Part shown: one piece after another, positions 1 through 64,000 of the stretch | Layout of the letters: the number at the start of each line of letters is the position of its first letter | Numbering within the stretch: position 1 is the stretch's first letter | Assembly: GCF_020520285.1 (NCBI RefSeq) | Contig: NZ_CP084742.1 | Span: 5,567,501-5,631,500, forward strand | Direction of reading: 5' to 3' | DNA length: 64,000 bases | Origin: Pseudomonas sp. L5B5 | Lineage (GTDB): Bacteria; Pseudomonadota; Gammaproteobacteria; Pseudomonadales; Pseudomonadaceae | Notes under the pieces: generated by a model | Told to the model about the DNA's origin: nothing | Database searches by the model: none | Seen by the model: only the letters and a program-made list of their open reading frames with translations | Program-made: the position numbers and the translations under genes

Positions 1-141
1 GCCGAGGGGGTGGAGTTCGAGCATTGCCTGAAGCTGCTGGAGAGCTGGGGGTGCGATACCGTGCAGGGTTACCTGATCAGCCGACCGCTGGCTACTGAAG
101 CCTTCGAACGCTGGCTGCTCAAGTCCCGGGTATCGAGCTGA
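1..141 (+). CDS. C-terminal end of an EAL-domain protein (partial)
   Basis: Only the last 46 codons are in the window; the frame is open from base 1 to the TGA at 139-141. The segment contains WGCDTVQGYLISRPL, which matches the end of EAL domains (G-x-D-x-x-Q-G-Y-x-x-x-R-P-L), the family of cyclic-di-GMP phosphodiesterases. The catalytic Glu and metal ligands lie outside the window, so activity and any N-terminal sensor or GGDEF domains cannot be judged. It converges on the next gene, which is on the opposite strand. Confidence 0.85.
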   Translation, partial: AEGVEFEHCLKLLESWGCDTVQGYLISRPLATEAFERWLLKSRVSS

Positions 142-177
142 AGGTCAGGGGGACTGGTTTTGCCGTTGCCCGGCGGA

Positions 178-609
178 TCAGCAGGTAGCGGCCTCGGCCT
201 TGGCCAGCAGGCTGTGCAGTTCGGGTTCGACCTGGTCTTCGGGGAGCCGGGCCATGACCTCGCGGATTGGCAGTGCGTAGCGCCGTTCGATGGCTATTTC
301 CGCCCAGTCCAGTTCATAGATCGCCATGATCCGCACATCCAGGTACGGCGATTCCGCCAGCAAGCGCTTCAGCAGCTCGATGGCTTGCGGGCCGCGCAGT
401 TCCCCCAGGGAGACGGCGCAACGTTGCTGCCAGTACTCGGGCTGATCCAGGAGCATTGCGTCAAGGCGCTGCCATTGCACTGGGGTAAAGGCCCGGAGCA
501 CGCCCTTGGCCACGTGCTCGGTGATGTACTCGTTCCAGTTGGCCGATTCGCTGTCGCCGATCCAGTGTTGCAGTTGTTCGAGCATGTCTTCGGGTGCTGC
601 GGTGTGCAT
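178..609 (-). CDS. Hypothetical protein with HEAT-like helical character
   Basis: A 143-residue soluble protein with no signal peptide or membrane segment. The start at 609 is preceded by GGAGAG six bases upstream; the reading frame is open further upstream, but that part overlaps the response regulator gene and has shadow-frame composition. The middle (QRCAVSLGELRGPQAIELLKRLL then YLDVRIMAIYELDW) resembles two short HEAT-type helical pairs, as found in some immunity or scaffold proteins. I do not recognise a named family. It stands alone between a convergent EAL gene and the response regulator on the same strand. Confidence 0.7.
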   Translation of the reverse strand: MHTAAPEDMLEQLQHWIGDSESANWNEYITEHVAKGVLRAFTPVQWQRLDAMLLDQPEYWQQRCAVSLGELRGPQAIELLKRLLAESPYLDVRIMAIYELDWAEIAIERRYALPIREVMARLPEDQVEPELHSLLAKAEAATC

Positions 610-671
610 GTTCTCTCCAGCACAGCCGCCTGGGCTGGGCGTCTGCGGTCTGTATGACAATTGACGGTTTT

Positions 672-1289
672 TCAGCCGTTCCCGGCGAATTTCACCGCTG
701 CCGCCGCCCGGGAGGGCACTTTGAGGGTGTGCAGCAGGGAGGACACGTGGATGCGCACCGTGAAGGGCGAGATGTCCAGCTCCCGGGCGATTTCCTTGTT
801 GGTCTTGCCCTGGGCGATCAGGCGCAGCACTTCCTGCTGGCGGGTGGTCAGCAAGCTGACCTCGGCGCAGGAGTCCAGGGGCAGCAACAGGCCGGACGGT
901 GCGTACTTGACCACCACCTCTCCCTGGCGGATGTCCAGGATCGCCTGGGCGATTTCTTCCGGGCAGATGTTCTTGCCGATGAAACCGTCGGCCCCGGCGG
1001 CCATGACTTCGCTGATCAGGTCCTGGTTGTCGACCATCGACACCACGATGATCGAGGTTCGGGGCAATTGCCGGCGCAACTCGGCAATCATGCCCACCGA
1101 GGTCAGTCCGGGAAAGCGCAGGTCCAGGATCAGCGAGTCCGGCTCCTCGCCGGTGCTGGCCAGGGCCTGCACGGCCGCCAGGTCGCCGGCTTCTTCGAGG
1201 ACCGCCTCGGGCAGCAGGCGCTGGACGGTGCGCAGCATGCCCTCGCGAAACAGGGGGTGGTCGTCGGCGACGATGATCCTGCATGTCAT
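672..1289 (-). CDS. NarL/LuxR-type response regulator
   Basis: A 205-residue regulator. An N-terminal receiver domain carries the acidic pair D9-D10, the phosphoacceptor D56 (in LILDLRFPG) and the conserved Lys in DGFIGKN. A C-terminal LuxR helix-turn-helix follows ([28 protein letters not shown]). The start at 1289 is chosen because AAGGAG lies nine bases upstream and [12 protein letters not shown] is a normal receiver start. It is transcribed away from a hybrid sensor kinase 140 bp off, so the two probably form one phosphorelay; the input is unknown. Confidence 0.9.
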
Positions 1290-1429
1290 GTTTGAAGCTC
1301 CTTGAAACATTCAGTCCTGAGGCCATGCTACCTTGGCGGGTCGGCACTGTACCTGCCCGCTGGTCGTGTCCGATACCGCGTATTGCCAGCAAGGCACCGT
1401 ATTGGTGTCCGGAACAAGGAGTTGCTTGC

Positions 1430-3088
1430 ATGAAAGTCGAAAAGGACAGTGAGCTCGACCAGGCCACGTTGCGCATCATCGTCGCCAGTTGTGCGCTGGT
1501 CTACGTGATCATCACCAGCTGCCTGCCGGGACAGGATTTCGACACCTACCTGCCGGTGATCATCTACATCATCGTCTTCACCCTGGTATCCATTGGCCTG
1601 CGCATGGCCATCGCCCGCTGGCCGGGGCATTACCCGGCCCGGCGAATCCTGGGGATGGTCTACGACTACACCGGCACCTGTTTCGGCCTGGTAATGGGCG
1701 GCGAAGGCGCCCTGCCCATCTATGCGGTGATGGTCTGGGTCAACCTGGGCAACGGCATGCGCTTCGGCTCGCGCTACCTGGCCATCGCCACCGTGCTGGC
1801 GCTGTTCGCGTTGTTCATGGTCTACCTGCTGACCCCGTACTGGCGAAGCCACCCCTACATGGTGCTGATGCTGATGGTCACCAGTACGGTGATCCCGATC
1901 TATGCCCATATCCTGCTCAAGCGCACCCGGCTCGCCTCCGAGCAGGCCATCGCCGCCAACCTGGAAAAGTCGCGCTTCCTGGCCCAGGCCAGCCACGACC
2001 TGCGCCAACCCATTCACTCCATCGGCCTGTTCACCGCCTGCCTGCGGGAAGCCAACCTGGGCCAGGACGAGCGGCGCCTGGTGGACAACATCGACCGTTC
2101 GCTGCTCAACGTGTCGCAGTTGTTCCGCTCCATCCTGGATCTCTACACCCTGGACAACGGGCGGGTGCAACCCAAGTTCGAAACCGTGCACCTGGGGCAG
2201 CTGTTGCGCGACCTGCTGCGCCAGAACGCCGAGGCGGCGCGCTGGGCCGGGGTAGAGTTGCGGTTGCGGCCCGGCAACCACTGGGTACGGACCGACCCCG
2301 GGCTGCTGACCACCATGGTGCAGAACATCCTGTCCAACTGTTTCAAGTACGCGCCGCAGGGGCCCGTGCTGATTGGCGTGCGCCGCCGTGGCCAGGGCCT
2401 GGCCATCGAGATCCATGACCGCGGACGAGGCATCGCCGAAGAGCACCTGCCGCGGATCTTCGAAGAGTTCTACCGGGTTCGCCAATTACGCGACAAGGAT
2501 GTCGAGGGCGTGGGCCTGGGGTTGTCCATCGTCAAGCGCCTGGGGCACCTAGTGGACCTGGAAGTGCGCTTGCGCTCGCGGGTTGGCCATGGCACCAGCG
2601 TGACTCTGTCGGGCCTGCAACCGGCCGCGCCGCAACAACTGCGGCGCCACGACGAGGCGTTGCAGAACGGCCTGCTGAGCGGGTTGCGGGTATGCCTGGT
2701 GGAGGATGACCGCAACGTGCTGCTGGCCACCTCGGCACTGCTGGAGCGCTGGGGCTGCGTGGTCCAGGCCGAGGCCTCGGCGGAGAATCTGCTCACCGAC
2801 TGCGACATCATCGTCGCCGACTATGACCTGGGCACCCGAGTCTCGGGCATCGAGTGCATCGACCACATCCGCCAGCAGCGGGGCTGGGAAGTGCCGGCGC
2901 TGATCATCACCGGCCACGACATCGAGAAGATCCATGCCGCCCTGCACGATCGCAACATCGCCATCCTGTCCAAGCCAGTGCGGCCGGTGGAGCTGCGCAG
3001 CACCTTGCGTGCCCTGCGCGAGACGCCAATGGCGTCCACTCACAGGGCCGCGGTGACAGAGGCCGCTACCAGGTCCGGCACGGGATGA
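1430..3088 (+). CDS. Membrane hybrid sensor histidine kinase with C-terminal receiver
   Basis: A 552-residue inner-membrane kinase. About five or six hydrophobic segments fill residues 15-180, followed by a HisKA box ASHDLRQPIHSIGLF (His near residue 189), an ATPase domain with N, G1 (DRGRGIAEEHL) and G2 (GVGLGLSIVKRL) boxes, and a receiver domain from about residue 418 with an Asp in VADYDLG. The H-box reads DLRQP, typical of a subgroup of Pseudomonas kinases. An in-frame extension to 1283 exists, but AAGGAG nine bases before the ATG at 1430 decides the start. Its partner is probably the divergent LuxR-type regulator. The 3' end overlaps the convergent lipoprotein gene by 23 bp. Confidence 0.9.
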   Translation: MKVEKDSELDQATLRIIVASCALVYVIITSCLPGQDFDTYLPVIIYIIVFTLVSIGLRMAIARWPGHYPARRILGMVYDYTGTCFGLVMGGEGALPIYAVMVWVNLGNGMRFGSRYLAIATVLALFALFMVYLLTPYWRSHPYMVLMLMVTSTVIPIYAHILLKRTRLASEQAIAANLEKSRFLAQASHDLRQPIHSIGLFTACLREANLGQDERRLVDNIDRSLLNVSQLFRSILDLYTLDNGRVQPKFETVHLGQLLRDLLRQNAEAARWAGVELRLRPGNHWVRTDPGLLTTMVQNILSNCFKYAPQGPVLIGVRRRGQGLAIEIHDRGRGIAEEHLPRIFEEFYRVRQLRDKDVEGVGLGLSIVKRLGHLVDLEVRLRSRVGHGTSVTLSGLQPAAPQQLRRHDEALQNGLLSGLRVCLVEDDRNVLLATSALLERWGCVVQAEASAENLLTDCDIIVADYDLGTRVSGIECIDHIRQQRGWEVPALIITGHDIEKIHAALHDRNIAILSKPVRPVELRSTLRALRETPMASTHRAAVTEAATRSGTG

Positions 3089-3713
3089 GCAGGGGGTAGT
3101 TGGTCATGGTCAGCTTCTTGTTGTCGCCACTGGCGAGTTCGACGAAGTCATCCAGCATGCCCGAGTACGAAGAGGTCGAACTGCGCTCGGTGTAGTAGTG
3201 GGTGGTCACCGGCCCGTAGTTGGTGTTGCTCTGGCCGGTGCCCACGTACTCGTTCCAGCGGCTGGTGCCGTACACCATGTCCTGACCCTGGACGAAGTAC
3301 CGGCCCGGTTGCAGGCCGGTGAACTGGAAGATGCCGTTGTCGTTGGTCCGGGTCACCCTGTGCACGGCCACGGCCTCGGGGAGCATGCTCACCGGTGCGC
3401 CTTCGGGCTGGGATGAGCGCAACTTGTGCCAGGCCTGCAAGTGCGGGGTGACCGGGTAGAGATAGATCTCGACGTTGCGGCTGCTCTCGATGCCATCGTT
3501 GCCGACGATGCAGAACTTGCCGGTGAGGGTTGCCGTGCCGGGTTGCAGGGCCGCGCGTGCGGCCTGGGTGTCGAAGGGGACGTCGGGGTATTGCACGGTG
3601 GGGATCTTTACCGGCGGGTATTCGTCCAGGGTTCGTCCCTGGCGCGGGGCACAGGCGCTCAGGGCACAGGCGAGCAGCACCGTACCGGAGACCATTAATA
3701 GGCGGGATTTCAT
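3066..3713 (-). CDS. Putative lipoprotein with prealbumin/carboxypeptidase-regulatory-like fold
   Basis: A 215-residue protein beginning with a lipoprotein signal peptide, MKSRLLMVSGTVLLACALSAC, with the lipobox LSAC placing the lipidated Cys at residue 21. The middle (NDNGIFQFTGLQPGRYFVQ) is characteristic of beta-sandwich carboxypeptidase-regulatory-like domains, so an extracytoplasmic binding or structural role is likely. The function is unknown. The 3' end overlaps the convergent sensor kinase. A second small lipoprotein gene lies upstream on the same strand. Confidence 0.8.
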   Translation of the reverse strand: MKSRLLMVSGTVLLACALSACAPRQGRTLDEYPPVKIPTVQYPDVPFDTQAARAALQPGTATLTGKFCIVGNDGIESSRNVEIYLYPVTPHLQAWHKLRSSQPEGAPVSMLPEAVAVHRVTRTNDNGIFQFTGLQPGRYFVQGQDMVYGTSRWNEYVGTGQSNTNYGPVTTHYYTERSSTSSYSGMLDDFVELASGDNKKLTMTNYPLLIPCRTW

Positions 3714-3809
3714 GACGTCGGGACCTTTGCAGGGAGTGGCGAGTTCGCGCAGCCCCGCCCTGCGTCGGGCAGGCGCGGTGGCTCGTCGCGGGTTACCGGG
3801 ATGGCCGCA

Positions 3810-4103
3810 TTATTCCTTGTTGCACTCGGCAGGCATGGAGACCAGGCCACCCATGCTTGCAAAGGCAATCATGCCGCCGGAGGGCAGCACGCAGTTGTAG
3901 CCACCGACGCTGGTGTTGGCGGTGAAGTAGGTCTGGGTATTGTCGTTACGCACGTTCGAGACGCTGGTCACGTTCTTGCCAATGGTGAGTTGGGCGCGGT
4001 TTTTCAGGTCGTCGTTGCTGGGCTTGGCAACGGCGCAGCCGGCGAGGGCCAGCACCAGGCCGCTGAGCAGGGTGATGGAGCGGATGTTGGAATGGAGTTT
4101 CAT
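3810..4103 (-). CDS. Small putative lipoprotein
   Basis: A 97-residue protein with a lipoprotein signal ending LALAGC (Cys near residue 23). The mature part contains two further Cys that could form a disulfide (YNCVLPSGG and PAECNKE). The start at 4103 has GGAAG ten bases upstream; a longer frame to 4259 lacks a signal peptide at its start and is not preferred. It probably sits in the outer membrane. The family is unrecognised, and it is transcribed in the same direction as the 215-residue lipoprotein 96 bp downstream. Confidence 0.75.
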   Translation of the reverse strand: MKLHSNIRSITLLSGLVLALAGCAVAKPSNDDLKNRAQLTIGKNVTSVSNVRNDNTQTYFTANTSVGGYNCVLPSGGMIAFASMGGLVSMPAECNKE

Positions 4104-4277
4104 GATGACGCTTCCTTGGTGTTGTTGTGTTTTCCACGGCGCAGCCGTCCCCCGCACCGCAGGACGGCAGTGTTGGTGGGAACGAGGTGGTTGGCCAAAA
4201 CTATAGCGCCGGGGGCGGGGAGGGTCGATTAGCACAGATGGGCTAATGTCCCTTTGCAATTACCCGAGTTGGCAGGG

Positions 4278-4574
4278 TCAATCGGCCAGTTGTTCCTGCA
4301 GGCGGCGGCCCAGCACATCCAGCAGGTCGCAGCCATCGCGCAGGGGAATGACGCACAGTTGGGCGAAGTCCTGGAGTAATTGCGGATTGCCCTCAAGGTT
4401 GTCCTGGCTGGCGATGCTCTCCAGCAATTGGGTAGCTGCGCGGATGCGATGGATGGCCGCCTCGTGCAGGGCATCCAGTGGGGCCTGGGTATCCACCAGC
4501 AGGGCGGGGATGTTGTAGTCGTTGCTGGTGAGGGGCATGAAGCGCCTTGGGGAGTGTGCGGTGTCGTCGTCCAT
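4278..4574 (-). CDS. Small hypothetical helical protein
   Basis: A 98-residue protein rich in Leu, Ala and Ile helices (LDALHEAAIHRIRAATQLLE). It resembles the short Pseudomonas-restricted proteins annotated DUF3077/DUF6124, but I cannot confirm this. The start is uncertain: ATG at 4574 gives the full product, while an internal ATG at 4538 (MPLTSND) has a better-placed AAGG. No signal peptide or membrane segment is visible. It is monocistronic, followed by the lipoprotein gene after 174 bp in which I see nothing definite. Confidence 0.6.
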   Translation of the reverse strand: MDDDTAHSPRRFMPLTSNDYNIPALLVDTQAPLDALHEAAIHRIRAATQLLESIASQDNLEGNPQLLQDFAQLCVIPLRDGCDLLDVLGRRLQEQLAD

Positions 4575-4680
4575 TGCCTGGGGCCTGCCCGGTGATCCTG
4601 CCGACCTTAAAGGCAGTGGGGCGCAGGGAACAAGGTGATGCTGTTCTCTGTGAGCTGTAGGACTTTTCAAAACCCACGGC

Positions 4681-4781
4681 TGTAGCCGTTGCCGAGACTG
4701 CGAGGCTGCGACAAGGCCCGCAGGGCCTACCTGTGTCTGCGTCCGCTGCGCGGCCGTACGCGGCCTGCGACAGCGGCTACA
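4681..4781. repeat. REPIN-like intergenic inverted repeat
   Basis: TGTAGCCGTTG at the left end is mirrored by CAGCGGCTACA at the right end, about 100 bp apart, with smaller GC-rich hairpins between them (GGCCCGCAGGGCC, CGCGGCCGTACGCGGCC). This is the pattern of a Pseudomonas palindromic intergenic element. It belongs to a different sequence family from the GTGG-headed array at 20.1-22.0 kb; a partial relative (TGTAGCCGCTGCCGAAGGCTGCG) lies near 44.4 kb. The gene-free stretch 4575-4918 holds this element and the gcd terminator. Confidence 0.55.
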
Positions 4782-4865
4782 CGAAGCGGCTCGGATCTGC
4801 CGGTTGTCTGAGCACGCTATCCAGCGTCGCGGCAGCCATTGCACGAAGGCGTGTGATGGCGGGCA

Positions 4866-4896
4866 CAAAAAAGGCGGCTACCCAAAGGTAGCCGCC
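4866..4896 (-). terminator. Rho-independent terminator of gcd
   Basis: A perfect 10-bp stem GGCGGCTACC/GGTAGCCGCC with a 4-base loop occupies 4873-4896. On the minus strand it is followed by six T (the A run at 4867-4872). It lies 22 bp beyond the gcd stop codon. Confidence 0.9.
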
Positions 4897-4918
4897 TGTT
4901 TCGAACCGCTGTCAGGGC

Positions 4919-7339
4919 TTATTCCGACAGTTTGTAGGCAATGATGTAGTCGCCCATCTTGGTGCCCAGGGAGCCGTGGCCACCCACGACCACCAGCACG
5001 TACTGCTTGCCATCCTTGCCGGTGTAGCTCATCGGCGTGGCCTGGCCGCCGGCCGGCAGGCGGGACTTCCACAGTTCCTTGCCGTTCTTCACGTCATAGC
5101 CGCGGATGTACTGGTCCAGGGTGCCGCTGAGGAAGCCCACGCCACCACCGGTGACCATGGAACCGCCCATGCTCGGCACGCCCATCGGCAGGCCGATCGG
5201 GATTGGCGAGCTGTCACGGCTGGTGCCGTTCTTGTGTTTCCACACCACCTTGTTGGTGGTCAGGTCGATGCCGGCCACGTAGCCCCAGGCCGGAGCCTGG
5301 CAAGGCACGCCGAGCGGCGACATGAACGGATGCATGATCACCGCATAAGGTGCACCGGCGTTGGGTTGCACGCCCGAGGTCTCGCTTTCGCGCTTGCTGT
5401 CGGCGGCCACTTCGGCACGTGGTACCAGCTTGGAAACGAAGGCCATGTAGTTCGGGCTGGTGAACAGCAACTGGCGGACCGGGTCCAGCGACACGCTGCC
5501 CCAGTTGAATACGCCGACGTTACCCGGATAGACCAGGCTGCCCTGCACCGATGGCGGGGTGTACTGGCCGTCGTAGCGCAGCTCCTTGAACTGGATGCGG
5601 CACAGCATCTGGTCGAACGGAGTGGCGCCCCACATGGCTTTTTCATCCAGTGGCGGGTTCAGCAGGTTCAGGTCCGAGCGAGCCTGGGTCGGCGCAGTGT
5701 GGTCGCCTTCGACCGCACCGGTCGGCGCCGGGATCTCGCGGATCGGCACGATCGGGGTGCCATCGCGACGGTCCAGCACGTACAGGCTGCCTTGCTTGGT
5801 TGGCTGGATCAGCGCCGGCTTGATGCCGTCCGCGGTCTTCATGTCCAGCAGGGTCGGCTGGCTGCCCACGTCCATGTCCCACAGGTCATGGTGGGTGAAC
5901 TGGTAGTTCCAGCGCAGCTTGCCGGTGTCGATATCCAGGGCCACGGTGCCGGCGCTGAATTTCTCGGCGCCCGCGCTGCGGTTGCCGCCCCATTGGTCGG
6001 GCATCTGGTTGCCCAGTGGCAGGTAGACCAGGCCCAGCTTCTCGTCGACGCTGGCCAGGGACCACATGTTCGGCGAGTTGCGGGTGTAGGTCTTGCCTTC
6101 AGGCAGCGGCGTGGTTTCGTCGGGGTTGCCCGAGTCCCAGTTCCAGACCAGGTGGCCGTCGTGCACGTCGAAGGCACGGATCACGCCGGACGGCTCGTTG
6201 GTCGACTCGTTGTCGGTGACATGGCCACCGATGATCACCAGGTTGCGAGTGATGGCCGCCGGCGAGGTGGAGTAGTAGCCGCCGGGAGTGAACGAGCCGA
6301 TGCCGGCCTTCAGGTCCACGGCGCCCTTGTTGCCGAAGTCTTCGCAGACCTTGCCGGTGTCGGCGTTGATGGCGATCAGGCGCGCATCGGCGGTCGGCAG
6401 GAACAGGCGACGCGGGCAGCTGGCGGTGATGGCCTGGCCGGCGGGGGACAGGGGCGCCGGACGGCTGATGGCGGTGGAATTCTGGTAGTTGGCTTCGTCG
6501 TAGTACGACACGCCACGGCACGTCATGTGCGCCCAGCCACGGAAGTCGTCGCCGTTGGGGCCTTGGATCTGCGGGTCGAAACGCCAGATTTCCTTGCCGG
6601 TGTCCGGGTCCAGTGCCAGCACCTTGCTGTGGGCGGTGCAGGCATAGAGCATGCCGTTGGCCTTGAGCGGGGTGTTCTGGTTGGTGATCTCCACCGGGTC
6701 CTTGGCGGTCGGCATGTCACCGGTGCGGATGCGCCAGGCTTCCTGCAGCTTGCCGATGTTGGCGGGAGTGATCTGCTTGAGCGGCGAGTAGCGATCGCCG
6801 AACTCGCTGCGGCCATAGGCCTGCCAGTCACCCTCGGGCATGGCCGGGGCGGTGCTGGTCATGTCCGCGCTGTCGCGGCCCAGGTCGCCGGAGATTTCCC
6901 CGGGGTTGGTGAACTGGCTACCGATGGCGGCGCCACCGGCCAGGACCACCGCCACGCTCAGGGCGGCGGTGCCCATGGGGGCGGGGCCGTCACGCAGCAG
7001 CGGGCGACGGAACCAGGGCAGCAGCAGGACCACGCCCAGGGCGAACCACAGCGACAGGCGCGGGACCAGTTGCCACCAGTCCAGGCCGACCTCCCACAGC
7101 GACCAGATGCTGCTGGCGAACAGCACCAGGGCATAAAGGCCCAGTGCCGCGCGTTTGCCGGCCAGCAGCAACAGGCCGGTGAGCGCCAGGCCGATACCGG
7201 CCAGGACGTAATACAGCGAGCCGCCGAGCATGCTCAGCTTGATCCCCCCGGCCAGCAAGGCCAGGCCCATTAGCAGCAGCAAGATCCCGAGCAGGCTTGG
7301 CAGCAAGCGGCTCGGGCTCGAAGCGCCCTCTGTGCTCAT
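4919..7339 (-). CDS. gcd: Membrane-bound PQQ-dependent glucose dehydrogenase
   Basis: An 806-residue quinoprotein oxidising glucose to gluconolactone in the periplasm and passing electrons to ubiquinone. The first 140 residues hold about five hydrophobic segments, as in Gcd; the rest is a PQQ beta-propeller, including motifs such as WAYGRSEFGDRYSPLKQITP and LPLGNQMPDQWGGNRS. The length fits the family (about 800). The start at 7339 has GGAG upstream and matches the short cytoplasmic N-terminus usual for Gcd; the frame extends to 7384 without a site. It lies just downstream of oprB on the same strand, a known association for glucose catabolism, and is followed by a strong terminator. Confidence 0.95.
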   Translation of the reverse strand: MSTEGASSPSRLLPSLLGILLLLMGLALLAGGIKLSMLGGSLYYVLAGIGLALTGLLLLAGKRAALGLYALVLFASSIWSLWEVGLDWWQLVPRLSLWFALGVVLLLPWFRRPLLRDGPAPMGTAALSVAVVLAGGAAIGSQFTNPGEISGDLGRDSADMTSTAPAMPEGDWQAYGRSEFGDRYSPLKQITPANIGKLQEAWRIRTGDMPTAKDPVEITNQNTPLKANGMLYACTAHSKVLALDPDTGKEIWRFDPQIQGPNGDDFRGWAHMTCRGVSYYDEANYQNSTAISRPAPLSPAGQAITASCPRRLFLPTADARLIAINADTGKVCEDFGNKGAVDLKAGIGSFTPGGYYSTSPAAITRNLVIIGGHVTDNESTNEPSGVIRAFDVHDGHLVWNWDSGNPDETTPLPEGKTYTRNSPNMWSLASVDEKLGLVYLPLGNQMPDQWGGNRSAGAEKFSAGTVALDIDTGKLRWNYQFTHHDLWDMDVGSQPTLLDMKTADGIKPALIQPTKQGSLYVLDRRDGTPIVPIREIPAPTGAVEGDHTAPTQARSDLNLLNPPLDEKAMWGATPFDQMLCRIQFKELRYDGQYTPPSVQGSLVYPGNVGVFNWGSVSLDPVRQLLFTSPNYMAFVSKLVPRAEVAADSKRESETSGVQPNAGAPYAVIMHPFMSPLGVPCQAPAWGYVAGIDLTTNKVVWKHKNGTSRDSSPIPIGLPMGVPSMGGSMVTGGGVGFLSGTLDQYIRGYDVKNGKELWKSRLPAGGQATPMSYTGKDGKQYVLVVVGGHGSLGTKMGDYIIAYKLSE

Positions 7340-7432
7340 AGTGTGGTTCTCCGTGACGTTAAGAATGTACCCGCGCATGTTCACTGTAGATGACGTTCAG
7401 GCGTGGGCTTGGTTCAGCAGGAAAGTGGGTGG

Positions 7433-7453
7433 CGCCGGCTTTTTTTGCCGGCG
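7433..7453 (-). terminator. Hairpin between oprB and gcd
   Basis: CGCCGGC-TTTTTTT-GCCGGCG forms a perfect 7-bp stem with a homopolymer loop, five bases beyond the oprB stop. There is no T tail on the minus strand, so it may attenuate or stabilise the oprB transcript rather than end it fully before gcd. Confidence 0.5.
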
Positions 7454-7457
7454 GGCC

Positions 7458-8837
7458 TCAGAACGAACTCTGCAGCTTGATGCCGCCGACCAGGGCGTTG
7501 TCCACCTGGTTCACCCCGCCGGGATGGCGGATGTATTGCAGGTTGGGACGCACGGTCAGCCAGTTGGCCAGGTGCACGCCGTAGTACAGCTCGGCGCTGT
7601 ACTCGGTGTCCTGGGGCGGCAGGTAGCCCGGGTTGTCGTAGTCGTACAGCGCGTGGGCCTGGTTGCTGGCCTGGGCGTTCTTGCGGTAGGCCGGGTTGAC
7701 GTGGACCCGGGCCAGGGCGAAGCCGATGTCATCCTTGGCGCGGGCATCGAACGGGCCCTTGTAGACCAGGCCGGCCTGCACGTAGTTGTCGATGGCGTTG
7801 GTCTTCTTGTCATGGGCGGTGACGTTGGCGAACAGGCCCAGGCCCCGGGACTGGTCGCTGGCCAGGCTGGTGACCTGCTGTTGCACGCCCAGCCACAGGC
7901 CATGCTTGCTCGAACTGCTGCGATAGGCCTCGCCGCTCAGGGCCGCGCTCTGGCCGTTGCCATCCTTGTAGACGTCGGTGGCCTTGGCGCTGCTGTAGTA
8001 GTAGCCGGCGCGGTATTCCCCGGGCAGGCCGTTGAGGCGCGGAGTCCATACCAGTTCCACGGGCAGCAGGGTGCCCTGGGTGCCGCTGCCGCTGAGCTTG
8101 AAGCCGTTGTCGCGGTCCAGGTTCGACGGGTTCTGTTCGTAGGCGCCGACCTGGGCATAAAGCTCGGGGGTGAGGTGGTACTTGATCCGCAGGGCCCATT
8201 GGCTGACGGGCCAGTTGTACCAGACGCTGCCGGCCCAGTTGCCCACCTGGGAGCCGCAGAACGCCAGGTTCTGGAAGTCGCAGGGGAAGCTGTTGAAGTC
8301 CTCGCCCTGGCCGAAGCGACCGGCCTTGATGTCGAGCTTCTGGTCGAAGAGCTTCTGCTGGTACCACATCTGGGTCAGGCGCCAGGTCTGCCCGCGACCC
8401 CAGACTTCCTGGGCCGAGGTGAAACCGCCAACCCGTGGATCGTTGATCCGGTCGTTGCTGATGTTCTCGCCATTGCGCTTGGTCACGGTCAGCTGGAATT
8501 CGGCGTCGTGCCAGCCGAGGATCTTTTGCAGGTCCAGGTGGCTGCCAAAGGCGAACTGGTCGCTGTAGCGCGCGGTGCGGTCATGGTCGTAGCCGCCGCG
8601 CAGATTGGCGCCCATCTCGCCGACGTAGTCGATCTTGAAGTCGTAGCCCTGGTCGGCCAGTTCCTTGCGGGTGCCGTTCCAGTCGCCGAGCATCCAGGGT
8701 GAGTCGCTGTCGAAGGCCGGCGCGGCCTGGGCGCAAGCGGCAAAACCCAGGGCGCTGAGCAGGCCCAGGGTCCTGGGCAGGGCGACGGGCAATAGGACAG
8801 CGCTGTCTTTGGCGCGCGAAGAGAAGGGCATAGGCAT
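7458..8837 (-). CDS. oprB: OprB-type carbohydrate-selective porin
   Basis: A 459-residue outer-membrane beta-barrel. The N-terminus has a positively charged start, a hydrophobic stretch (LPRTLGLLSALGFAACAQA) and a probable cleavage after AQAA. The mature region (DSPWMLGDWNGTRKELADQGYDFKIDY) is the OprB family signature and the final residue is Phe, as in outer-membrane porins. Two in-frame ATGs (8837, 8831) are possible starts and neither has a strong ribosome site. It probably takes up glucose and other monosaccharides feeding Gcd, encoded just downstream. Confidence 0.9.
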   Translation of the reverse strand: MPMPFSSRAKDSAVLLPVALPRTLGLLSALGFAACAQAAPAFDSDSPWMLGDWNGTRKELADQGYDFKIDYVGEMGANLRGGYDHDRTARYSDQFAFGSHLDLQKILGWHDAEFQLTVTKRNGENISNDRINDPRVGGFTSAQEVWGRGQTWRLTQMWYQQKLFDQKLDIKAGRFGQGEDFNSFPCDFQNLAFCGSQVGNWAGSVWYNWPVSQWALRIKYHLTPELYAQVGAYEQNPSNLDRDNGFKLSGSGTQGTLLPVELVWTPRLNGLPGEYRAGYYYSSAKATDVYKDGNGQSAALSGEAYRSSSSKHGLWLGVQQQVTSLASDQSRGLGLFANVTAHDKKTNAIDNYVQAGLVYKGPFDARAKDDIGFALARVHVNPAYRKNAQASNQAHALYDYDNPGYLPPQDTEYSAELYYGVHLANWLTVRPNLQYIRHPGGVNQVDNALVGGIKLQSSF

Positions 8838-9053
8838 ACGGGTAAGGTCTTTTTCTAGGAATAGGCAGAAACAAGGACAGGGCGCGAGGCCTGGATCGTT
8901 GCTGATCGAGGTGGCATGCCGCTGATTTCAAAAAGGAAAGATGAAGCGTTTCAGCTTCAGGTGGCGAAGGATAAAGCGCCCTCTCGTCAAGAGAAAGCGC
9001 TTTTATTGACATGAACCGTTTCGTATTCGGTAACAGTCAGCGCGCCGAGTCGT

Positions 9054-10256
9054 TCAGCACGAAGTGGCCGGTTGAACCGCGACTGGCTTGGCTCGGGTGT
9101 AGCTCAGGACGAAATGCGCCACCAGGCCGAAGATCAGCCCCCAGAATGCCGCAGCCAGGCCCAGGAAACTCATCCCCGACGCCGTGACCAGGAAAGTGAT
9201 CAGCGCGGCCTCGCGTTGCTTGTCGTCGGCCATGGCGCCGCTCAAGCCACTGCTGATGGCGCCGAACAGCGCCAGGCCGGCCAGGGCGGCGATCAGCTCC
9301 TTGGGCAGGGCGCCGAAGACTGAAGCCAAGGTCGCGCCGAACACTCCCATGAGCAGGTAGAACAGGCCGCAGGCAATGCCGGCGATGTAGCGTTTCTCGG
9401 GTTGTTCGTGGGCTTCGCGGCCTGTGCAGATGGCTGCGGTGATGGCCGCCAGGTTGATGCCATGGGAACCGAAGGGCGCCAGCAGCACCGAAGTGATGGC
9501 CGTCCAGGAGACGATCGAGCGGGCCGGCGTGTCGTAGCCGGCACTGCGCATGACGGCCATGCCGGGTACGTACTGCCCGGTCAGGGTCACCAGGGCCAGG
9601 GGCAGGCCGATATTGACGATGGCATGCCAGTCCCACTGGGGGGCGATAAAGAGCGGCTGGGCCACCGCCAGGGTGATGGTCCCCAGTTGGAATTCGCCCA
9701 GGCCCGCGGCCACGGCGCAGCCCACCAGCAGAACGGCCAGGATCGCGTAGCGCGGCGACAGGCGCTTGCCCAGCAGGTAGGCGGCGAGCATCGCCAGCAC
9801 CAGGGTCGGCTGCAGGCTGAGCGAGGTGAACAGGCCGGCGCCGAAGCGGAACAGGATGCCTGCCAGCATGGCGGCGGCGATGGCCTTGGGCAGGCGGGCC
9901 ATGAGCTTGTCGAAGGCACCCGAGAACCCGAGCACCGCGATGATCAGCGAGGCAACGATGTAGGCGCCGATGGCCTGGGGCAACGATACCGTTGGCAGCA
10001 TCGACACCAGCAGCGCGGCGCCGGGGGTGGACCAGGCAGTGATGACCGGCACTTTCAGGCGCCAGCTCAGCAGCAGGCCGGTCAGGCCGCTGCCGATGGA
10101 AATGGCCCAGATCCAGGACGAGACCTGGTCTTCGGGCATATGGGCTTCGCGGGCGGCCTGGAACACGATGATCAGGGGGCCTGCGTAGGAAATGATCACG
10201 GCGATCAGGCCGGCGATCACCGCGCTGAGGGACAAATCCTTTCTGAGACTGTGCAT
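9054..10256 (-). CDS. BenE-family benzoate/proton symporter-like transporter
   Basis: A 400-residue polytopic inner-membrane protein with 11-12 hydrophobic segments. The N-terminal run (AVIAGLIAVIISYAGPLIIV) and VPVITAWSTPGAALLV match the BenE family of benzoate transporters. No benzoate-degradation genes are nearby, so the substrate is uncertain. It is divergent from a MocR regulator, with shared inverted and direct repeats in between, so that regulator is the likely controller. The ribosome site before the ATG is weak. Confidence 0.85.
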   Translation of the reverse strand: MHSLRKDLSLSAVIAGLIAVIISYAGPLIIVFQAAREAHMPEDQVSSWIWAISIGSGLTGLLLSWRLKVPVITAWSTPGAALLVSMLPTVSLPQAIGAYIVASLIIAVLGFSGAFDKLMARLPKAIAAAMLAGILFRFGAGLFTSLSLQPTLVLAMLAAYLLGKRLSPRYAILAVLLVGCAVAAGLGEFQLGTITLAVAQPLFIAPQWDWHAIVNIGLPLALVTLTGQYVPGMAVMRSAGYDTPARSIVSWTAITSVLLAPFGSHGINLAAITAAICTGREAHEQPEKRYIAGIACGLFYLLMGVFGATLASVFGALPKELIAALAGLALFGAISSGLSGAMADDKQREAALITFLVTASGMSFLGLAAAFWGLIFGLVAHFVLSYTRAKPVAVQPATSC

Positions 10257-10287
10257 GGCATCTCGACTGGCTGTGGGAGGGTGAATG

Positions 10288-10506
10288 ATTGATTCGATTG
10301 TTCTGAACGTGTATCAGTGTATTTCAGAAAATTGAATCGATTCAATTGATTCGATGCAATCAACGATCGAAGATCACGCCTCGGGCGCCTGAGGACTCAA
10401 GTAATTTATTAATTATCAATTAGTTATATGAAAACTAGCCGTTTGTGCACCCTTGCTGTTCCTTGCTCTTTGCCGGATATCGACTCAATTTGCCGATTGA
10501 GTCGAT
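10288..10506. promoter_or_regulatory. Repeated TTGAnTCGAT operator set between transporter and MocR gene
   Basis: The 317-bp divergent gap holds TTGATTCGAT at 10289-10298, a 16-bp palindrome ATTGAATCGATTCAAT at 10331-10346, TTGATTCGAT again at 10346-10355, and a perfect 11-bp inverted repeat ATCGACTCAAT-N6-ATTGAGTCGAT at 10479-10506. All share the core TTGAnTCGAT. MocR/GabR regulators commonly bind such repeated sites beside their own gene, so these are predicted to be its binding sites. The rest of the gap is AT-rich and probably carries both promoters. Confidence 0.6.
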
Positions 10507-10573
10507 GGGAGGGCCACGGAGGCCCTGTGATATGCTGCGCCGCATTTCAAGGCAGCAATGGTCATCAGCATCC

Positions 10574-11962
10574 ATGTGGGCTCCCCAGTTAAGTGACTTC
10601 AACCAGCCGGTCTACCTGTCCATTGCCGACGCCTTGGCGCGGGATATCGACAGCGGGCTGCTGAACGATGGCGACCGCCTGCCGACCCTGCGCGAGCTGG
10701 CGGTGACCTTGAATGTCACCCCCGGCACCATCAGCCGGGCCTACAGCGAGGCTCAGCGTCGGGGCCTGGTGCAGGGCGAGGTGGGGCGCGGCACCTACGT
10801 GCTGGCACGCCCCGCCTTGGCGCTGGTCGAAGGAAGTGCCGCGCCGTCGCTGGCCCTGGGGCAGTCCGAGGCCCTGGATCTGTCGCTCATCAAGCCCTAT
10901 AGCGAAACCCTGGAGTACTGGTTGCGCGGTGCCTTGGTGGGCATGGCCCGTAGCAGCGACTTCGGTCGAGCCCTGGACTACGCTCCCGACGGCGGGCATC
11001 CGGCCCATCGTGAAGCCGGGGCGCAGTGGCTGCGGCATTCATTGCCCGAGGCCCAGTGGCAGCAGGTGGTGATCACCTCCGGGGCCCAGCATGGCCTGAT
11101 GGTCGCCATCAGTGCCCTGAGCAACGCTGGTGACCTGGTGCTCTGCGAGTCGTTGGCGTACCCGGGCATCATCTCGGTGGCCCATGGCCTGGAGCGGCGC
11201 CTGCGGGGCGTGGCCATGGACGAGGAGGGAATACTGCCCGAGGCGCTGCGTGAGCAATGCCTGCGGGAAAAGCCGGCGCTGCTGGTGTGTGTCGCCAGCT
11301 GCCAGAACCCCACCACGGCGACCATGTCGCCAGGGCGCCGAGCGCAGATCGCGGCGCTTGCCGAAGAGTTCGACTTCCTGCTGATCGATGATGACATCTA
11401 CGGGTTTCTCGCCACCGATCCGCAGATCAAGCCCTTGTCGGCCTATGCGCCGGAGCGTTCGGTGTACCTCACCAGCCTGTCCAAGGCGATCATGCCGGCC
11501 CTGCGGGTCGGCTACCTGTACAGCCCGCCCAGGCTGCTATCGCGCTTGAGTTCGATGGTTCGCAGCAGCGTGTGGATGCCCTCGCCGCTGACTGCCCAGT
11601 TGGCCAGCAATGTGATCGTCGAGGGGCTGGACCGCAAGCTGGTACAGACCCAGCGCAGCGAGGCGGCGGCGCGCCAGGCTATTGCCCGGGAAGTGTTCGC
11701 CGGTTTCGAGTTCCGGACCCAGCCCCACAGCTACCACCTGTGGTTGACCTTGCCGCAGCCCTGGACCGCCGATGAGTTCGCCACCCTGGCCCGGGCCAAT
11801 GGTGTGCTGGTGCTGAGCGGCACGCAGTTCCAGGTGGAGCGTGATGCCAGTTGCCGTCACGTGCGGGTGGTGCTGATGTCGCCCACCACCCGCGACGAAC
11901 TGCGCTTTGCCCTGACCCAGCTGGCCAGCCTGATCGACACCGACCCGCGGCGTTATCGCTGA
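10574..11962 (+). CDS. MocR/PdxR-family GntR-aminotransferase fusion regulator
   Basis: A 462-residue regulator. An N-terminal winged helix of the GntR type (PVYLSIADALARDIDSG, DRLPTLRELAVTLNVTPGTISRAY) is joined to a class I aminotransferase-like domain with the expected PLP features: DDDIYGF and a Schiff-base Lys in SLSKAIMPALRVGY. These proteins sense PLP or an amine/amino-acid adduct of it and control a nearby gene. The start at 10574 gives the usual N-terminus; an in-frame ATG at 10532 has a better GGAGG and is possible. The divergent BenE-like transporter is the most likely target. Confidence 0.9.
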   Translation: MWAPQLSDFNQPVYLSIADALARDIDSGLLNDGDRLPTLRELAVTLNVTPGTISRAYSEAQRRGLVQGEVGRGTYVLARPALALVEGSAAPSLALGQSEALDLSLIKPYSETLEYWLRGALVGMARSSDFGRALDYAPDGGHPAHREAGAQWLRHSLPEAQWQQVVITSGAQHGLMVAISALSNAGDLVLCESLAYPGIISVAHGLERRLRGVAMDEEGILPEALREQCLREKPALLVCVASCQNPTTATMSPGRRAQIAALAEEFDFLLIDDDIYGFLATDPQIKPLSAYAPERSVYLTSLSKAIMPALRVGYLYSPPRLLSRLSSMVRSSVWMPSPLTAQLASNVIVEGLDRKLVQTQRSEAAARQAIAREVFAGFEFRTQPHSYHLWLTLPQPWTADEFATLARANGVLVLSGTQFQVERDASCRHVRVVLMSPTTRDELRFALTQLASLIDTDPRRYR

Positions 11963-11981
11963 CGCCTTCCCCGGCCAGCCG

Positions 11982-12005
11982 GCTCCTGCGGGTCCGTGCA
12001 GGAGC
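11982..12005. terminator. Hairpin between convergent MocR and TonB-receptor genes
   Basis: GCTCCTGC-N8-GCAGGAGC forms an 8-bp perfect stem in the 55-bp gap between two convergent genes. There is no long T tract, so it may be a weak bidirectional terminator or a small palindromic repeat. Confidence 0.45.
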
Positions 12006-12017
12006 GCGGCGAGGCGC

Positions 12018-14057
12018 TTAGAAGGTGGTGCGCAAGCCTACTTCCACACTGCGCCCGGCGGCCGGCGCGATGTCCCGCAGGATCGAGCTGGCGTAACGCA
12101 CGGTCTGGTTGGTCAGGTTCTCGCCCTTGACGAAGGCCAGCCACTGGCTATGACCGATATCGAAGCGATAACCAGCGCTGGCACCCAAGGTGGTGTAGCC
12201 ATCGGTGCCGCTTTCGTTATCCGGCACCCGACCCTGGCTCGCGGCATGCTGCACATCCAGGCGTGCCTGCCAGCGATCCAGCTCCCATAGCAAGCCACTG
12301 TTCAGGCGCAGCGGGGCGATGCGCGGCAGGTCCTGGCCGTTGTCGAGGTTCTTGGCCCGGGTGTAGTCGCCAGACAGTTCCAGGGCGAACTTGCCATAGG
12401 CGTTTTCTCCCAGGGTCCAGCGATCCTGGGCTTCGATCCCGGTGAAGCGCGCGCGCACCCCGCTGTAGGCGTATTCCGGGATGCCTGCCGCATCTTCCTC
12501 GCCTTCATCGTTGAGGGTGCGACCGGTGCCCAGCAGGCCGATGTAGTTGGAGAAGTGGCTGTAGAACACGCCGACACTGCCTTTGTGCACGCCGTTGTCG
12601 AAGCGCAGGGCCAGGTCGCTGGAGACGGCTTTTTCCTTCGACAGCTTGGCGCTGCCCACTTCATAGGTGCCGGTGGCGACGTGGGCGCCGTTGGCATACA
12701 GCTCGTAGAAGGTCGGTGCGCGCTCGGTGTAGCCCAGGGTGGCGGCCAGGGACCAGACCGGGGTCAGGGTATAGACCGCGCCCGAGGACAGGCTGCCAGC
12801 AGTGAAGCTACTGGACTTGTCGGCCTGGGCGAAGCGTTCGTTGCCTTTGCCATCCGGGTCCACGACGGTGTGTTCCAGGCGCCCGCCTAGGCTGAGTTTC
12901 AGGCGATCGGTGGCTTGCAGCTCCTCGAGGATGAACAGGGCGCCGCTGTTGGTGTCGGTTTTCGGCACGAAGGCTTCTTCGCCCAGGGCCGAGAACTCGT
13001 TGCGGTTGACCTGGGCACCGATCACTCCTTCGAGCGGGCCGAGGGGCTGGTGCCGGGCCTCGACACGCGCCTCGTAGCCCTTGTTCTTGAAGGTGGTGCC
13101 GGTTTCGCCACCCTCGATCTCGCGGTGTTCGTAGTCGGTGTAACCGGCATTGAACTTGAGCGAACTGAAGGGGCCCTCAAGGTTGCGCAGTTCCGAAGCG
13201 AAGGCGTAGTGATCCTGCTTCATGCGGATGCGCACATCCTGCTCGGCGGGGGAGCCGTAGTTGGAGTCGTAATTGCTGTAGGACAGGCCGGCATAACCGT
13301 CGTCCCAGGTGTACGAACCACCGATGGCGCCACCGTCCTGGCGTCCGTCGCTGTTGCCCAGGCGGCCTTTCTTGCCGTCTCCGTCCTCGCTGGGCTTGGC
13401 ATGGCGGCTGCGGGCATAACCGGGGATCTTCAGGTCGTTGAACTGTCGTGAGCTGGCGTCCAGGTGCAGGGCAAAGGTGCCGTCGCCGGCTTCCAGCTTG
13501 CCGGCGCTGCTGCGGGTAGTGTCGGCGCCGCCGTAGCGCAGCTCACCGGCACCGTGGATGCCTTCGATGGCTTCGGTGGGGATGCGGTTGTCGAAGCTGT
13601 TGACCACTCCGCCAATGGCATTGCCACCGTACAGCAGGGCCGCCGGGCCACGCACGATCTCGATGCGCTCGACGTTGACCGGGTCCAGGGGCACCGCATG
13701 GTCGTAGGACAACGACGAGGCATCCAGGGCGCCGACACCATTGCGCAGGAGGCGGATGCGGTCGCCGTCCAGGCCGCGGATCACCGGCCGACTGGCACCC
13801 GGGCCGAAATAGGACGAAGACACCCCAGGCTGTTTGTTCAGGGTCTCGCCGAGGCTGCCTTTTTGCGCCAGGGTCAATTGGTCGCCCTCCACCACGGTGG
13901 TGGGGGCCGCCAGTTCGGTGCTGCCCAGGGGGTTGGCGGTGATGACCTGCTGAGGCAGTTCCACGGCATGTGCCTGGGAGGCGATCAACAAGGCCGCGGA
14001 CAATGGCGACAAGCGCCACAGGATCGAGCGAGAAGGGCGGAGGGTCGAGAGGGACAT
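12018..14057 (-). CDS. znuD: ZnuD-like TonB-dependent receptor
   Basis: A 679-residue outer-membrane receptor. A signal peptide ends at SQAHA; a plug domain follows (GVSSSYFGPGASRPVIRGLDG, IEIVRGPAALLYGGNAIGGVVN), then a 22-strand-type barrel with a terminal Phe. The plug sequence is very close to the zinc receptor ZnuD and the Pseudomonas PA0781 type. A loop near residues 205-225 (ARSRHAKPSEDGDGKKGR) is polar and could bind cation. AAGGAA precedes the ATG. A Zur-box-like site lies about 90 bp upstream, supporting zinc import into the periplasm under zinc limitation. Confidence 0.88.
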   Translation of the reverse strand: MSLSTLRPSRSILWRLSPLSAALLIASQAHAVELPQQVITANPLGSTELAAPTTVVEGDQLTLAQKGSLGETLNKQPGVSSSYFGPGASRPVIRGLDGDRIRLLRNGVGALDASSLSYDHAVPLDPVNVERIEIVRGPAALLYGGNAIGGVVNSFDNRIPTEAIEGIHGAGELRYGGADTTRSSAGKLEAGDGTFALHLDASSRQFNDLKIPGYARSRHAKPSEDGDGKKGRLGNSDGRQDGGAIGGSYTWDDGYAGLSYSNYDSNYGSPAEQDVRIRMKQDHYAFASELRNLEGPFSSLKFNAGYTDYEHREIEGGETGTTFKNKGYEARVEARHQPLGPLEGVIGAQVNRNEFSALGEEAFVPKTDTNSGALFILEELQATDRLKLSLGGRLEHTVVDPDGKGNERFAQADKSSSFTAGSLSSGAVYTLTPVWSLAATLGYTERAPTFYELYANGAHVATGTYEVGSAKLSKEKAVSSDLALRFDNGVHKGSVGVFYSHFSNYIGLLGTGRTLNDEGEEDAAGIPEYAYSGVRARFTGIEAQDRWTLGENAYGKFALELSGDYTRAKNLDNGQDLPRIAPLRLNSGLLWELDRWQARLDVQHAASQGRVPDNESGTDGYTTLGASAGYRFDIGHSQWLAFVKGENLTNQTVRYASSILRDIAPAAGRSVEVGLRTTF

Positions 14058-14147
14058 CGGTCATTCCTTGGCAAGCATTGCGCAGCGCGCATGTGAGTCG
14101 AAAACGGGTGGGGCACGGGGGTGCCCGAAGTGTGGGGGAGTTGATAT

Positions 14148-14170
14148 TTGTTGATACAATATAACATCTC
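14148..14170 (-). promoter_or_regulatory. Predicted Zur box upstream of the ZnuD-like receptor
   Basis: The core GATACAATATAAC (14153-14165) matches the gammaproteobacterial Zur core GTTATANTATAAC at all but two positions apart from the free one, and the right half-site TATAACATCTC is nearly perfect; the left half is weaker. It sits about 90 bp before the receptor ATG. The remainder of the gene-free stretch 14058-14456 shows no other feature I can support, beyond the promoter of the VF530-like gene that must lie at its far end. Confidence 0.65.
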
Positions 14171-14456
14171 TTTTATTTGGAAAAGCCGGGAACTTCTTTA
14201 TTCGCTTGCCCGGCAGCGGTTGCCGGAACGACACGCATCGCGTCGCCGCTGCCGTCGTCGGCGACCAGGCGCGCAGTGGCTGTCGGCTCGTCCTGGCGAC
14301 GTGGTTGTTTGGTTGCTTGATTGTCTGGTGGAGCGTCAACCTTGTCGCAGCCTCGCGGGCTTGGCAGCGACTACAGTTATGTCAGCGCACTGGCGCGGGC
14401 GCAGGCCCTCGGCTAAGGTGCGCGGCTTCTTTTCATTCTGCGTTCGAAGGCCTGGC

Positions 14457-14687
14457 ATGACCGTTACCCACACCGACCCGCTGCATGGCGTGACCCTGGA
14501 ACAGATTCTCAAGGCCCTGGTGGAGCACTACGAATGGTCGGGGCTGGCGGAGCGCGTCGATATCCGCTGCTTCAAGAGCGATCCGAGCATCAAGTCGAGC
14601 CTGACATTCCTGCGCAAGACCCCCTGGGCCCGGGAAAAGGTCGAGCGGCTCTATGTGAAGCTGCAACGCACCAAGCGTCCGCTCTGA
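14457..14687 (+). CDS. VF530-family (DUF2132) small DNA-binding protein
   Basis: A 76-residue protein reading [21 protein letters not shown], then [22 protein letters not shown], both diagnostic of the VF530/DUF2132 family, whose structure suggests DNA binding. The start at 14457 gives a full-length family member; the frame runs open to 14148 upstream but that part is not protein-like. The gene for a membrane protein follows eight bases after the stop, suggesting co-transcription. Confidence 0.85.
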
Positions 14688-14695
14688 AGCGCTTC

Positions 14696-15349
14696 ATGAG
14701 GCAAGGCCGCCGACGTAGCCTGATCGCGCTCGCCGCCTTTCTGGGCTGGTTCGGCCTGGCGGTTCAGCTGTACCTGATCCTGTTCTTGCGCTGGGAGGCC
14801 GGGGCCAGCCTGCTGGGCGGCCTGGTGAATTTCTTCAGCTTCTTCACCGTGCTGAGCAACACCCTGGTGGCCAGCGTGCTGACCTGCGCCCTGAACCTCA
14901 GGGCCTCCCGGGGGCAAGCCTTCATGCTCCAGCCCTGGGTCAGTGGCGCCGTGGCGGCCAGCATCGTGCTGGTGGGGCTGGCCTACAACCTGTTGCTGCG
15001 TCACCTGTGGCATCCCCAGGGCTGGCAATGGCTGGCGGACGAGCTGCTGCACGATGTCATGCCGCTGCTGTTCCTGGTCTATTGGTGGTGCTGCGTCCCC
15101 AAGGGGCAATTGCGCCTGCGCCATGTCCTCTGGTGGACCCTCTATCCGATCCTGTACTTCGCCTACCTGTTGTTGCGCGGGCACCTGCTCGGGTTGTACC
15201 CCTATCCCTTCATTGCCGTGGACCGGCTGGGTTATCCCGGGGCCTTGCTCAATGCCCTGGGGCTGCTGGCGGGGTTTGTCCTGGTGTCCCTGGTACTGCT
15301 GGGCCTGGACAGCTGGCTCGGCCACCGGTTTTCCGGGCGCCGCAAATGA
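14696..15349 (+). CDS. Pr6Pr-family integral membrane protein
   Basis: A 217-residue protein with six hydrophobic segments. The pattern FFSFFTVLSNTLVA, HDVMPLLFLVYWW and LLRGHLLGLYPYPFIAVDRLGY matches the Pr6Pr (FAR-17a/AIG1-like) membrane family, whose role in bacteria is unknown. The start at 14696 follows the VF530-like gene directly and gives a short basic N-terminus (MRQGRRR). It is likely in an operon with that gene. Confidence 0.8.
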   Translation: MRQGRRRSLIALAAFLGWFGLAVQLYLILFLRWEAGASLLGGLVNFFSFFTVLSNTLVASVLTCALNLRASRGQAFMLQPWVSGAVAASIVLVGLAYNLLLRHLWHPQGWQWLADELLHDVMPLLFLVYWWCCVPKGQLRLRHVLWWTLYPILYFAYLLLRGHLLGLYPYPFIAVDRLGYPGALLNALGLLAGFVLVSLVLLGLDSWLGHRFSGRRK

Positions 15350-15405
15350 TTCGCCGGCGCAGGTGGCGGGCACCTGCGCCGGCGAATGGCTGAAACGCGC
15401 GGGGG

Positions 15406-16191
15406 TCACTCTGCTTCGCTGGTGTCCAGGCGCCAGTAGCCGACGGCCTTGACGAACTCATCGTCGAGCTGGTGCTCGTCGAGCAGCACCCGGCGCAGTT
15501 GTCGCGAGACCTTGCTCTCGGTGGCGATCCAGGCATACAGCCGGCCTTGTGGCACCCGCAGGCCACGTACGCAACTGAGCAGGTCCTGCTGGCCGCCGTC
15601 GCGCTCGACCCAGATCACCTCCACTTCGGCAGCGCTGTGCAGCGCCTGGCGCTCGGCGCGATCCTGGATTTCGATCACCGCCAGGACCCGGCGACCGGCC
15701 GGCAGTTCTTCCAGGCGCCGGGCAATGGCCGGCAGCGCAGTCTCATCGCCGATCAGCAGGTAGCTGTCGAAGATGTCCGGCACGATCATCGAGCCCCGAG
15801 GGCCGGCGATGTGCAGATGCTGGCCGGGCTGGACCTGCTCGGCCCAGGTCGAGGCCGGGCCGTCGCCGTGCAGGACGAAGTCGATGTCCAGCTCACCCAA
15901 TTGCGGGTCGTAGCGGCGCGGAGTGTAGTCGCGCATCGCCGGCATCGGTCCGCTGTCCTTGCCCGGGCCCAGCACCAGGGTGTCCAGGGCCGCCTGCTGC
16001 TCGGCGTTCTGTGGAAACAGCAACTTCACATGGTCGTCGCTGCCCAGGCTGAGGAACCCGGCCAGTTCCGGGCCACCGAGGGTGATCCGGCGCATGCGCG
16101 GGGTCACGTCGACCACGCGGAGCACGTTCAGGCGTCGACGCTTGATCTCGTGCATGACTCGATGAATGGATAACTCAGGGATGGCAGTCAT
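15406..16191 (-). CDS. yqjH: Siderophore-interacting FAD/NAD(P)H ferric reductase, YqjH-type
   Basis: A 261-residue cytoplasmic protein of the ViuB/YqjH family, which reduces ferric iron released from siderophores with NAD(P)H. Visible features are the FAD-binding RDYTPRRYD, the GPRGSM loop, LLIGDETALPAIARRLEELP for NADP binding and the C-terminal YWR region. The start codon overlaps the stop of the upstream PadR gene as ATGA, implying translational coupling. In E. coli the same two families are paired, with YqjI repressing yqjH; here they form a single operon. Confidence 0.9.
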   Translation of the reverse strand: MTAIPELSIHRVMHEIKRRRLNVLRVVDVTPRMRRITLGGPELAGFLSLGSDDHVKLLFPQNAEQQAALDTLVLGPGKDSGPMPAMRDYTPRRYDPQLGELDIDFVLHGDGPASTWAEQVQPGQHLHIAGPRGSMIVPDIFDSYLLIGDETALPAIARRLEELPAGRRVLAVIEIQDRAERQALHSAAEVEVIWVERDGGQQDLLSCVRGLRVPQGRLYAWIATESKVSRQLRRVLLDEHQLDDEFVKAVGYWRLDTSEAE

Positions 16192-16760
16192 TCGGCTTTC
16201 TCCTGGCTGGAAGGGGTGGCTGGCCCATCGACGATGGCCTTGGCGGTGTTGTTCAACAGATCGCGAACCCGCAGGATTTCTTCCGGGTTCCAGCGTCCGT
16301 TATGCATTTGCAAGGCATGGCGCAGGTTGTGCACGGCCTCATGGATCTCTGCGGGACGGTCATGCCCGCGCAGCGAGCGTTTGCTGACTTCGATGCGCAT
16401 GCGTACGCCGTCCAGGGCAATGGCCTGTTCCTTGAGGAACAGACGGCCGGTGTCGGTCACGCTGTAGCGTTTTTTTCCGCCTTCGGCATCGCCCTGGATC
16501 ATTTCGCTTTCTTCCAGGAAGGTCAGCGTCGGGTAGATCACGCCTGGGCTGGGGCTGTAGACGCCATCGAACATGCTTTCGATCTGGCGGATCAGGTCAT
16601 AGCCGTGGCAGGGCGACTCGGCAATCAGCGCCAGCAATAGCAGTTTCAGGTCACCGGGGGCGAATACCCGGGGACCGCGGCCGCCACGCTCACGACCGCC
16701 GCGCCGCTCGAAGCCTTCAGGGCCGTCGCCGTGTCCACTGTGATGGTGGTGCTCTCTCAT
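16188..16760 (-). CDS. yqjI: PadR-family regulator, YqjI-type, with His-rich N-terminus
   Basis: A 190-residue repressor. The N-terminus is metal-ligand-rich and flexible (MREHHHHSGHGDGPEGF, then RGGRERGGRG), as in E. coli YqjI, a nickel-responsive repressor. A PadR winged helix follows (LLLALIAESPCHGYDLI, SPSPGVIYPTLTFLEES). The start at 16760 is chosen because it begins the His tract; an upstream extension lacks family resemblance. It is the first gene of a two-gene operon with the ferric reductase, and a perfect palindrome lies 31 bp upstream. Confidence 0.9.
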   Translation of the reverse strand: MREHHHHSGHGDGPEGFERRGGRERGGRGPRVFAPGDLKLLLLALIAESPCHGYDLIRQIESMFDGVYSPSPGVIYPTLTFLEESEMIQGDAEGGKKRYSVTDTGRLFLKEQAIALDGVRMRIEVSKRSLRGHDRPAEIHEAVHNLRHALQMHNGRWNPEEILRVRDLLNNTAKAIVDGPATPSSQEKAE

Positions 16761-16791
16761 TCTTGTGCTCTCCGTTTTGGTTAAGACATAA

Positions 16792-16809
16792 CTTAAGATA
16801 TATCTTAAG
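16792..16809 (-). promoter_or_regulatory. 18-bp perfect palindrome, predicted YqjI/PadR operator
   Basis: CTTAAGATATATCTTAAG is a perfect palindrome located 32-49 bp upstream of yqjI, inside the 164-bp gap behind the PBP-like gene. PadR-type repressors bind AT-rich dyads at their own promoters, so autorepression of the yqjI-yqjH operon is predicted. A partial third arm (TTAAGACATA) lies on the gene-proximal side. Confidence 0.7.
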
Positions 16810-16924
16810 AGTGGCGCAAGTCGTTCTGCACGACCCTGGACCACCGTTCGTCGCAGGGGCTGGTTGGCAAGGAGAGCGAGAAATGTCGTGCAGCCAGCCC
16901 CAGGACTGGCCGTCGTGGTGGGTG

Positions 16925-19900
16925 TCAGCGCTGTGCCAGGTTGCCCTGGCACTGGGTGGCGCTGCCCGGTTGCAGATAGGGCATGAGGATCGGCGCCATG
17001 CCCTTGAGCACCTGCACCGGCAGGGCCGAGGTGAACTTGAAGGCTTGGGCGGAAGCGCCGGGAACATAGGCAGTGAGAGTGCCGAAGTGATGGTCGCCGA
17101 TGTAGAACACGAAGGTCGCGGTACGGTTGATGGATTTGGAGCTCAGCACTCGGCCTCCGGCGCCGATGGCCTCGATTCGGTTGTCGCCGGTGCCGGTCTT
17201 GCCGCCCATGGCCAGGGGCGTGCCGTCGGCCAGCTTGAAACTGCCGGAAACCCGTTTCGCGGTGCCGGCATCCACCACCTGGGACAGGGCCCCGCGTAGC
17301 GCCGTGGCCACCTGCGAGGGCATCACCCGCTTGCCCTTGTCCGGGTCGTTGAGCAGGCGGGTTTCATAGGGGGTGCCGGCGGCGAAGTGCAGGCTGTCGA
17401 TGCGCAAGGTTGGCAGGCGCACACCGTCGTTGAGGATGGTGCCCACCAGTTCGGCCAGCGCCGCCGGCCGGTCACCCGAACTGCCGATGGCGGTGGCCAG
17501 GGACGGTACCAGGTGGTCGAACGGATAGCCCACTGCCTGCCACCGCTGGTGGATGTCGAGGAACGCCTCGATCTCCAGCATGGTGCGGATGCGGCTGTCC
17601 CGGGCGCTGCGATGACGGCTCTTGAACAGCCAGCTATAGACCTCCTGGCGTTCGAACTCGCTGGCCTTGACCACCTGGCTGAAGCTGGCTTCGGGGTTGT
17701 TCATCAGGTAGCCCAGCAGCCACAGGTCCAGGGGGTGGACCTTGGCGATATAGCCCTGGTCCGGCAGGTCGTAGGCGCCCGGGCCGTAGCTGGCGTAGAG
17801 CTTGTCCAGGCGTTCGTCGGTGAGTTTTTCGCTGACCTTGGCGTTTTTCATATGGGCCCGCACGAAGCGGTTGAAGCTCTCCTGGCTGGCATCCGGTAGC
17901 AGGTAGCGATGCACCGCGGACAGGCGGATCGCGGTGGGGTGCATGCTGTCGAGGAAGGTTTCCAGGCGCGACTGGGTGTCCTTGTTGCGGTACTTCTTCC
18001 AGAACCGCAGCAGGAACGAGGTGCCTTCCCGATCGGCGAAACGTGCCAGGTATTCTTGGCGCCGCGGGTTGTCATCGTCCTTGAGCAGTTCGGCGCTGCT
18101 GCTGTCGCCGCCGTAGGTGCTGTAGCGCACCAGGTCGCGCATCAATCGGATGAACGGCAGGTTGATGGACTCGCGCAGGGCATCGCGCAAGGTCGGGCTG
18201 CGACCGTTGTCCTCGTTGCGAAAGTTGTGGAAGTGATGCAGGCCGCCTCCGGTGAAGAACGCCTCGCCGGGGCTGGCGGAATAGGTACGGTCCAGGGCCG
18301 CGTCGAGCATCTTCGGCAGGTTGCGGTCGCCGTTCTGCATCAGGTAGTCGATGGACCAGCGGCTCAGCCGGTCCTGATCGTTCACCGGGATGGTTTTCAA
18401 TTGCGCGGGTGTCTGTCCGGCGTACTTGTCATGCAGCTCGGCAATGATCTGCAGGTAGGTGGTCAGCACCCGCAGCTTGGCGGTGGAGCCCAGTTCCAGC
18501 TTGCTGCCTTCGTTGATGTCGAAAGGCTGATCGGTGCTGTCGGTCTGCACCCGCACTCGGGAGCCGTCGGGGGTGAGTTCGAACAGGGTGAAGCTGTAGC
18601 GCACCTGGGTGGTGCTGGTGGGGGTCAGCAGGCGCTCGCCGAGCAGGCCCACCTGCGCAGCGAAGGCCGGATCGGCGAGGTGCTTGAGGTACTCGGTGGC
18701 CTGGCGCTGCAGGTCGCTCTGCAAGGTGCTGGTGGCCGACAGATCGAGGCGATCCAGGTCATACAGGGGCCGGTTGAGCAGCGCGGCGAGACGGCTGCGG
18801 GCGACACTGATGCCCTTGTTGGTCTCGATCGGCTGGATCGTCGGCTGTTGCTGCCAGTCACGGTAGGTCGCCTGGCTGGCCAGGGCGGCGGCGCTCAGTG
18901 CCGGGTCGATGACATTGTTCTGCGCCAGCAGGCGGATATGGCTGTCGGTGAGGTCCGCCAATTCTGCCCGGCCCTTTGCCAGGTAATGGGAGGGCCGGCG
19001 CTGGGCAATCATCAGCGACAGCACCTGGCGCAACGCCAGCCCTCGTTCGGCGAGGCTCCTGGAGTCCATGGCGGTGCCGCCGAGTACCTGGTTGACCTTG
19101 TCGAAGTCCGCGCCGTACCAGACCCGCAGCCCTTCGGCCATGCCATGTACTTCACCGTGGCCGGGCACTGCCGACAACGGCACGCTGTTGAGGTAGTCAC
19201 GCACGATGCGCTTGCGAGCCTCCAGGGTCTGTGGGCCGTCCTGGTAGGCCCGCACGCTGGCGGACACCATCTGACGCAGCTTCTCGCCCCCGGATACGGT
19301 CAGGCCATCCGGCGAATGCCGGTACTTTTCCAGCTGGGTGGCCAGGGTGCTGCCCCCGGCACTCTGGCCAGGCAGGTGCAGCAGCCGGGCCACCTGGGAC
19401 CAGGCGGCCTTGGCGAAGCGCGGCCAATCCACCGCAGGGTTGGCCTGGGCCAGCCTGGGGTCCAGCAGGTCGCGGTTTTCGATGAACAGCAGGCTGTGGA
19501 CCACCAGGGGCGGAATGCTGGCGAAATGTGGGTAGAACTGTTGCGGATACTTGAACTGATACAGCGCAGCAGCCCGGCAGTCGGTGATGGACAGCCCCGC
19601 CTGGATCTTCTCGGCATAGGGCACGAAAAAGCCGTTCTCGCTGTAGTCCATCAAGGCTGCGGAAAAACGTACCTGGGATTCGATCAGATAGCCGCGCTTG
19701 AGCAGGCGCGGCAGGAACTCGCCCAGCGCGCTGTAGCCCAGGCGCCGGTCGAAAGGGCCGGCGCCCGGGTAGACCATGGCATCGCTGGCCCCCGGTTGCA
19801 GGGAATAGTCCAGGTTACGGGCCAGGCTGCTGAATTCCCGGGCCTGGAGCTTGGAGGTGCGCATTTCCCGGCTGGCGGCGACACCCAGGGCAACCAGGGC

Positions 19901-20047
19901 GATCAGCAGCAACAGCCAGAACAGGCGCCAGAAATACCGACGGGGCTTGGGACGTTCAGGCAAAGGCGTTTCGTCGTCGCTGTGGCGTGGCACTGCGGTA
20001 TTGCGTGAGTCGGTGTGCCACAAAGCGCCCATAGTCGATTGATCCAT
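16925..20047 (-). CDS. Large class A penicillin-binding protein-like transglycosylase/transpeptidase
   Basis: A 1040-residue bitopic inner-membrane protein. A cytoplasmic Pro/Arg-rich N-terminus is followed by one membrane segment near residues 40-60, a GT51 glycosyltransferase domain (LLFIENRDLLD; AGGSTLATQLEKYRHSP; RDYLNSVPLSAVPG), and a transpeptidase domain with GSTAK (active-site Ser), an SSGD element where SxN is expected, and GGKTGTGDN (KTG). The GT motifs diverge from standard PBP1a/1b (EDRxF, GGSTITQQ), and the protein is longer than those, so it is a distinct subclass rather than PBP1A, 1B or 1C. The start may be 20047 or 20032; neither has a clear ribosome site. Confidence 0.82.
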   Translation of the reverse strand: MDQSTMGALWHTDSRNTAVPRHSDDETPLPERPKPRRYFWRLFWLLLLIALVALGVAASREMRTSKLQAREFSSLARNLDYSLQPGASDAMVYPGAGPFDRRLGYSALGEFLPRLLKRGYLIESQVRFSAALMDYSENGFFVPYAEKIQAGLSITDCRAAALYQFKYPQQFYPHFASIPPLVVHSLLFIENRDLLDPRLAQANPAVDWPRFAKAAWSQVARLLHLPGQSAGGSTLATQLEKYRHSPDGLTVSGGEKLRQMVSASVRAYQDGPQTLEARKRIVRDYLNSVPLSAVPGHGEVHGMAEGLRVWYGADFDKVNQVLGGTAMDSRSLAERGLALRQVLSLMIAQRRPSHYLAKGRAELADLTDSHIRLLAQNNVIDPALSAAALASQATYRDWQQQPTIQPIETNKGISVARSRLAALLNRPLYDLDRLDLSATSTLQSDLQRQATEYLKHLADPAFAAQVGLLGERLLTPTSTTQVRYSFTLFELTPDGSRVRVQTDSTDQPFDINEGSKLELGSTAKLRVLTTYLQIIAELHDKYAGQTPAQLKTIPVNDQDRLSRWSIDYLMQNGDRNLPKMLDAALDRTYSASPGEAFFTGGGLHHFHNFRNEDNGRSPTLRDALRESINLPFIRLMRDLVRYSTYGGDSSSAELLKDDDNPRRQEYLARFADREGTSFLLRFWKKYRNKDTQSRLETFLDSMHPTAIRLSAVHRYLLPDASQESFNRFVRAHMKNAKVSEKLTDERLDKLYASYGPGAYDLPDQGYIAKVHPLDLWLLGYLMNNPEASFSQVVKASEFERQEVYSWLFKSRHRSARDSRIRTMLEIEAFLDIHQRWQAVGYPFDHLVPSLATAIGSSGDRPAALAELVGTILNDGVRLPTLRIDSLHFAAGTPYETRLLNDPDKGKRVMPSQVATALRGALSQVVDAGTAKRVSGSFKLADGTPLAMGGKTGTGDNRIEAIGAGGRVLSSKSINRTATFVFYIGDHHFGTLTAYVPGASAQAFKFTSALPVQVLKGMAPILMPYLQPGSATQCQGNLAQR

Positions 20048-20134
20048 TCACGCAGATTGATCGGACTTGTCTGAAGCTTAGTCGGTGGTGGCGAGCGGTG
20101 AGGAAATTGTGAAAACAGACGCTGCCTTGCTTCT

Positions 20135-20265
20135 GTGGCGAGGGAGCTTGCTCCCGTCCGGCGGCGCAGCAGCCGCAACACCTGAGCACGCGTTCTGTCA
20201 GGGAGATCACGCAAGCCGATTTCAGGGCCGCTGCGCGGCCCAGCGGGAGCAAGCTCCCTCGCCAC
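20135..20265. repeat. REP doublet 1
   Basis: Left arm GTGGCGAGGGAGCTTGCTCC and right arm GGGAGCAAGCTCCCTCGCCA are inverted; each contains its own hairpin GGGAGC-TT-GCTCCC or equivalent. Variant GGCGGCGCAGCAGCC follows the left arm where the other copies have GGCTGCG. The sequence to its left is not repeat-like. Confidence 0.9.
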
Positions 20266-20395
20266 ATGATGGGTTAATTGCCTTCGGGCTAGGCGAGTGA
20301 GTGCTGGACGCTAGCATTTTTGCTCCCGGGCTGAAGTCCACGATGGTTTGCAGGTATTTCAGCGTTGCTGCGGGTTGTGGCAAGGAAGCTTGTTT

Positions 20396-20526
20396 GTGGC
20401 GAGGGAGCTTGCTCCCGTCCGGCTGCGCAGCAGCCGCAAGACCTGAGCATGCGTTCTGTCAGGGAGATCACGCAAGCCGACTTCAGGGCCGCTGCGCGGC
20501 CCAGCGGGAGCAAGCTCCCTCGCCAC
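20396..20526. repeat. REP doublet 2
   Basis: Same architecture as doublet 1. It borders the RAYT gene on its 3' side; 11 bp of linker (ending GGGTTA) separate it from the RAYT insert. Confidence 0.9.
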
Positions 20527-20534
20527 ATGATGGG

Positions 20535-20996
20535 TTACTGGAGCCAGCAAGCATCCCACAGTGGGTAGTCGCCAATGCGTTGCGCCAGGCCCGCACGCAA
20601 GGGATTGGCGACTATGTAGCGAGCAAGGGGCTGAATGTCTTCGCCATCGCGGATTGCTCTGTCGTGATAGCCGCTTTGCCAGAGGGCACCGCACAGCCCC
20701 AGGTGTTGATTGAGCTGGCGGGTGCTGCGCGATTTCACCCTTTGCATCACCTCGGGCAATGTTGCCGTGCGCAGTTGGAGCAGCCAATGCAGGTGGTCCG
20801 GCATCAGGACCCAGGCCAGTGAGTCGGCAAGCCCCAGGTCCTGAACCTGTCTCAGTTCAGTGACCACCAGCCGCCCCAGGCGCCAATCGGAGAATAACGG
20901 TTGGCGTTGATGAACCACGGTGGTGATGAGGTAGGCGCGTCCGCTTTCGGAATGGCGGCCGCGGCGCAAGCGATGGGATCTTGGACGAGATGGCAT
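20535..20996 (-). CDS. REP-associated tyrosine transposase (RAYT)
   Basis: A 153-residue Y1-type HUH nuclease-like protein. It shows the HUH motif in MPDHLHWLLQ and a downstream Tyr in WQSGYHDRAIRD, plus the RAYT-like ends (GRAYLITTVVHQRQPLF; RYIVANPLRAGLAQ). RAYTs bind and cut REP hairpins in single-stranded DNA. GAAGG lies upstream of the ATG at a normal distance but belongs to the flanking repeat, and the stop codon TAA is also in flanking repeat (TTA at 20535-20537). The gene therefore fills the linker of one unit exactly. All motifs look intact, so it may be active. Confidence 0.9.
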   Translation of the reverse strand: MPSRPRSHRLRRGRHSESGRAYLITTVVHQRQPLFSDWRLGRLVVTELRQVQDLGLADSLAWVLMPDHLHWLLQLRTATLPEVMQRVKSRSTRQLNQHLGLCGALWQSGYHDRAIRDGEDIQPLARYIVANPLRAGLAQRIGDYPLWDACWLQ

Positions 20997-21118
20997 TCCA
21001 TTGCCTTCGGGCTAGGCGAGTGAGTGCTGGACGCTAGCATTTTTGCTCCCGGGCTGAAGCCCACGATGGTTTGCAGGTATTTCAGCGTTGCTGCGGGTTG
21101 TGGCGAGGAAGATTGTTT

Positions 21119-21249
21119 GTGGCGAGGGAGCTTGCTCCCGTCCGGCTGCGCAGCAGCCGCAACACCTGAGCACGCGTTCTGTCAGGGAGGTCACGCAAGC
21201 CGATTTCAGGGCCGCTGCGCGGCCCAGCGGGAGCAAGCTCCCTCGCCAC
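21119..21249. repeat. REP doublet 3
   Basis: Same architecture as doublet 1, on the 5' side of the RAYT gene. The stretch before it reads GTGGCGAGGAAGATTG where other linkers have GTGGCAAGGAAGCTTG. Confidence 0.9.
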
Positions 21250-21379
21250 ATGATGGGTTAATTGCCTTCGGGCTAGGCGAGTGAGTGCTGGACGCTAGCA
21301 TTTTTGCTCCCGGGCTGACGCCCACGATGGTTTGCAGGTATTTCAGCGTTGCTGCGGGTTGTGGCAAGGAAGCTTGTTT

Positions 21380-21510
21380 GTGGCGAGGGAGCTTGCTCCC
21401 GTCCGGCTGCGTAGCAGCCGCAAGCCCTGAGCACGCGTTCTGTCAGGGAGATCACGCAAGCCGATTTCAGGGCCGCTGCGCGGCCCAACGGGAGCAAGCT
21501 CCCTCGCCAC
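21380..21510. repeat. REP doublet 4
   Basis: Same architecture; shares the variants GTAGCAGCCGCAAGCCC with doublet 5, indicating recent tandem duplication of these two. The right arm reads GCCCAACGGGAGC, a point change from the others. Confidence 0.9.
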
Positions 21511-21640
21511 AAGATGGGTTAATTGCCTTCGGGCTAGGCGAGTGAGTGCTGGACGCTAGCATTTTTGCTCCCGGGCTGAAGTCCACGATGGTTTGCAGGT
21601 ATTTCAGCGCTGCTGCGGGTTGTGGCAAGGAAGCTTGTTT

Positions 21641-21771
21641 GTGGCGAGGGAGCTTGCTCCCGTCCGGCTGCGTAGCAGCCGCAAGCCCTGAGCACGCGTT
21701 CTGTCAAGGAGATCACGCAAGCCGATTTCAGGGCCGCTGCGCGGCCCAGCGGGAGCAAGCTCCCTCGCCAC
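21641..21771. repeat. REP doublet 5
   Basis: Same architecture; near-identical to doublet 4, with a TCAAGGAG change in the spacer. Confidence 0.9.
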
Positions 21772-21901
21772 ATGATGGGTTAATTGCCTTCGGGCTAAGC
21801 GAGTGAGTGCTGGACGCTAGCATTTTTGCTCCCGGGCTGAAGTCCACGATGGTTTGCAGGTATTTCAGCGCTGCTGCGGGTTGTGGCAAGGAAGCTTGTT
21901 T

Positions 21902-22032
21902 GTGGCGAGGGAGCTTGCTCCCGTCCGGCTGCGCAGCAGCCGCAAGACCGGAGCACGCGTTCTGTCAGGGAGGTCACGCAAGCCGACTTCAGGGCCGCTG
22001 CGCCGACCGGGGGGAGCAAGCTCCTTCACCAC
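21902..22032. repeat. REP doublet 6, decayed right arm
   Basis: The left arm is intact, but the right arm has several changes (GCGCCGACCGGGGGGAGCAAG then CTCCTTCACCAC in place of CTCCCTCGCCAC). It marks the terminal, diverged end of the array. Confidence 0.85.
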
Positions 22033-22353
22033 AGAACAGCGACTTTTCCCAGGTAAATACGCCCTAGGTAGGGGCATGACGAGGCATCGGGGCTGTGCAA
22101 TACTCGCGACCCTTTCCGAGTGGGGTCTGGTGGAAAAAGCAGGGAATGCTTCTCCGTGAAAGCGGTTTTTGCCGAGATTTATCTCTGAATTTAGCTGTTT
22201 ATAGAGTGAAAAGCCCTGTAGTGAGCTTTTTATACTGCGTACCCCGCTGATCTGGCAGGTTTTGTCCTACAGGCGCACCGTCCCACAAGGTCGGTCCGGT
22301 CGAGCAGGCTGCGGTTATCCGCCGCTGCCTGGAAGACTCGGTGGTTCATATCC

Positions 22354-22361
22354 AATAACAA
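22354..22361 (+). promoter_or_regulatory. CA motif (Hfq/Crc target) before the permease
   Basis: AATAACAA fits the AAnAANAA pattern bound by Hfq with Crc in pseudomonads and lies immediately before the TGAGG ribosome site of the permease. It predicts carbon catabolite repression of translation. The gene-free stretch 22033-22378 otherwise contains a possible -10 (TATACT near 22231) and a long leader, with nothing else I can identify. Confidence 0.55.
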
Positions 22362-22378
22362 AATGAGGTTGTATCTCT

Positions 22379-23797
22379 ATGCCAGTTGGCAACCAACTGC
22401 CCCACGGCGAAACCGCTCAGGGCGGCCCGCTGAAACGCGAACTCGGCGAACGGCATATTCGCTTGATGGCCCTTGGCGCCTGTATCGGTGTCGGCCTGTT
22501 CCTCGGCTCGGCCAAGGCGATCGAAATGGCCGGTCCGGCCATCATGCTGTCCTACATCATCGGCGGCCTGGCGATCCTGGTGATCATGCGCGCCCTCGGT
22601 GAAATGGCGGTGCATAACCCTGTCGCCGGCTCCTTCAGCCGCTACGCACAAGACTACCTGGGCCCGTTGGCGGGCTTTCTCACCGGCTGGAACTACTGGT
22701 TCCTGTGGCTGGTGACCTGCGTCGCGGAAATCACCGCCGTAGCGGTGTACATGGGCATCTGGTTCCCCGATGTACCGCGCTGGATCTGGGCCCTGGCGGC
22801 CCTGGTGAGCATGGGCTCGATCAACCTGATCGCGGTGAAGGCCTTCGGCGAGTTCGAGTTCTGGTTCGCCCTGATCAAGATCGTCACCATCATCGCCATG
22901 GTCATCGGCGGTGTCGGCATCATTGCCTTCGGTTTCGGCAACGACGGCGTGGCCCTGGGCATTTCCAACCTCTGGACCCACGGCGGCTTCATGCCCAATG
23001 GCGTGACCGGCGTGCTGATGTCCCTGCAGATGGTGATGTTCGCGTACCTGGGCGTGGAGATGATCGGCCTGACCGCCGGTGAAGCGCGCAACCCGCAAAA
23101 GACCATTCCCAACGCCATCGGCTCGGTGTTCTGGCGCATCCTGCTGTTCTACGTGGGCGCGCTGTTCGTGATCCTGTCGATCTACCCGTGGAACGAAATC
23201 GGCACCCAGGGCAGCCCCTTCGTGATGACCTTCGAACGCCTGGGGATCAAGACCGCAGCCGGCATCATCAACTTCGTGGTGATCACCGCGGCCCTGTCGT
23301 CCTGCAACGGCGGGATCTTCAGCACCGGTCGCATGCTCTACAGCCTGGCGCAGAACGGCCAGGCCCCAGCCAGCTTCGCCAAGACTTCCGAAAGCGGGGT
23401 GCCACGCCGCGCCTTGCTGCTGTCGATCTTCGCCCTGCTGCTGGGTGTACTGCTCAACTACCTGGTGCCGGAAAAGGTGTTCGTCTGGGTGACGTCCATC
23501 GCGACCTTCGGTGCGATCTGGACCTGGGTGATGATCCTCCTGGCCCAGCTCAAGTTCCGCAAGGGCCTGAGCCCGGCCGAGCGTGCCGCCCTGAAGTACC
23601 GCATGTGGCTGTACCCGGTCAGTTCCTACCTGGCGCTGGCGTTCCTGGTGCTGGTGGTGGGACTGATGGCCTACTTCCCGGAGACTCGTGTGGCGCTGTA
23701 TGTCGGCCCCGCGTTCCTGGTGCTGCTGACGGCCTTGTTCTACATGCTCAACCTGCATCCGACCAATAGCCATGAGGCGGCGACCCGCTCGTCCTGA
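22379..23797 (+). CDS. proY: Amino-acid permease of the APC family, ProY-like
   Basis: A 472-residue inner-membrane transporter with 12 hydrophobic segments. The N-terminus (RHIRLMALGACIGVGLFLGSA, MAGPAIMLSYIIGG, MRALGEMAVHNPVAGSFSRYA) is the amino-acid permease signature and is closest in my recollection to E. coli ProY; histidine permease HutT is a related alternative. TGAGG precedes the ATG. No catabolic genes are adjacent to fix the substrate. It is monocistronic, ending in a strong bidirectional terminator. Confidence 0.85.
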   Translation: MPVGNQLPHGETAQGGPLKRELGERHIRLMALGACIGVGLFLGSAKAIEMAGPAIMLSYIIGGLAILVIMRALGEMAVHNPVAGSFSRYAQDYLGPLAGFLTGWNYWFLWLVTCVAEITAVAVYMGIWFPDVPRWIWALAALVSMGSINLIAVKAFGEFEFWFALIKIVTIIAMVIGGVGIIAFGFGNDGVALGISNLWTHGGFMPNGVTGVLMSLQMVMFAYLGVEMIGLTAGEARNPQKTIPNAIGSVFWRILLFYVGALFVILSIYPWNEIGTQGSPFVMTFERLGIKTAAGIINFVVITAALSSCNGGIFSTGRMLYSLAQNGQAPASFAKTSESGVPRRALLLSIFALLLGVLLNYLVPEKVFVWVTSIATFGAIWTWVMILLAQLKFRKGLSPAERAALKYRMWLYPVSSYLALAFLVLVVGLMAYFPETRVALYVGPAFLVLLTALFYMLNLHPTNSHEAATRSS

Positions 23798-23853
23798 GTG
23801 CTGCACTGTCGATGCTCCAGGCGTGAGCTTCCCGGCCTGATGGCTTGGCAATG

Positions 23854-23892
23854 AAAAATCCGGCGTCCCACGAGGGGCGCCGGATTTTTTTT
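23854..23892. terminator. Bidirectional rho-independent terminator
   Basis: AAAAATCCGGCG pairs with CGCCGGATTTTT around a 12-base loop, followed by further T on the plus strand and by T on the minus strand. It lies between the convergent permease and the 199-residue hypothetical gene. Confidence 0.9.
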
Positions 23893-23900
23893 GGCCGGGC

Positions 23901-24500
23901 TCAACCGCCCAGGGTGCCACTGGTGTCGGCATCGAACACTGCCTTGGCATTGCGTGCGGCCGGCCCCAGCAGGCCCAGCAGCGTTGCCTCGCTGTAGAGC
24001 TGCCGGGGCGCAAGGCTGGCAGGCGTCGGGTCGACGGGGATCAGCACGTCCTCATCGTCACCATGCAGCCAGACCAGCGTGGACTGCAGGGCCGGAACGA
24101 ACAGCCAACGCAGCTCACAGGACTTGCCTTGCAGTTGCGGGGCTTGCTCCGCCAGGTTCAGGGCACTGATGGTCGAAGCCGCCAGGGCCCCGTGGTTCAG
24201 TGCGCAGAACTGCGCCTGGCCGGCGGTTTCGGTCAGTTGGGCGTCGGCGATCGACACGCCACCGGTGAACACCAGGTAATGCCAGTCACCCGGCGTGGCG
24301 TGGTCCAGGCCCTGGCCGTTGGCCAGGGCCTCCAGGCTCAGGGTGTAGCCACGAAAGGCCTGGGACAGGTTCAGGGTGCCGGGGCCGGCATTGGCGAAGG
24401 CGCGATTGATACCGAAGCCCTGGGTCTGCAGTGCTGCCTGCAGGGCCGGGCGCAGTTGCTGGATGCCGCCTGCGGGCGGATTGGGGTAAGTCAGTTGCAT
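23901..24500 (-). CDS. Hypothetical partner of the papain-like protease
   Basis: A 199-residue protein without a signal peptide, rich in Ala, Leu and Gly, with few charges; no family is recognised. GAGGAGG sits just before the ATG. The gene starts nine bases after the protease stop, so the two are co-transcribed. Sequence such as DWHYLVFTGGVSIADAQLT and ELRWLFVPALQSTLVWLHG suggests a beta-rich fold. It could be a chaperone, inhibitor or co-secreted partner of the protease; only position supports that. Confidence 0.75.
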   Translation of the reverse strand: MQLTYPNPPAGGIQQLRPALQAALQTQGFGINRAFANAGPGTLNLSQAFRGYTLSLEALANGQGLDHATPGDWHYLVFTGGVSIADAQLTETAGQAQFCALNHGALAASTISALNLAEQAPQLQGKSCELRWLFVPALQSTLVWLHGDDEDVLIPVDPTPASLAPRQLYSEATLLGLLGPAARNAKAVFDADTSGTLGG

Positions 24501-24509
24501 GCTGCCTCC

Positions 24510-25103
24510 TCAGTAGTTTTTCCGGGTGAAGTAGGTATGAGTCCAGTTGCCGCCGCCGTTATAGGTGCCGGGGAAGCTGTTCAGGACGCGGGTCGAGTAG
24601 CCGAAGATCGAGTCGGCCACCAGCACGTAACCGCCGTCGATGCCGTAGATCGTCAGGAAGTGCGCCCCACCGCCGTACCAGGCGCAGCGCAGGCCGACGG
24701 GGCGCCCCATGCCGATCTGGTTCTCGATGGCCGGCATCTGCATGCGGTCCTCGCGCATACCGCCGTAGCTGCCGGTGGTGCGCAGGGCCGAGTCCAGGTA
24801 GCCGTAGACGTTGCATGGCCCGGGTTGGCTGCAGCAGGTGCCGCGGCCCAGCTCGGCGTTGGCCACGCCACATTGGGTCCAGGAACCGGTGCGGTAGTAG
24901 TTGCCGACCGAGGCCGACAGGGCGGCCCAGCACCAGTTGGTCTGGGTCTGTTGCTGGATATTGAAGTTCAGTCGGGCATTTGCCAGGGGCGCCGCCTCGG
25001 CCTCTTGGCCGATGTCATCCAGCTCGGGATCGAGCAGGGTGCCGGCCAGGCACTGGGGCATGACCTGGGAGTTGCCGACAGGGGGCAGGGTAGTACTGAG
25101 CAT
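24510..25103 (-). CDS. Papain-like cysteine protease (AvrRpt2/C70-like)
   Basis: A 197-residue protein. QQTQTNWCWAALSASVGNYY carries the catalytic Cys of papain-like proteases in the QxxxxxCW arrangement; GGGAHFLTIYGI gives the His and VADSIFGY a plausible Asp. The overall order resembles the AvrRpt2/C70 group. Six Cys between the active site and the middle (QCGVANAELGRGTCCSQPGPC) suggest disulfides and export, yet no classical signal peptide is present. GGAGG lies directly against an ATG at 25109 and six bases before the ATG at 25103, so the latter is chosen. The gene is preceded by 249 bp of AT-rich sequence unlike its surroundings. Confidence 0.8.
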   Translation of the reverse strand: MLSTTLPPVGNSQVMPQCLAGTLLDPELDDIGQEAEAAPLANARLNFNIQQQTQTNWCWAALSASVGNYYRTGSWTQCGVANAELGRGTCCSQPGPCNVYGYLDSALRTTGSYGGMREDRMQMPAIENQIGMGRPVGLRCAWYGGGAHFLTIYGIDGGYVLVADSIFGYSTRVLNSFPGTYNGGGNWTHTYFTRKNY

Positions 25104-25352
25104 GTTCATCCTCCGTGAATGAAAACCAGCCTCCGGCTGGTGTCGTTGCCGCTTGTGGTCAAGCGGCGGGCCGGACCCGGTTGTCGTGCATCGCGCCATG
25201 CCAGCCTCGATGGCAGGCGTTGTCGGGTCTGTCATTCACCTTAGAATAATTATGCGTCAATGCAATTTAAATATGCGTTTATGCAAAACAACGGATAAGG
25301 ATGTCCCCATTAAAGAGGGCATCCCAAGCCGGGAGGCTGGTGGATCCAGGGA

Positions 25353-26195
25353 TTATTTTTCGTCGAGAAAGTGTTCCAGGGCGGCGTTGAACAAGCCTGG
25401 GTCCTGGAGGAAGGCAAAGTGGCTGACATTGGGCAGGATCAGCAGCCCGGCCCCGGGAATAGCCGCGGCCATGTATTCGGTGTGCTCGCGCTTGATGGCT
25501 TCATCGTGGTCGCCATCGACGATCAGCACCGGGGTCTTGATCTTCGCAAGGTCGGCATCGCTCCAGTTTGGCTGGCTGGCCCACATGTGGCCGATCTGCT
25601 CGACAAAGGCCGGGTACTCCTTGGGTGTCGGTGACAGGCGGGTGTACTCCTGCCCCGCGCGCTCGATGTAGGCGGCGAACGTTGGGTTGTGCTCCACGCC
25701 TTCCTTGACCCCGGAGGTCCGGGTATTGGCGGCGTAGGCGAAGACCTTGCCGACCCGCTGCGGGTAGCGCATGGCCAGGTCCAGGCCGAGGATCGCGCCG
25801 TCGCTCCAGCCGACGAAATCGGCGCGGGGGATCTTCAACTGATCCAGCAGGGCGATGACGTCGTCGGCCATCAGGTCGTAGCCATAGGGCCGGGCGTCCC
25901 GGGTGCTGCGCCCGTGGCCGCGGCTGTCGACGCTGATCACCGTGTGCCTGGCGGCCAGGGCCTTGGCCTGGAGCCCCCAGTAGTCGGCGTTGCCCAGGCC
26001 GCCATGCAGCAGCACCACCGGCGAGCCGTGGCCGACCTTGCTGTAGTAGAGGCGGATGCCGTTGACCTCTGCATGGCCGGACTGTGTCCCAGCCACCGGG
26101 GCCGGAGTGGGCGGCAGGGTCTGCCAGCGTTCGCTGGCAAAGGCGCTGTTGAAGGACATCAGTAGAGCGATCACTGCAAACAGACGACGAGGCAT
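25353..26195 (-). CDS. Secreted or periplasmic alpha/beta hydrolase
   Basis: A 280-residue protein with a signal peptide (FAVIALLMSFNSAFA). The alpha/beta hydrolase core is complete: HGGLGNADYWG oxyanion region, nucleophile Ser in GWSDGAILG, Asp in VDGDHDEA and His in NVSHFAFLQ. It resembles small esterases of the haloperoxidase type; the substrate is unknown. GGAGA precedes the ATG. It is last in a same-strand series with a cupin, an ABM monooxygenase and a glutamate synthase-like gene, with gaps of 70-80 bp. Confidence 0.85.
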   Translation of the reverse strand: MPRRLFAVIALLMSFNSAFASERWQTLPPTPAPVAGTQSGHAEVNGIRLYYSKVGHGSPVVLLHGGLGNADYWGLQAKALAARHTVISVDSRGHGRSTRDARPYGYDLMADDVIALLDQLKIPRADFVGWSDGAILGLDLAMRYPQRVGKVFAYAANTRTSGVKEGVEHNPTFAAYIERAGQEYTRLSPTPKEYPAFVEQIGHMWASQPNWSDADLAKIKTPVLIVDGDHDEAIKREHTEYMAAAIPGAGLLILPNVSHFAFLQDPGLFNAALEHFLDEK

Positions 26196-26274
26196 GGGTT
26201 TCTCCGTGCATGGGCCCTTCGGTCGGACCGACCTTGGGCAGGTGGTTACCGCGATTGAGTCAATGGAGGACTGG

Positions 26275-26571
26275 CTAGACGTCGATGATCACCAGGGTGC
26301 CATGGCTGCCAGGCAGCACGCTGTGGGCCTGGCCGGCTTCCACCAGGTACATCTGGCCCGCGCCGACTTGCACGATCGCCTGGCCAATGCCCAGGTGCAG
26401 GCAGCCCTGGGTCACCAGCAGGCCCTCGTTGTAGTCGTGGGTTTCTTCCGGGTAGGGCTGGCCGTCCATGCGCAGCACCTTGATGCGTGTGGGGCCGACC
26501 TGGCCCACCAGCGAGGATTGCCAGGGAGCTGGCAGCTGGCGGGACAGTTGTTCGAAGGACAGCAGGGGCAT
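26275..26571 (-). CDS. Small cupin-domain protein
   Basis: A 98-residue single-domain cupin. The motif HDYNEGLLVTQGCLHLGIG corresponds to cupin motif 1, with partial metal-ligand conservation, and EAGQAHSVLPGSHGTLVIID to motif 2. GGAG lies before the ATG. Members this small often bind a metal and a small ligand or act as isomerases; the role is not evident here. Confidence 0.8.
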   Translation of the reverse strand: MPLLSFEQLSRQLPAPWQSSLVGQVGPTRIKVLRMDGQPYPEETHDYNEGLLVTQGCLHLGIGQAIVQVGAGQMYLVEAGQAHSVLPGSHGTLVIIDV

Positions 26572-26647
26572 GACGGATCTCCAAAAGCTCAGTGAGGCTG
26601 GGGTCTGCTTTCGGTGGTCCGGTCAAGCATCGGCAGGGACGGTCTTG

Positions 26648-26932
26648 CTAGAACTCCTCCATCAGCAGCACGCGGCATTCGCGGCGCTGGAAGGCGTTGA
26701 TCTGCGGTACCAGGCGGGTGAAGTGCTCGGTCTTGCAATGGGCGTCGAGGGCGGCTTGGTCCGGCCACTGTTCGACGAAGATGAAGTGCCCTGGGTCTTT
26801 CTGGTCGACGAACAGATCGTAGGCGATGCACAGCGGCTCCTGGCGGGTTTTTTCCACCAGTTCGGCGTACCAAGGGCGCACCCTGTCCAGGTGTTCGGGC
26901 TGGATGAAGTCTTCAGCGATGACCTTGAGCAT
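26648..26932 (-). CDS. ABM-family putative quinol monooxygenase
   Basis: A 94-residue protein of the antibiotic-biosynthesis-monooxygenase fold (VIAEDFIQPEHLDRVRPWY, FIFVEQWPDQAALDAHCKTEHF). These are cofactor-free dimers acting on quinols or reactive small molecules. AGGA before the ATG at 26932 fixes the start; the open frame above it is not protein-like. It lies 73 bp downstream of the glutamate synthase homologue and 76 bp upstream of the cupin gene. Confidence 0.85.
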   Translation of the reverse strand: MLKVIAEDFIQPEHLDRVRPWYAELVEKTRQEPLCIAYDLFVDQKDPGHFIFVEQWPDQAALDAHCKTEHFTRLVPQINAFQRRECRVLLMEEF

Positions 26933-27005
26933 TGCAGTCTTCCTTGGGTAGCACCCGGTGCCCCCGGTAACCGGGGAGCACGGGGCTATCACGGGGCTTT
27001 GGTGT

Positions 27006-28625
27006 TTAAGCCGCGGCTTCGGTGTTGGGCTCGAAGCTGTCGGCCCGGGCCAGTTGCCACATGCGCGAGTAGAACTCGCCGTTGACCTCGCCGGTGAGCA
27101 ACTCGCCAGGCTTGAGGAATACATGCAATTGCGAGAACAGCTTGATTTCGGTGGCCGACATGCGCCGCACCAGGTGCTTGGCTTCCAGTTGCGAAGGGTG
27201 TTGCAGGCCGGCGGCGGCGAGCATCTCGGCCAGGGCCTTGAGGGTGTTGCGGTGGAAGCTGAACACCCGCTGGGCCTTGTCCGGCACCACGAGGGCGCGC
27301 TGGCGCAGGTTGTCCTGGGTGGCCACGCCGGTGGGGCACTTGTTGGTGTGGCAGCTCTGCGACTGGATGCAGCCGATGGCGAACATGAAGCCCCGGGCCG
27401 AGTTGGCCCAGTCGGCGCCGATGGCCAGTACGCTGGCGATGTCGAAGGCGCTGACGATCTTGCCGCTGGCGCCGAGCTTGATCTTGTCCCGCAGGTTCAG
27501 GCCCACCAGGGTGTTGTGGACGAACAGCAGGCCTTCGCGCATTGGCGCACCGATGTGGTCGGTGAACTCCACTGGAGCGGCGCCGGTGCCGCCTTCCTTG
27601 CCGTCCACCACGATGAAGTCCGGGAGGATGCCGGTCTCCAGCATGGCCTTGGCGATGCCCATGAATTCCCACGGGTGGCCCAGGCAGAACTTGAAGCCCA
27701 CCGGCTTGCCGCCGGACAGCTCACGCAGTTGCTGGATGAAATGCATCATTTCGATGGGGGTGGAGAAGGCGCTGTGGCTCGACGGCGAAATGCAGTCCTC
27801 GCCCATGCGGATGCCCCGGGTATCGGCGATTTCCTGGGTCACCTTGTGCTTGGGCAAGATGCCGCCGTGGCCGGGCTTGGCGCCCTGGCTCATCTTGATC
27901 TCGATCATCCGCACTTGCGGGTTCTGCGCCTGGGCGGCGAAACGTTCCGGGTCGAAACGGCCTTCGCTGGTGCGGCAGCCGAAGTAGCCGCTGCCCAGTT
28001 CCCAGGTCAGGTCGCCACCATGTTCGCGGTGGTAGGGGCTGATGCTGCCTTCGCCAGTGTCATGGGCGAAGTTGCCCAGCTTGGCGCCCTGGTTCAGCGC
28101 GCGAATCGCGTTGGCACTCAGGGAGCCGAAGCTCATGGCCGAGATGTTGAATACCGAAGCCGAGTACGGCTGGGCGCATTGCGGGCCACCGACGATCACG
28201 CGAAAGCTGTCGGGATCGCTCAGGGGCGCCGGGCGCATGGAGTGGCCGATGAATTCGAAACCCGACTGGTAGACGTCGATCAGCGTGCCAAAGGGTTTGT
28301 CGGCGCTCTGGTTCTTGGCCCGCGAGTACACCAGTGAGCGCTGGGCTCGGGAGAAGGGCAGCGCGTCGCTGTCGGATTCCAGCAGGTACTGACGGATCTC
28401 CGGGCGGATGCCTTCGACCAGGTAGCGGATATTGCCCAGGATCGGGTAGTTGCGGCGCACCGCATGGGGGCTCTGCAGTAGATCGAAGATCCCCAGCAGG
28501 CTCAGCAAGCCGGTGACCAGGGTGAAGGGCCAGACCCAGTCATGTTCGACGAAGGGCAGGCTGGCGAGGGTGAATATCACGCAGGCGGCAAAAAAGGCAT
28601 AGCGGCTCAGGAGTGACAGGCTCAT
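27006..28625 (-). CDS. FMN-binding glutamate synthase family protein, membrane-anchored
   Basis: A 539-residue protein. Two hydrophobic segments near residues 5-50 anchor it; the rest is the FMN/[3Fe-4S] domain of GltB-like proteins, with FNISAMSFGSLSANAIRALN, the Lys/Glu-rich core (IEIKMSQGAKPGHGG), DGKEGGTGAAP and an iron-sulfur Cys set in CIQSQSCHTNKCPTG. The glutaminase domain of true glutamate synthase is absent, so this is a stand-alone oxidoreductase of unknown substrate. AAGGA before the ATG at 28625 sets the start. It is divergent from the L31 gene; the gap (28626-29025) holds the Zur box at its far end. Confidence 0.88.
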   Translation of the reverse strand: MSLSLLSRYAFFAACVIFTLASLPFVEHDWVWPFTLVTGLLSLLGIFDLLQSPHAVRRNYPILGNIRYLVEGIRPEIRQYLLESDSDALPFSRAQRSLVYSRAKNQSADKPFGTLIDVYQSGFEFIGHSMRPAPLSDPDSFRVIVGGPQCAQPYSASVFNISAMSFGSLSANAIRALNQGAKLGNFAHDTGEGSISPYHREHGGDLTWELGSGYFGCRTSEGRFDPERFAAQAQNPQVRMIEIKMSQGAKPGHGGILPKHKVTQEIADTRGIRMGEDCISPSSHSAFSTPIEMMHFIQQLRELSGGKPVGFKFCLGHPWEFMGIAKAMLETGILPDFIVVDGKEGGTGAAPVEFTDHIGAPMREGLLFVHNTLVGLNLRDKIKLGASGKIVSAFDIASVLAIGADWANSARGFMFAIGCIQSQSCHTNKCPTGVATQDNLRQRALVVPDKAQRVFSFHRNTLKALAEMLAAAGLQHPSQLEAKHLVRRMSATEIKLFSQLHVFLKPGELLTGEVNGEFYSRMWQLARADSFEPNTEAAA

Positions 28626-28974
28626 ACGGATTCCTTGGTTCGGACTCATTAAGATCGTTTGTCGGTACTCATTCTTGTTGGAGCGCTGGTTCTTGTTGTT
28701 ATGTTCGGACCCGGTGGCAGGCCATGCCGGGAACCAGGCGCTGGGCGCCTGGAGAAAATTCGAGAACGATTAGGGCCGGGCTTGATGGCCGGCTTGCTAT
28801 CGATGGGTTTTTTTGGGGTTTCACGGTCTTGCTGGAATTTTCCAGCTTACGGGCGATTTCCTTATCGGGGCAACCGTTGAACACCGGGCACCCAGTTTCC
28901 CGGTCTCCAACCTGGGACCTGTGTAGTGGATGGCATGGCGGTTGTTGCAATCGTTTCTCGTTTATGAGGTTTAT

Positions 28975-28997
28975 GATATGTTATTGTGTAACATATC
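28975..28997 (+). promoter_or_regulatory. Zur box upstream of zinc-free L31
   Basis: A perfect 9-bp inverted repeat GATATGTTA-TTGTG-TAACATATC. Against the gammaproteobacterial Zur consensus GAAATGTTATA-N-TATAACATTTC it matches most positions in both halves. It lies 28 bp before the L31 start codon and overlaps likely -10 elements, as expected of a repressor site. The rest of the gene-free stretch 28626-28974 shows only small GC hairpins that I cannot assign. Confidence 0.85.
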
Positions 28998-29025
28998 TAG
29001 TTCAACACGCGCCCTGGAGGCCCCC

Positions 29026-29295
29026 ATGAAACCTGGTATCCATCCCGACTACCGTACCGTTCTGTTCCACGACACCGCTGCCGATGTGTATTTCCTCATC
29101 GGTTCCACAGTCGATACCGACCGCACCCAGCAGTACAGCGACGGCCAGACCTATCCCTACGTGGCCCTGGACGTTTCCAGCGCCTCTCATCCGGTGTACA
29201 CCGGCCAGCAGCGCAAGACCCAGTCCGAAGGCCGCATTGCCGGGTTCAACAAGCGCTTCGCCTCCTTCGGTTCAGGTGGCAAGGCTGCCCAGTGA
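29026..29295 (+). CDS. rpmE2: Type B ribosomal protein L31 (zinc-independent)
   Basis: An 89-residue L31. The N-terminus [16 protein letters not shown] and the insertion near residues 40-55 are those of the B type. It contains no Cys at all, so it lacks the zinc ribbon of the housekeeping L31. Under zinc limitation such paralogues replace the zinc-binding form in the 50S subunit and release zinc. GGAGG precedes the ATG, and the Zur box just upstream gives the expected regulation. Confidence 0.95.
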
Positions 29296-29493
29296 GTGCA
29301 CGGGCAACGCCCCCTGTCGGCAGCAAGGCAGGGGGACGCCGACCGCTCGAGAAACACGGTGGCTGGATGGGTGGTGTTAAAAAGCCATCATTTCGGGTGG
29401 AAATTCTTCTACGCTTGAATCAGGCAGCCACAGTTGTGGTTGCCAGCACTCCCAATGATGGACGCGTGCATCAACGTTGACCCGAGGTATGCC

Positions 29494-30840
29494 ATGGGTA
29501 ATCCGGACGTTGTCACAGTCTCCCGTTTGCCCGGGGTCCTGCTGGTGGATGCCCAGGACCTTGTCCTGCAGCGCCTGCGCCAGTTGCTCAGCCCTCATCC
29601 CTACACGCTGCACTTTGCTCGGGACGCCATCCAGGCCTTGCACGTCATGGCCCATTGCGAGGTGGACCTGGTGATCAGTGCAGCCCATCTGCCGCAGATG
29701 GATGGCCCAGCCCTGCTGGCGCGCATTCACCAGCAGTACCCGGCCACCACCCGGATCCTGCTGACCGGCGACCCGGATTCGAAGCTGATTGCCAGGGCTA
29801 TCAACGAAGGTGAGATCTACCGCTACCTGAACAAGCCCTGGGACGACCAGGAGCTGTTGCTGGCCTTGCGCCAGGCCCTCGATCACCAGCATTCCGAACA
29901 TGAGCGCCAACGCCTGGAGCTCCTGGCCCGCCAGCAGAACCAAGAACTCAAGATGCTCAATGCCCAGCTGGAAAAGCGCGTCGAGGCTCGCACTGCCGAG
30001 TTGCGGCAGACCGCCGACATGCTCGACCTGGCCTACGAAGAGCTCAAGCACAGCTACGCCACCGGTGCGGAGCTGTTTTCCCTGCTGGTGAACCAGCGCC
30101 TGCCCCTGGCCAAGCAGACCAACCGGCGGATCATCGAGCTGGTACGCGCCTATTGCACGATCCAGGGGCTGGGGGAGGTCGACCAGCGCGACCTGGCCAT
30201 GGCCGCGGCCTTGCACAATATCGGCAAGCTGAGCTGGAGCGACCAGATGATGACCACCCCGGCGGACCTGCTGCACCATCAGCAGCGCGAGCGCTACCGG
30301 GCCTATCCGCAACAGAGCGAGTCATTGCTGATGACCCTGGAGCCGGTGCAGGATGCCGCGCGCCTGATCCGCCATCATCAGGAGCACTGGGACGGTACCG
30401 GTTTCCCCGATCGGCTCAGGGGCGAAGCCATTCCCGTGGGGTCGCGGATACTCAAGCTGGCGGTGGACTTCATCGAGCTGCAGTGCGGCCTGATCCTGGA
30501 ACGGCGGATGAACAGCGACGAGGCCCTGGTGTTCATCCGCAAGTACGCCGGCCGGTTGTACGACCCGCAACGGGTGGAAGGTTTCATCCAGGTGTGCTCG
30601 GTGTACCTGCACGACGTGACCCTGGGCGATCCTTCGGTCAAGGTCCTGGGCACCCGGGAGCTGGCGCCGGGCATGATCCTGGCGCGCAACCTCAACGCCG
30701 ACAATGGCATGCTGTTGCTCAATGCCGGCAAGGTGCTCAGCCTGCCGCTGGTGGACAAGCTGATCGCCTTCGAAACCATGGAGGGCGCTCGCTACAGCGT
30801 GTTCGTCAAGCTGCCCAGTGAAGCGCCCGTGAGCGCCTGA
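29494..30840 (+). CDS. Degenerate receiver / HD-GYP-like protein
   Basis: A 448-residue protein with a receiver-like domain (residues 10-130), a coiled coil (about 135-190; EHERQRLELLARQQNQELKM) and an HD-GYP-like domain (200-350) plus a C-terminal tail. The receiver lacks the phosphoacceptor: VDLVISAAHLPQMDG has Ala where Asp is expected, although KPW is kept. The HD dyad reads HN (AAALHNIGK) and the GYP region HHQEHWDGTGFP. Catalysis on cyclic-di-GMP is therefore doubtful; it resembles degenerate members such as P. aeruginosa PA2572. GAGG precedes the ATG at 29494. Confidence 0.88.
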   Translation: MGNPDVVTVSRLPGVLLVDAQDLVLQRLRQLLSPHPYTLHFARDAIQALHVMAHCEVDLVISAAHLPQMDGPALLARIHQQYPATTRILLTGDPDSKLIARAINEGEIYRYLNKPWDDQELLLALRQALDHQHSEHERQRLELLARQQNQELKMLNAQLEKRVEARTAELRQTADMLDLAYEELKHSYATGAELFSLLVNQRLPLAKQTNRRIIELVRAYCTIQGLGEVDQRDLAMAAALHNIGKLSWSDQMMTTPADLLHHQQRERYRAYPQQSESLLMTLEPVQDAARLIRHHQEHWDGTGFPDRLRGEAIPVGSRILKLAVDFIELQCGLILERRMNSDEALVFIRKYAGRLYDPQRVEGFIQVCSVYLHDVTLGDPSVKVLGTRELAPGMILARNLNADNGMLLLNAGKVLSLPLVDKLIAFETMEGARYSVFVKLPSEAPVSA

Positions 30841-30924
30841 ACGGCAAAAATACCATTGGCCAATGGCGCTGAAGGCAGGTGCGTGTGATCCTTGAACCTT
30901 CATTTTCAAGGTCTTCGAACTGCC

Positions 30925-31359
30925 ATGCCTGCCTCCTCAGCCATTGATTCCTCCATCATTCGCATCGCCGCTGCACTACTGATCGGTGCCGACGGACACA
31001 CCCTGCTGGTGCGCAAGCGTGGTACCCGCGCCTTCATGCAGCCTGGCGGCAAGATCGAGGCCGGCGAGCAGCCGGTGCATGCGCTGGCCCGCGAACTGGA
31101 AGAAGAACTGGGCCTGCGCATCGATCCGGCCCAGGCCCGCTACCTGCAGCAGTTTTCCGCTCCCGCCGCCAATGAGCCGGGCCATGTGGTGCAGGCTGAA
31201 GTCTTCCTGATCCGCATCGATGCCCCGGTGACCCCGGCGGCGGAGATCGAAGAGGTACGCTGGATCGATCCGGCCGGTGACGGTGATCTTTTCCTTGCCC
31301 CGTTGACACGGGATCTGATCTTGCCGTTTTATCGCCAGGCCCAAGCGACCCTCGTCTGA
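30925..31359 (+). CDS. Nudix hydrolase
   Basis: A 144-residue protein with a complete Nudix box GGKIEAGEQPVHALARELEEELGL (G-x5-E-x7-REUxEExGU). It hydrolyses a nucleoside diphosphate linked to another moiety; the substrate is unknown. The start at 30925 is a plausible ATG but without a strong ribosome site, and an upstream in-frame TTG (30892) is possible. It is the first gene of a close run with a LysE exporter, an NTF2-like protein and a GNAT enzyme. Confidence 0.88.
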   Translation: MPASSAIDSSIIRIAAALLIGADGHTLLVRKRGTRAFMQPGGKIEAGEQPVHALARELEEELGLRIDPAQARYLQQFSAPAANEPGHVVQAEVFLIRIDAPVTPAAEIEEVRWIDPAGDGDLFLAPLTRDLILPFYRQAQATLV

Positions 31360-31382
31360 CTGATCACTTGCCAAGGACTGCC

Positions 31383-32021
31383 ATGATTCCACTGCACGAG
31401 TATCTGATCTTTGCTGCCGCTTCCCTGTTGATGGTACTGACCCCGGGGCCGAACATGATCTACCTGATCTCCCGTTCGATCTGCCAGGGGCGCAAGGCCG
31501 GCGTGACTTCGCTGCTGGGCGTGGTGGCGGGGTTCTTCGTGCACCTGATGGCTGCGGCCCTGGGGCTGACCGCTGTTTTCATGGCGGTGCCCATGGCTTA
31601 TGAAGTCCTCAAGTGGGCAGGTGCCCTGTACCTGCTGTGGCTGGCCTGGCAGGCGCTCAAGCCTGGTGCCCGGTCGCCTTTCGAAGCTCAGCAACTGCCG
31701 GCGGATTCGCCGCGCAAGCTGATGACCATGGGTTTTTTGACCAGCGCCCTGAACCCCAAGATCGCGATGTTCTACCTGTCGATCTTTCCGCAGTTCATCC
31801 ATCCCGAGTACGGTTCGGTGTTCTCCCAGAGCATCATCCTGGGCCTGACCCAGATCACCGTCAGCTTCTCGGTGAACCTGCTGATTGCCCTGTTCGCCGC
31901 TGGCATCGCCTCCTGGTTCGCCAGCAATCCGACCTGGCTTTCGGTGCAGCGCTATTTCATGGGTTTTGTGCTGGCCGGGTTGGCGGTGCGCCTGATGTTC
32001 GAACAACGTCGTGCCAACTGA
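31383..32021 (+). CDS. LysE-family amino-acid exporter
   Basis: A 212-residue inner-membrane protein with six hydrophobic segments. MVLTPGPNMIYLISRSICQGRK is the LysE/RhtB signature near the N-terminus, and GFLTSALNPKIAMFYLSIFPQF the second conserved region. AAGGA precedes the ATG. It follows the Nudix gene after 23 bp and precedes the NTF2-like gene by 16 bp. The exported amino acid is not predictable. Confidence 0.9.
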   Translation: MIPLHEYLIFAAASLLMVLTPGPNMIYLISRSICQGRKAGVTSLLGVVAGFFVHLMAAALGLTAVFMAVPMAYEVLKWAGALYLLWLAWQALKPGARSPFEAQQLPADSPRKLMTMGFLTSALNPKIAMFYLSIFPQFIHPEYGSVFSQSIILGLTQITVSFSVNLLIALFAAGIASWFASNPTWLSVQRYFMGFVLAGLAVRLMFEQRRAN

Positions 32022-32037
32022 AGACAGGAGCTGCGTG

Positions 32038-32403
32038 ATGACAGCGTTTTCCAGCCCCGAGACCGTGGTCGAGGAGCAACTGCAAGCCTACAACCGCAAG
32101 GACCTGGACGCCTGGCTGGCGACCTATGCCAGGGATGCCCGGCAATACGAGCATCCGGCCACCTTGTTGGCCCGTGGCCATGATGAGATTCGCGCCCGCG
32201 CGCAATTGCGCTTCCAGGAGCCCAATCTGCATGCCCGGCTGCTGCAGCGCTCGGTGATGGGCAATGTGGTGGTGGATCATGAACTGATCAGCCGGACTTT
32301 CGCCGACGGCCCAGGAACCCTGGAAACCGTGGCCATTTATGAGGTGCAGGACGGCAAGATAAAATGCGCTTCATTCATCACCGGCCAGAAGACCCTCGAT
32401 TGA
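32038..32403 (+). CDS. NTF2-like (SnoaL/steroid-isomerase fold) protein
   Basis: A 121-residue protein reading VEEQLQAYNRKDLDAWLATYARDARQYEHP, the opening of many NTF2-like nuclear-transport-factor folds, followed by DHELISRTF and a C-terminal EVQDGKIKCASF strand. CAGGAG lies before the ATG at 32038. Such proteins are small-molecule binders or isomerases; no catalytic pair can be assigned. The end overlaps the GNAT gene by 40 bp. Confidence 0.8.
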   Translation: MTAFSSPETVVEEQLQAYNRKDLDAWLATYARDARQYEHPATLLARGHDEIRARAQLRFQEPNLHARLLQRSVMGNVVVDHELISRTFADGPGTLETVAIYEVQDGKIKCASFITGQKTLD

Positions 32404-32915
32404 GCCTGCAGATCCAGCGCCTGGTCCCCGACGATGTCGAGCAGTACCGGGCGTTGATGCTCGAAGCCTACGACCGCCATCCCCAGGCGTTTACCTCCAG
32501 TGTCCGCGAGCGGGAAAAACTGCCCCTCGCGTGGTGGGCGGCGCGCCTGGACGGCGAACTGGATGTATTGCTGGGCGCGTTCTGCCAAGGACGCTTGCAG
32601 GGCATTGTCGGCCTGGCCTTCGACCTTCGCGAGAAAGCCCGGCACAAGGCGACACTCTTCGGCCTTTACGTCACCGCCGGACAGCGCAATGGCGGCCTGG
32701 GCCAGCGCCTGGTGCAGAGCCTGCTGGCCGAGGCCGAGGAGTACGAGGGATTGCGCCTGGTGCAGTTGACGGTAACCGCGGGCAACGACGCCGCGTTGTC
32801 CCTGTACCGGCGCTGCGGTTTCGTCCAGTACGGCCTCGAGCCCCTGGCGGTGCGGGTAGGGGACGATTACTTCGACAAGATCCACATGTGGTACGCACTG
32901 CCGACGCAAGCCTGA
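32364..32915 (+). CDS. GNAT-family N-acetyltransferase
   Basis: A 183-residue acetyltransferase. The acetyl-CoA-binding motif A is seen as GLYVTAGQRNGGLGQRLVQSLL (Q/R-x-x-G-x-G/A variant) and motif B as LTVTAGNDAALSLYRRCGFVQYG. The ATG at 32364 overlaps the preceding gene; a TTG at 32400 that overlaps the preceding stop is an alternative start. It is the last gene of the Nudix run. The substrate is unknown. Confidence 0.85.
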   Translation: MRFIHHRPEDPRLSLQIQRLVPDDVEQYRALMLEAYDRHPQAFTSSVREREKLPLAWWAARLDGELDVLLGAFCQGRLQGIVGLAFDLREKARHKATLFGLYVTAGQRNGGLGQRLVQSLLAEAEEYEGLRLVQLTVTAGNDAALSLYRRCGFVQYGLEPLAVRVGDDYFDKIHMWYALPTQA

Positions 32916-32939
32916 GGCTGCACCGGCAGGTCGGGAGCA

Positions 32940-33869
32940 TCAACGTACTGCGCTGACCCCGTCGAGGGTCGAGAACGAAGTGTCCTTGGCGGTCAGCAGG
33001 AAGTCACGCATGTAGGGCGCGTCCAGCATGTCGGCGCGAATCGCCGCGTACAGGGTGGCGAACAGGCCCTTTTCCCCCAGCCGCTTGGCCTTCACATAAC
33101 CGCGCGAACTGTATTCATGCAGGGCCCAATGGGGCATGCCGCACACACCACGGCCGCTGGCCACCAGTTGCATCATCATCACGGTCAGCTCCGAGGTCCG
33201 CACCTGCGCCGGTTCGATGTCCGCCGGTTCCAGGAAGCGGGTGAAGATGTCCAGGCGATCGCGTTCCACCGGATAGGTGATCAGGGTTTCGCTGCGCAGG
33301 TCTTCGGGCACCACGTAGGGCCTGCTGGCCAGCGGGTGCTGGTTGGCCACTGCCAGCATGGCTTCGTAGGTGAACAACGGCACGTAGGTGATCCCGGCCA
33401 GGTCTACCGGGTCTGAGGTCACCACCAGGTCCAGGTCGCCACGGGCCAGGGCCGGCAGCGGGGCAAAGGAGAAACCCGAAGCCAGGTCCAGTTCCACTTC
33501 CGGCCAGGCATCGCGGAACTGGTCGATGGTGGGCATCAGCCACTGGAAGCAGCTGTGGCATTCGATGGCCATGTGCAGACGTCCCGCAGTGCCGCCGGCC
33601 AGCCGCGCCAGATCGCGCTCGGCGCCGCGCAGCAGCGGCAGGGTCGCGTCCGCCAGTTGCAGGAGGCGCAGGCCGGCACTGGTGAAACGTACGGGTTTGG
33701 TCTTGCGCACGAACAAGGGCATGCCCAGGCGCTCTTCCAGCTCCTTGAACTGGTGGGACAAGGCGGATTGGGTGAGGTGCAGGCGCTCGGCGGCTTCAAC
33801 CAGGCTGTCGGCTTCGCGCAGGGCATGCAGGGTCTTCAGGTGACGGATTTCGAGCACCAGGTTCTCCAT
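32940..33869 (-). CDS. metR: LysR-type regulator of methionine genes
   Basis: A 309-residue regulator very similar to E. coli MetR, for example IRHLKTLHALREADSLVEAAERLHLTQSALSHQFKELE in the helix-turn-helix, AIECHSCFQWLMP at the start of the effector domain, and PVERDRLDIFTRFLEPA. MetR binds homocysteine and activates metE and related genes. The start at 33869 corresponds to the family N-terminus; the frame extends upstream without resemblance. A dyad TGAGTTTGTCTCA at 33900-33912 could be a MetR site but departs from TGAA-N5-TTCA. metE is not next door. Confidence 0.92.
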   Translation of the reverse strand: MENLVLEIRHLKTLHALREADSLVEAAERLHLTQSALSHQFKELEERLGMPLFVRKTKPVRFTSAGLRLLQLADATLPLLRGAERDLARLAGGTAGRLHMAIECHSCFQWLMPTIDQFRDAWPEVELDLASGFSFAPLPALARGDLDLVVTSDPVDLAGITYVPLFTYEAMLAVANQHPLASRPYVVPEDLRSETLITYPVERDRLDIFTRFLEPADIEPAQVRTSELTVMMMQLVASGRGVCGMPHWALHEYSSRGYVKAKRLGEKGLFATLYAAIRADMLDAPYMRDFLLTAKDTSFSTLDGVSAVR

Positions 33870-34092
33870 GAACAAAGTTTGAGATAAAGGCGAAAAGGTT
33901 GAGTTTGTCTCATGGCGCCGGGGGCTGTCGACCACTGGACCCGCTTTGCCCTGAGGTTGCTCCGCCAGCGCCGTTAGCGGGGCCATGACCGCTGGGCAAT
34001 CTTCATCAAACTGTCACGCAAGTGTGGCAGCGCGAATCATCGAACTTCATCAGACTCGCGCTCTACTGGGGTTCTGCGTTTCGGTGTTTTTC

Positions 34093-35127
34093 ATGCGGGC
34101 AAGATTTCTATCAAGTTGCTTCTTGCTGGCCGGGCTATTGCTCGGCCAGTTTTCTTTTGCGGCCGGGCGCTGCGATGTCAACGTGGCGACCCAGCGGGTC
34201 GACCTGCCACAGGTGAGCCTGGCCTACCAGAGCATCGGTCGCGCCTCGGACCCGGCACTGCTGCTGGTCATGGGCCTGGGCGGGCAGTTGATCCACTGGC
34301 CGGACGAAGTGGTGGTCGCCCTGTGTCAGCAGGGGTTCCGGGTCATTCGTTATGACAACCGCGACGTTGGCCTGTCCACCTGGCGCCAGGCTCCGGCCAG
34401 CGCCAACCTGACGTTCGAGGTGCTGCGTTACAAGCTCGGCCTGCCGGTCGCCGCGCCCTATACCTTGACCGACATGGCCGATGACGCCTTGGGGCTGATG
34501 GATGCCCTGCATGTGGAGCAGTTCCATGTACTGGGGGCGAGCATGGGCGGGATGATCGCCCAGCACCTGGCGGCGATGGCTCCGCAGCGGGTCGAGAGCC
34601 TGACCCTGGTCATGACCAGTTCGGGCGCCGAAGGCCTGCCGGCCCCCAACGCTGCGCTGGTGCAACTGCTGTCGCGGCGCAATGCGCCCAACCGTGAGGC
34701 GGCCCTGGAGCAGCAGGCGGACCTGCTGGCGGCCCTGGGCAGCCCAAGGGTGAGGGACGATCGCCAAGTGCTGTTGCACCAGGCAGCAGTGGCCTATGAC
34801 CGGGCATTCAATCCCGAAGGGGTCAAGCGCCAGATCATGGCGATCCTCGCCGAGCCGAGCCGGGTGGTCATGCTCAAGCAGTTGCGGGTACCGACCCTGG
34901 TGGTCCATGGCACCGCCGACCCATTGTTGCCGGTGATGCACGGGGTGCACCTGGCGGCGCAGATCCAGGGCAGCCAGCTGAAGCTGATCCCGGGGCTGGC
35001 CCACCGTTTCCAGGAGGCGTTCAAGGCTCCTCTGTTGGGAGCGGTGCTGCCATACCTGCAAAGCCATCGCGAAGATACTTCGCACTGGGTGCAGATCGAG
35101 CCGCTGGAGACGGGCAGGGTGCTCTGA
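34093..35127 (+). CDS. Exported alpha/beta hydrolase
   Basis: A 344-residue protein with a signal peptide ([21 protein letters not shown]). The catalytic set is visible: Ser in [10 protein letters not shown], Asp in [10 protein letters not shown] and His in GLAHRFQEA. It is divergent from metR, an arrangement common in Pseudomonas, so it may share MetR control. The start at 34093 is chosen for the signal peptide. The substrate is unknown. Confidence 0.85.
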
Positions 35128-35156
35128 AGGGCCAGCGTCAAGCGGATAGATTTTCA

Positions 35157-35181
35157 CTTGCAGCTTGCAGCTTGCAGCTTG
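35157..35181. repeat. Heptamer tandem repeat CTTGCAG
   Basis: CTTGCAG is repeated three times and followed by CTTG, in the 66-bp gap between two convergent genes. Short arrays of this kind are prone to slippage. Confidence 0.85.
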
Positions 35182-35193
35182 TCGCTGTTCGCG

Positions 35194-36591
35194 TCAGCGG
35201 ACGATCTTGTCCACCTGGATCCCGAGTTTCTTCAGGCGGTACCAGAAGCTGCGTTCGGAGATGCCGATCATCTGGGCAGCGGCTGCCTGGACGCCATTGC
35301 TCTGGTGCAGGGCCGCCAGGATGTAGGCTTTCTCCACCTCGGCCAGGGCAGCGTCCAGGTCGCTGGGCACTTGCGGCCCGACGCTGATGCTGGCACTGCC
35401 CTCGGCTCCCTGGGGCCGGCTGTCGAACAGATAGCCTGGCAGGTCGTTTTCCTCGATGGTCTGGCCGGTGGCGACGATGGTGGCTCGTTCCACGCAGTTC
35501 TGCAGTTCGCGGATATTGCCTGGCCAGGTGTAGTTGGCCATGGCCTGCAGGGCCTGGGAGCTGAAACCGGTGATGCGCTTGCCGGCGGTGACTCCCAGGC
35601 TGTGGGCGAAGTGCCGGGCCAGCGGGGCGATGTCCTCGACCCGCTCGCGCAGGGCGGGCAGGGGAATGGGAAACACGTTGAGGCGGTAGTACAGGTCCTC
35701 GCGAAACTCCTTGTTGGCCACCGCTTCGAGCAGGTCCTTGTTGGTCGCGGCAATCACCCGTACATCGACCTTGCGTTCCCGGGGGTCGCCCACCGGCTCG
35801 ATCACCCGCTCTTGCAGGGCGCGCAGGATCTTGGCTTGCAGGGCCAGGGGCATGTCGCCCACTTCGTCGAGGAACAGCGTGCCCTTGTCTGCCTGCTGGA
35901 AGCGCCCGACCCGGTCGGCCACGGCGCCGGTGAAGGCGCCCTTGCGATGGCCGAACATCTCGCTTTCCAGCAAACCTTCGGGGATGGCTGCGCAGTTGAC
36001 CGCGACGAAGGGCTTGCCGGCCCGGTTGCCGTGCTTGTGGATGGCCCGGGCGACCATTTCCTTGCCGGTGCCGCTTTCCCCGGTGAGCAGGATGGTGGCA
36101 TTGCTTTCGCGTACCGAATCCACTGCCTGCAACACCCGGCGGAACGCCGGGCTGTCGCCCACCAGGCTGTCGATCTGCTGGTGCTCCTCAAGCTCGGCGC
36201 GCATGCGCTGGTTGTCCTTGAGGATGTCGCGAAACTGCAGGGCCTTGCTGACGGTGATGTCCAGCTCGTCGATGTCGAAAGGCTTGGCGATGTAGTCGTA
36301 GGCACCGTTGCGCATGGACTGCACAGCGTTCTTCACGGTGCTGTAGGCGGTCATCACGATCACCGGCAACTGCGGATAGCGTTGCTTGATTTCCGCCAGC
36401 AGTTGCGGGCCGTCCATGCCGGGCATGCGCCAGTCGCTGATCACCAGGTCGATGTCTTCCTGTTCCAGCACCTTGAGCGCATGCAGGCCGTTGCCGGCGG
36501 TGAACACCTGGATGCCGTTCTGGCCCAGGGCCGAGGACAACAGATCACAGAGCTTGGGTTCATCATCGACCACCAACAGGTTATGCGTCAT
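35194..36591 (-). CDS. Sigma-54-dependent response regulator of the six-gene operon
   Basis: A 465-residue enhancer-binding protein. Receiver domain with acidic pair VVDDEP, phosphoacceptor in VISDWRMPGMDG and Lys in AKPFD; AAA+ domain with Walker A GESGTGKE, an intact GAFTGA loop (GHRKGAFTGAVADRVGRF) and Walker B GTLFLDEVGD; and a Fis-type helix-turn-helix (VQAAAAQMIGISERSFWYRLKKLGI). It overlaps the kinase gene by 11 bp. Two dyads and a -24/-12 promoter before the first gene of this operon make autoregulation likely. It is a relative of AtoC/ZraR-like activators; no symbol is assigned. Confidence 0.92.
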   Translation of the reverse strand: MTHNLLVVDDEPKLCDLLSSALGQNGIQVFTAGNGLHALKVLEQEDIDLVISDWRMPGMDGPQLLAEIKQRYPQLPVIVMTAYSTVKNAVQSMRNGAYDYIAKPFDIDELDITVSKALQFRDILKDNQRMRAELEEHQQIDSLVGDSPAFRRVLQAVDSVRESNATILLTGESGTGKEMVARAIHKHGNRAGKPFVAVNCAAIPEGLLESEMFGHRKGAFTGAVADRVGRFQQADKGTLFLDEVGDMPLALQAKILRALQERVIEPVGDPRERKVDVRVIAATNKDLLEAVANKEFREDLYYRLNVFPIPLPALRERVEDIAPLARHFAHSLGVTAGKRITGFSSQALQAMANYTWPGNIRELQNCVERATIVATGQTIEENDLPGYLFDSRPQGAEGSASISVGPQVPSDLDAALAEVEKAYILAALHQSNGVQAAAAQMIGISERSFWYRLKKLGIQVDKIVR

Positions 36592-38359
36592 CGCTGTCCT
36601 CATTGTCCTCGTCGTCTTCACCGTTGGCCGGAATGTACAGGCTGAAGGTGGCGCCGGCATCTTTTTCGCTGGTGCACTCGATGTGGCCGTCATGGCTTTC
36701 CAGAATCGAGTAGACCTTGGCCAGGCCCAGGCCGGTGCCCGAGGCCTTGGTGGTCACGAACGGCGTGAAGATGCGTTCGAGCATGTCCGGCTCGATACCC
36801 TGGCCAGTGTCGGCGATGCTGATGATGGTTTCATCTTCCTGCTGGGCGATGCCCAGGGTCAGGCGGCCGCCCTCGGGCATGGCGTCGATGGCGTTGAGGA
36901 TCAGGTTCAGGCAGACCTGCTTGAGCTGGCGCGCGTCGGCGTGGATGGTCGCCCCCGGCGCCAGGTCTTCGATCCTGGCATCGATATTGTGGGTCGCCAG
37001 TTCCGGGCCGCAGAAACCCAGCAGCTCCTCCAGCAGCGGTCGTGCCGGCTGGGTCGAGCGGATTGGTGCACTGGGCTTGGCGAAATCGAGGAACTCGGTG
37101 ATCAGGTCGTTGATCCTGCTGACTTCGCTGATCACGTATTCCAGGTGGCGCTTGTCGTTCTCGGGCAGGTCGACCCGCCGGTGCAGCAGCTGGGTGGCGG
37201 TCTTGATGATGCCCAGCGGATTGCGGATCTCGTGGGCCAGGCCCATGGCCACCTCGCCCAGCGCATGCAGGCGATCTCGGCGCCGCAGCTGGGCCTCCAG
37301 GTGCTGCAGCTCGCCCAGGCGCTCGGTCATGTGGTTGAAGGTGCTGCTCAGCTCCGCCAGCTCGTCGCCACCGATCACCGGCACCCGCTGCCGGTAGTCG
37401 CCGGCGATCACCGCCTGCACGCCCTTGGACAGACCGCGCAGCGGCCGGGTCAGGCGTTGCGACATCTGCCAGCCGACACACAGCGAGGCCGCTGAACTGA
37501 GGAGGAAGATCAGGATGAACAGGTTGCTCTGGTTGATCAGGCCCACCAGGGTGCTGTGGCGCAGCAGGCCGCTGAAGATCACCCCCACCAGGTCGCCGCT
37601 GTCGTTGAAGATCGGCCGGTACAGGCCACTGTAGCGGTTGGTGAACTGCTCGGTGGGCTGGCGGGTGGTGCGCAGGATGTCCTCGATCTTGTGCGGCACC
37701 TGTGGCGGGTGATCCTCGAAACGCTGGGTGGCGAAGATCTCCGAGAAATTGTCGGCCTTGGCCAGGTACAGGCGCAGGTCCAGGGAGTGAACTTCGGCCA
37801 CGCTGGTGAGGAAACTGGCGTCCAGGTAGGTGGCGATCAACAGCGAGTAGTCGACCCCGTCAAGGTTGGTCTGGAAGGTCGAGACCACCACGCCGGTGGT
37901 CGCGCCGCCGACCTGGATGGTCTGCAGCACGGCGTTGGAGGCGGTGCTGATCTGTCCCACCACGTCGTCGGCGGCGGTAGTGAACACCACCTTGTGATCG
38001 CTCTTGCGAATCAGCGCCACCACATCGATGCCCATGGAATCGGCGATGTCGGCGGTCAGCTTGTCATGCCTGGCCGCAGTGCGGTCGCCAGGCGGACGGG
38101 TATAGCGCAGGAACAGCTGGGCGATCCGGGCGTTGTCGCGCAGGATCTCGGTGATCTCGTCCTCGACGATCTTGGTGGACTCCTGCAGCCAGATACGCAT
38201 GTTGCTGTCGAAGATATCCGACAGCGTGGTGGCCGCCAGTTCGGCGGCGATCATGGTGGGGATCACGCTGACCAGCCAGAACGCCAGCACCAGCTTGCGT
38301 TGCAGGCTCCAGCGAGAGATGGCGAAGGGGCGGGGAGGACGACGATCTTTTCTGGTCAT
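36581..38359 (-). CDS. Membrane sensor histidine kinase of the six-gene operon
   Basis: A 592-residue kinase: N-terminal membrane segment (residues 22-45), a periplasmic sensory region of about 240 residues that looks Cache-like, a second segment (about 285-310), HAMP, a HisKA box LAHEIRNPLGIIKT, and an ATPase domain with N (NLILNAIDAMPEGG), G1 (DTGQGIEP) and G2 (GTGLGLAK) boxes. The acidic tail (GEDDEDNEDSDD) is unusual. The start overlaps the upstream gene by ATGA and the end overlaps its regulator by 11 bp. The periplasmic domain probably senses a small molecule related to this operon. Confidence 0.92.
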   Translation of the reverse strand: MTRKDRRPPRPFAISRWSLQRKLVLAFWLVSVIPTMIAAELAATTLSDIFDSNMRIWLQESTKIVEDEITEILRDNARIAQLFLRYTRPPGDRTAARHDKLTADIADSMGIDVVALIRKSDHKVVFTTAADDVVGQISTASNAVLQTIQVGGATTGVVVSTFQTNLDGVDYSLLIATYLDASFLTSVAEVHSLDLRLYLAKADNFSEIFATQRFEDHPPQVPHKIEDILRTTRQPTEQFTNRYSGLYRPIFNDSGDLVGVIFSGLLRHSTLVGLINQSNLFILIFLLSSAASLCVGWQMSQRLTRPLRGLSKGVQAVIAGDYRQRVPVIGGDELAELSSTFNHMTERLGELQHLEAQLRRRDRLHALGEVAMGLAHEIRNPLGIIKTATQLLHRRVDLPENDKRHLEYVISEVSRINDLITEFLDFAKPSAPIRSTQPARPLLEELLGFCGPELATHNIDARIEDLAPGATIHADARQLKQVCLNLILNAIDAMPEGGRLTLGIAQQEDETIISIADTGQGIEPDMLERIFTPFVTTKASGTGLGLAKVYSILESHDGHIECTSEKDAGATFSLYIPANGEDDEDNEDSDDA

Positions 38360-39483
38360 GTACTTTCGCTTATAGCAGCGGCCATGGCGGGGTCGGAGCG
38401 ATCCGGGCGGACAAAGCGTTTTATCACTTTGAGCGCTGCGTTGAGCAAGGGATTGCGGTGACGGAAAAACAGCATGTTAGCGGTGAAACGGCAACCCAGG
38501 CGTAATTTGCTCGCATAACCGGCCTGACCGCACTCGTACAGCGGGATACGTTGCTGGATGCAGTGATCGACGTTGGCCAGCCAGCTGCGAAAGTACAGGT
38601 TGTGCTCGCGGCTGACGTCTAGGTCATGGGCGAAGAACTTGTCGATCAGCCGATGCTGGTCGACGAGCACCAGGTTGAACGCCACCAGTTGCTCGCCGAC
38701 CCAGTACAGGACGCAGGCGGCACGTTCGCCCAGCTGGTCGAGGATGCCGGTGAAATAGTCCGCCGGCAGACGTTCGAATTGCAGGTCGGCGCGGTTCAGG
38801 GTCGCCTCGTACAGGCGCATGATGTCCGGCAGCACGTCGTCGATCTGCTGCCGCCATTCGATGCGTGGTCCCGGCGCCCGTAGCTTGCGGCGCAGATCCT
38901 TGCGGGTGGACTTGCCCAGGGTGCCCAGGTAGGCATCGATCGAGGCGTACGGAATCGGCAACAGGGCGCTGGGCAGGCTCGGCATGGCTTGCAGGCCGGC
39001 GGCCAGGCAACTGGCGGTCCATTGCCGGTCATGGCTGGGAGCGTCCTTGACCGCCATCAGGCCGATGCCGAAGCTGTCGGCGTCGGCCCGGGCCAGCTTC
39101 AGCAGTTCGTCGAGCAAGGCCTGGCGGCGCTCGCTCGGCACGTGGCTGGCGGTGCCGGCATTGCACTGTTCGGCCACCGGCGAGCCGATGGCATACAAGC
39201 GCAATTGCAGGACGCCGGGCCACTGGCGCTCCAGGCGGTCGGTAAAGCGCTTGGCCAGGCCCGAGACCGTGGTGTCGAGTCGATACTGGGTCGTGAACGC
39301 CGGAGCGACCGCCACCAGGGTCGAGCCCTCGTAGACCGCCAGGTAGCGCCAGCGAAAGTCGGCAATGGCGGCTTTCTCCACGGCCAGGTAGTAGTCCCAA
39401 TCCTCCAGGACCTCTGGAAAACAGTCATTCCAGGCACTGCGTTCGATGGCCTGTATGGTTGAAAAGGCTTGGGCGGTAATCAC
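38356..39483 (-). CDS. FemAB/GNAT-like acyltransferase
   Basis: A 375-residue cytoplasmic protein without membrane segments. It resembles the peptidogalycan-biosynthesis/GNAT-type family (DUF482-like): a first half beginning with SAWNDCFPEVLEDWDYYLAVEKA, a second half with KSTRKDLRRKLR, LYEATLNRADLQFERLPADYF and a C-terminal acyl-CoA-like fold (ACVLYWVGEQLVAFNLVLVD). It likely joins an acyl or aminoacyl group to an amine. The start is GTG with AAGGAAG upstream. It overlaps the kinase gene by four bases and follows the hydrolase gene by 14 bp. Confidence 0.8.
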   Translation of the reverse strand: MITAQAFSTIQAIERSAWNDCFPEVLEDWDYYLAVEKAAIADFRWRYLAVYEGSTLVAVAPAFTTQYRLDTTVSGLAKRFTDRLERQWPGVLQLRLYAIGSPVAEQCNAGTASHVPSERRQALLDELLKLARADADSFGIGLMAVKDAPSHDRQWTASCLAAGLQAMPSLPSALLPIPYASIDAYLGTLGKSTRKDLRRKLRAPGPRIEWRQQIDDVLPDIMRLYEATLNRADLQFERLPADYFTGILDQLGERAACVLYWVGEQLVAFNLVLVDQHRLIDKFFAHDLDVSREHNLYFRSWLANVDHCIQQRIPLYECGQAGYASKLRLGCRFTANMLFFRHRNPLLNAALKVIKRFVRPDRSDPAMAAAISEST

Positions 39484-39497
39484 GTATCTTCCTTAAA

Positions 39498-40364
39498 TCA
39501 CGCCAGCTGTCGGTAGTCTTCGCGCACCGGGAGGCTGGGTACCCGCTGGCGGATGAAGTCCGCGCTGAGCTCGATCACGCGCTGGTATTGCAGGTCGACG
39601 GTGATCATGTGATAGCAGTTGTCGAGGAGGATCTTGGTGACCGTCCCGCCGAGCTTGCGCTCCACGTAGTCGGCATTCCAGGTGCTGGTGATGTCGTCTT
39701 CGCTAGAGTGCAGGACCAGGGCCGGGGTCATGATCGAAGGCATGCGTTTCCTGACCACGGCGTTCATCCGGTGCAACTCGCGCACCGTCACGCCCTCCAT
39801 GGTCAGGAGCCCGGCATCGCTGCTGGCGCCGGCCTTCATCTGCTTTTCGACGATGGCCCGCAGGCGCTCGTTCTTGATGCCGTAGGGTGGTTTTTCCTCG
39901 AAGCGGCAGATATGCACGCCGAACGGGATCTTCATCAGCAGGGGAGTGAGGAACGCCAGCTTGTTGATGCTCCAGCCGTCGTACTTGAGGGTGGTGGAGT
40001 ACATCAGCAGGCCGCTGATCCGTCCCGGGTGCTCGGAGGCCAGGTACATGGACATCACCGCGCCCATGGACAGGCCGCCGACGAACACCTGCTCGTGACG
40101 TTGCTGCATGGCGCTGAAGGTCTTGCGCACGCCCTCGTACCAGTCCTGCCAGCCGGTGGCCTGCAGGTCGCTGTTATCCCCGCAGTGCCCGGGCAGGGTC
40201 GGTACGTATACGGTGCACGTACCGTCCTTGGCCAGGCCCTGGGCCACCCGACGGAGTTCCGTCGGGGTGCCGGTCAGGCCGTGGATCAACAGGATCCCGA
40301 CCTGGCCCGTGCCGAGAACGAAGCCGGCGTTGCCTTCGCCCAGATCGATCTCAGCCATGCTCAT
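39498..40364 (-). CDS. Carboxylesterase-type alpha/beta hydrolase
   Basis: A 288-residue cytoplasmic hydrolase close to Est30-like carboxylesterases: LLIHGLTGTPTELR (oxyanion), GGLSMGAVMS (nucleophile Ser), LVLHSSEDDITS (Asp) and NCYHMITVD (His). Such enzymes hydrolyse short esters or thioesters. The start overlaps the stop of the aminotransferase gene as ATGA. In this operon it could release or edit an acyl intermediate; that is inference from position. Confidence 0.85.
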   Translation of the reverse strand: MSMAEIDLGEGNAGFVLGTGQVGILLIHGLTGTPTELRRVAQGLAKDGTCTVYVPTLPGHCGDNSDLQATGWQDWYEGVRKTFSAMQQRHEQVFVGGLSMGAVMSMYLASEHPGRISGLLMYSTTLKYDGWSINKLAFLTPLLMKIPFGVHICRFEEKPPYGIKNERLRAIVEKQMKAGASSDAGLLTMEGVTVRELHRMNAVVRKRMPSIMTPALVLHSSEDDITSTWNADYVERKLGGTVTKILLDNCYHMITVDLQYQRVIELSADFIRQRVPSLPVREDYRQLA

Positions 40365-41755
40365 CGCTTCATGGCCCGATCCAGCAGGCGGTCCAGCAGC
40401 GCGATGCCCAGGTCGATTTCCGCGTAGCTGATTTCCAGCGACGGGGCCAGGGTGATCACGTTCTTGTAGTAGCCGCCCACGTCGAGGATCAGGCCCAGGC
40501 GCTGGCCGTCGATCTCGATGTCGCCCTTCATGCCTTCCTCGACCATGTAGTCCAGGGTCGCCTTGTCCGGGGTGAAGCCGTCGGTGGTGCAGATCTCGCA
40601 GCGCAGGGCCAGGCCCAGGCCGTCGACGTCGCCGATGATCGGGTAGCGCTTCTGCAGGTCCTTGAGGCCTTCGAGGAAGTACTTGCCCTTCTCCATGACC
40701 ATGGCGCCGTAGTCGACTTCGCTGGTCATCTTGAACATTTCCAGGCCTACCGCAGTACCCAGCGGGTTGGAGGCGAAGGTGGAGTGGGTCGAGCCTGGCG
40801 GGAACACGCCCGGGTTGATCAGCTCTTCACGGGCCCAGATGCCGCCAAGCGGGTTGAGGCCGTTGGTCAGTGCCTTGCCGAATACGATCACGTCGGGCTG
40901 GACGTCGAAGTGCTCGATCGACCACAGCTTGCCGGTACGGTAGAAGCCCATCTGGATTTCGTCGACCACCAGCAGGATGCCGTGCTGATCCAGCACATGC
41001 TTGAGCTCGCGGTAGAAGTTCATGGGCGGGATCACGTAGCCGCCTGTGCCCTGGATCGGCTCGACGTAGAAGGCCGCGTATTCGCTCTGGCCGACTTTCG
41101 GGTCCCAGACACCGTTGTATTCGGTTTCGAACAGGCGGGCGAACTGCTGCACGCAGTGGCTGCCGTACTCTTCCTTGGTCATGCCTTTAGGGCCACGGAA
41201 GTGGTACGGGAACGGGATGAACTGGGCGCGCTCGCCGAAGTGGCCGTAGCGGCGACGGTAGCGGTAGCTGGAGGTGATGGACGAGGCGCCCAGGGTACGG
41301 CCGTGGTAGCCGCCCTCGAAGGCGAACATCAGGCTCTTGCCGTTGGTGGCGTTGCGCACCACTTTCAGCGAGTCCTCGACGGATTGCGAACCACCGACGT
41401 TGAAGTGCACGCGACCATCGAGGCCGAACTTCTTCTTGGCGTCTACCGCGATCATTTCCGAGAGTTCGATCTTGCCCTTGTGCAGGTACTGGCTGGCGAT
41501 CTGCGGCAGGGTGTCGATCTGTTGCTTGAGGGCGTTGTTCAGGCGCGGGTTGGCGTAGCCGAAGTTCACCGCCGAGTACCACATCTGCAGGTCGAGGTAG
41601 GCCTGGTCTTCGGTATCCCAGACGTAGGAACCTTCGCAGCGGCTGAAGATGCGCGGCGGTTCGATGTAGTGCACGGTATCGCCGTAGGAGCAGTACTTGG
41701 CTTCTTTTTCCAGAAGGATCTGGTCTTCTGCGGTAGCGATGCGGATATCAGACAT
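40361..41755 (-). CDS. Class III PLP-dependent aminotransferase
   Basis: A 464-residue aminotransferase. Visible features: GGSQSVEDSLKVVRNAT (phosphate-binding region), FEGGYHGRTLGASSIT, EPIQGTGGYVIPP, VVDEIQMGFYRTGKLW (Asp for the PLP ring) and the Schiff-base Lys in VIFGKALTNGLNPLGG. It is of the omega/4-aminobutyrate/diaminobutyrate type; the substrate cannot be told. The start at 41755 has AGGAA upstream and overlaps the phosphatase gene by eight bases. Confidence 0.9.
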   Translation of the reverse strand: MSDIRIATAEDQILLEKEAKYCSYGDTVHYIEPPRIFSRCEGSYVWDTEDQAYLDLQMWYSAVNFGYANPRLNNALKQQIDTLPQIASQYLHKGKIELSEMIAVDAKKKFGLDGRVHFNVGGSQSVEDSLKVVRNATNGKSLMFAFEGGYHGRTLGASSITSSYRYRRRYGHFGERAQFIPFPYHFRGPKGMTKEEYGSHCVQQFARLFETEYNGVWDPKVGQSEYAAFYVEPIQGTGGYVIPPMNFYRELKHVLDQHGILLVVDEIQMGFYRTGKLWSIEHFDVQPDVIVFGKALTNGLNPLGGIWAREELINPGVFPPGSTHSTFASNPLGTAVGLEMFKMTSEVDYGAMVMEKGKYFLEGLKDLQKRYPIIGDVDGLGLALRCEICTTDGFTPDKATLDYMVEEGMKGDIEIDGQRLGLILDVGGYYKNVITLAPSLEISYAEIDLGIALLDRLLDRAMKR

Positions 41756-42443
41756 GGTGGAAGAGTTCCTGGGTTTCAAGAGAGAAATTGGTCGCGTTGG
41801 CCGCGTTGCGTGGCAGTCTGGCCAGCAGCGACGGCAGTTCGGCGAAGGAGTCGAACCGCGCGTGGGGAATCTTGTTGCGTTCGCAGTACTCGGCCAGGCG
41901 GCCCTTGGCGAAGACGAAGTCGGCGGTGGAAGCCACGCACATGTCGGACTGGCCGTCGCCGATCACCAGCACGCGCTTGCCGCGTGGGACGGACTTGCAC
42001 TTGCAGTTGCCCGAAGCCGCGCGGCAGGCGTCGCTGGCGTAGGGGAAGTCGATGCGCCAGCTGTTGTGGTCGACCTGGCGCAAGCGGTTGGCGAGGATCG
42101 GCAGCAGGGTCACGTAGTTGCGAGCCAGGATGCGGGCGATGCCTTGTTCGATACCGTCGCTGACCACTTCGATGGAGGCGCCCAGGCCGATCACGTGGTC
42201 GACGAAGTCGGGGAAGTCGGGGTCGATCTCGACACTGTCGAAATAGCCCAGCAGTTCGGCGGGCGAGGCCTTGACCAGGGCCAGTTGGCGGCTGAGGCAT
42301 TCCCGGGAGCCGATGTGACCGTCCAGCCATTCCTGCTCGATGCCTTCCCAGCTCGGGTCGGCGAAGCGTTGGAGAACGTTATCGATCACGTCGGCGCGGG
42401 AGATGGTCCCGTCGAAGTCACATACGATATGCCAGTGCATCAT
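41748..42443 (-). CDS. HAD-IB phosphatase, MtnX/phosphoserine-phosphatase-like
   Basis: A 231-residue HAD phosphatase. Motif I CDFDGTISRADV (nucleophile and acid Asp), motif II EVVSDG, a conserved Lys/Arg region and motif IV VIGDGQSDMCVA. Inside the cap is an unusual Cys cluster (DACRAASGNCKCKS), possibly a zinc site. Two adjacent ATGs are possible starts. It is the first gene of the six-gene operon, 52 bp downstream of a sigma-54 promoter. The likely role is dephosphorylation of a phosphorylated precursor before or after transamination. Confidence 0.88.
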   Translation of the reverse strand: MMHWHIVCDFDGTISRADVIDNVLQRFADPSWEGIEQEWLDGHIGSRECLSRQLALVKASPAELLGYFDSVEIDPDFPDFVDHVIGLGASIEVVSDGIEQGIARILARNYVTLLPILANRLRQVDHNSWRIDFPYASDACRAASGNCKCKSVPRGKRVLVIGDGQSDMCVASTADFVFAKGRLAEYCERNKIPHARFDSFAELPSLLARLPRNAANATNFSLETQELFHHV

Positions 42444-42494
42444 CTGCTGTTACCTGTTGAATAAGAGCGCTGTCTGCGCTTGTGGCAGGGGTAG

Positions 42495-42510
42495 AGCAGG
42501 GACTGTGCCA
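42495..42510 (-). promoter_or_regulatory. Predicted sigma-54 promoter of the six-gene operon
   Basis: On the minus strand TGGCACAGTCCCTGCT matches the -24/-12 consensus TGGCACGN4TTGCW at all fixed positions except two, with GG and GC correctly spaced. Transcription would start near 42484, giving a leader of about 40 bases before the phosphatase gene. Confidence 0.8.
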
Positions 42511-42561
42511 AGTACGGGAAAACCCAGCAGGGCTGGGGCTCTCAGCAAGGAGGGAGGTGTT

Positions 42562-42601
42562 TTGTAGCTTTCTAGCTACAATTTTTGTAGGTCCCTACAA
42601 A
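42562..42601. promoter_or_regulatory. Two phased dyads, predicted upstream activating sites
   Basis: TTGTAGCTTTCTAGCTACAA (42562-42581) and TTTGTAGGTCCCTACAAA (42584-42601) are perfect dyads of 8-bp arms sharing TTGTAG/CTACAA. Their centres are 21 bp apart, two helical turns. They begin 52 bp upstream of the sigma-54 promoter, the usual place for enhancer sites. They lie between the operon and the divergent MipA gene, which they might also serve. Confidence 0.7.
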
Positions 42602-42673
42602 CAACATCAGTGCTTGCGTGTGAAGGTGTTGCTGGTGATTGATGCGCGCCTGTTCAGACAAGGAAACTCATTC

Positions 42674-43444
42674 ATGCCAAGGCTATTCCCTTCATCCCTG
42701 CTGGCCGGATTGTTATCGCTGGGCCTGGCTTGCAATGCCTGGGGCGATTCCGGCATCACCGGCGAACTGGGCCTGGGGATCGGCTACCAGCCCCATGACC
42801 CCACGGGCAGCCGTTATGACACCAGCCCGTTGCCGTACCTGGACCTGGACTGGGGAGACGTCAGCTTGAGCGGCGACGATGGCCTGACCTGGGATGCCTT
42901 CAAGAGCAATGGCTGGAGTGCCGGGCCCTACATCAATTACCTGCAGGGACGTAATGCCGATGGTTCGCTACGAGGCCTGCGGGACGTACCGGACATGGCC
43001 AACGTCGGGGGCTTCGTGCAGTACGCCCCGGATGACTTCTGGCGGGTGTTTGCAGCGGTGGGCCAGGCTGTCGGCGGCTCCGGTGGGCAGGGCGGCATGC
43101 TGGGCAAGGTCGGTGGTGAGATCGGCTACCCCCTGGGCATGGGCATCATCGGCAGCAACAACCTGACCCTGAACTTTGCCGACGCCCGCCAGAACCAGAC
43201 CTTCTTCGGCGTCAGTACCAAGGAGTTCCTGGCCTCGGGCATCGAGCGCTACCACGCCGGTGGCGGTCTGCAGAACTTCACCCTGAGCCAGAACATCCAG
43301 GTACCGCTGGGCAGGAACTGGTCGCTGGTGGCCAGTGCCAGCTGGATTCGCCTGGTCAACTCGGCGGCGAACAGCTCCATCGTGCGCGACAAGGGCGAGG
43401 TCAACCAGGGCCAGGTGCAGACGGCGATCAGCTACCGCTTCTGA
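42674..43444 (+). CDS. MipA/OmpV-family outer-membrane protein
   Basis: A 256-residue protein with a signal peptide (LLAGLLSLGLACNAWG) and a 10-12-strand beta-barrel pattern ending in YRF, as in MipA/OmpV proteins. GYQPHDPTGSRYDTSPLPYLDLDWG is typical of the family start. AGGA precedes the ATG. It is divergent from the six-gene operon and shares its regulatory region, so co-regulation is possible. Confidence 0.85.
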   Translation: MPRLFPSSLLAGLLSLGLACNAWGDSGITGELGLGIGYQPHDPTGSRYDTSPLPYLDLDWGDVSLSGDDGLTWDAFKSNGWSAGPYINYLQGRNADGSLRGLRDVPDMANVGGFVQYAPDDFWRVFAAVGQAVGGSGGQGGMLGKVGGEIGYPLGMGIIGSNNLTLNFADARQNQTFFGVSTKEFLASGIERYHAGGGLQNFTLSQNIQVPLGRNWSLVASASWIRLVNSAANSSIVRDKGEVNQGQVQTAISYRF

Positions 43445-43523
43445 GCCGTCCACGGTGGCCAGGCAAAAACTGGTCTGGCCTTTGCAACAGGCGCCATGAA
43501 CCCAATTTCTCAGGAAGTTCTTC

Positions 43524-44387
43524 ATGGCCCGACCTGCCTATCGTCTGCTTGCCTATTCCCTCTGGGACCTGATCCCCATCTGCATGGCGCTGGCGCACTT
43601 TGCCTTTGTCCTGTGGCTGGTGCTGGATTTCCACGACCTGTCCTTGTGGGTCATCCTCCCGGCCGCGCTGTTGTACGCAGTCAGCCTGTCGTGGAGCATC
43701 AACAGCATTTCCCACAACCAGATCCATAACGCCTATTTCACCCCCTCCTGGATGAACCGGGCCTTCGACCTGCTGCTGTCGGTGACCATCGGTTTCTCCC
43801 AGACCCTGTATCGCGACATCCATAACCGCCACCACCGTGGCAACTCCGATCTGCCGGATGCCCAGGGCAAGACCGTCGACCCCCTGTCGATCTACCTGCA
43901 TGGCAAGAACGGCCAGCCGGACAACCCCTGGGCCTATACCTTCCTGAGCTTCTTTCGTGACGATCCCAAGGAGATCTACCAGCAAATGCAGCGCAAGCGT
44001 CCTGACGATGCTCGCTGGGTGAAGGTGGAAATCGCCGTGACCGTGGTGTTTTACCTGGTGCTGGCGTTCCTTGACTGGCATGCGGTGCTGGTGTTGCTGC
44101 CGTTCTGGTACCTGGGCCAGTCGCTGTCATCGCTCAATGGCTACTACGAGCACCTGGGCGGCAACCCGGACCTGCCGATCGCCTGGGGCGTGAGCTCCTA
44201 CAGCCCGCTGTACAACCTGATCTGGATGAACAATGGCTATCACGCCGAACACCATTACCGGCCGAAGATGCACTGGACCAAGGTCAAGGCCTTCCACCGC
44301 GAGATCCGCGAGCAGCAACGGGCGGCGGGGGTGAAAGTGATCCCGGTGTCCCACGGCCTGGGCTTTTTGGTGTCCCACCACCAGTGA
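43524..44387 (+). CDS. Membrane fatty-acid desaturase family protein
   Basis: A 287-residue membrane enzyme with the three histidine clusters of the desaturase/hydroxylase superfamily: HNQIHN, RDIHNRHHRGN and HAEHHYRPK. It has about four hydrophobic segments and would bind a di-iron centre. The substrate (acyl chain, lipid or other) is not clear. The gap of 79 bp to mipA has no obvious terminator, so co-transcription is possible. Confidence 0.88.
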   Translation: MARPAYRLLAYSLWDLIPICMALAHFAFVLWLVLDFHDLSLWVILPAALLYAVSLSWSINSISHNQIHNAYFTPSWMNRAFDLLLSVTIGFSQTLYRDIHNRHHRGNSDLPDAQGKTVDPLSIYLHGKNGQPDNPWAYTFLSFFRDDPKEIYQQMQRKRPDDARWVKVEIAVTVVFYLVLAFLDWHAVLVLLPFWYLGQSLSSLNGYYEHLGGNPDLPIAWGVSSYSPLYNLIWMNNGYHAEHHYRPKMHWTKVKAFHREIREQQRAAGVKVIPVSHGLGFLVSHHQ

Positions 44388-44406
44388 CCTGTAGCCGCTG
44401 CCGAAG

Positions 44407-44426
44407 GCTGCGCACGACCGCGCAGC
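44407..44426. terminator. GC hairpin between convergent genes
   Basis: GCTGCGC-ACGACC-GCGCAGC is a perfect 7-bp stem in the 63-bp gap between the desaturase gene and the convergent SMR-like gene. It is part of a REP-like TGTAGCCGCTGCCGAAGGCTGCG element and lacks a T tract. Confidence 0.45.
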
Positions 44427-44450
44427 GGGCGCAGGAGCTGAAGGTCCTCT

Positions 44451-44858
44451 TCAGGCCTCCTCGCCCTCGCCCTCGGCCAGCAGGGCGATGCCGCCCATGA
44501 TCACGAAGACCCCGAGCCAGTGCAGCAGGTTGATCTGCTCGCCCAGCCCCAGCCACGATCCCAGCAGGACGACCACGTACACCAGGGCGCTCAGGGGGAA
44601 GGCCAGGGACAGGCTGCTGCGCCGCAGGATCAGCATCCAGACGAAGAACGCGCCGATGTAGCAGGCAATCGCCGTCAGCACGCCGGGATTGGCGGCCACG
44701 GCCGCCAGCCATTGCAGGTTGAAATCCATCTGGCCCAGCTGGTCGCCGCCGATCTTGGTCGCGATCTGGCCGGCGCCCTCGAAGCTGATCAGCAGGAACC
44801 AGAGCACCAGGGTGCCCAGGCGCCCGTGCAGCCAGTCGTAAGTGTGGTTCGAACTCAT
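44451..44858 (-). CDS. SMR/EamA-like small multidrug-type transporter subunit B
   Basis: A 135-residue membrane protein with four hydrophobic segments, of the drug/metabolite transporter superfamily (SLSLAFPLSALVYVVVLLGSWLGLGEQI). The acidic residue typical of SMR segment 1 is present (WFLLISFEGAGQIATKIG). It has a longer N-terminal tail than its upstream neighbour. The two adjacent, dissimilar 4-TM genes suggest a heterodimeric pump. Confidence 0.82.
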   Translation of the reverse strand: MSSNHTYDWLHGRLGTLVLWFLLISFEGAGQIATKIGGDQLGQMDFNLQWLAAVAANPGVLTAIACYIGAFFVWMLILRRSSLSLAFPLSALVYVVVLLGSWLGLGEQINLLHWLGVFVIMGGIALLAEGEGEEA

Positions 44859-44889
44859 GAAGTGTTTCCTTGTATGCGTTGAACAGGGC

Positions 44890-45264
44890 TCAGGTGCTGG
44901 CGATGCAGACCAGCATCACCCCGCCGGTGATCACCAGGGTGCCGAGCCAGCGTCGGCGACTGACGGCTTCTCCCAGTACCACCTTGCCGGCCAGGACCAC
45001 GCCGCAATAGGCCAGGGCAGCGGCGGGGAACAGCAGGCTCAGCGGGGCCCGGGACAGGGCCTCGAGCCAGACGAAGAACTCCACTGCATAGGCGCCCACG
45101 CCACACCACAGCAGCGGTGCGTTGAACACCTGGCCCCAGAAGGCATTCAGGCGAAAGCCGCCCTCCAGTTCCGGCAGGCGATCCAGGCCCAGCTTGAAAC
45201 ACAACTGGCCGATCACATCCAGGAGGATGGAAAAGGCCACCAGCAGCACGACGGTCAAGGTCAT
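44890..45264 (-). CDS. SMR/EamA-like small multidrug-type transporter subunit A
   Basis: A 124-residue membrane protein with four hydrophobic segments (VVLLVAFSILLDVIGQLCFKLG; GVVLAGKVVLGEAVSRRRWLG). It differs in sequence from the next gene. The first membrane segment has Asp rather than the Glu of typical SMR proteins. Its start overlaps the ureohydrolase stop as ATGA, so it is translationally coupled. The next gene starts 31 bp after its end. Confidence 0.82.
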   Translation of the reverse strand: MTLTVVLLVAFSILLDVIGQLCFKLGLDRLPELEGGFRLNAFWGQVFNAPLLWCGVGAYAVEFFVWLEALSRAPLSLLFPAAALAYCGVVLAGKVVLGEAVSRRRWLGTLVITGGVMLVCIAST

Positions 45265-46181
45265 GGGAACAGCTCCTCGAACAGCGAAATCAGGGCTTCA
45301 TTGGTGACCGAGTTGCGCAGCAGGTCCTGCTCGCTCCAGCGCTCGGGCGAAGGTTGGTCGGACTTGGCCTCCCAGCGCTTGAAGGCATTGCTGAAGGCCG
45401 GCTGGGCGAACTCCCCGCAGACATCGATGCCCAGCACGCGCTTGCCCGCCGCCAGGGCACGTAGGGCCTGCAGCAGGTGGGTCAGGCGCATGCCTCCCTG
45501 GTCCCAGTTGGTGGCGGCGTCCTCGCTGGCCAGCACGTCCTTGTCGATGGTGATCCACACCGCCTCGGTGGGCAGGTCGTCGATCAGTCGCTGGAGGAAC
45601 GCGCTCCAGTCCTGTTGTGCCAGGTTGTGCCAGTGCAGGTGCTGCTCCTGCTGCTGGTGGCCGGCGCCGTCGCCGACCTGGCCCCAGACCCTGGAGGGTT
45701 CGTGTTGCCAGGGAAACAGCTGCAGCTTGCCGTGCTTCAGGGCGCCGAGGTTACCGCCGCGCAGTTGCGGATTGTGCAGGTCTTCGCTGCAGGGGCCGAG
45801 GGTGACGATGCGCCGGATGTTCGGCAGCTGCAGCGCCCGGTTGACCCAGGAACCGCAATGCCGGCGGGGGGCGAAGCGCACCCAGTCGGGGTGATTGTCG
45901 AAATGGATCAGGCTGACCGGCTCCGGCAAGCCCTGCAGAAAGGCCGGGGTCAGGTGGTGATAGTCACCGGAGCCGACGAAGAATATTTCCGGCTGTGGCC
46001 CGCTGTGGCGCGGACGTTGGCCGAGGCGCTCGATGAACTGGCGATAGGTGCGCTCGGTGGACCAGAGTCGGAGCCTGGGGCCCAGGTCGAGCAGGTCGAT
46101 GCGTCGTGCCTGGCCGCTTTTCAGGCGCCGGGTGATGGGCTCCTGGGCGGTCAGGCTGTGGTCGAGATCTAGAATGTTCAA
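45261..46181 (-). CDS. Arginase/ureohydrolase family protein
   Basis: A 306-residue protein of the ureohydrolase fold. The manganese ligands appear conserved in variant motifs: GSGDYHHLTP (for GGDHS), LIHFDNHPDW (for DAHxD) and WITIDKDVL (for SxDxD). It hydrolyses a guanidino or related C-N bond; the sequence is not that of classical arginase, agmatinase or guanidinobutyrase. The downstream coupled SMR-like pair suggests that the product, or a toxic amine, is exported. Confidence 0.8.
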   Translation of the reverse strand: MNILDLDHSLTAQEPITRRLKSGQARRIDLLDLGPRLRLWSTERTYRQFIERLGQRPRHSGPQPEIFFVGSGDYHHLTPAFLQGLPEPVSLIHFDNHPDWVRFAPRRHCGSWVNRALQLPNIRRIVTLGPCSEDLHNPQLRGGNLGALKHGKLQLFPWQHEPSRVWGQVGDGAGHQQQEQHLHWHNLAQQDWSAFLQRLIDDLPTEAVWITIDKDVLASEDAATNWDQGGMRLTHLLQALRALAAGKRVLGIDVCGEFAQPAFSNAFKRWEAKSDQPSPERWSEQDLLRNSVTNEALISLFEELFP

Positions 46182-46307
46182 GGTGTACGTTACCCATGGC
46201 AGCGCCCTCCAGAAACTGCGTAGTCAGGCTGAAACGCAGGCTGGGCGGGCTTTGCCGGGTAAATGCAAGGGTCGGGCCAGGGCGCACCGCAGCGCGTGGC
46301 CCTGGCC

Positions 46308-46646
46308 TCAGGCGTGGACCCGGACCCAGACGCTGACCAGGATCGTCGCGGCCATCAGCCAGGCCACCGCAGCGACCGCCAGGGAGGCCTCCAGGCGCAG
46401 GCGGTCGACCATCACGTAGAGGGTTGCCAGGTAGACGAAGTAGGGAATGATCGACCACATGCCGAACACGATGGTGGTCTTCAAGTCATCGACCGAGCGG
46501 CCCTTGCCGACGATGTAGTGGGCGATCAGGGCGAAGGTCGGAAACAGCGGTACCAGCCCGGCGATGTAGTAGTTCCGGGTCTTGGCCAGGGCCGCGAGAA
46601 TCACCACCACGGCCGCGCCCAGCGCGGCTTTCAACAATAGATCCAT
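46308..46646 (-). CDS. glpM: GlpM-family membrane protein
   Basis: A 112-residue protein with four hydrophobic segments. NYYIAGLVPLFPTFALIAHYIVG and TIVFGMWSIIPYFVYL are diagnostic for GlpM, first described in P. aeruginosa next to glpD and affecting alginate production. Here it is separated from glpD by the whole aau/aat cluster (about 7 kb). It follows aauR by 19 bp on the same strand and may be co-transcribed with it. Confidence 0.85.
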   Translation of the reverse strand: MDLLLKAALGAAVVVILAALAKTRNYYIAGLVPLFPTFALIAHYIVGKGRSVDDLKTTIVFGMWSIIPYFVYLATLYVMVDRLRLEASLAVAAVAWLMAATILVSVWVRVHA

Positions 46647-46665
46647 GAATAGAGGCGCCTTGGGG

Positions 46666-47994
46666 TCAGTGGCTCAGGCCATACTTCTTGACCTTGTCGA
46701 ACAGCGTGGTCTTGGCCATGCCCAGTTCCTGGCTGGCCTGGGTCAGGTTGCCGCCGCTGCGCTGCAAGGCATCGTTCAACAGGTTGCGTTCGAAGGCTTC
46801 CACCGCCTCGGCGAAACCCAGGCCCTGGCCGCTGCCGCCGCTGCCGGATTTCTTGAAGGCCGGCAGGCCCAGGGCGAAGCGCTCGGCGACGTTGCGCAAC
46901 TCGCGCACGTTGCCAGGCCAGTCGTGGCTCATCAGGTGCGACAGGGTCTGGTTGTCCAGTTCCGGTGCCACACGGTCGAAGCGCAGGGACGACTGCTGCA
47001 GGAAGTGCTCGAACAGCTGCAGGATGTCCTCGCGTCGCTCGCGCAGGGGCGGCAGTTCCAGGGTCACCACGTTGAGGCGGTAGTACAGGTCGCTGCGAAA
47101 CGCCTTGGCCTGGCTCAACTGGTTGAGGTCCGACTTGGTCGCGGCGATCACCCGGCAATCCACGGCGACGCTCTGGTTCGAGCCCAGCCGCTCCAGGGTG
47201 CGCTCCTGCAAGACCCGCAGCAGCTTGATCTGCAGGTTGACGGGCATGCTTTCCACTTCGTCGAGGAACAAGGTGCCCAGGTGGGCGTGCTCGATCTTGC
47301 CGATCCGCCGCTTGCCGGCTCCGGTGAAGGCATTGGCCTCGTGGCCGAAGATTTCACTCTCGAACAGGTTTTCCGGCAGGCCGCCGCAGTTCAGGGCGAC
47401 GAACTGTTGCTGGTGGCGCCGACTGAAGTCGTGCAGGCAGCGGGCGACCAGTTCCTTGCCGGTGCCGGTCTCGCCTTCGATCAGTACGTTGGCCGAGGTG
47501 TCGGCGACGTTGGCGATCAGTTCCCGCAGGTTCTGCATCGCCGGCGAGCGGCCGATGATCCGGCCCTCCAGGGAGTTGCGCTCGGCCAGCTGGCGACGCA
47601 GCGACGTCACCTCCCGGGCCAGGCCCCGTTGCTCCAGGGCGCGGCGGGCCACGTCCACCAGGCGTTCGGGAGAAAAGGGTTTCTCCATGAAGTCGTAGGC
47701 GCCTTTCTGCATGGCGCCTACGGCCATGGAGATATCGCCGTGGCCGGTGATCAGCACCACCGGCAGGCTGCGATCGCGGGCCTTGAGGCGGGTCAGCAGC
47801 TCCAGGCCGTCGATACCCGGCAGGCGAATGTCGCTGACCACGATGCCGGGAAAGTTCTCTCCGACCTGGGTGAGGGCTTCTTCGGCGCTGCCCACGCCGA
47901 TGCAGGGAATGTCTTCCAGGGCCAGGGCCTGTTGGCAACCCAGCAGGACATGGGGGTCGTCTTCGACGATCAGCACGGTCAGCTCGTTGTTCAT
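46666..47994 (-). CDS. aauR: Sigma-54-dependent response regulator for acidic amino-acid use
   Basis: A 442-residue DctD-type regulator with receiver (phosphoacceptor in VVSDIRLPGIDG), AAA+ domain (GETGTGKE, GTLFLDEVES) and Fis-type helix-turn-helix (NLTQASQELGMAKTTLFDKVKK). The loop that contacts sigma-54 reads NAFTGA instead of GAFTGA. Position beside aatJQMP and aauS identifies it as AauR, which activates uptake of glutamate and aspartate. It overlaps aauS by ATGA. Its predicted sites and promoter lie upstream of aatJ. Confidence 0.92.
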   Translation of the reverse strand: MNNELTVLIVEDDPHVLLGCQQALALEDIPCIGVGSAEEALTQVGENFPGIVVSDIRLPGIDGLELLTRLKARDRSLPVVLITGHGDISMAVGAMQKGAYDFMEKPFSPERLVDVARRALEQRGLAREVTSLRRQLAERNSLEGRIIGRSPAMQNLRELIANVADTSANVLIEGETGTGKELVARCLHDFSRRHQQQFVALNCGGLPENLFESEIFGHEANAFTGAGKRRIGKIEHAHLGTLFLDEVESMPVNLQIKLLRVLQERTLERLGSNQSVAVDCRVIAATKSDLNQLSQAKAFRSDLYYRLNVVTLELPPLRERREDILQLFEHFLQQSSLRFDRVAPELDNQTLSHLMSHDWPGNVRELRNVAERFALGLPAFKKSGSGGSGQGLGFAEAVEAFERNLLNDALQRSGGNLTQASQELGMAKTTLFDKVKKYGLSH

Positions 47995-49895
47995 ATCGGC
48001 TCGGCTTGAGTAGGGCTTGCCAGAGGCAAGCTGAGGACAAAGGCGGTGCCGCCGCTTGCCGGATGTTCCACCCCCAGGCTGCCACCGGTGGCGGCGGCGA
48101 GGCTGGCGGACAGGGTCAGGCCCAGCCCAAGCCCCTGCTCGCCGGGTTTGGTGGTGAAGAAGGGTTCGAACAGGTGTTTTCGGGTCTCGGGATCGATGCC
48201 ATGGCCGTTGTCCCGCACCCGCAGGCGGTATTTGCCGTCGCTGAACTCGCCCTCCAGCCAGAGCTGCGGCGCAGGCTGTGCCTGCATGGCGTCCAGGGCG
48301 TTGCCTATCAGGTTGACCAGGATCTGCTCCAGGCGGGTCTGGTCGATCTGCAGGGTTTGTTCGCTGAAGTCGCGGTGCAGTTGCAGCGGCAGTGGTTCGA
48401 GGCGCGCGCCGAGGACCTGCAGGGCCGCATCCACGGCCTTGCCCAGGCTGGCCTGGCCCTGGTCATCGCCACGGCGGGCGAAGGAGCGCAGGCTGGCGGT
48501 GATGCGGCCCATGCGATCGATCAGCTCGTTGATGGTCTTGAGGTTGGCGCTGGCGGTGTCCAGGGCTCCGCGCTCGAGGAAGCGCACGGTGTTGCCGGAC
48601 AAGGTGCGCAACGCTGCCAGGGGCTGATTGAGTTCGTGGGCAATGCTGGTGGACATCTGCCCGATGGCCGCCAGCTTGCCGGCCTGGATCAGTTCGTCCT
48701 GGGCCCGGCGCAGGGTTTCCTCGGCCTGGCGACGCTCGCGGATCTGTGCCTTGAGTCGTTCGTTGCTGGCGCGCAGGTCGGCGGTGCGTTCCGTGATCCG
48801 GCGTTCGAGCTGGCTGTTGGCTTCCTGCAAGGCTTCACGGGCGGCGAGGCGGGTGGCGATGACTTTGCGCCGCTCGTTCCAGGCGATCATCAGGAACGCC
48901 ACCAGGGCGAAGGCCACGGCCACCAGGATGCCCTGGTTGATGGCTTCGCGGCGCAGGTCCTGCAGGGGCGTCAGCAGGGTGAAATTCCAGGGAGTGTCGC
49001 TCAAGGGGCGGGACTGGGACAGGTAGCTGGTGGCCTGGCCGTCGTCTGCCAGGTCGGTGTTGGCCTGGAAGGTCAGTTTCTCCACGCCTTCGTCCAGGCG
49101 TTCGCGGGCCAGGGGTTCCAGCTCGTTGAGCGGAAACCAGTAGTACTGCAGGCTGCGGGCCAGGCGCTCCTTGGTGTCGTCGCTCAAGGGGCGTACTGAT
49201 TTGAGGCGCCGGCTCGGGTCGCTGGAAAGGATGATGATGCCGTTCTCGTCGCTGACGAAGGCTTCCATGCGCGCCCGTTGCCAGCGCTCTTCCAGGGCTT
49301 CGAGGCGGACCTTGACCACCGCCACGCCGATGATCTTGCCCTGTTCCTCCAGGCCGTGGGCCAGGTAGTAGCCAGGTTCGCCGCTGGTACTGCCGATGCC
49401 GTAGAAGCGCCCGGGGTAGCCGCGCACGGCATTCTGGTAGTAGGCCCGGAACGACAGGTCTTCGCCGAGGTAGCTGTCGACATCGCGCCAGTTGCTGGTG
49501 GCCACTACCCGGCCAGTGGTGTCCATGACATAGATGGCCCGGCTGCGGCTGCGCCGGTTCAGGCCTTCGAGGTACTGGTTGACCGCCTGGCGGTGCTCCG
49601 GCGACGGATCGGCCAATAGCTGCGAGACGCTGGATTCCAGCTCCAGCAGGCTCGGGAGGTAGGTGTACTTGCTGATCTCGCTCTCTACGGCACGGGCATG
49701 CAGTTCCAGCTGGCGCGCGCCATTTTCACTGAGGGTGCGGATGCCGTTGTGCTCGCTGATCCAGAACCCGGCGTAGCCCAGGGTGGCCATCAGGGCAATG
49801 ACCAGGGGCGGTAGCAGCAGATGGCGGATCAGGCGGGGTTTCACGGCGAGTGATGGCGGCGTGGCGCGATAGAGAGTGGGGTCGCATTTCATCAC
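47991..49895 (-). CDS. aauS: DctB-type sensor histidine kinase for acidic amino acids
   Basis: A 634-residue membrane kinase. Membrane segments near residues 25-48 and 320-340 flank a periplasmic double-Cache domain (NGARQLELHARAVESEISKY, YYLAHGLEEQGKIIGVAVVKV). A coiled coil follows, then the H-box SIAHELNQPLAALRT and an ATPase domain with N (NLIGNALDAMQ), G1 and G2 (GLGLGLTL) boxes. It senses periplasmic glutamate/aspartate and phosphorylates AauR. Two adjacent ATGs are possible starts. Confidence 0.92.
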   Translation of the reverse strand: MMKCDPTLYRATPPSLAVKPRLIRHLLLPPLVIALMATLGYAGFWISEHNGIRTLSENGARQLELHARAVESEISKYTYLPSLLELESSVSQLLADPSPEHRQAVNQYLEGLNRRSRSRAIYVMDTTGRVVATSNWRDVDSYLGEDLSFRAYYQNAVRGYPGRFYGIGSTSGEPGYYLAHGLEEQGKIIGVAVVKVRLEALEERWQRARMEAFVSDENGIIILSSDPSRRLKSVRPLSDDTKERLARSLQYYWFPLNELEPLARERLDEGVEKLTFQANTDLADDGQATSYLSQSRPLSDTPWNFTLLTPLQDLRREAINQGILVAVAFALVAFLMIAWNERRKVIATRLAAREALQEANSQLERRITERTADLRASNERLKAQIRERRQAEETLRRAQDELIQAGKLAAIGQMSTSIAHELNQPLAALRTLSGNTVRFLERGALDTASANLKTINELIDRMGRITASLRSFARRGDDQGQASLGKAVDAALQVLGARLEPLPLQLHRDFSEQTLQIDQTRLEQILVNLIGNALDAMQAQPAPQLWLEGEFSDGKYRLRVRDNGHGIDPETRKHLFEPFFTTKPGEQGLGLGLTLSASLAAATGGSLGVEHPASGGTAFVLSLPLASPTQAEPI

Positions 49896-50021
49896 AGATG
49901 CCTTGGGTCAACCAGCATGGCGACGGGGCACGTTCCCGCACGACGGCGAAGCCGTCGTGAACCGTTGAATGCGTTATGCCAGGCAAGATGCATTTGCAGG
50001 TTCGGGGTCGCGGCGCGACCC

Positions 50022-50047
50022 CGCGGGAGCAGGCTCCCTTGCCACAA
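50022..50047. repeat. Single REP-type element
   Basis: CGCGGGAGCAGGCTCCCTTG followed by CCACAA resembles the right arm of the GTGG-headed REP family in the 20-22 kb array. It lies in the 174-bp gap between aauS and aatP together with a small dyad (ACGACGGC-GAA-GCCGTCGT) and a GGGGTCGC/GCGACCCC hairpin. It may serve as a transcriptional barrier after aatP. Confidence 0.6.
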
Positions 50048-50069
50048 GGGCAGGCAGAACGCTGCCGTC

Positions 50070-50804
50070 TCAGTGCTGCAGGATTTTCTCGAGGAAGTGC
50101 TGCGCGCGCTCGGAGCGGGCGTTGATGTCACCGAAGAACTCTTCCTTCTGGCAGTCCTCGATGATCTGGCCCTTGTCCATGAAGATCACCCGATTCGCCA
50201 CCTTGCGGGCAAAGCCCATTTCGTGGGTCACGCACATCATGGTCATGCCTTCGTTGGCCAGTTGCACCATCACGTCCAGCACCTCGTTGACCATTTCCGG
50301 GTCCAGGGCCGAGGTCGGCTCGTCGAACAGCATGACGATCGGGTCCATGGCCAGGGCGCGGGCGATGGCCACACGTTGCTGCTGGCCACCGGACAGCTGG
50401 CCCGGATGCTTGTGGGCGTGTGCGGCGAGGCCGACCCGGTCCAGCAGCTGCAGGCCTTTCTTGGTGGCCTCTTCCTTGCTGCGGCCCAGCACCTTGATCT
50501 GCGCGATGGTCAGGTTCTCGGTGATGGTCAAGTGCGGGAACAGCTCGAAATGCTGGAACACCATCCCCACGCGGGAGCGCAGCTTGGGCAGGTTGGTCTT
50601 GGGGTCGGCGATGGAGGTGCCGTCCACCACGATGTCGCCTTTCTGGAAGGGTTCCAGGGCGTTGACGCACTTGATGAGGGTGGATTTGCCCGAGCCGGAC
50701 GGCCCGCAGACCACCACGACTTCACCTTTCTTGACCTCGGTGCTGCAATCGGTCAGTACCTGGAAGTCCCCATACCACTTGTTGATGTTCTTGATAGAGA
50801 TCAT
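50070..50804 (-). CDS. aatP: ATPase of the glutamate/aspartate ABC transporter
   Basis: A 244-residue ABC ATPase with Walker [10 protein letters not shown], the signature [15 protein letters not shown], Walker [15 protein letters not shown] and the switch His in CVTHEMG. The sequence is very close to GltL-type polar amino-acid importers. The start overlaps aatM by ATGA. It is the last gene of aatJQMP. Confidence 0.95.
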
Positions 50805-51472
50805 ACGGCGAACCTTTTTTGCAGACGCTTGACCAGCAGCGAGGCGGCAAAGCTGATTGTGAAGTAGACCAGACCGGCAACGATCAGGAATTCATTGGAG
50901 CGGCCAATGATGTCGCCGCTGGAACGCGAGGCGTTGAGGAAGTCCACCAGGCCCACGGTGTACACCAGGGAGGTGTCTTGGAACAGGATGATGCTCTGCT
51001 GCAACAGCAGTGGGGTCATCTTGCGGAACGCCTGGGGCAGGATGATCAGGCGCATGGTCTGGCCGTAGCTCATGCCCAGTGCCTGGGCGGCGCCCATCTG
51101 GCCCTTGGGGATCGACTGCACGCCGGCGCGGACGATTTCGCAGAAGTACGCCGCTTCGAACATCATGAAGGCCACGATGCACGAGGTGAATGCCCCGATC
51201 GGCGTGTCTTCGCCGGTGATCCAGCGCAGCACGAACGGCACCGCCAGGTAGAACCAGGTAATCACCAGCAGCAGCGGGATCGAGCGGAAGTAGTTGACGT
51301 AGGCGCCGGCGATGTTCGCCAGCAGCTTGTTGTGGGACAGGCGCATCAAGGCCAGCAAGGTGCCGAGGATGATCCCGCCGACCACGCCCATGACCATCAG
51401 TTTGAGGGTCATCAGCATGCCGTTCCACAAGCCGGGAATGGCCGGGATGATGCCCGAGAAGTCGAATTCCAT
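50801..51472 (-). CDS. aatM: Permease subunit of the glutamate/aspartate ABC transporter
   Basis: A 223-residue polytopic protein of the HisMQ family with five hydrophobic segments and an EAA-type loop ([24 protein letters not shown]). The start overlaps the stop of aatQ by one base (TAATG). It forms the membrane pore with AatQ. Confidence 0.93.
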
Positions 51473-52218
51473 TATTTACCTCCCACGGAGATCAGGCCGG
51501 GGACCGCTACTTTTTTCTCCACCAGGCGCATCAGCAGCATCAGGCTCATGTTCAAGGTGAAGTAGATCAGGGTGGCCAGGGTGAAGGCTTCGAACAGGTT
51601 GGCCGAGAACTCGGCGGTCTGCTTGGTCTGGGCCAGCAGCTCCATCAGGCCGATCAAGGACGCCACGGAGGAGTTCTTGAAGACGTTGAGGAATTCCGAG
51701 GTGAGCGGCGGAATGATGATCCGGTAGGCCTGGGGCAGCAGAACGTTCCAGTAGATCTGCGGCAGCGAGAAGCCCATGGCGCGAGCGGCGGATTCCTGGC
51801 CGCGGGGCAGGGCCTGGATGCCGGTACGCACCTGTTCGCACACCCGGGCAGCGGTGAACAGGCCCAGGCACACGACGACGCTCAGGTAGGCCGAGGTGGT
51901 CGGGTTGAGGTCCTGCTTGTACCAATCCTGCAGGTTTTGCGGCAGCAGGTCGGGTACCAGGAAGTACCAGATGAACAACTGCACCAGCAGCGGTACGTTG
52001 CGGAAGATCTCCACGTAGACCGTGGCGATGCCCGACACCAGACGGTTAGGCACGGTGCGCATGACCCCCAGGATCGACCCCAGCAGCAGTGCGATGATCC
52101 AGGCCACCACGGCGATGGCGATGGTCCAGCCCAGGCCGGAAATGAACCAGTCGAGATAGGTCTCGCTGCCCACGCCGGTGGACTTGAAGAACACGCCCCA
52201 GTCCCAGTTGTAATTCAT
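51472..52218 (-). CDS. aatQ: Permease subunit of the glutamate/aspartate ABC transporter
   Basis: A 248-residue polytopic HisMQ-type protein with an EAA loop (GFSLPQIYWNVLLPQAYRIIIPPL) and the GltJ-like N-terminus NYNWDWGVFFKSTG. It is the first permease after aatJ, from which it is separated by 192 bp containing a stem-loop. Tight coupling follows with aatM. Confidence 0.93.
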   Translation of the reverse strand: MNYNWDWGVFFKSTGVGSETYLDWFISGLGWTIAIAVVAWIIALLLGSILGVMRTVPNRLVSGIATVYVEIFRNVPLLVQLFIWYFLVPDLLPQNLQDWYKQDLNPTTSAYLSVVVCLGLFTAARVCEQVRTGIQALPRGQESAARAMGFSLPQIYWNVLLPQAYRIIIPPLTSEFLNVFKNSSVASLIGLMELLAQTKQTAEFSANLFEAFTLATLIYFTLNMSLMLLMRLVEKKVAVPGLISVGGK

Positions 52219-52364
52219 TGGGGTTACCCCTCAGATCGTTCGATGTACAAGCACCCGCTTGGGGGAGATCCGTTCCCGCCCGGCCAGGACGGCCAGGCAC
52301 ACGCTATCGGCTCGACAACCACCGGTTCGAGTGTTTCCAAAATGTGCCAGCAGGTAGTGACAGG

Positions 52365-52394
52365 CTCCCGAAGAGGCCAGGGCCCCTTCAGGAG
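52365..52394 (-). other. Intercistronic stem-loop after aatJ
   Basis: CTCCCGAAG and CTTCAGGAG pair with one mismatch around a GC-rich loop, 17 bp beyond the aatJ stop. There is no T tract on the minus strand. Stem-loops after binding-protein genes commonly stabilise that part of the mRNA and let the binding protein be made in excess of the permease. Confidence 0.5.
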
Positions 52395-52410
52395 TAAGGT
52401 TAGTCAGGAA

Positions 52411-53325
52411 TCAGGACTTTTTGTCGTCAGCCGCTTTGTCGGTCGGGTTGGCGATCAGGGCCTTGAGCTCGTCGCTCATCGGGAACATCAGGTTCAGGCC
52501 TTTTGGCGGGATCGGCGATTGGAACCACTTGTCGTAGATCTTGTTGATTTCGCCCGATTTGTAGGTGGCAACGATGGCGTCGTCCACGGCTTTCTTGAAC
52601 GGGGCATCACCCTTGCGGACCATGCAGCCGTAGATTTCGTAGGATTGAGGGGTGCCGGTCACGGCCCAGTCGGTAGGTTTCTTGGCCTTGGCCATTTCAC
52701 CGGCCAGCAGGGCGTCGTCCATCATGAAGGCGACGGCGCGGCCCGATTCCAGCATCTGGAACGACTCGCCATGGTCCTTGGCGGAGATCACGTTCATGCC
52801 CATCTGCTTGTCGGCGTTCATGGCCTTGAGGATGCGCTCGGAAGTGGTACCGGCGGTGGTCACCACGTTCTTGCCCTTGAGGTCGGCGAAATCCTTGTAG
52901 CTGGAGTCTTTCTTGGACAGCAGGCGGGTGCCGATCTCGAAGATGCCAACGGAGAAGTCGACCTGTTGCTGACGCTCGACGTTGTTGGTGGTGGAACCGC
53001 ACTCGACGTCCACGGTGCCGTTCTGCACCAGCGGGATACGGGTCTGGGAGGTGACCAGGTTGTACTTGACCTTCAGGTCAGGCATGTCGAGGTCTTTCTT
53101 GATGGCTTCGACGATCTTCAGCTGGATGTCGTGGGAGTAGCCCACAGGCACGCCGGAAGCGTCAGCGATGTAGGAAAACGGAATGGAAGCGTCGCGATGT
53201 CCGAGGGTGATGGTGCCGGACTCTTTGATTTTCTTCAGTGTGCCGGTGAGTTCGGCTGCGAAAACTGGAGTGCTAATCAGAGCTGCAGCAATAGCTGCGC
53301 CCAACAGATGGGGAACGATGCGCAT
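52411..53325 (-). CDS. aatJ: Periplasmic glutamate/aspartate-binding protein
   Basis: A 304-residue solute-binding protein of family 3. Signal peptide MRIVPHLLGAAIAAALISTPVFAAE with cleavage near residue 24, then ITLGHRDASIPFSYIADASGVPVGYSHD and QNGTVDVECGSTTNN, typical of GltI/AatJ. ATG at 53325 has GAGGAA upstream; a TTG three bases further out is not preferred. Regulation is by AauR with sigma-54 (sites upstream) and probably by Hfq/Crc through a CA motif in the leader. Confidence 0.95.
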   Translation of the reverse strand: MRIVPHLLGAAIAAALISTPVFAAELTGTLKKIKESGTITLGHRDASIPFSYIADASGVPVGYSHDIQLKIVEAIKKDLDMPDLKVKYNLVTSQTRIPLVQNGTVDVECGSTTNNVERQQQVDFSVGIFEIGTRLLSKKDSSYKDFADLKGKNVVTTAGTTSERILKAMNADKQMGMNVISAKDHGESFQMLESGRAVAFMMDDALLAGEMAKAKKPTDWAVTGTPQSYEIYGCMVRKGDAPFKKAVDDAIVATYKSGEINKIYDKWFQSPIPPKGLNLMFPMSDELKALIANPTDKAADDKKS

Positions 53326-53342
53326 CAATATTTCCTCGACAT

Positions 53343-53350
53343 TTGTTTTT
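53343..53350 (-). promoter_or_regulatory. CA motif (Hfq/Crc target) in the aatJ leader
   Basis: On the minus strand AAAAACAA fits AAnAANAA and lies a few bases before the GAGGAA ribosome site of aatJ. It predicts catabolite repression of the transporter's translation. Confidence 0.6.
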
Positions 53351-53442
53351 TTTATGAAGCCAGTTCGACGGCTCTTTTATACAGCGAATGCCTTGACGGC
53401 TCCTGTTGTGTTGGCACGACAGGCATTCGTCGAACAGTGTAG

Positions 53443-53458
53443 AGCATGAGTCGTGCCA
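53443..53458 (-). promoter_or_regulatory. Predicted sigma-54 promoter of aatJQMP
   Basis: TGGCACGACTCATGCT on the minus strand matches TGGCACGN4TTGCW at all fixed positions but one. Transcription would begin near 53431, giving a leader of about 105 bases. Confidence 0.88.
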
Positions 53459-53534
53459 GGCCAGCAAATCATATTTAAGCTATTGATTTTAAAGATAATT
53501 AAACATTTTTGACGTTGCTCTTTCAGTTGGAATA

Positions 53535-53580
53535 TCCGGTTAACCGAATCGCTTCCATGTTTGTCGTTCGGAAAACCGAA
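53535..53580. promoter_or_regulatory. Two AauR-type binding sites
   Basis: TTCGGAAAACCGAA (53567-53580) is a perfect TTCGG-N4-CCGAA dyad, the motif I recall for AauR, and TCCGGTTAACCGAA (53535-53548) matches with one change. The centres are 32 bp apart, about three turns, and lie 77-137 bp upstream of the sigma-54 promoter, as expected of enhancer sites. Confidence 0.8.
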
Positions 53581-53625
53581 CGATCATGAGCCGTCTGTTG
53601 GGGGCAGGTGCCGTCGGCAAGGCAC

Positions 53626-53657
53626 AAAAAAGCCCCTGAACCTCGCGGTTCAGGGGC
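53626..53657 (-). terminator. Rho-independent terminator of glpD
   Basis: GCCCCTGAACC-TCGC-GGTTCAGGGGC is an 11-bp perfect stem at 53632-53657, followed on the minus strand by six T. It lies 18 bp beyond the glpD stop and separates it from the aatJ control region. Confidence 0.92.
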
Positions 53658-53675
53658 CTGGTCGGGTGCGGGGGC

Positions 53676-55214
53676 TCAAGCTGCCTTGATCTTGCCGCGA
53701 TGGTGCTGGATTTTCTGCAGGTAGTCCCGTAGCTGCTGCTGTTCCTGCTCCGTGGTGAACAGCCCCAGTTTGCTTCGGCGCCAGAGGAGATCCTCGGCCT
53801 TGACCACCCATTCTTCATCGCACAGGTAATCCACTTCGCGGCTGTAGAGGCCGCCACCAAGGTGCTCGCCCATGTCGCTCAGCCCATGTACGCCTTCCAG
53901 CAGACGCCAGGTACGGCTGCCATAGGTGGTGGCCCACCGCCGGGCGATCTGGCTGGGTACCCAGTCGAACTTGGCGCGGATCGCCTCGGCCAAGGCTTGC
54001 GGGGTAGTCATGTCTTCACCGCCGGGCAGGCTGGCCTGTGCGGTCCAGCTTGGCTTGGCGTGCTTGAAATAAGGCGTCAGCTGGGCCATGGCCGATTCGG
54101 CCAGCTTGCGGTAGGTGGTGAGCTTGCCGCCGAACACCGACAGCAGTGGCGCTTCGTCACCGCTGCCGGACAAGGCCAGGGTGTAGTCACGGGTGACCGC
54201 CGAAGGGTTGTCGGACTCGTCGTTGCACAGCGGGCGGACACCGGAGTAGGTGTGCAGGATGTCGTCGCGGCTCACCTGTTTCTTGAAGTGGGCATTGACC
54301 ACCTGCAGCAGGTAGTCGGTTTCCCCTTCGGTGATCGCCACTTTCGCCGGGTCGCCGGTGTATTCGCGGTCGGTTGTGCCGATCAGGGTGAATTGGTCGA
54401 GGTAGGGAATGGTGAAGACGATGCGCTGGTCTTCGTTCTGCAGGATATGCGCATGCTCGCCTTCGTACAGTTTGGGCACGATCAGGTGGCTGCCCTGGAT
54501 CAGGCGGATGCCGTAGGGCGATTCCAGCTTCAGGTCATCCTTGATGAACTTGGCGACCCAGGGACCTGCGGCGTTCACCAGGGCCTTGGCGGTGATGGAG
54601 AACAGGCTGCCGTCGGCACGCTCCAGTTCCAGTTGCCACAGGCCCTTGCTGCGGCGGGCGCTGACACAGCGGGTCTGAGTGTGAACATGGGCTCCGTGTT
54701 CGCGAGCGGCCATGGCGTTGAGCACTACCAGGCGTGCGTCATCGACCCAGCAATCGGAGTATTCGAAGCCGCGGGTGATCTGCGCTTGCAGCGCGCTGTC
54801 GGCGCCGAACTTCAGGCTTCGCGAGCCGGCGAGCTTCTCGCGCTTGCCCAGGTGATCGTAGAGGAACAGCCCGGCGCGGATCATCCAGGCCGGACGCAGG
54901 TGTGGCCGGTGCGGCAGGACGAAACGCATGGGCTTGACGATGTGCGGCGCCTTGGCCAGCAGTACTTCGCGCTCGGCCAGGGCTTCGCGCACCAGGCGGA
55001 ACTCGTAGTGTTCCAGGTAGCGCAAGCCACCGTGGATCAGCTTGCTGCTGGCGGAGGACGTGTGGCTGGCCAGGTCGTCCTTTTCACAAAGGAACACGGA
55101 CAGGCCGCGACCTGCCGCATCTGCGGCAATTCCAACACCGTTGATCCCACCGCCAATGACGGCGATATCGTAAACCTCGGAGAGAGGGCGCGCGGGCAAG
55201 GTAGAAGTGGGCAT
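53676..55214 (-). CDS. glpD: Aerobic glycerol-3-phosphate dehydrogenase
   Basis: A 512-residue FAD enzyme of the inner membrane that oxidises glycerol-3-phosphate to dihydroxyacetone phosphate and passes electrons to quinone. The N-terminus holds the FAD-binding IAVIGGGINGVGIAADAAGRG; SSKLIHGGLRYLEHYEFRLV is the GlpD signature. ATG at 55214 with GAGG upstream is chosen over an in-frame TTG six bases before. It is last in glpFKRD, with GlpR sites in front and a strong terminator behind. Confidence 0.96.
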   Translation of the reverse strand: MPTSTLPARPLSEVYDIAVIGGGINGVGIAADAAGRGLSVFLCEKDDLASHTSSASSKLIHGGLRYLEHYEFRLVREALAEREVLLAKAPHIVKPMRFVLPHRPHLRPAWMIRAGLFLYDHLGKREKLAGSRSLKFGADSALQAQITRGFEYSDCWVDDARLVVLNAMAAREHGAHVHTQTRCVSARRSKGLWQLELERADGSLFSITAKALVNAAGPWVAKFIKDDLKLESPYGIRLIQGSHLIVPKLYEGEHAHILQNEDQRIVFTIPYLDQFTLIGTTDREYTGDPAKVAITEGETDYLLQVVNAHFKKQVSRDDILHTYSGVRPLCNDESDNPSAVTRDYTLALSGSGDEAPLLSVFGGKLTTYRKLAESAMAQLTPYFKHAKPSWTAQASLPGGEDMTTPQALAEAIRAKFDWVPSQIARRWATTYGSRTWRLLEGVHGLSDMGEHLGGGLYSREVDYLCDEEWVVKAEDLLWRRSKLGLFTTEQEQQQLRDYLQKIQHHRGKIKAA

Positions 55215-55237
55215 CGACAAGCCTCGTGTTGCTTTGA

Positions 55238-55359
55238 TATTTGAATTCGAACATTAATGTTCATTTTCGAAAATACTAGCGCATAAAGATGCACGCATCC
55301 AGCGCGCTTCGATTGAAAAAACTGATCGAAGCGGCGCTAAAGGAAAATTTTCGAACATT
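55238..55359 (-). promoter_or_regulatory. GlpR operators in the glpD promoter region
   Basis: Three copies resemble the GlpR operator (E. coli type AATGTTCG..CGAACATT): TATTTGAATTCGAACATT (55238-55255), AATGTTCATTTTCGAAAATA (55256-55275) and AAAATTTTCGAACATT (55343-55358). They share TTCGAA/GAACATT elements. The first two abut, so a repressor tetramer probably loads across them. They lie 24-145 bp before glpD. Confidence 0.75.
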
Positions 55360-55481
55360 GCCGAGGGGTAACTGTAGTTGCTATGCCGGTCGATGGCGGA
55401 CGCGCAGGCGCGACGATACCCGTGCCGGTTGGCTGGATATCGTTTGAATTCGCGAGCTGTGCAAGGAAGGAGGAAGCGGGC

Positions 55482-56237
55482 TCAGACCACTTCGAGGCGG
55501 ATCTTGTGCTGGTTGAGCAGTTGGGTCAGGGCCGGTACCGGCTGCTGATCGGTGACCAGGCAGTCGACCAGGCTGATCGGGCCGAGGCGAATCATGGCGT
55601 TGCGCCCGAACTTGCTGGAGTCTGCAGCCAGGATCACTTGCCGGGCATTGGCGATGATCGCCTGGGATACCCGCACTTCCTGATAGTCGAAGTCCAGCAG
55701 GCTGCCGTCCTCGTCAATGCCGCTGATGCCCACCAGGGCGAAATCCACCTTGAACTGGTTGATGAAGTCGACACTGGCCTGGCCCACCACGCCGCCGTCG
55801 CGGCGGACATTGCCGCCGGTGAGCAGCACGTCGAAATCGTCCTTGGCACTGAGCATCGAGGCCACGTGCAGGTTGTTGGTGATGATCTTCAGGTGACTGT
55901 GGTTGAGCAGGGCGCGGGCGATGGATTCGGTGGTGGTGCCAATGTTGATGAACAGCGAGGCGTGATCGGGGATCTGGGCCGCAACGGCTTCGCCGATACG
56001 CTGCTTTTCGTCGCGCATCTGGTCGGCGCGCATGGCGTAGGCGGTGTTTTCGACGCTGGAGTCATAAGCCGCGCCACCGTGGTAGCGACGCAGCAGGTTG
56101 GCTTCGGCCAACTGGTTGATATCGCGGCGGATGGTTTGCGGGGTGACGACGAACAACTGGGCCAATTCCTCGATGCTGACGTAGCCGCGTTCGCGGACCA
56201 GATCGAGGATTTGTTGCTGGCGGGGAGGCAGATTCAT
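55482..56237 (-). CDS. glpR: DeoR-family repressor of the glp regulon
   Basis: A 251-residue repressor released by glycerol-3-phosphate. N-terminal DeoR helix-turn-helix ([39 protein letters not shown]) and a sugar-isomerase-like effector domain ([32 protein letters not shown]). It lies between glpK and glpD as usual in Pseudomonas, and its sites are seen before glpD and glpF. Confidence 0.95.
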
Positions 56238-56332
56238 GGGGCTTCCTTTGGGCTGCCGTGCAAAATTTGCCCATGATGCCGCAGGAATTCGCTCCCTACC
56301 AGTTACAAGCGGTTACCAATCCACGACGTGGC

Positions 56333-57898
<1,566 letters not shown>

Positions 57899-57914
57899 TC
57901 ACGCGCCACGGGAT

Positions 57915-58763
57915 TCAGGAAGCCTTGACCTTGCCGTCTGCGTCTTGTTCGGCGGGTGTTGCCGGGGCCGCGTTGGGCAGGTAGCGGGCAATCATGCCGC
58001 GATAGACAGCGGCGCCGAGGCAGGCGCCCAGGATCGGGGCGAAGATTGGCACCAGGAAATACGGGATGTCACGGCCACCGGTGAAGGAGATTTCACCCCA
58101 GCCGGCGAAGAACGTCATGAGTTTAGGACCAAAATCCCGCGCCGGGTTCATCGCGAAGCCGGTCAGCGGGCCCATGGCGCTGCCGATCACGGCGATCAGC
58201 AGGCCAATCAGAAGCGGCGCCAGTGGGCCGCGTGGCAAGCCGTTGTTGTCATCGGTCAGTGACATGATCACGCCCATCAGGATCGCGGTGATCACCACTT
58301 CCACCAGGAACGCCTGGGCCGTGCTCAGGGACGGGTTGGGAAAGGTTGAGAACACCGACGCCAGTTCCAGGCTGGCCTGGGAGCCACGAATCATCTGATG
58401 GGCTTGTTCGAAATCGAAGAACAGGTTGCTGTACAGGGTGTAGACCAGCAGGGCGGCACAGAAGGCACCGGCAACCTGGGCCAGAATGTAGAACGGCAGT
58501 TTGCGCTTGTCGAAATCGGCAAACAGCCACAGGGCGATGCTCACGGCGGGGTTCAGGTGCGCGCCGGAAACGCCTGCGGTCAGGTAGATCGCCATGCTGA
58601 CGCCGATGCCCCAGATGACGCTGATTTCCCACAGGCCGAAGCTGGCACCCGCGACCTTGAGCGCGGCGACGCAGCCAGTGCCGAAGAAGATCAGCAGGGC
58701 GGTACCCAGGAACTCGGCCATGCACTGGCCCGATAATGATGGTTGTTGCAGAGCAGTTGTCAT
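57915..58763 (-). CDS. glpF: Glycerol uptake facilitator (aquaglyceroporin)
   Basis: A 282-residue membrane channel with six segments and two half-helices, both carrying the NPA motif (GAHLNPAVSIALW and GFAMNPARDFGP). Asp after the second NPAR is the glycerol-channel type. GAGG precedes the ATG at 58763; the open frame above it is not protein-like. It is the first gene of glpFKRD. A CA motif and a GlpR site lie upstream. Confidence 0.95.
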   Translation of the reverse strand: MTTALQQPSLSGQCMAEFLGTALLIFFGTGCVAALKVAGASFGLWEISVIWGIGVSMAIYLTAGVSGAHLNPAVSIALWLFADFDKRKLPFYILAQVAGAFCAALLVYTLYSNLFFDFEQAHQMIRGSQASLELASVFSTFPNPSLSTAQAFLVEVVITAILMGVIMSLTDDNNGLPRGPLAPLLIGLLIAVIGSAMGPLTGFAMNPARDFGPKLMTFFAGWGEISFTGGRDIPYFLVPIFAPILGACLGAAVYRGMIARYLPNAAPATPAEQDADGKVKAS

Positions 58764-58778
58764 TGTGAACCTCGGTTT

Positions 58779-58786
58779 TTGTTGTT
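58779..58786 (-). promoter_or_regulatory. CA motif (Hfq/Crc target) before glpF
   Basis: On the minus strand AACAACAA fits AAnAANAA and lies directly before the ribosome site of glpF. Hfq/Crc would block translation under catabolite repression. Confidence 0.65.
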
Positions 58787-58931
58787 GTCTGGCGCTGCTG
58801 CAAAAGGCAGGGAGCGCGACTTCCAACGGCGACGGAATCCCCATTCCGGCGTCGTCTTGCTACTGGGTGCAACCTGGATCTACTGCATGATATTCAGAAA
58901 CGAAAAAATATAGACAAGAAACACCGCTGTC

Positions 58932-58951
58932 AAAGGTCGAAAGTGAACGAG
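58932..58951 (-). promoter_or_regulatory. Predicted GlpR operator before glpF
   Basis: CTCGTTCACTTTCGACCTTT (minus strand) shares GTTCA-x-TTTCGA with the glpD site at 55256-55275. It lies about 170 bp before glpF. The gene-free stretch 58764-59133 also contains AT-rich sequence consistent with the glpF promoter and, at its other end, the promoter of ybaK; nothing else is evident. Confidence 0.55.
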
Positions 58952-59133
58952 TAGTCATTTTATAGATATCAGTCAAATGAATGATTACCGGGGGCTGTAC
59001 CAAGAGTGACAGGACTGGTTGCTTCATCAGATCCAGAGGCTGGTTTTCAAGGCTCGGGATAGAGCCTTTTGCCGATCAATGGCCTAAAATCCGCAGGCTT
59101 CGTTTTGCCTTTCATCATTGCCATGGAGCTGTC

Positions 59134-59604
59134 ATGACCCCTGCACTGGACCTGCTGAAAAAAGTTCGCGCCGAACATTGCATTCACAGTTACGAACATG
59201 ACCCCAAGGCAGCGTCCTATGGGCTTGAGGCGGCCGAGAAGCTCAGTCTCGACCCGGCCCGGGTCTTCAAGACCTTGTTGGCCAGTAGCGAGAAAGGTGA
59301 GTTGTTGGTGGCGGTAGTCCCGGTGGCAGGCAGCCTCGACCTCAAGGCCCTGGCCCATGCCGCAGGGGTGAAGAAAGCCGAGATGGCTGATCCGGCCGCG
59401 GCCCAGCGAGCGACCGGTTATCTGTTGGGGGGCATCAGTCCGCTGGGGCAGAAGAAGCGTTTGCGGACCTTTATCGACAAAAGCGCACAGCCCCTTACCA
59501 GCATCTTCGTCAGTGCCGGGCGTCGGGGCCTGGAGGTGGAGTTGTCGGCGGCGGTGCTGGCCGAGCATACCCAGGCCAGCTTCGCCGACATTGGTCGCCC
59601 GTGA
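59134..59604 (+). CDS. ybaK: Cys-tRNA(Pro)/Cys-tRNA(Cys) deacylase
   Basis: A 156-residue trans-editing enzyme that hydrolyses Cys mischarged on tRNA(Pro). YEHDPKAASYGLEAAEKLSLDPARVFKTLL and GGISPLGQKKRLRTFID are characteristic of YbaK/EbsC, with the catalytic Lys in FKTLL. GGAG precedes the ATG at 59134. It is divergent from glpF, as in other Pseudomonas, and convergent with the ABC ATPase gene. Confidence 0.95.
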   Translation: MTPALDLLKKVRAEHCIHSYEHDPKAASYGLEAAEKLSLDPARVFKTLLASSEKGELLVAVVPVAGSLDLKALAHAAGVKKAEMADPAAAQRATGYLLGGISPLGQKKRLRTFIDKSAQPLTSIFVSAGRRGLEVELSAAVLAEHTQASFADIGRP

Positions 59605-59663
59605 AGGTGCAAGGCTGGGCGAAAACCGGCTGGGGCGCTGGGCGTCACGGCCGGTTCAGGGGT

Positions 59664-60773
59664 TCAGTGGGCGTTGCTGTAGCGCCGTACACCAGAGTCG
59701 TTTTGCGCAATCTGCGCAGCAGTGTTGCCTGAGGCCTGGAACAGCACCAGGTGCTCTGCCGCCACGCGGATGCCCACGTCGGCGCCCACCTGATGGTCGG
59801 CGTGGCTGGGGAAGATCGATTCCAGCTGGCTGCCAGTGGGCAGTTGCAGGCGATACAGGGTCGAGGCACCCAGGAAGGTCTTGCCGACGACTCGGGCCTT
59901 AAGGGCGCTGTCCGGTGCGTGGACGATATCATCCGGCCGCAATAGCACGTCCACCGCGCCGCCGGTCGGCCAGGTGTAGGCGCGGTTGCCTTGCAGCATG
60001 CCCAGTTCGGTCTGCACCGATTCCGGGCTGCTCAGCTGGCCGCGAATGAAGTAGCCCTGGCCAATGAAGCTGGCGACAAAAGGTGTCTGCGGCTCGTGGT
60101 AGAGGTTGTAGGGCGTGTCCCACTGTTCCAGCCGACCCTCCCTGAAAACCCCCACCTGATCGCTCACGGCAAAGGCTTCTTCCTGGTCATGGGTGACCAG
60201 GATGGCGCTGGTGCCACGGGCCTTGAGGATATCGCGCACCTCATGGCTGAGCTTGCGTCGCAACTCGCCATCGAGGTTGGAAAACGGCTCGTCCAGTAGC
60301 AGCAATTGCGGCTCGGGAGCCAGGGCGCGGGCCAGGGCCACGCGCTGTTGCTGGCCGCCGGACAATTCGTGGGGAAAACGCTGGCCGAGCTGCTTGAGGT
60401 TGACCAGTTCCAGTAGCTCGGCGACCACCCGGTCCCTCTGTGGATGCTTGCGGATGCCAAAGGCAATGTTGTCCGCCACGGACAGGTGAGGGAACAGGGC
60501 GTAATCCTGGAACACCATGCCGATCCGGCGTTTTTCCGGAGCCAGGGTGAAGCCGGCACTGGAAATGGTTTCGCCGGCCAGCTGGATTTCACCCTCGTGC
60601 ACCGGCTCGAAGCCGGCGATGGCCCGCAGGGTGGTGGTCTTGCCACAGCCGGAGGAGCCCAGCAGGCAGCCGATGTCACCGGCGTTGAGGTGCAGGTTGA
60701 GGTTCTGCACCACCCGCTGGTCGAGGTAGCCGCAAGCCAGGTTGCGCAGGTTCAGTAGCAATGGTTGGCTCAT
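59664..60773 (-). CDS. ABC transporter ATP-binding protein, FbpC/PotA-like
   Basis: A 369-residue ATPase with Walker [10 protein letters not shown], signature [15 protein letters not shown], Walker [13 protein letters not shown] and switch His VTHDQEE, followed by a C-terminal TOBE-like regulatory domain (about residues 245-369). It resembles ferric or sulfate-type importers. The start overlaps the argF stop as ATGA. No permease or binding-protein gene is adjacent, so its partner is encoded elsewhere or it acts alone. Confidence 0.9.
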
Positions 60774-61693
60774 GCGTGGTGGTACGCCGGCTCGACGAGG
60801 AACTCGAGCAGGGCCTTTTGTGCGTGGAGGCGGTTCTCCGCCTGGTCCCAGGCCACTGAACGTGGGTCGTCCAGCAGGTCGAGGCTGATTTCTTCGCCGC
60901 GGTGGGCGGGCAAGCAATGCATGAACAGCACGTCCGGCGCTGCCAGGTCGAGCAGGGCGCGGTTGACCTGGAACGGAGCGAACAGCTCCAGGCGCTTGGC
61001 GGTTTCCTCTTCCTGGCCCATGGAGGTCCAGACGTCGGTGCTGACCAGATGAGCACCGCTCACCGCTTCCCGCGGATCACGGACGATGGTCACGCGGTCC
61101 CCGGCTTGAGCGACGAATCGAGGGTTGGGCTCGTAGCCTTGCGGGCAGGCGATACGCAGCTGGAAGTCGAACTGGATGGCGGCTTCTATATAGCTGTTGC
61201 ACATGTTGTTGCCGTCGCCGATCCAGGCCACGGTCTTGCCCTGGATCGAGCCGCGGTGTTCGAGGAAGGTCTGCATGTCGGCCAGCAGCTGGCAGGGATG
61301 CAGGTCATCGGACAGGCCGTTGATCACCGGTACGCGGGAGTTGGCAGAGAACTCGGTCAGGGTGCTGTGGGCAAAGGTGCGGATCATCACCGCGTCGAGC
61401 ATGCGCGACATGACGATGGCGCAGTCGCCGATGGGTTCGCCGCGGCCCAGTTGGGTATCGCGTGGCGACAGGAAGATCGCCTGGCCGCCCAGTTGGATCA
61501 TGCCGGCTTCGAAGGACAGGCGGGTACGAGTCGAGGATTTCTCGAAGATCATGCCCAGAACACGATTTTTCAACGGCTCGAAGAGTACGCCGCGGTTACG
61601 CAGGTCCTTCAGCTCGGTGCCTCGACGGATCACGCTGACCAGCTCATCGGGCGTGCAATCCATCAGGGAGAGAAAGTGCCTTGCGCTCATCAT
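60770..61693 (-). CDS. argF: Anabolic ornithine carbamoyltransferase
   Basis: A 307-residue enzyme joining carbamoyl phosphate and ornithine to citrulline. Visible catalytic motifs: [10 protein letters not shown] (carbamoyl phosphate binding), HPCQLLAD and [13 protein letters not shown]. The sequence matches P. aeruginosa ArgF. Two adjacent ATGs can serve as start, with AAGG before the first. An ArgR box lies about 125 bp upstream, fitting repression by arginine. Confidence 0.96.
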
Positions 61694-61816
61694 TAACTAC
61701 CTTTTTGCCACGGACCGCAGATTCTCAACGCCTTGGTTTATCGAACAACGGGCTGGACCTGCGGCGGAAGCCGCACGGGGCGACGAAATAGGGGAAGGCG
61801 CGATCTTATAATTAAA

Positions 61817-61832
61817 TGTCGCGTATTACCAA
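61817..61832. promoter_or_regulatory. Predicted ArgR box upstream of argF
   Basis: TGTCGC-N8-AA, the P. aeruginosa ArgR half-site pattern, occurs at 61817-61832 in AT-rich sequence (AATTAAATGTCGCGTATTAC) about 125 bp before argF. The gene-free stretch 61694-62105 otherwise contains the argF promoter region and, toward 62070, a probable promoter for the next gene. Confidence 0.6.
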
Positions 61833-62105
61833 TAGTGCTACGGCGATCAGGGGCATTCACAGAGGCCAGGACACGAGTGCGCGGGCACTGTCGAAACCCG
61901 TTTCCGGACGGCAGCCGGGCATTTGTACACTGCTCAGGCACGGCTTGGCAAACTGGTGGGGCGCTGCCCGTGGGACTGTGGTCGCTTTCTGACCCATGGG
62001 CCGGGGACCTGCCGGCGAGGGCTTGCCCGGTCGCCAGCCTGAAACATTTCCTAATGCAAAGTGCTGAGGTTATAAAGGCGGATCAGCAGCCTGGAAGCGT
62101 TTGCG

Positions 62106-62396
62106 ATGGAGTCCAAGGAGCAACAATTGATGACGCTGCTGGGGCTCACGGCCCGGGCTCTCACCGACATGACCGCTTCGGTGACCGCATTTTCGTTCGA
62201 GTTGCTGCGCAGTGATGACCAGGTGACCCGGGACGCCGCGCGCAAGATGATCGACCGGATGATGACCCTCAGTGCCGGTCTCGACGAACATTGGCGGCTG
62301 CTTGCGCAACTGTCCGGAAGCTACCCCGGGCAGGGACCTGTGGAATCGAGGGGGCAGGTGGGGGCAGAGAGCTTGCCCAGGCTCCCGCCCAATTGA
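62106..62396 (+). CDS. Small hypothetical protein
   Basis: A 96-residue protein; the first 70 residues form an amphipathic helical region (LMTLLGLTARALTDMTASVTAFSFELLR) and the tail is Pro/Gly-rich and probably disordered. GGAAG lies ten bases before the ATG. No family is recognised. It stands between the divergent argF and a molybdopterin oxidoreductase gene. Confidence 0.6.
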   Translation: MESKEQQLMTLLGLTARALTDMTASVTAFSFELLRSDDQVTRDAARKMIDRMMTLSAGLDEHWRLLAQLSGSYPGQGPVESRGQVGAESLPRLPPN

Positions 62397-62528
62397 CAGC
62401 GGCGATCATGTCCCGGGTTGATGGCCGTGGATTCATATGACGAACGTCACTGGTGTGTACTGGAGGCTGGCGCCATAGTTTTCGTCTCCGGTGCCTGACC
62501 AGGTGCTGTCAAACAATAGAGACTGGCC

Positions 62529-64000
62529 ATGACCAAGACTCTGCATCACCGTGCCTGCCACCTGTGCGAAGCCATTTGCGGCCTGACTTTGGAGATCACC
62601 GAGCAAGAGCCGGGCGCCCCGCGTATCACCTCGATCAAGGGCGACCACCAGGATACGTTCAGCCGTGGTCACATCTGTCCCAAGGCCGTGGCCCTGCAGG
62701 ACATCCAGGAAGACCCGGATCGCCTGCGCCACCCGGTGCGACGCGTGGGCAACGAATGGCAGCCGATCGAGTGGGATGAAGCTTTCGCCCTGGTGGCGGA
62801 GCGCCTGGCGGACATCCAGCAACGCCATGGCAAGGATGCTGTCGCCACTTACCAGGGCAATCCCAGCGTCCACAACTACGGGCTGATGACCCACAGCAAC
62901 TACTTCCTGGGCCAGCTCAAGACCCGCAACCGTTTCTCGGCCACCTCGGTTGACCAGTTACCCCAGCACCTGACCAGTTACCTGATGTATGGCCATGGTC
63001 TGCTGTTGCCGATTCCCGATATCGATCACACCGATTTCATGTTGATTTTCGGTGGCAATCCTGTGGCCTCCAACGGCAGCATCATGACGGTGCCGGACGT
63101 GGAGAAACGCCTGAAGGCCATCCAGGCCCGTGGCGGCAAGGTCGTGGTGGTCGACCCGCGGCGCACCGAGACGGCAGCGATGGCCGACCAGCATCTGTTC
63201 ATTCGCCCAGGGGGGGACGTGGCCTTGCTGTTCGGTCTGCTGAACAGCATTTTCCAGGATGGGCCGACCCGGGACAGCCATTTGCAGGTGGATGGGCTGG
63301 CCGACGTGCGTCAGGCGATTTCCCGTTTCACCGCAGAAGCCATGAGCCCGCTGTGCGCGATCCCGGCGTCGCAGATTCGCCAGCTGGCCAGGGAGTTCGC
63401 CAGTGCCGACAGAGCGGTGTGTTATGGGCGTATGGGGGTCTCGACCCAGGCGTTCGGCACGCTGTGTCACTGGCTGCTGCAATTGCTCAACCTGATCACC
63501 GGCAATCTCGATCGGGTGGGGGGCGCGCTGTGTACCGACCCCGCGCTGGACCTGGTGGCAGCGACCTCGGGCGGCCATTTCAACGCCTGGCAGAGTCGGG
63601 TCTCCGGCCTTCCCGAGTATGGCGGTGAGCTGCCGGTATCCGCCCTGGCCGAAGAGATGCTCACCGAGGGTGAAGGGCAAGTCCGGGCCCTGGTCACGGT
63701 GGCGGGCAATCCGGCGCTGTCCACGCCCAATGGCCGACGCCTGGAGCAGGCCCTGGACGGTCTGGAGTTCATGGTCAGCATCGATCTGTACATCAATGAA
63801 ACCACCCGTTATGCGGACCTTATCCTGCCGTCCACTTCGGCCCTGGAGAACGACCACTACGACACTACGTTCAATCTCTTTGCCGTGCGTAATGTCAGTC
63901 GTTTCAACCGGGCGATCCTGCCCAAGCCCGAGGGCGCACTGCACGACTGGGAGATCTTCGTCGGGCTGGCCAAGGCATTCGCCGCAAGAACCGGCAGCTC
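62529..64000 (+). CDS. Molybdopterin-dependent oxidoreductase (5' part)
   Basis: The frame is open for 490 codons to the window edge. The N-terminus CHLCEAICGLTLEI plus CPKAVAL is the [4Fe-4S] Cys set of the formate dehydrogenase/nitrate reductase superfamily; later regions (IFGGNPVASNGSIM, VVVDPRRTETAAMADQHLFIRPGGDVALLFG, VTVAGNPALSTPNG) bind the bis-MGD cofactor. The Mo ligand position cannot be fixed by eye; SATSVDQLPQH is in the expected place and lacks Cys. No Tat signal is visible, so it is probably cytoplasmic. The substrate is unknown. Confidence 0.9.
   Translation, partial: MTKTLHHRACHLCEAICGLTLEITEQEPGAPRITSIKGDHQDTFSRGHICPKAVALQDIQEDPDRLRHPVRRVGNEWQPIEWDEAFALVAERLADIQQRHGKDAVATYQGNPSVHNYGLMTHSNYFLGQLKTRNRFSATSVDQLPQHLTSYLMYGHGLLLPIPDIDHTDFMLIFGGNPVASNGSIMTVPDVEKRLKAIQARGGKVVVVDPRRTETAAMADQHLFIRPGGDVALLFGLLNSIFQDGPTRDSHLQVDGLADVRQAISRFTAEAMSPLCAIPASQIRQLAREFASADRAVCYGRMGVSTQAFGTLCHWLLQLLNLITGNLDRVGGALCTDPALDLVAATSGGHFNAWQSRVSGLPEYGGELPVSALAEEMLTEGEGQVRALVTVAGNPALSTPNGRRLEQALDGLEFMVSIDLYINETTRYADLILPSTSALENDHYDTTFNLFAVRNVSRFNRAILPKPEGALHDWEIFVGLAKAFAARTGS

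Follow-up and report, generated by a model that had tools for sequence, protein, structure and literature searches.

Tandem clusters of REPINs (inverted pairs of REP sequences) are known from Pseudomonas fluorescens SBW25. According to extracts of Bertels and Rainey (2011, PMC3116915), the repeats there include flanking sequence, and some clusters lie beside RAYTs, the REP-associated tyrosine transposases. RAYTs at syntenic positions have been reported in fluorescent pseudomonads (extracts of PMC3390384 and PMC3686654). Tandem REPINs can also be lost, and an extract of PMC8049555 describes an E. coli mutation-accumulation line in which five of six disappeared.

Here we analysed a window of 64,000 nucleotides from the chromosome of Pseudomonas sp. 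L5B5, in which a RAYT lies within one unit of a REPIN array. The REPIN-RAYT locus itself, with its local amplification, is ordinary. It is unusual only in that the amplified units have cleanly lost the coding sequence.

Array layout and the RAYT gene

The array covers window positions 20135-22033. It consists of six 132-bp REPINs and their spacers, forming four 261-bp units and one 723-bp unit, and ends in a lone 132-bp REPIN. Units start at 20135, 20396, 21119, 21380, 21641 and 21902, with spacings of 261, 723, 261, 261 and 261 bp. As in other tandem REPIN clusters, near-identical REPINs follow each other head to tail with common flanks. The features, as delimited by unit alignment, are:

20135-20266, no strand: REPIN 1, two inverted REPs of the GTGGCGAGGGAGCTTGCTCCC class, downstream of the RAYT
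20267-20395, no strand: empty spacer 1, RAYT 3' flank with TAA fused to the RAYT 5' leader (minus-strand reading)
20396-20527, no strand: REPIN 2, opens the occupied 723-bp unit
20528-20537, minus: RAYT 3' flank including the stop codon TAA (20535-20537), kept in the empty units
20535-20996, minus: RAYT, 153 aa, intact frame (NF047646, E 9e-45; PF01797, E 4e-9)
20538-20999, minus: 462-bp segment absent from the four empty units (153 sense codons and GGA)
21000-21118, minus: RAYT 5' leader of the occupied unit, with GAAGG at 21004-21008 and, at 21034-21037, a CTAG motif recurrent in RAYT leaders
21119-21250, no strand: REPIN 3
21251-21379, no strand: empty spacer 2
21380-21511, no strand: REPIN 4
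21512-21640, no strand: empty spacer 3
21641-21772, no strand: REPIN 5
21773-21901, no strand: empty spacer 4
21902-22033, no strand: REPIN 6, terminal, right REP more diverged

With 462 bp set aside, the five complete units can be told apart, as they matched at 251-257 of 261 positions. The occupied unit without 20538-20999 is 261 bp long and matched the other four at 251-254 of 261. The unit sizes and the 462-bp difference given in the preliminary description thus agree with the unit alignment. Its term "REP tandem array" held for the tandem repetition and not for single REPs, as each unit is a REPIN plus RAYT leader. The assembly is a single 6.81-Mb contig, and the copy number is the one in that assembly.

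Exact copies of the REP numbered 71 genome-wide, 11 of them inside the array, and the reversed control gave 0. REPINs lie on both sides of the RAYT, which is thereby flanked by a REP class repeated across the genome. Four further tandem REP arrays (L262-L265) were seen in this genome, at 1.546, 3.028, 4.305 and 6.753 Mb, with unit periods of about 176, 146, 153 and 174 bp.

The RAYT scored 152 bits against NF047646 (cut-off 80) and 37 bits against PF01797 (cut-off 23) in profile searches. Its translation contains HLH in LMPDHLHWL and a Y in QSGYHDRA, which we take to be the HUH motif and the downstream tyrosine. It is the sole copy of its kind; the genome's two further RAYTs share 54-56% identity with it.

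The linker of the empty units is the RAYT's own 3' flank with the stop codon, followed by the RAYT 5' leader. On the plus strand the 3' flank with the stop codon reads TGATGGGTTA, and AGATGGGTTA in one unit. A genome search placed the leader at five positions, all within the array; this confinement indicates that the unit spread locally and not by transposition. Among 397 other congeners, with two candidates scored per genome, leader copies were limited to three weak partial matches of 34-40 bp, and the plasmid search found none. In the leaders at this site the CTAG motif lies about 36-55 bases before the RAYT start (39 of 52 leaders; 21034-21037 in the window). The distal leader end carries a 19-bp REP-like partial duplication (about 1.9 copies; 20375-20411, with equivalents at 21359, 21620 and 21881), which is absent from the leader of L012, a relative introduced below.

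The 462-bp insert (20538-20999) comprises 459 nt of sense codons (20538-20996) and GGA (20997-20999, minus strand), so the segment extends 3 bp beyond the coding sequence on the 5' side. With a slash marking the junction, the occupied unit reads TTA/CTGG and TTCC/ATTG, and all four empty units read TTA/ATTG. The empty junctions are identical, show no microhomology, and zero bases are common to both ends. GAAGG (21004-21008, minus strand) and TAA (20535-20537, minus strand) both lie in sequence common to the five units. On each of these points, namely the composition of the insert, the exact junctions and the supply of a Shine-Dalgarno sequence and a stop codon by the repeat, the preliminary description was correct.

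The same site in related genomes

To the left of the array lies a gene for a protein of 1040 aa whose PBP1-type match is weak and falls below the curated cut-off; an amino-acid permease gene lies to the right. The intergenic region between these neighbours is called here the PBP-permease site. The RAYT and the empty leaders point left, as does the PBP gene.

We compared 82 loci: 80 congener stretches, L012 and the window. Both flanks were present in 73. L164, L234, L244, L253, L254, L255, L257, L259 and L261 were omitted for one or both missing flanks, and a RAYT was nonetheless present in L234, L254, L255 and L261. A full-length RAYT occupied the PBP-permease site in 51 of the 73 loci, window included, a fraction that is not a prevalence, as loci were picked by flank or RAYT match. 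Of the remaining 22 loci, 20 yielded no full-length copy and L224 has a disrupted RAYT. In L249 the RAYT lies outside the usual region, beyond the PBP gene, where REPs flank it.

L012 (Pseudomonas sp. Au-Pse12) is the nearest named RAYT-bearing match, with a RAYT of 88% amino acid identity. There, the same two neighbours enclose a single REPIN-leader-RAYT-REPIN and no tandem array. Its two directly repeated REPINs differ at 7 of 132 positions, counted on the alignment. The linker of an empty unit of the window was 78% identical over 116 bp to the L012 RAYT leader.

RAYT and PBP divergence were correlated across 49 loci (Spearman 0.54; 0 of 999 permutations as high). Together with the 51 occupied loci of 73, this indicates that the occupied state is old. 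The seven closest loci by flank (L152-L158, 82-95% identity) were all without a RAYT, so several independent losses or locus exchange between lineages must be assumed. L153, L154 and L157 had a single REPIN-like pair and no RAYT, as expected from recombination between REPINs; L152 had neither.

A relic scan of the 73 loci found a RAYT 3'-end in L230, in a spacer between two REPINs and still reading GDYPLW. This relic represents a separate, imprecise loss. A second match in L230 was rejected, being the start of the intact gene of that locus. L224 was not counted as a relic either; its disrupted RAYT consists of two fragments in different frames.

Other arrangements were also seen at the PBP-permease site. 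L222 carries two diverged tandem RAYTs, each between REPINs, with 64% and 68% identity to the query, so they do not represent a recent duplication of the window gene. The RAYT was inverted in L182, L186, L230, L256 and L258. REPINs flank it on either side in four of these loci, and L186 has only REP-like words of looser match. Inversion between inverted REPs could have produced this orientation.

Origin of the empty units

We read the array as an old REPIN-RAYT locus with local tandem duplication and deletion, in which the empty units are derived, and assign this reading a probability of roughly 0.77. The start would have been a single leader-RAYT between two directly repeated REPINs, as in L012. 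Recombination between these REPINs, or replication misalignment, would have duplicated the REPIN-leader-RAYT unit. One copy would then have lost its coding sequence in a single illegitimate deletion that began 3 bp ahead of the start codon and ended immediately short of the stop codon. The 261-bp REPIN-leader unit so formed would have been amplified, and further unequal exchange may have moved empty units to the left and right of the remaining full unit.

Of the two origins proposed in the preliminary description, the one in which a REP-RAYT-REP ancestor lost the coding sequence and was then amplified is supported by the single-copy L012 locus and by the 51 occupied loci. Two spacer columns, 115 and 122, jointly set the empty units apart from the occupied one, and at column 115 the base of the empty units also deviates from the REP consensus. 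With the identical empty joints, these common differences are most simply accounted for by one loss that then spread among the units. No intermediate with two recent full units was found among the loci compared, a set that included no same-species strain.

The loss is exceptional among the loci scanned. Two scans for leader copies covered RAYT matches with at least 60 bp upstream: 132 loci for copies of at least 40 bp, and 66 matches for copies of at least 25 bp. The scan loci are partly redundant, many being duplicates of one gene, and the distinct RAYT genes number 137. Near-full leaders without a coding sequence were found in these scans only in the window, which recurred as WIN, L122 and L192. 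L082, L087 and L149 had copies of the distal 48-58 bp of the leader only, taken to be REP sequence. The comparison of occupied and empty units in relatives, recommended earlier as a check, thus revealed exact loss at no other scanned locus, and the L230 relic is imprecise.

How surprising are the endpoints? Both lie within 3 nt of the coding sequence, for which p is ~0.0003 in a rough, post hoc model that places endpoints uniformly between the REPINs. If the whole coding sequence is lost and the REPINs are kept, the same model gives p ~0.01. RAYT losses with a residue number only two (window and L230), so this improbability is not diluted by many trials. Chance endpoints can account for the exact loss. 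We consider the exact endpoints probably a matter of chance among possible deletions and not the product of an excision enzyme.

The array could instead have been selected for its multiplied RAYT leaders, each offering a candidate promoter and ribosome-binding site toward the PBP gene and thereby altering PBP expression or titrating a RAYT regulator. The CTAG motif, possibly part of a promoter -10, precedes the start in 39 of the site's 52 RAYT leaders, against a background of 0.0016 per base, and all empty units have kept it together with the ribosome-binding sequence. The common leftward reading of the RAYT, the empty leaders and the PBP gene also fits. However, relatedness among the 52 leaders means that this enrichment does not count as independent evidence, and a consensus scan detected no sigma-70-like promoter in 19950-22400. 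A terminator scan of the array region was empty. We regard selection for leaders as unlikely, and any effect of the empty units on expression would be speculation from sequence features.

IS200/IS605 elements excise with a seamless joint and without target-site duplication. In the same donor-joint style, the RAYT or a related Y1 enzyme might have cleaved single-stranded DNA at the two ends of the coding sequence and then sealed the flanks, with the leader and REPINs left in place. The joint in the empty units is likewise seamless and free of a target-site duplication. A dyad, GGCA-ATGGAA-TGCC (20992-21005), overlaps the RAYT start codon, and its centre is 1 bp away from the 5' endpoint. At least four consecutive pairs of this dyad were present in 63 of 137 distinct RAYT genes, against 0-5 for the other 20 centres tried; this count involves related genes and a simple rule for choosing start codons. 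When the insert strand was folded to minimum energy, a small predicted hairpin of its own enclosed each junction (GGCA with TGCC at the 5' end, TTGCTG with CAGTAA at the 3' end). The fold of the whole insert strand had a z of -2.5, with 2 of 100 shuffles as good, a score that does not separately rate the junction hairpins against chance.

The published cleavage chemistry of REP enzymes argues against such an excision. REP enzymes cleave between C and T, and in one system a guide change to GTGG shifted this to C and C or C and A (extract of PMC8266576). The junction bonds in the window are A-C and C-A on the plus strand, and T-G and G-T on the minus strand. Only one of the four fits published cleavage, the C-A bond between 20999 and 21000 on the plus strand, and neither strand combines two bonds with known cleavage dinucleotides, as IS200/IS605-type excision would. 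The 5' junction is 119 bp from the nearest complete REPIN, and the 3' junction 10 bp from a REPIN. The same loss occurred at no other scanned RAYT locus (137 distinct genes). Co-variation within the dyad was weak: in the 109 genes whose start is preceded by GGA, one of seven pairs exceeded its shuffles; the invariant start-codon columns are uninformative in this respect. A literature search for RAYT together with start codon gave only unrelated papers among the matches listed. Overall, enzymatic excision seems quite improbable. Its generalisation is very doubtful: the single-strand chemistry of RAYTs, guided by the conserved start-codon dyad, would precisely cut out their own genes between the leader and the stop codon, and the non-coding REPIN-leader units left behind would amplify as promoter-bearing arrays.

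The second origin proposed earlier, in which an existing REPIN-linker array seamlessly gained the RAYT coding sequence in one unit, is very unlikely: empty units do outnumber the occupied one, the junctions are scar-free and the flank-closest loci (L152-L158) have no RAYT, but the linker is the leader of a RAYT in the array-less L012, the site is occupied in 51 of 73 chosen loci, and the linker was found nowhere else in the genome and only as the three weak 34-40 bp matches in the 397 congeners (two candidates scored per genome).

With the empty units read as derived, one chromosomal site presents a series of states: a RAYT with two REPINs, one REPIN and no RAYT, a RAYT relic between REPINs, and RAYT-less leader units. 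The series illustrates both growth and shrinkage of a domesticated transposase locus. An enzymatic origin of the exact loss would be direct evidence of a RAYT acting on its own gene; a chance deletion would be a tidy case of ordinary repeat turnover.

Comparison with known systems

Tandem arrays were present at 8 of the 73 PBP-permease loci, window included. In the other seven (L183, L187, L188, L191, L229, L237 and L258) the array lay beside the RAYT and not around it, with periods of 122-273 bp (345 bp being a double period). The preliminary description had called neither of its two origins usual for RAYTs. Arrays beside RAYTs are not unusual, given these seven loci and the clusters in the extracts of PMC3116915; clean loss of the coding sequence is, having been seen at no other scanned locus.

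RAYT-less leader units were not found described in the open-licence literature, as far as its extracts extend. Three described systems come closest. In SBW25, near-identical tandem REPINs with flanks form a cluster beside each of three RAYTs; the extracts of PMC3116915 contain no unit with a RAYT leader-stop codon flank and no RAYT inside an array unit. The arrays around E. coli yafM, termed bacterial interspersed mosaic elements (BIMEs; Nunvar et al. 2010, PMC2817692), resemble the window in having regular REP arrays on both sides of a RAYT, but the extract describes them as REP units and not as RAYT leader units. The syntenic RAYT orthogroups (Nunvar et al. 2013, PMC3686654; Loper et al. 2012, PMC3390384) share with the window a REP-flanked RAYT, a common chromosomal position and RAYT loss. 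In the extracts of these two papers loss is inferred as absence or pseudogenisation, whereas the window keeps coding-less derivatives beside an intact copy. The novelty is therefore modest: tandem REPIN arrays beside RAYTs and RAYT loss were already known, and what the window adds is the clean loss of the coding sequence.
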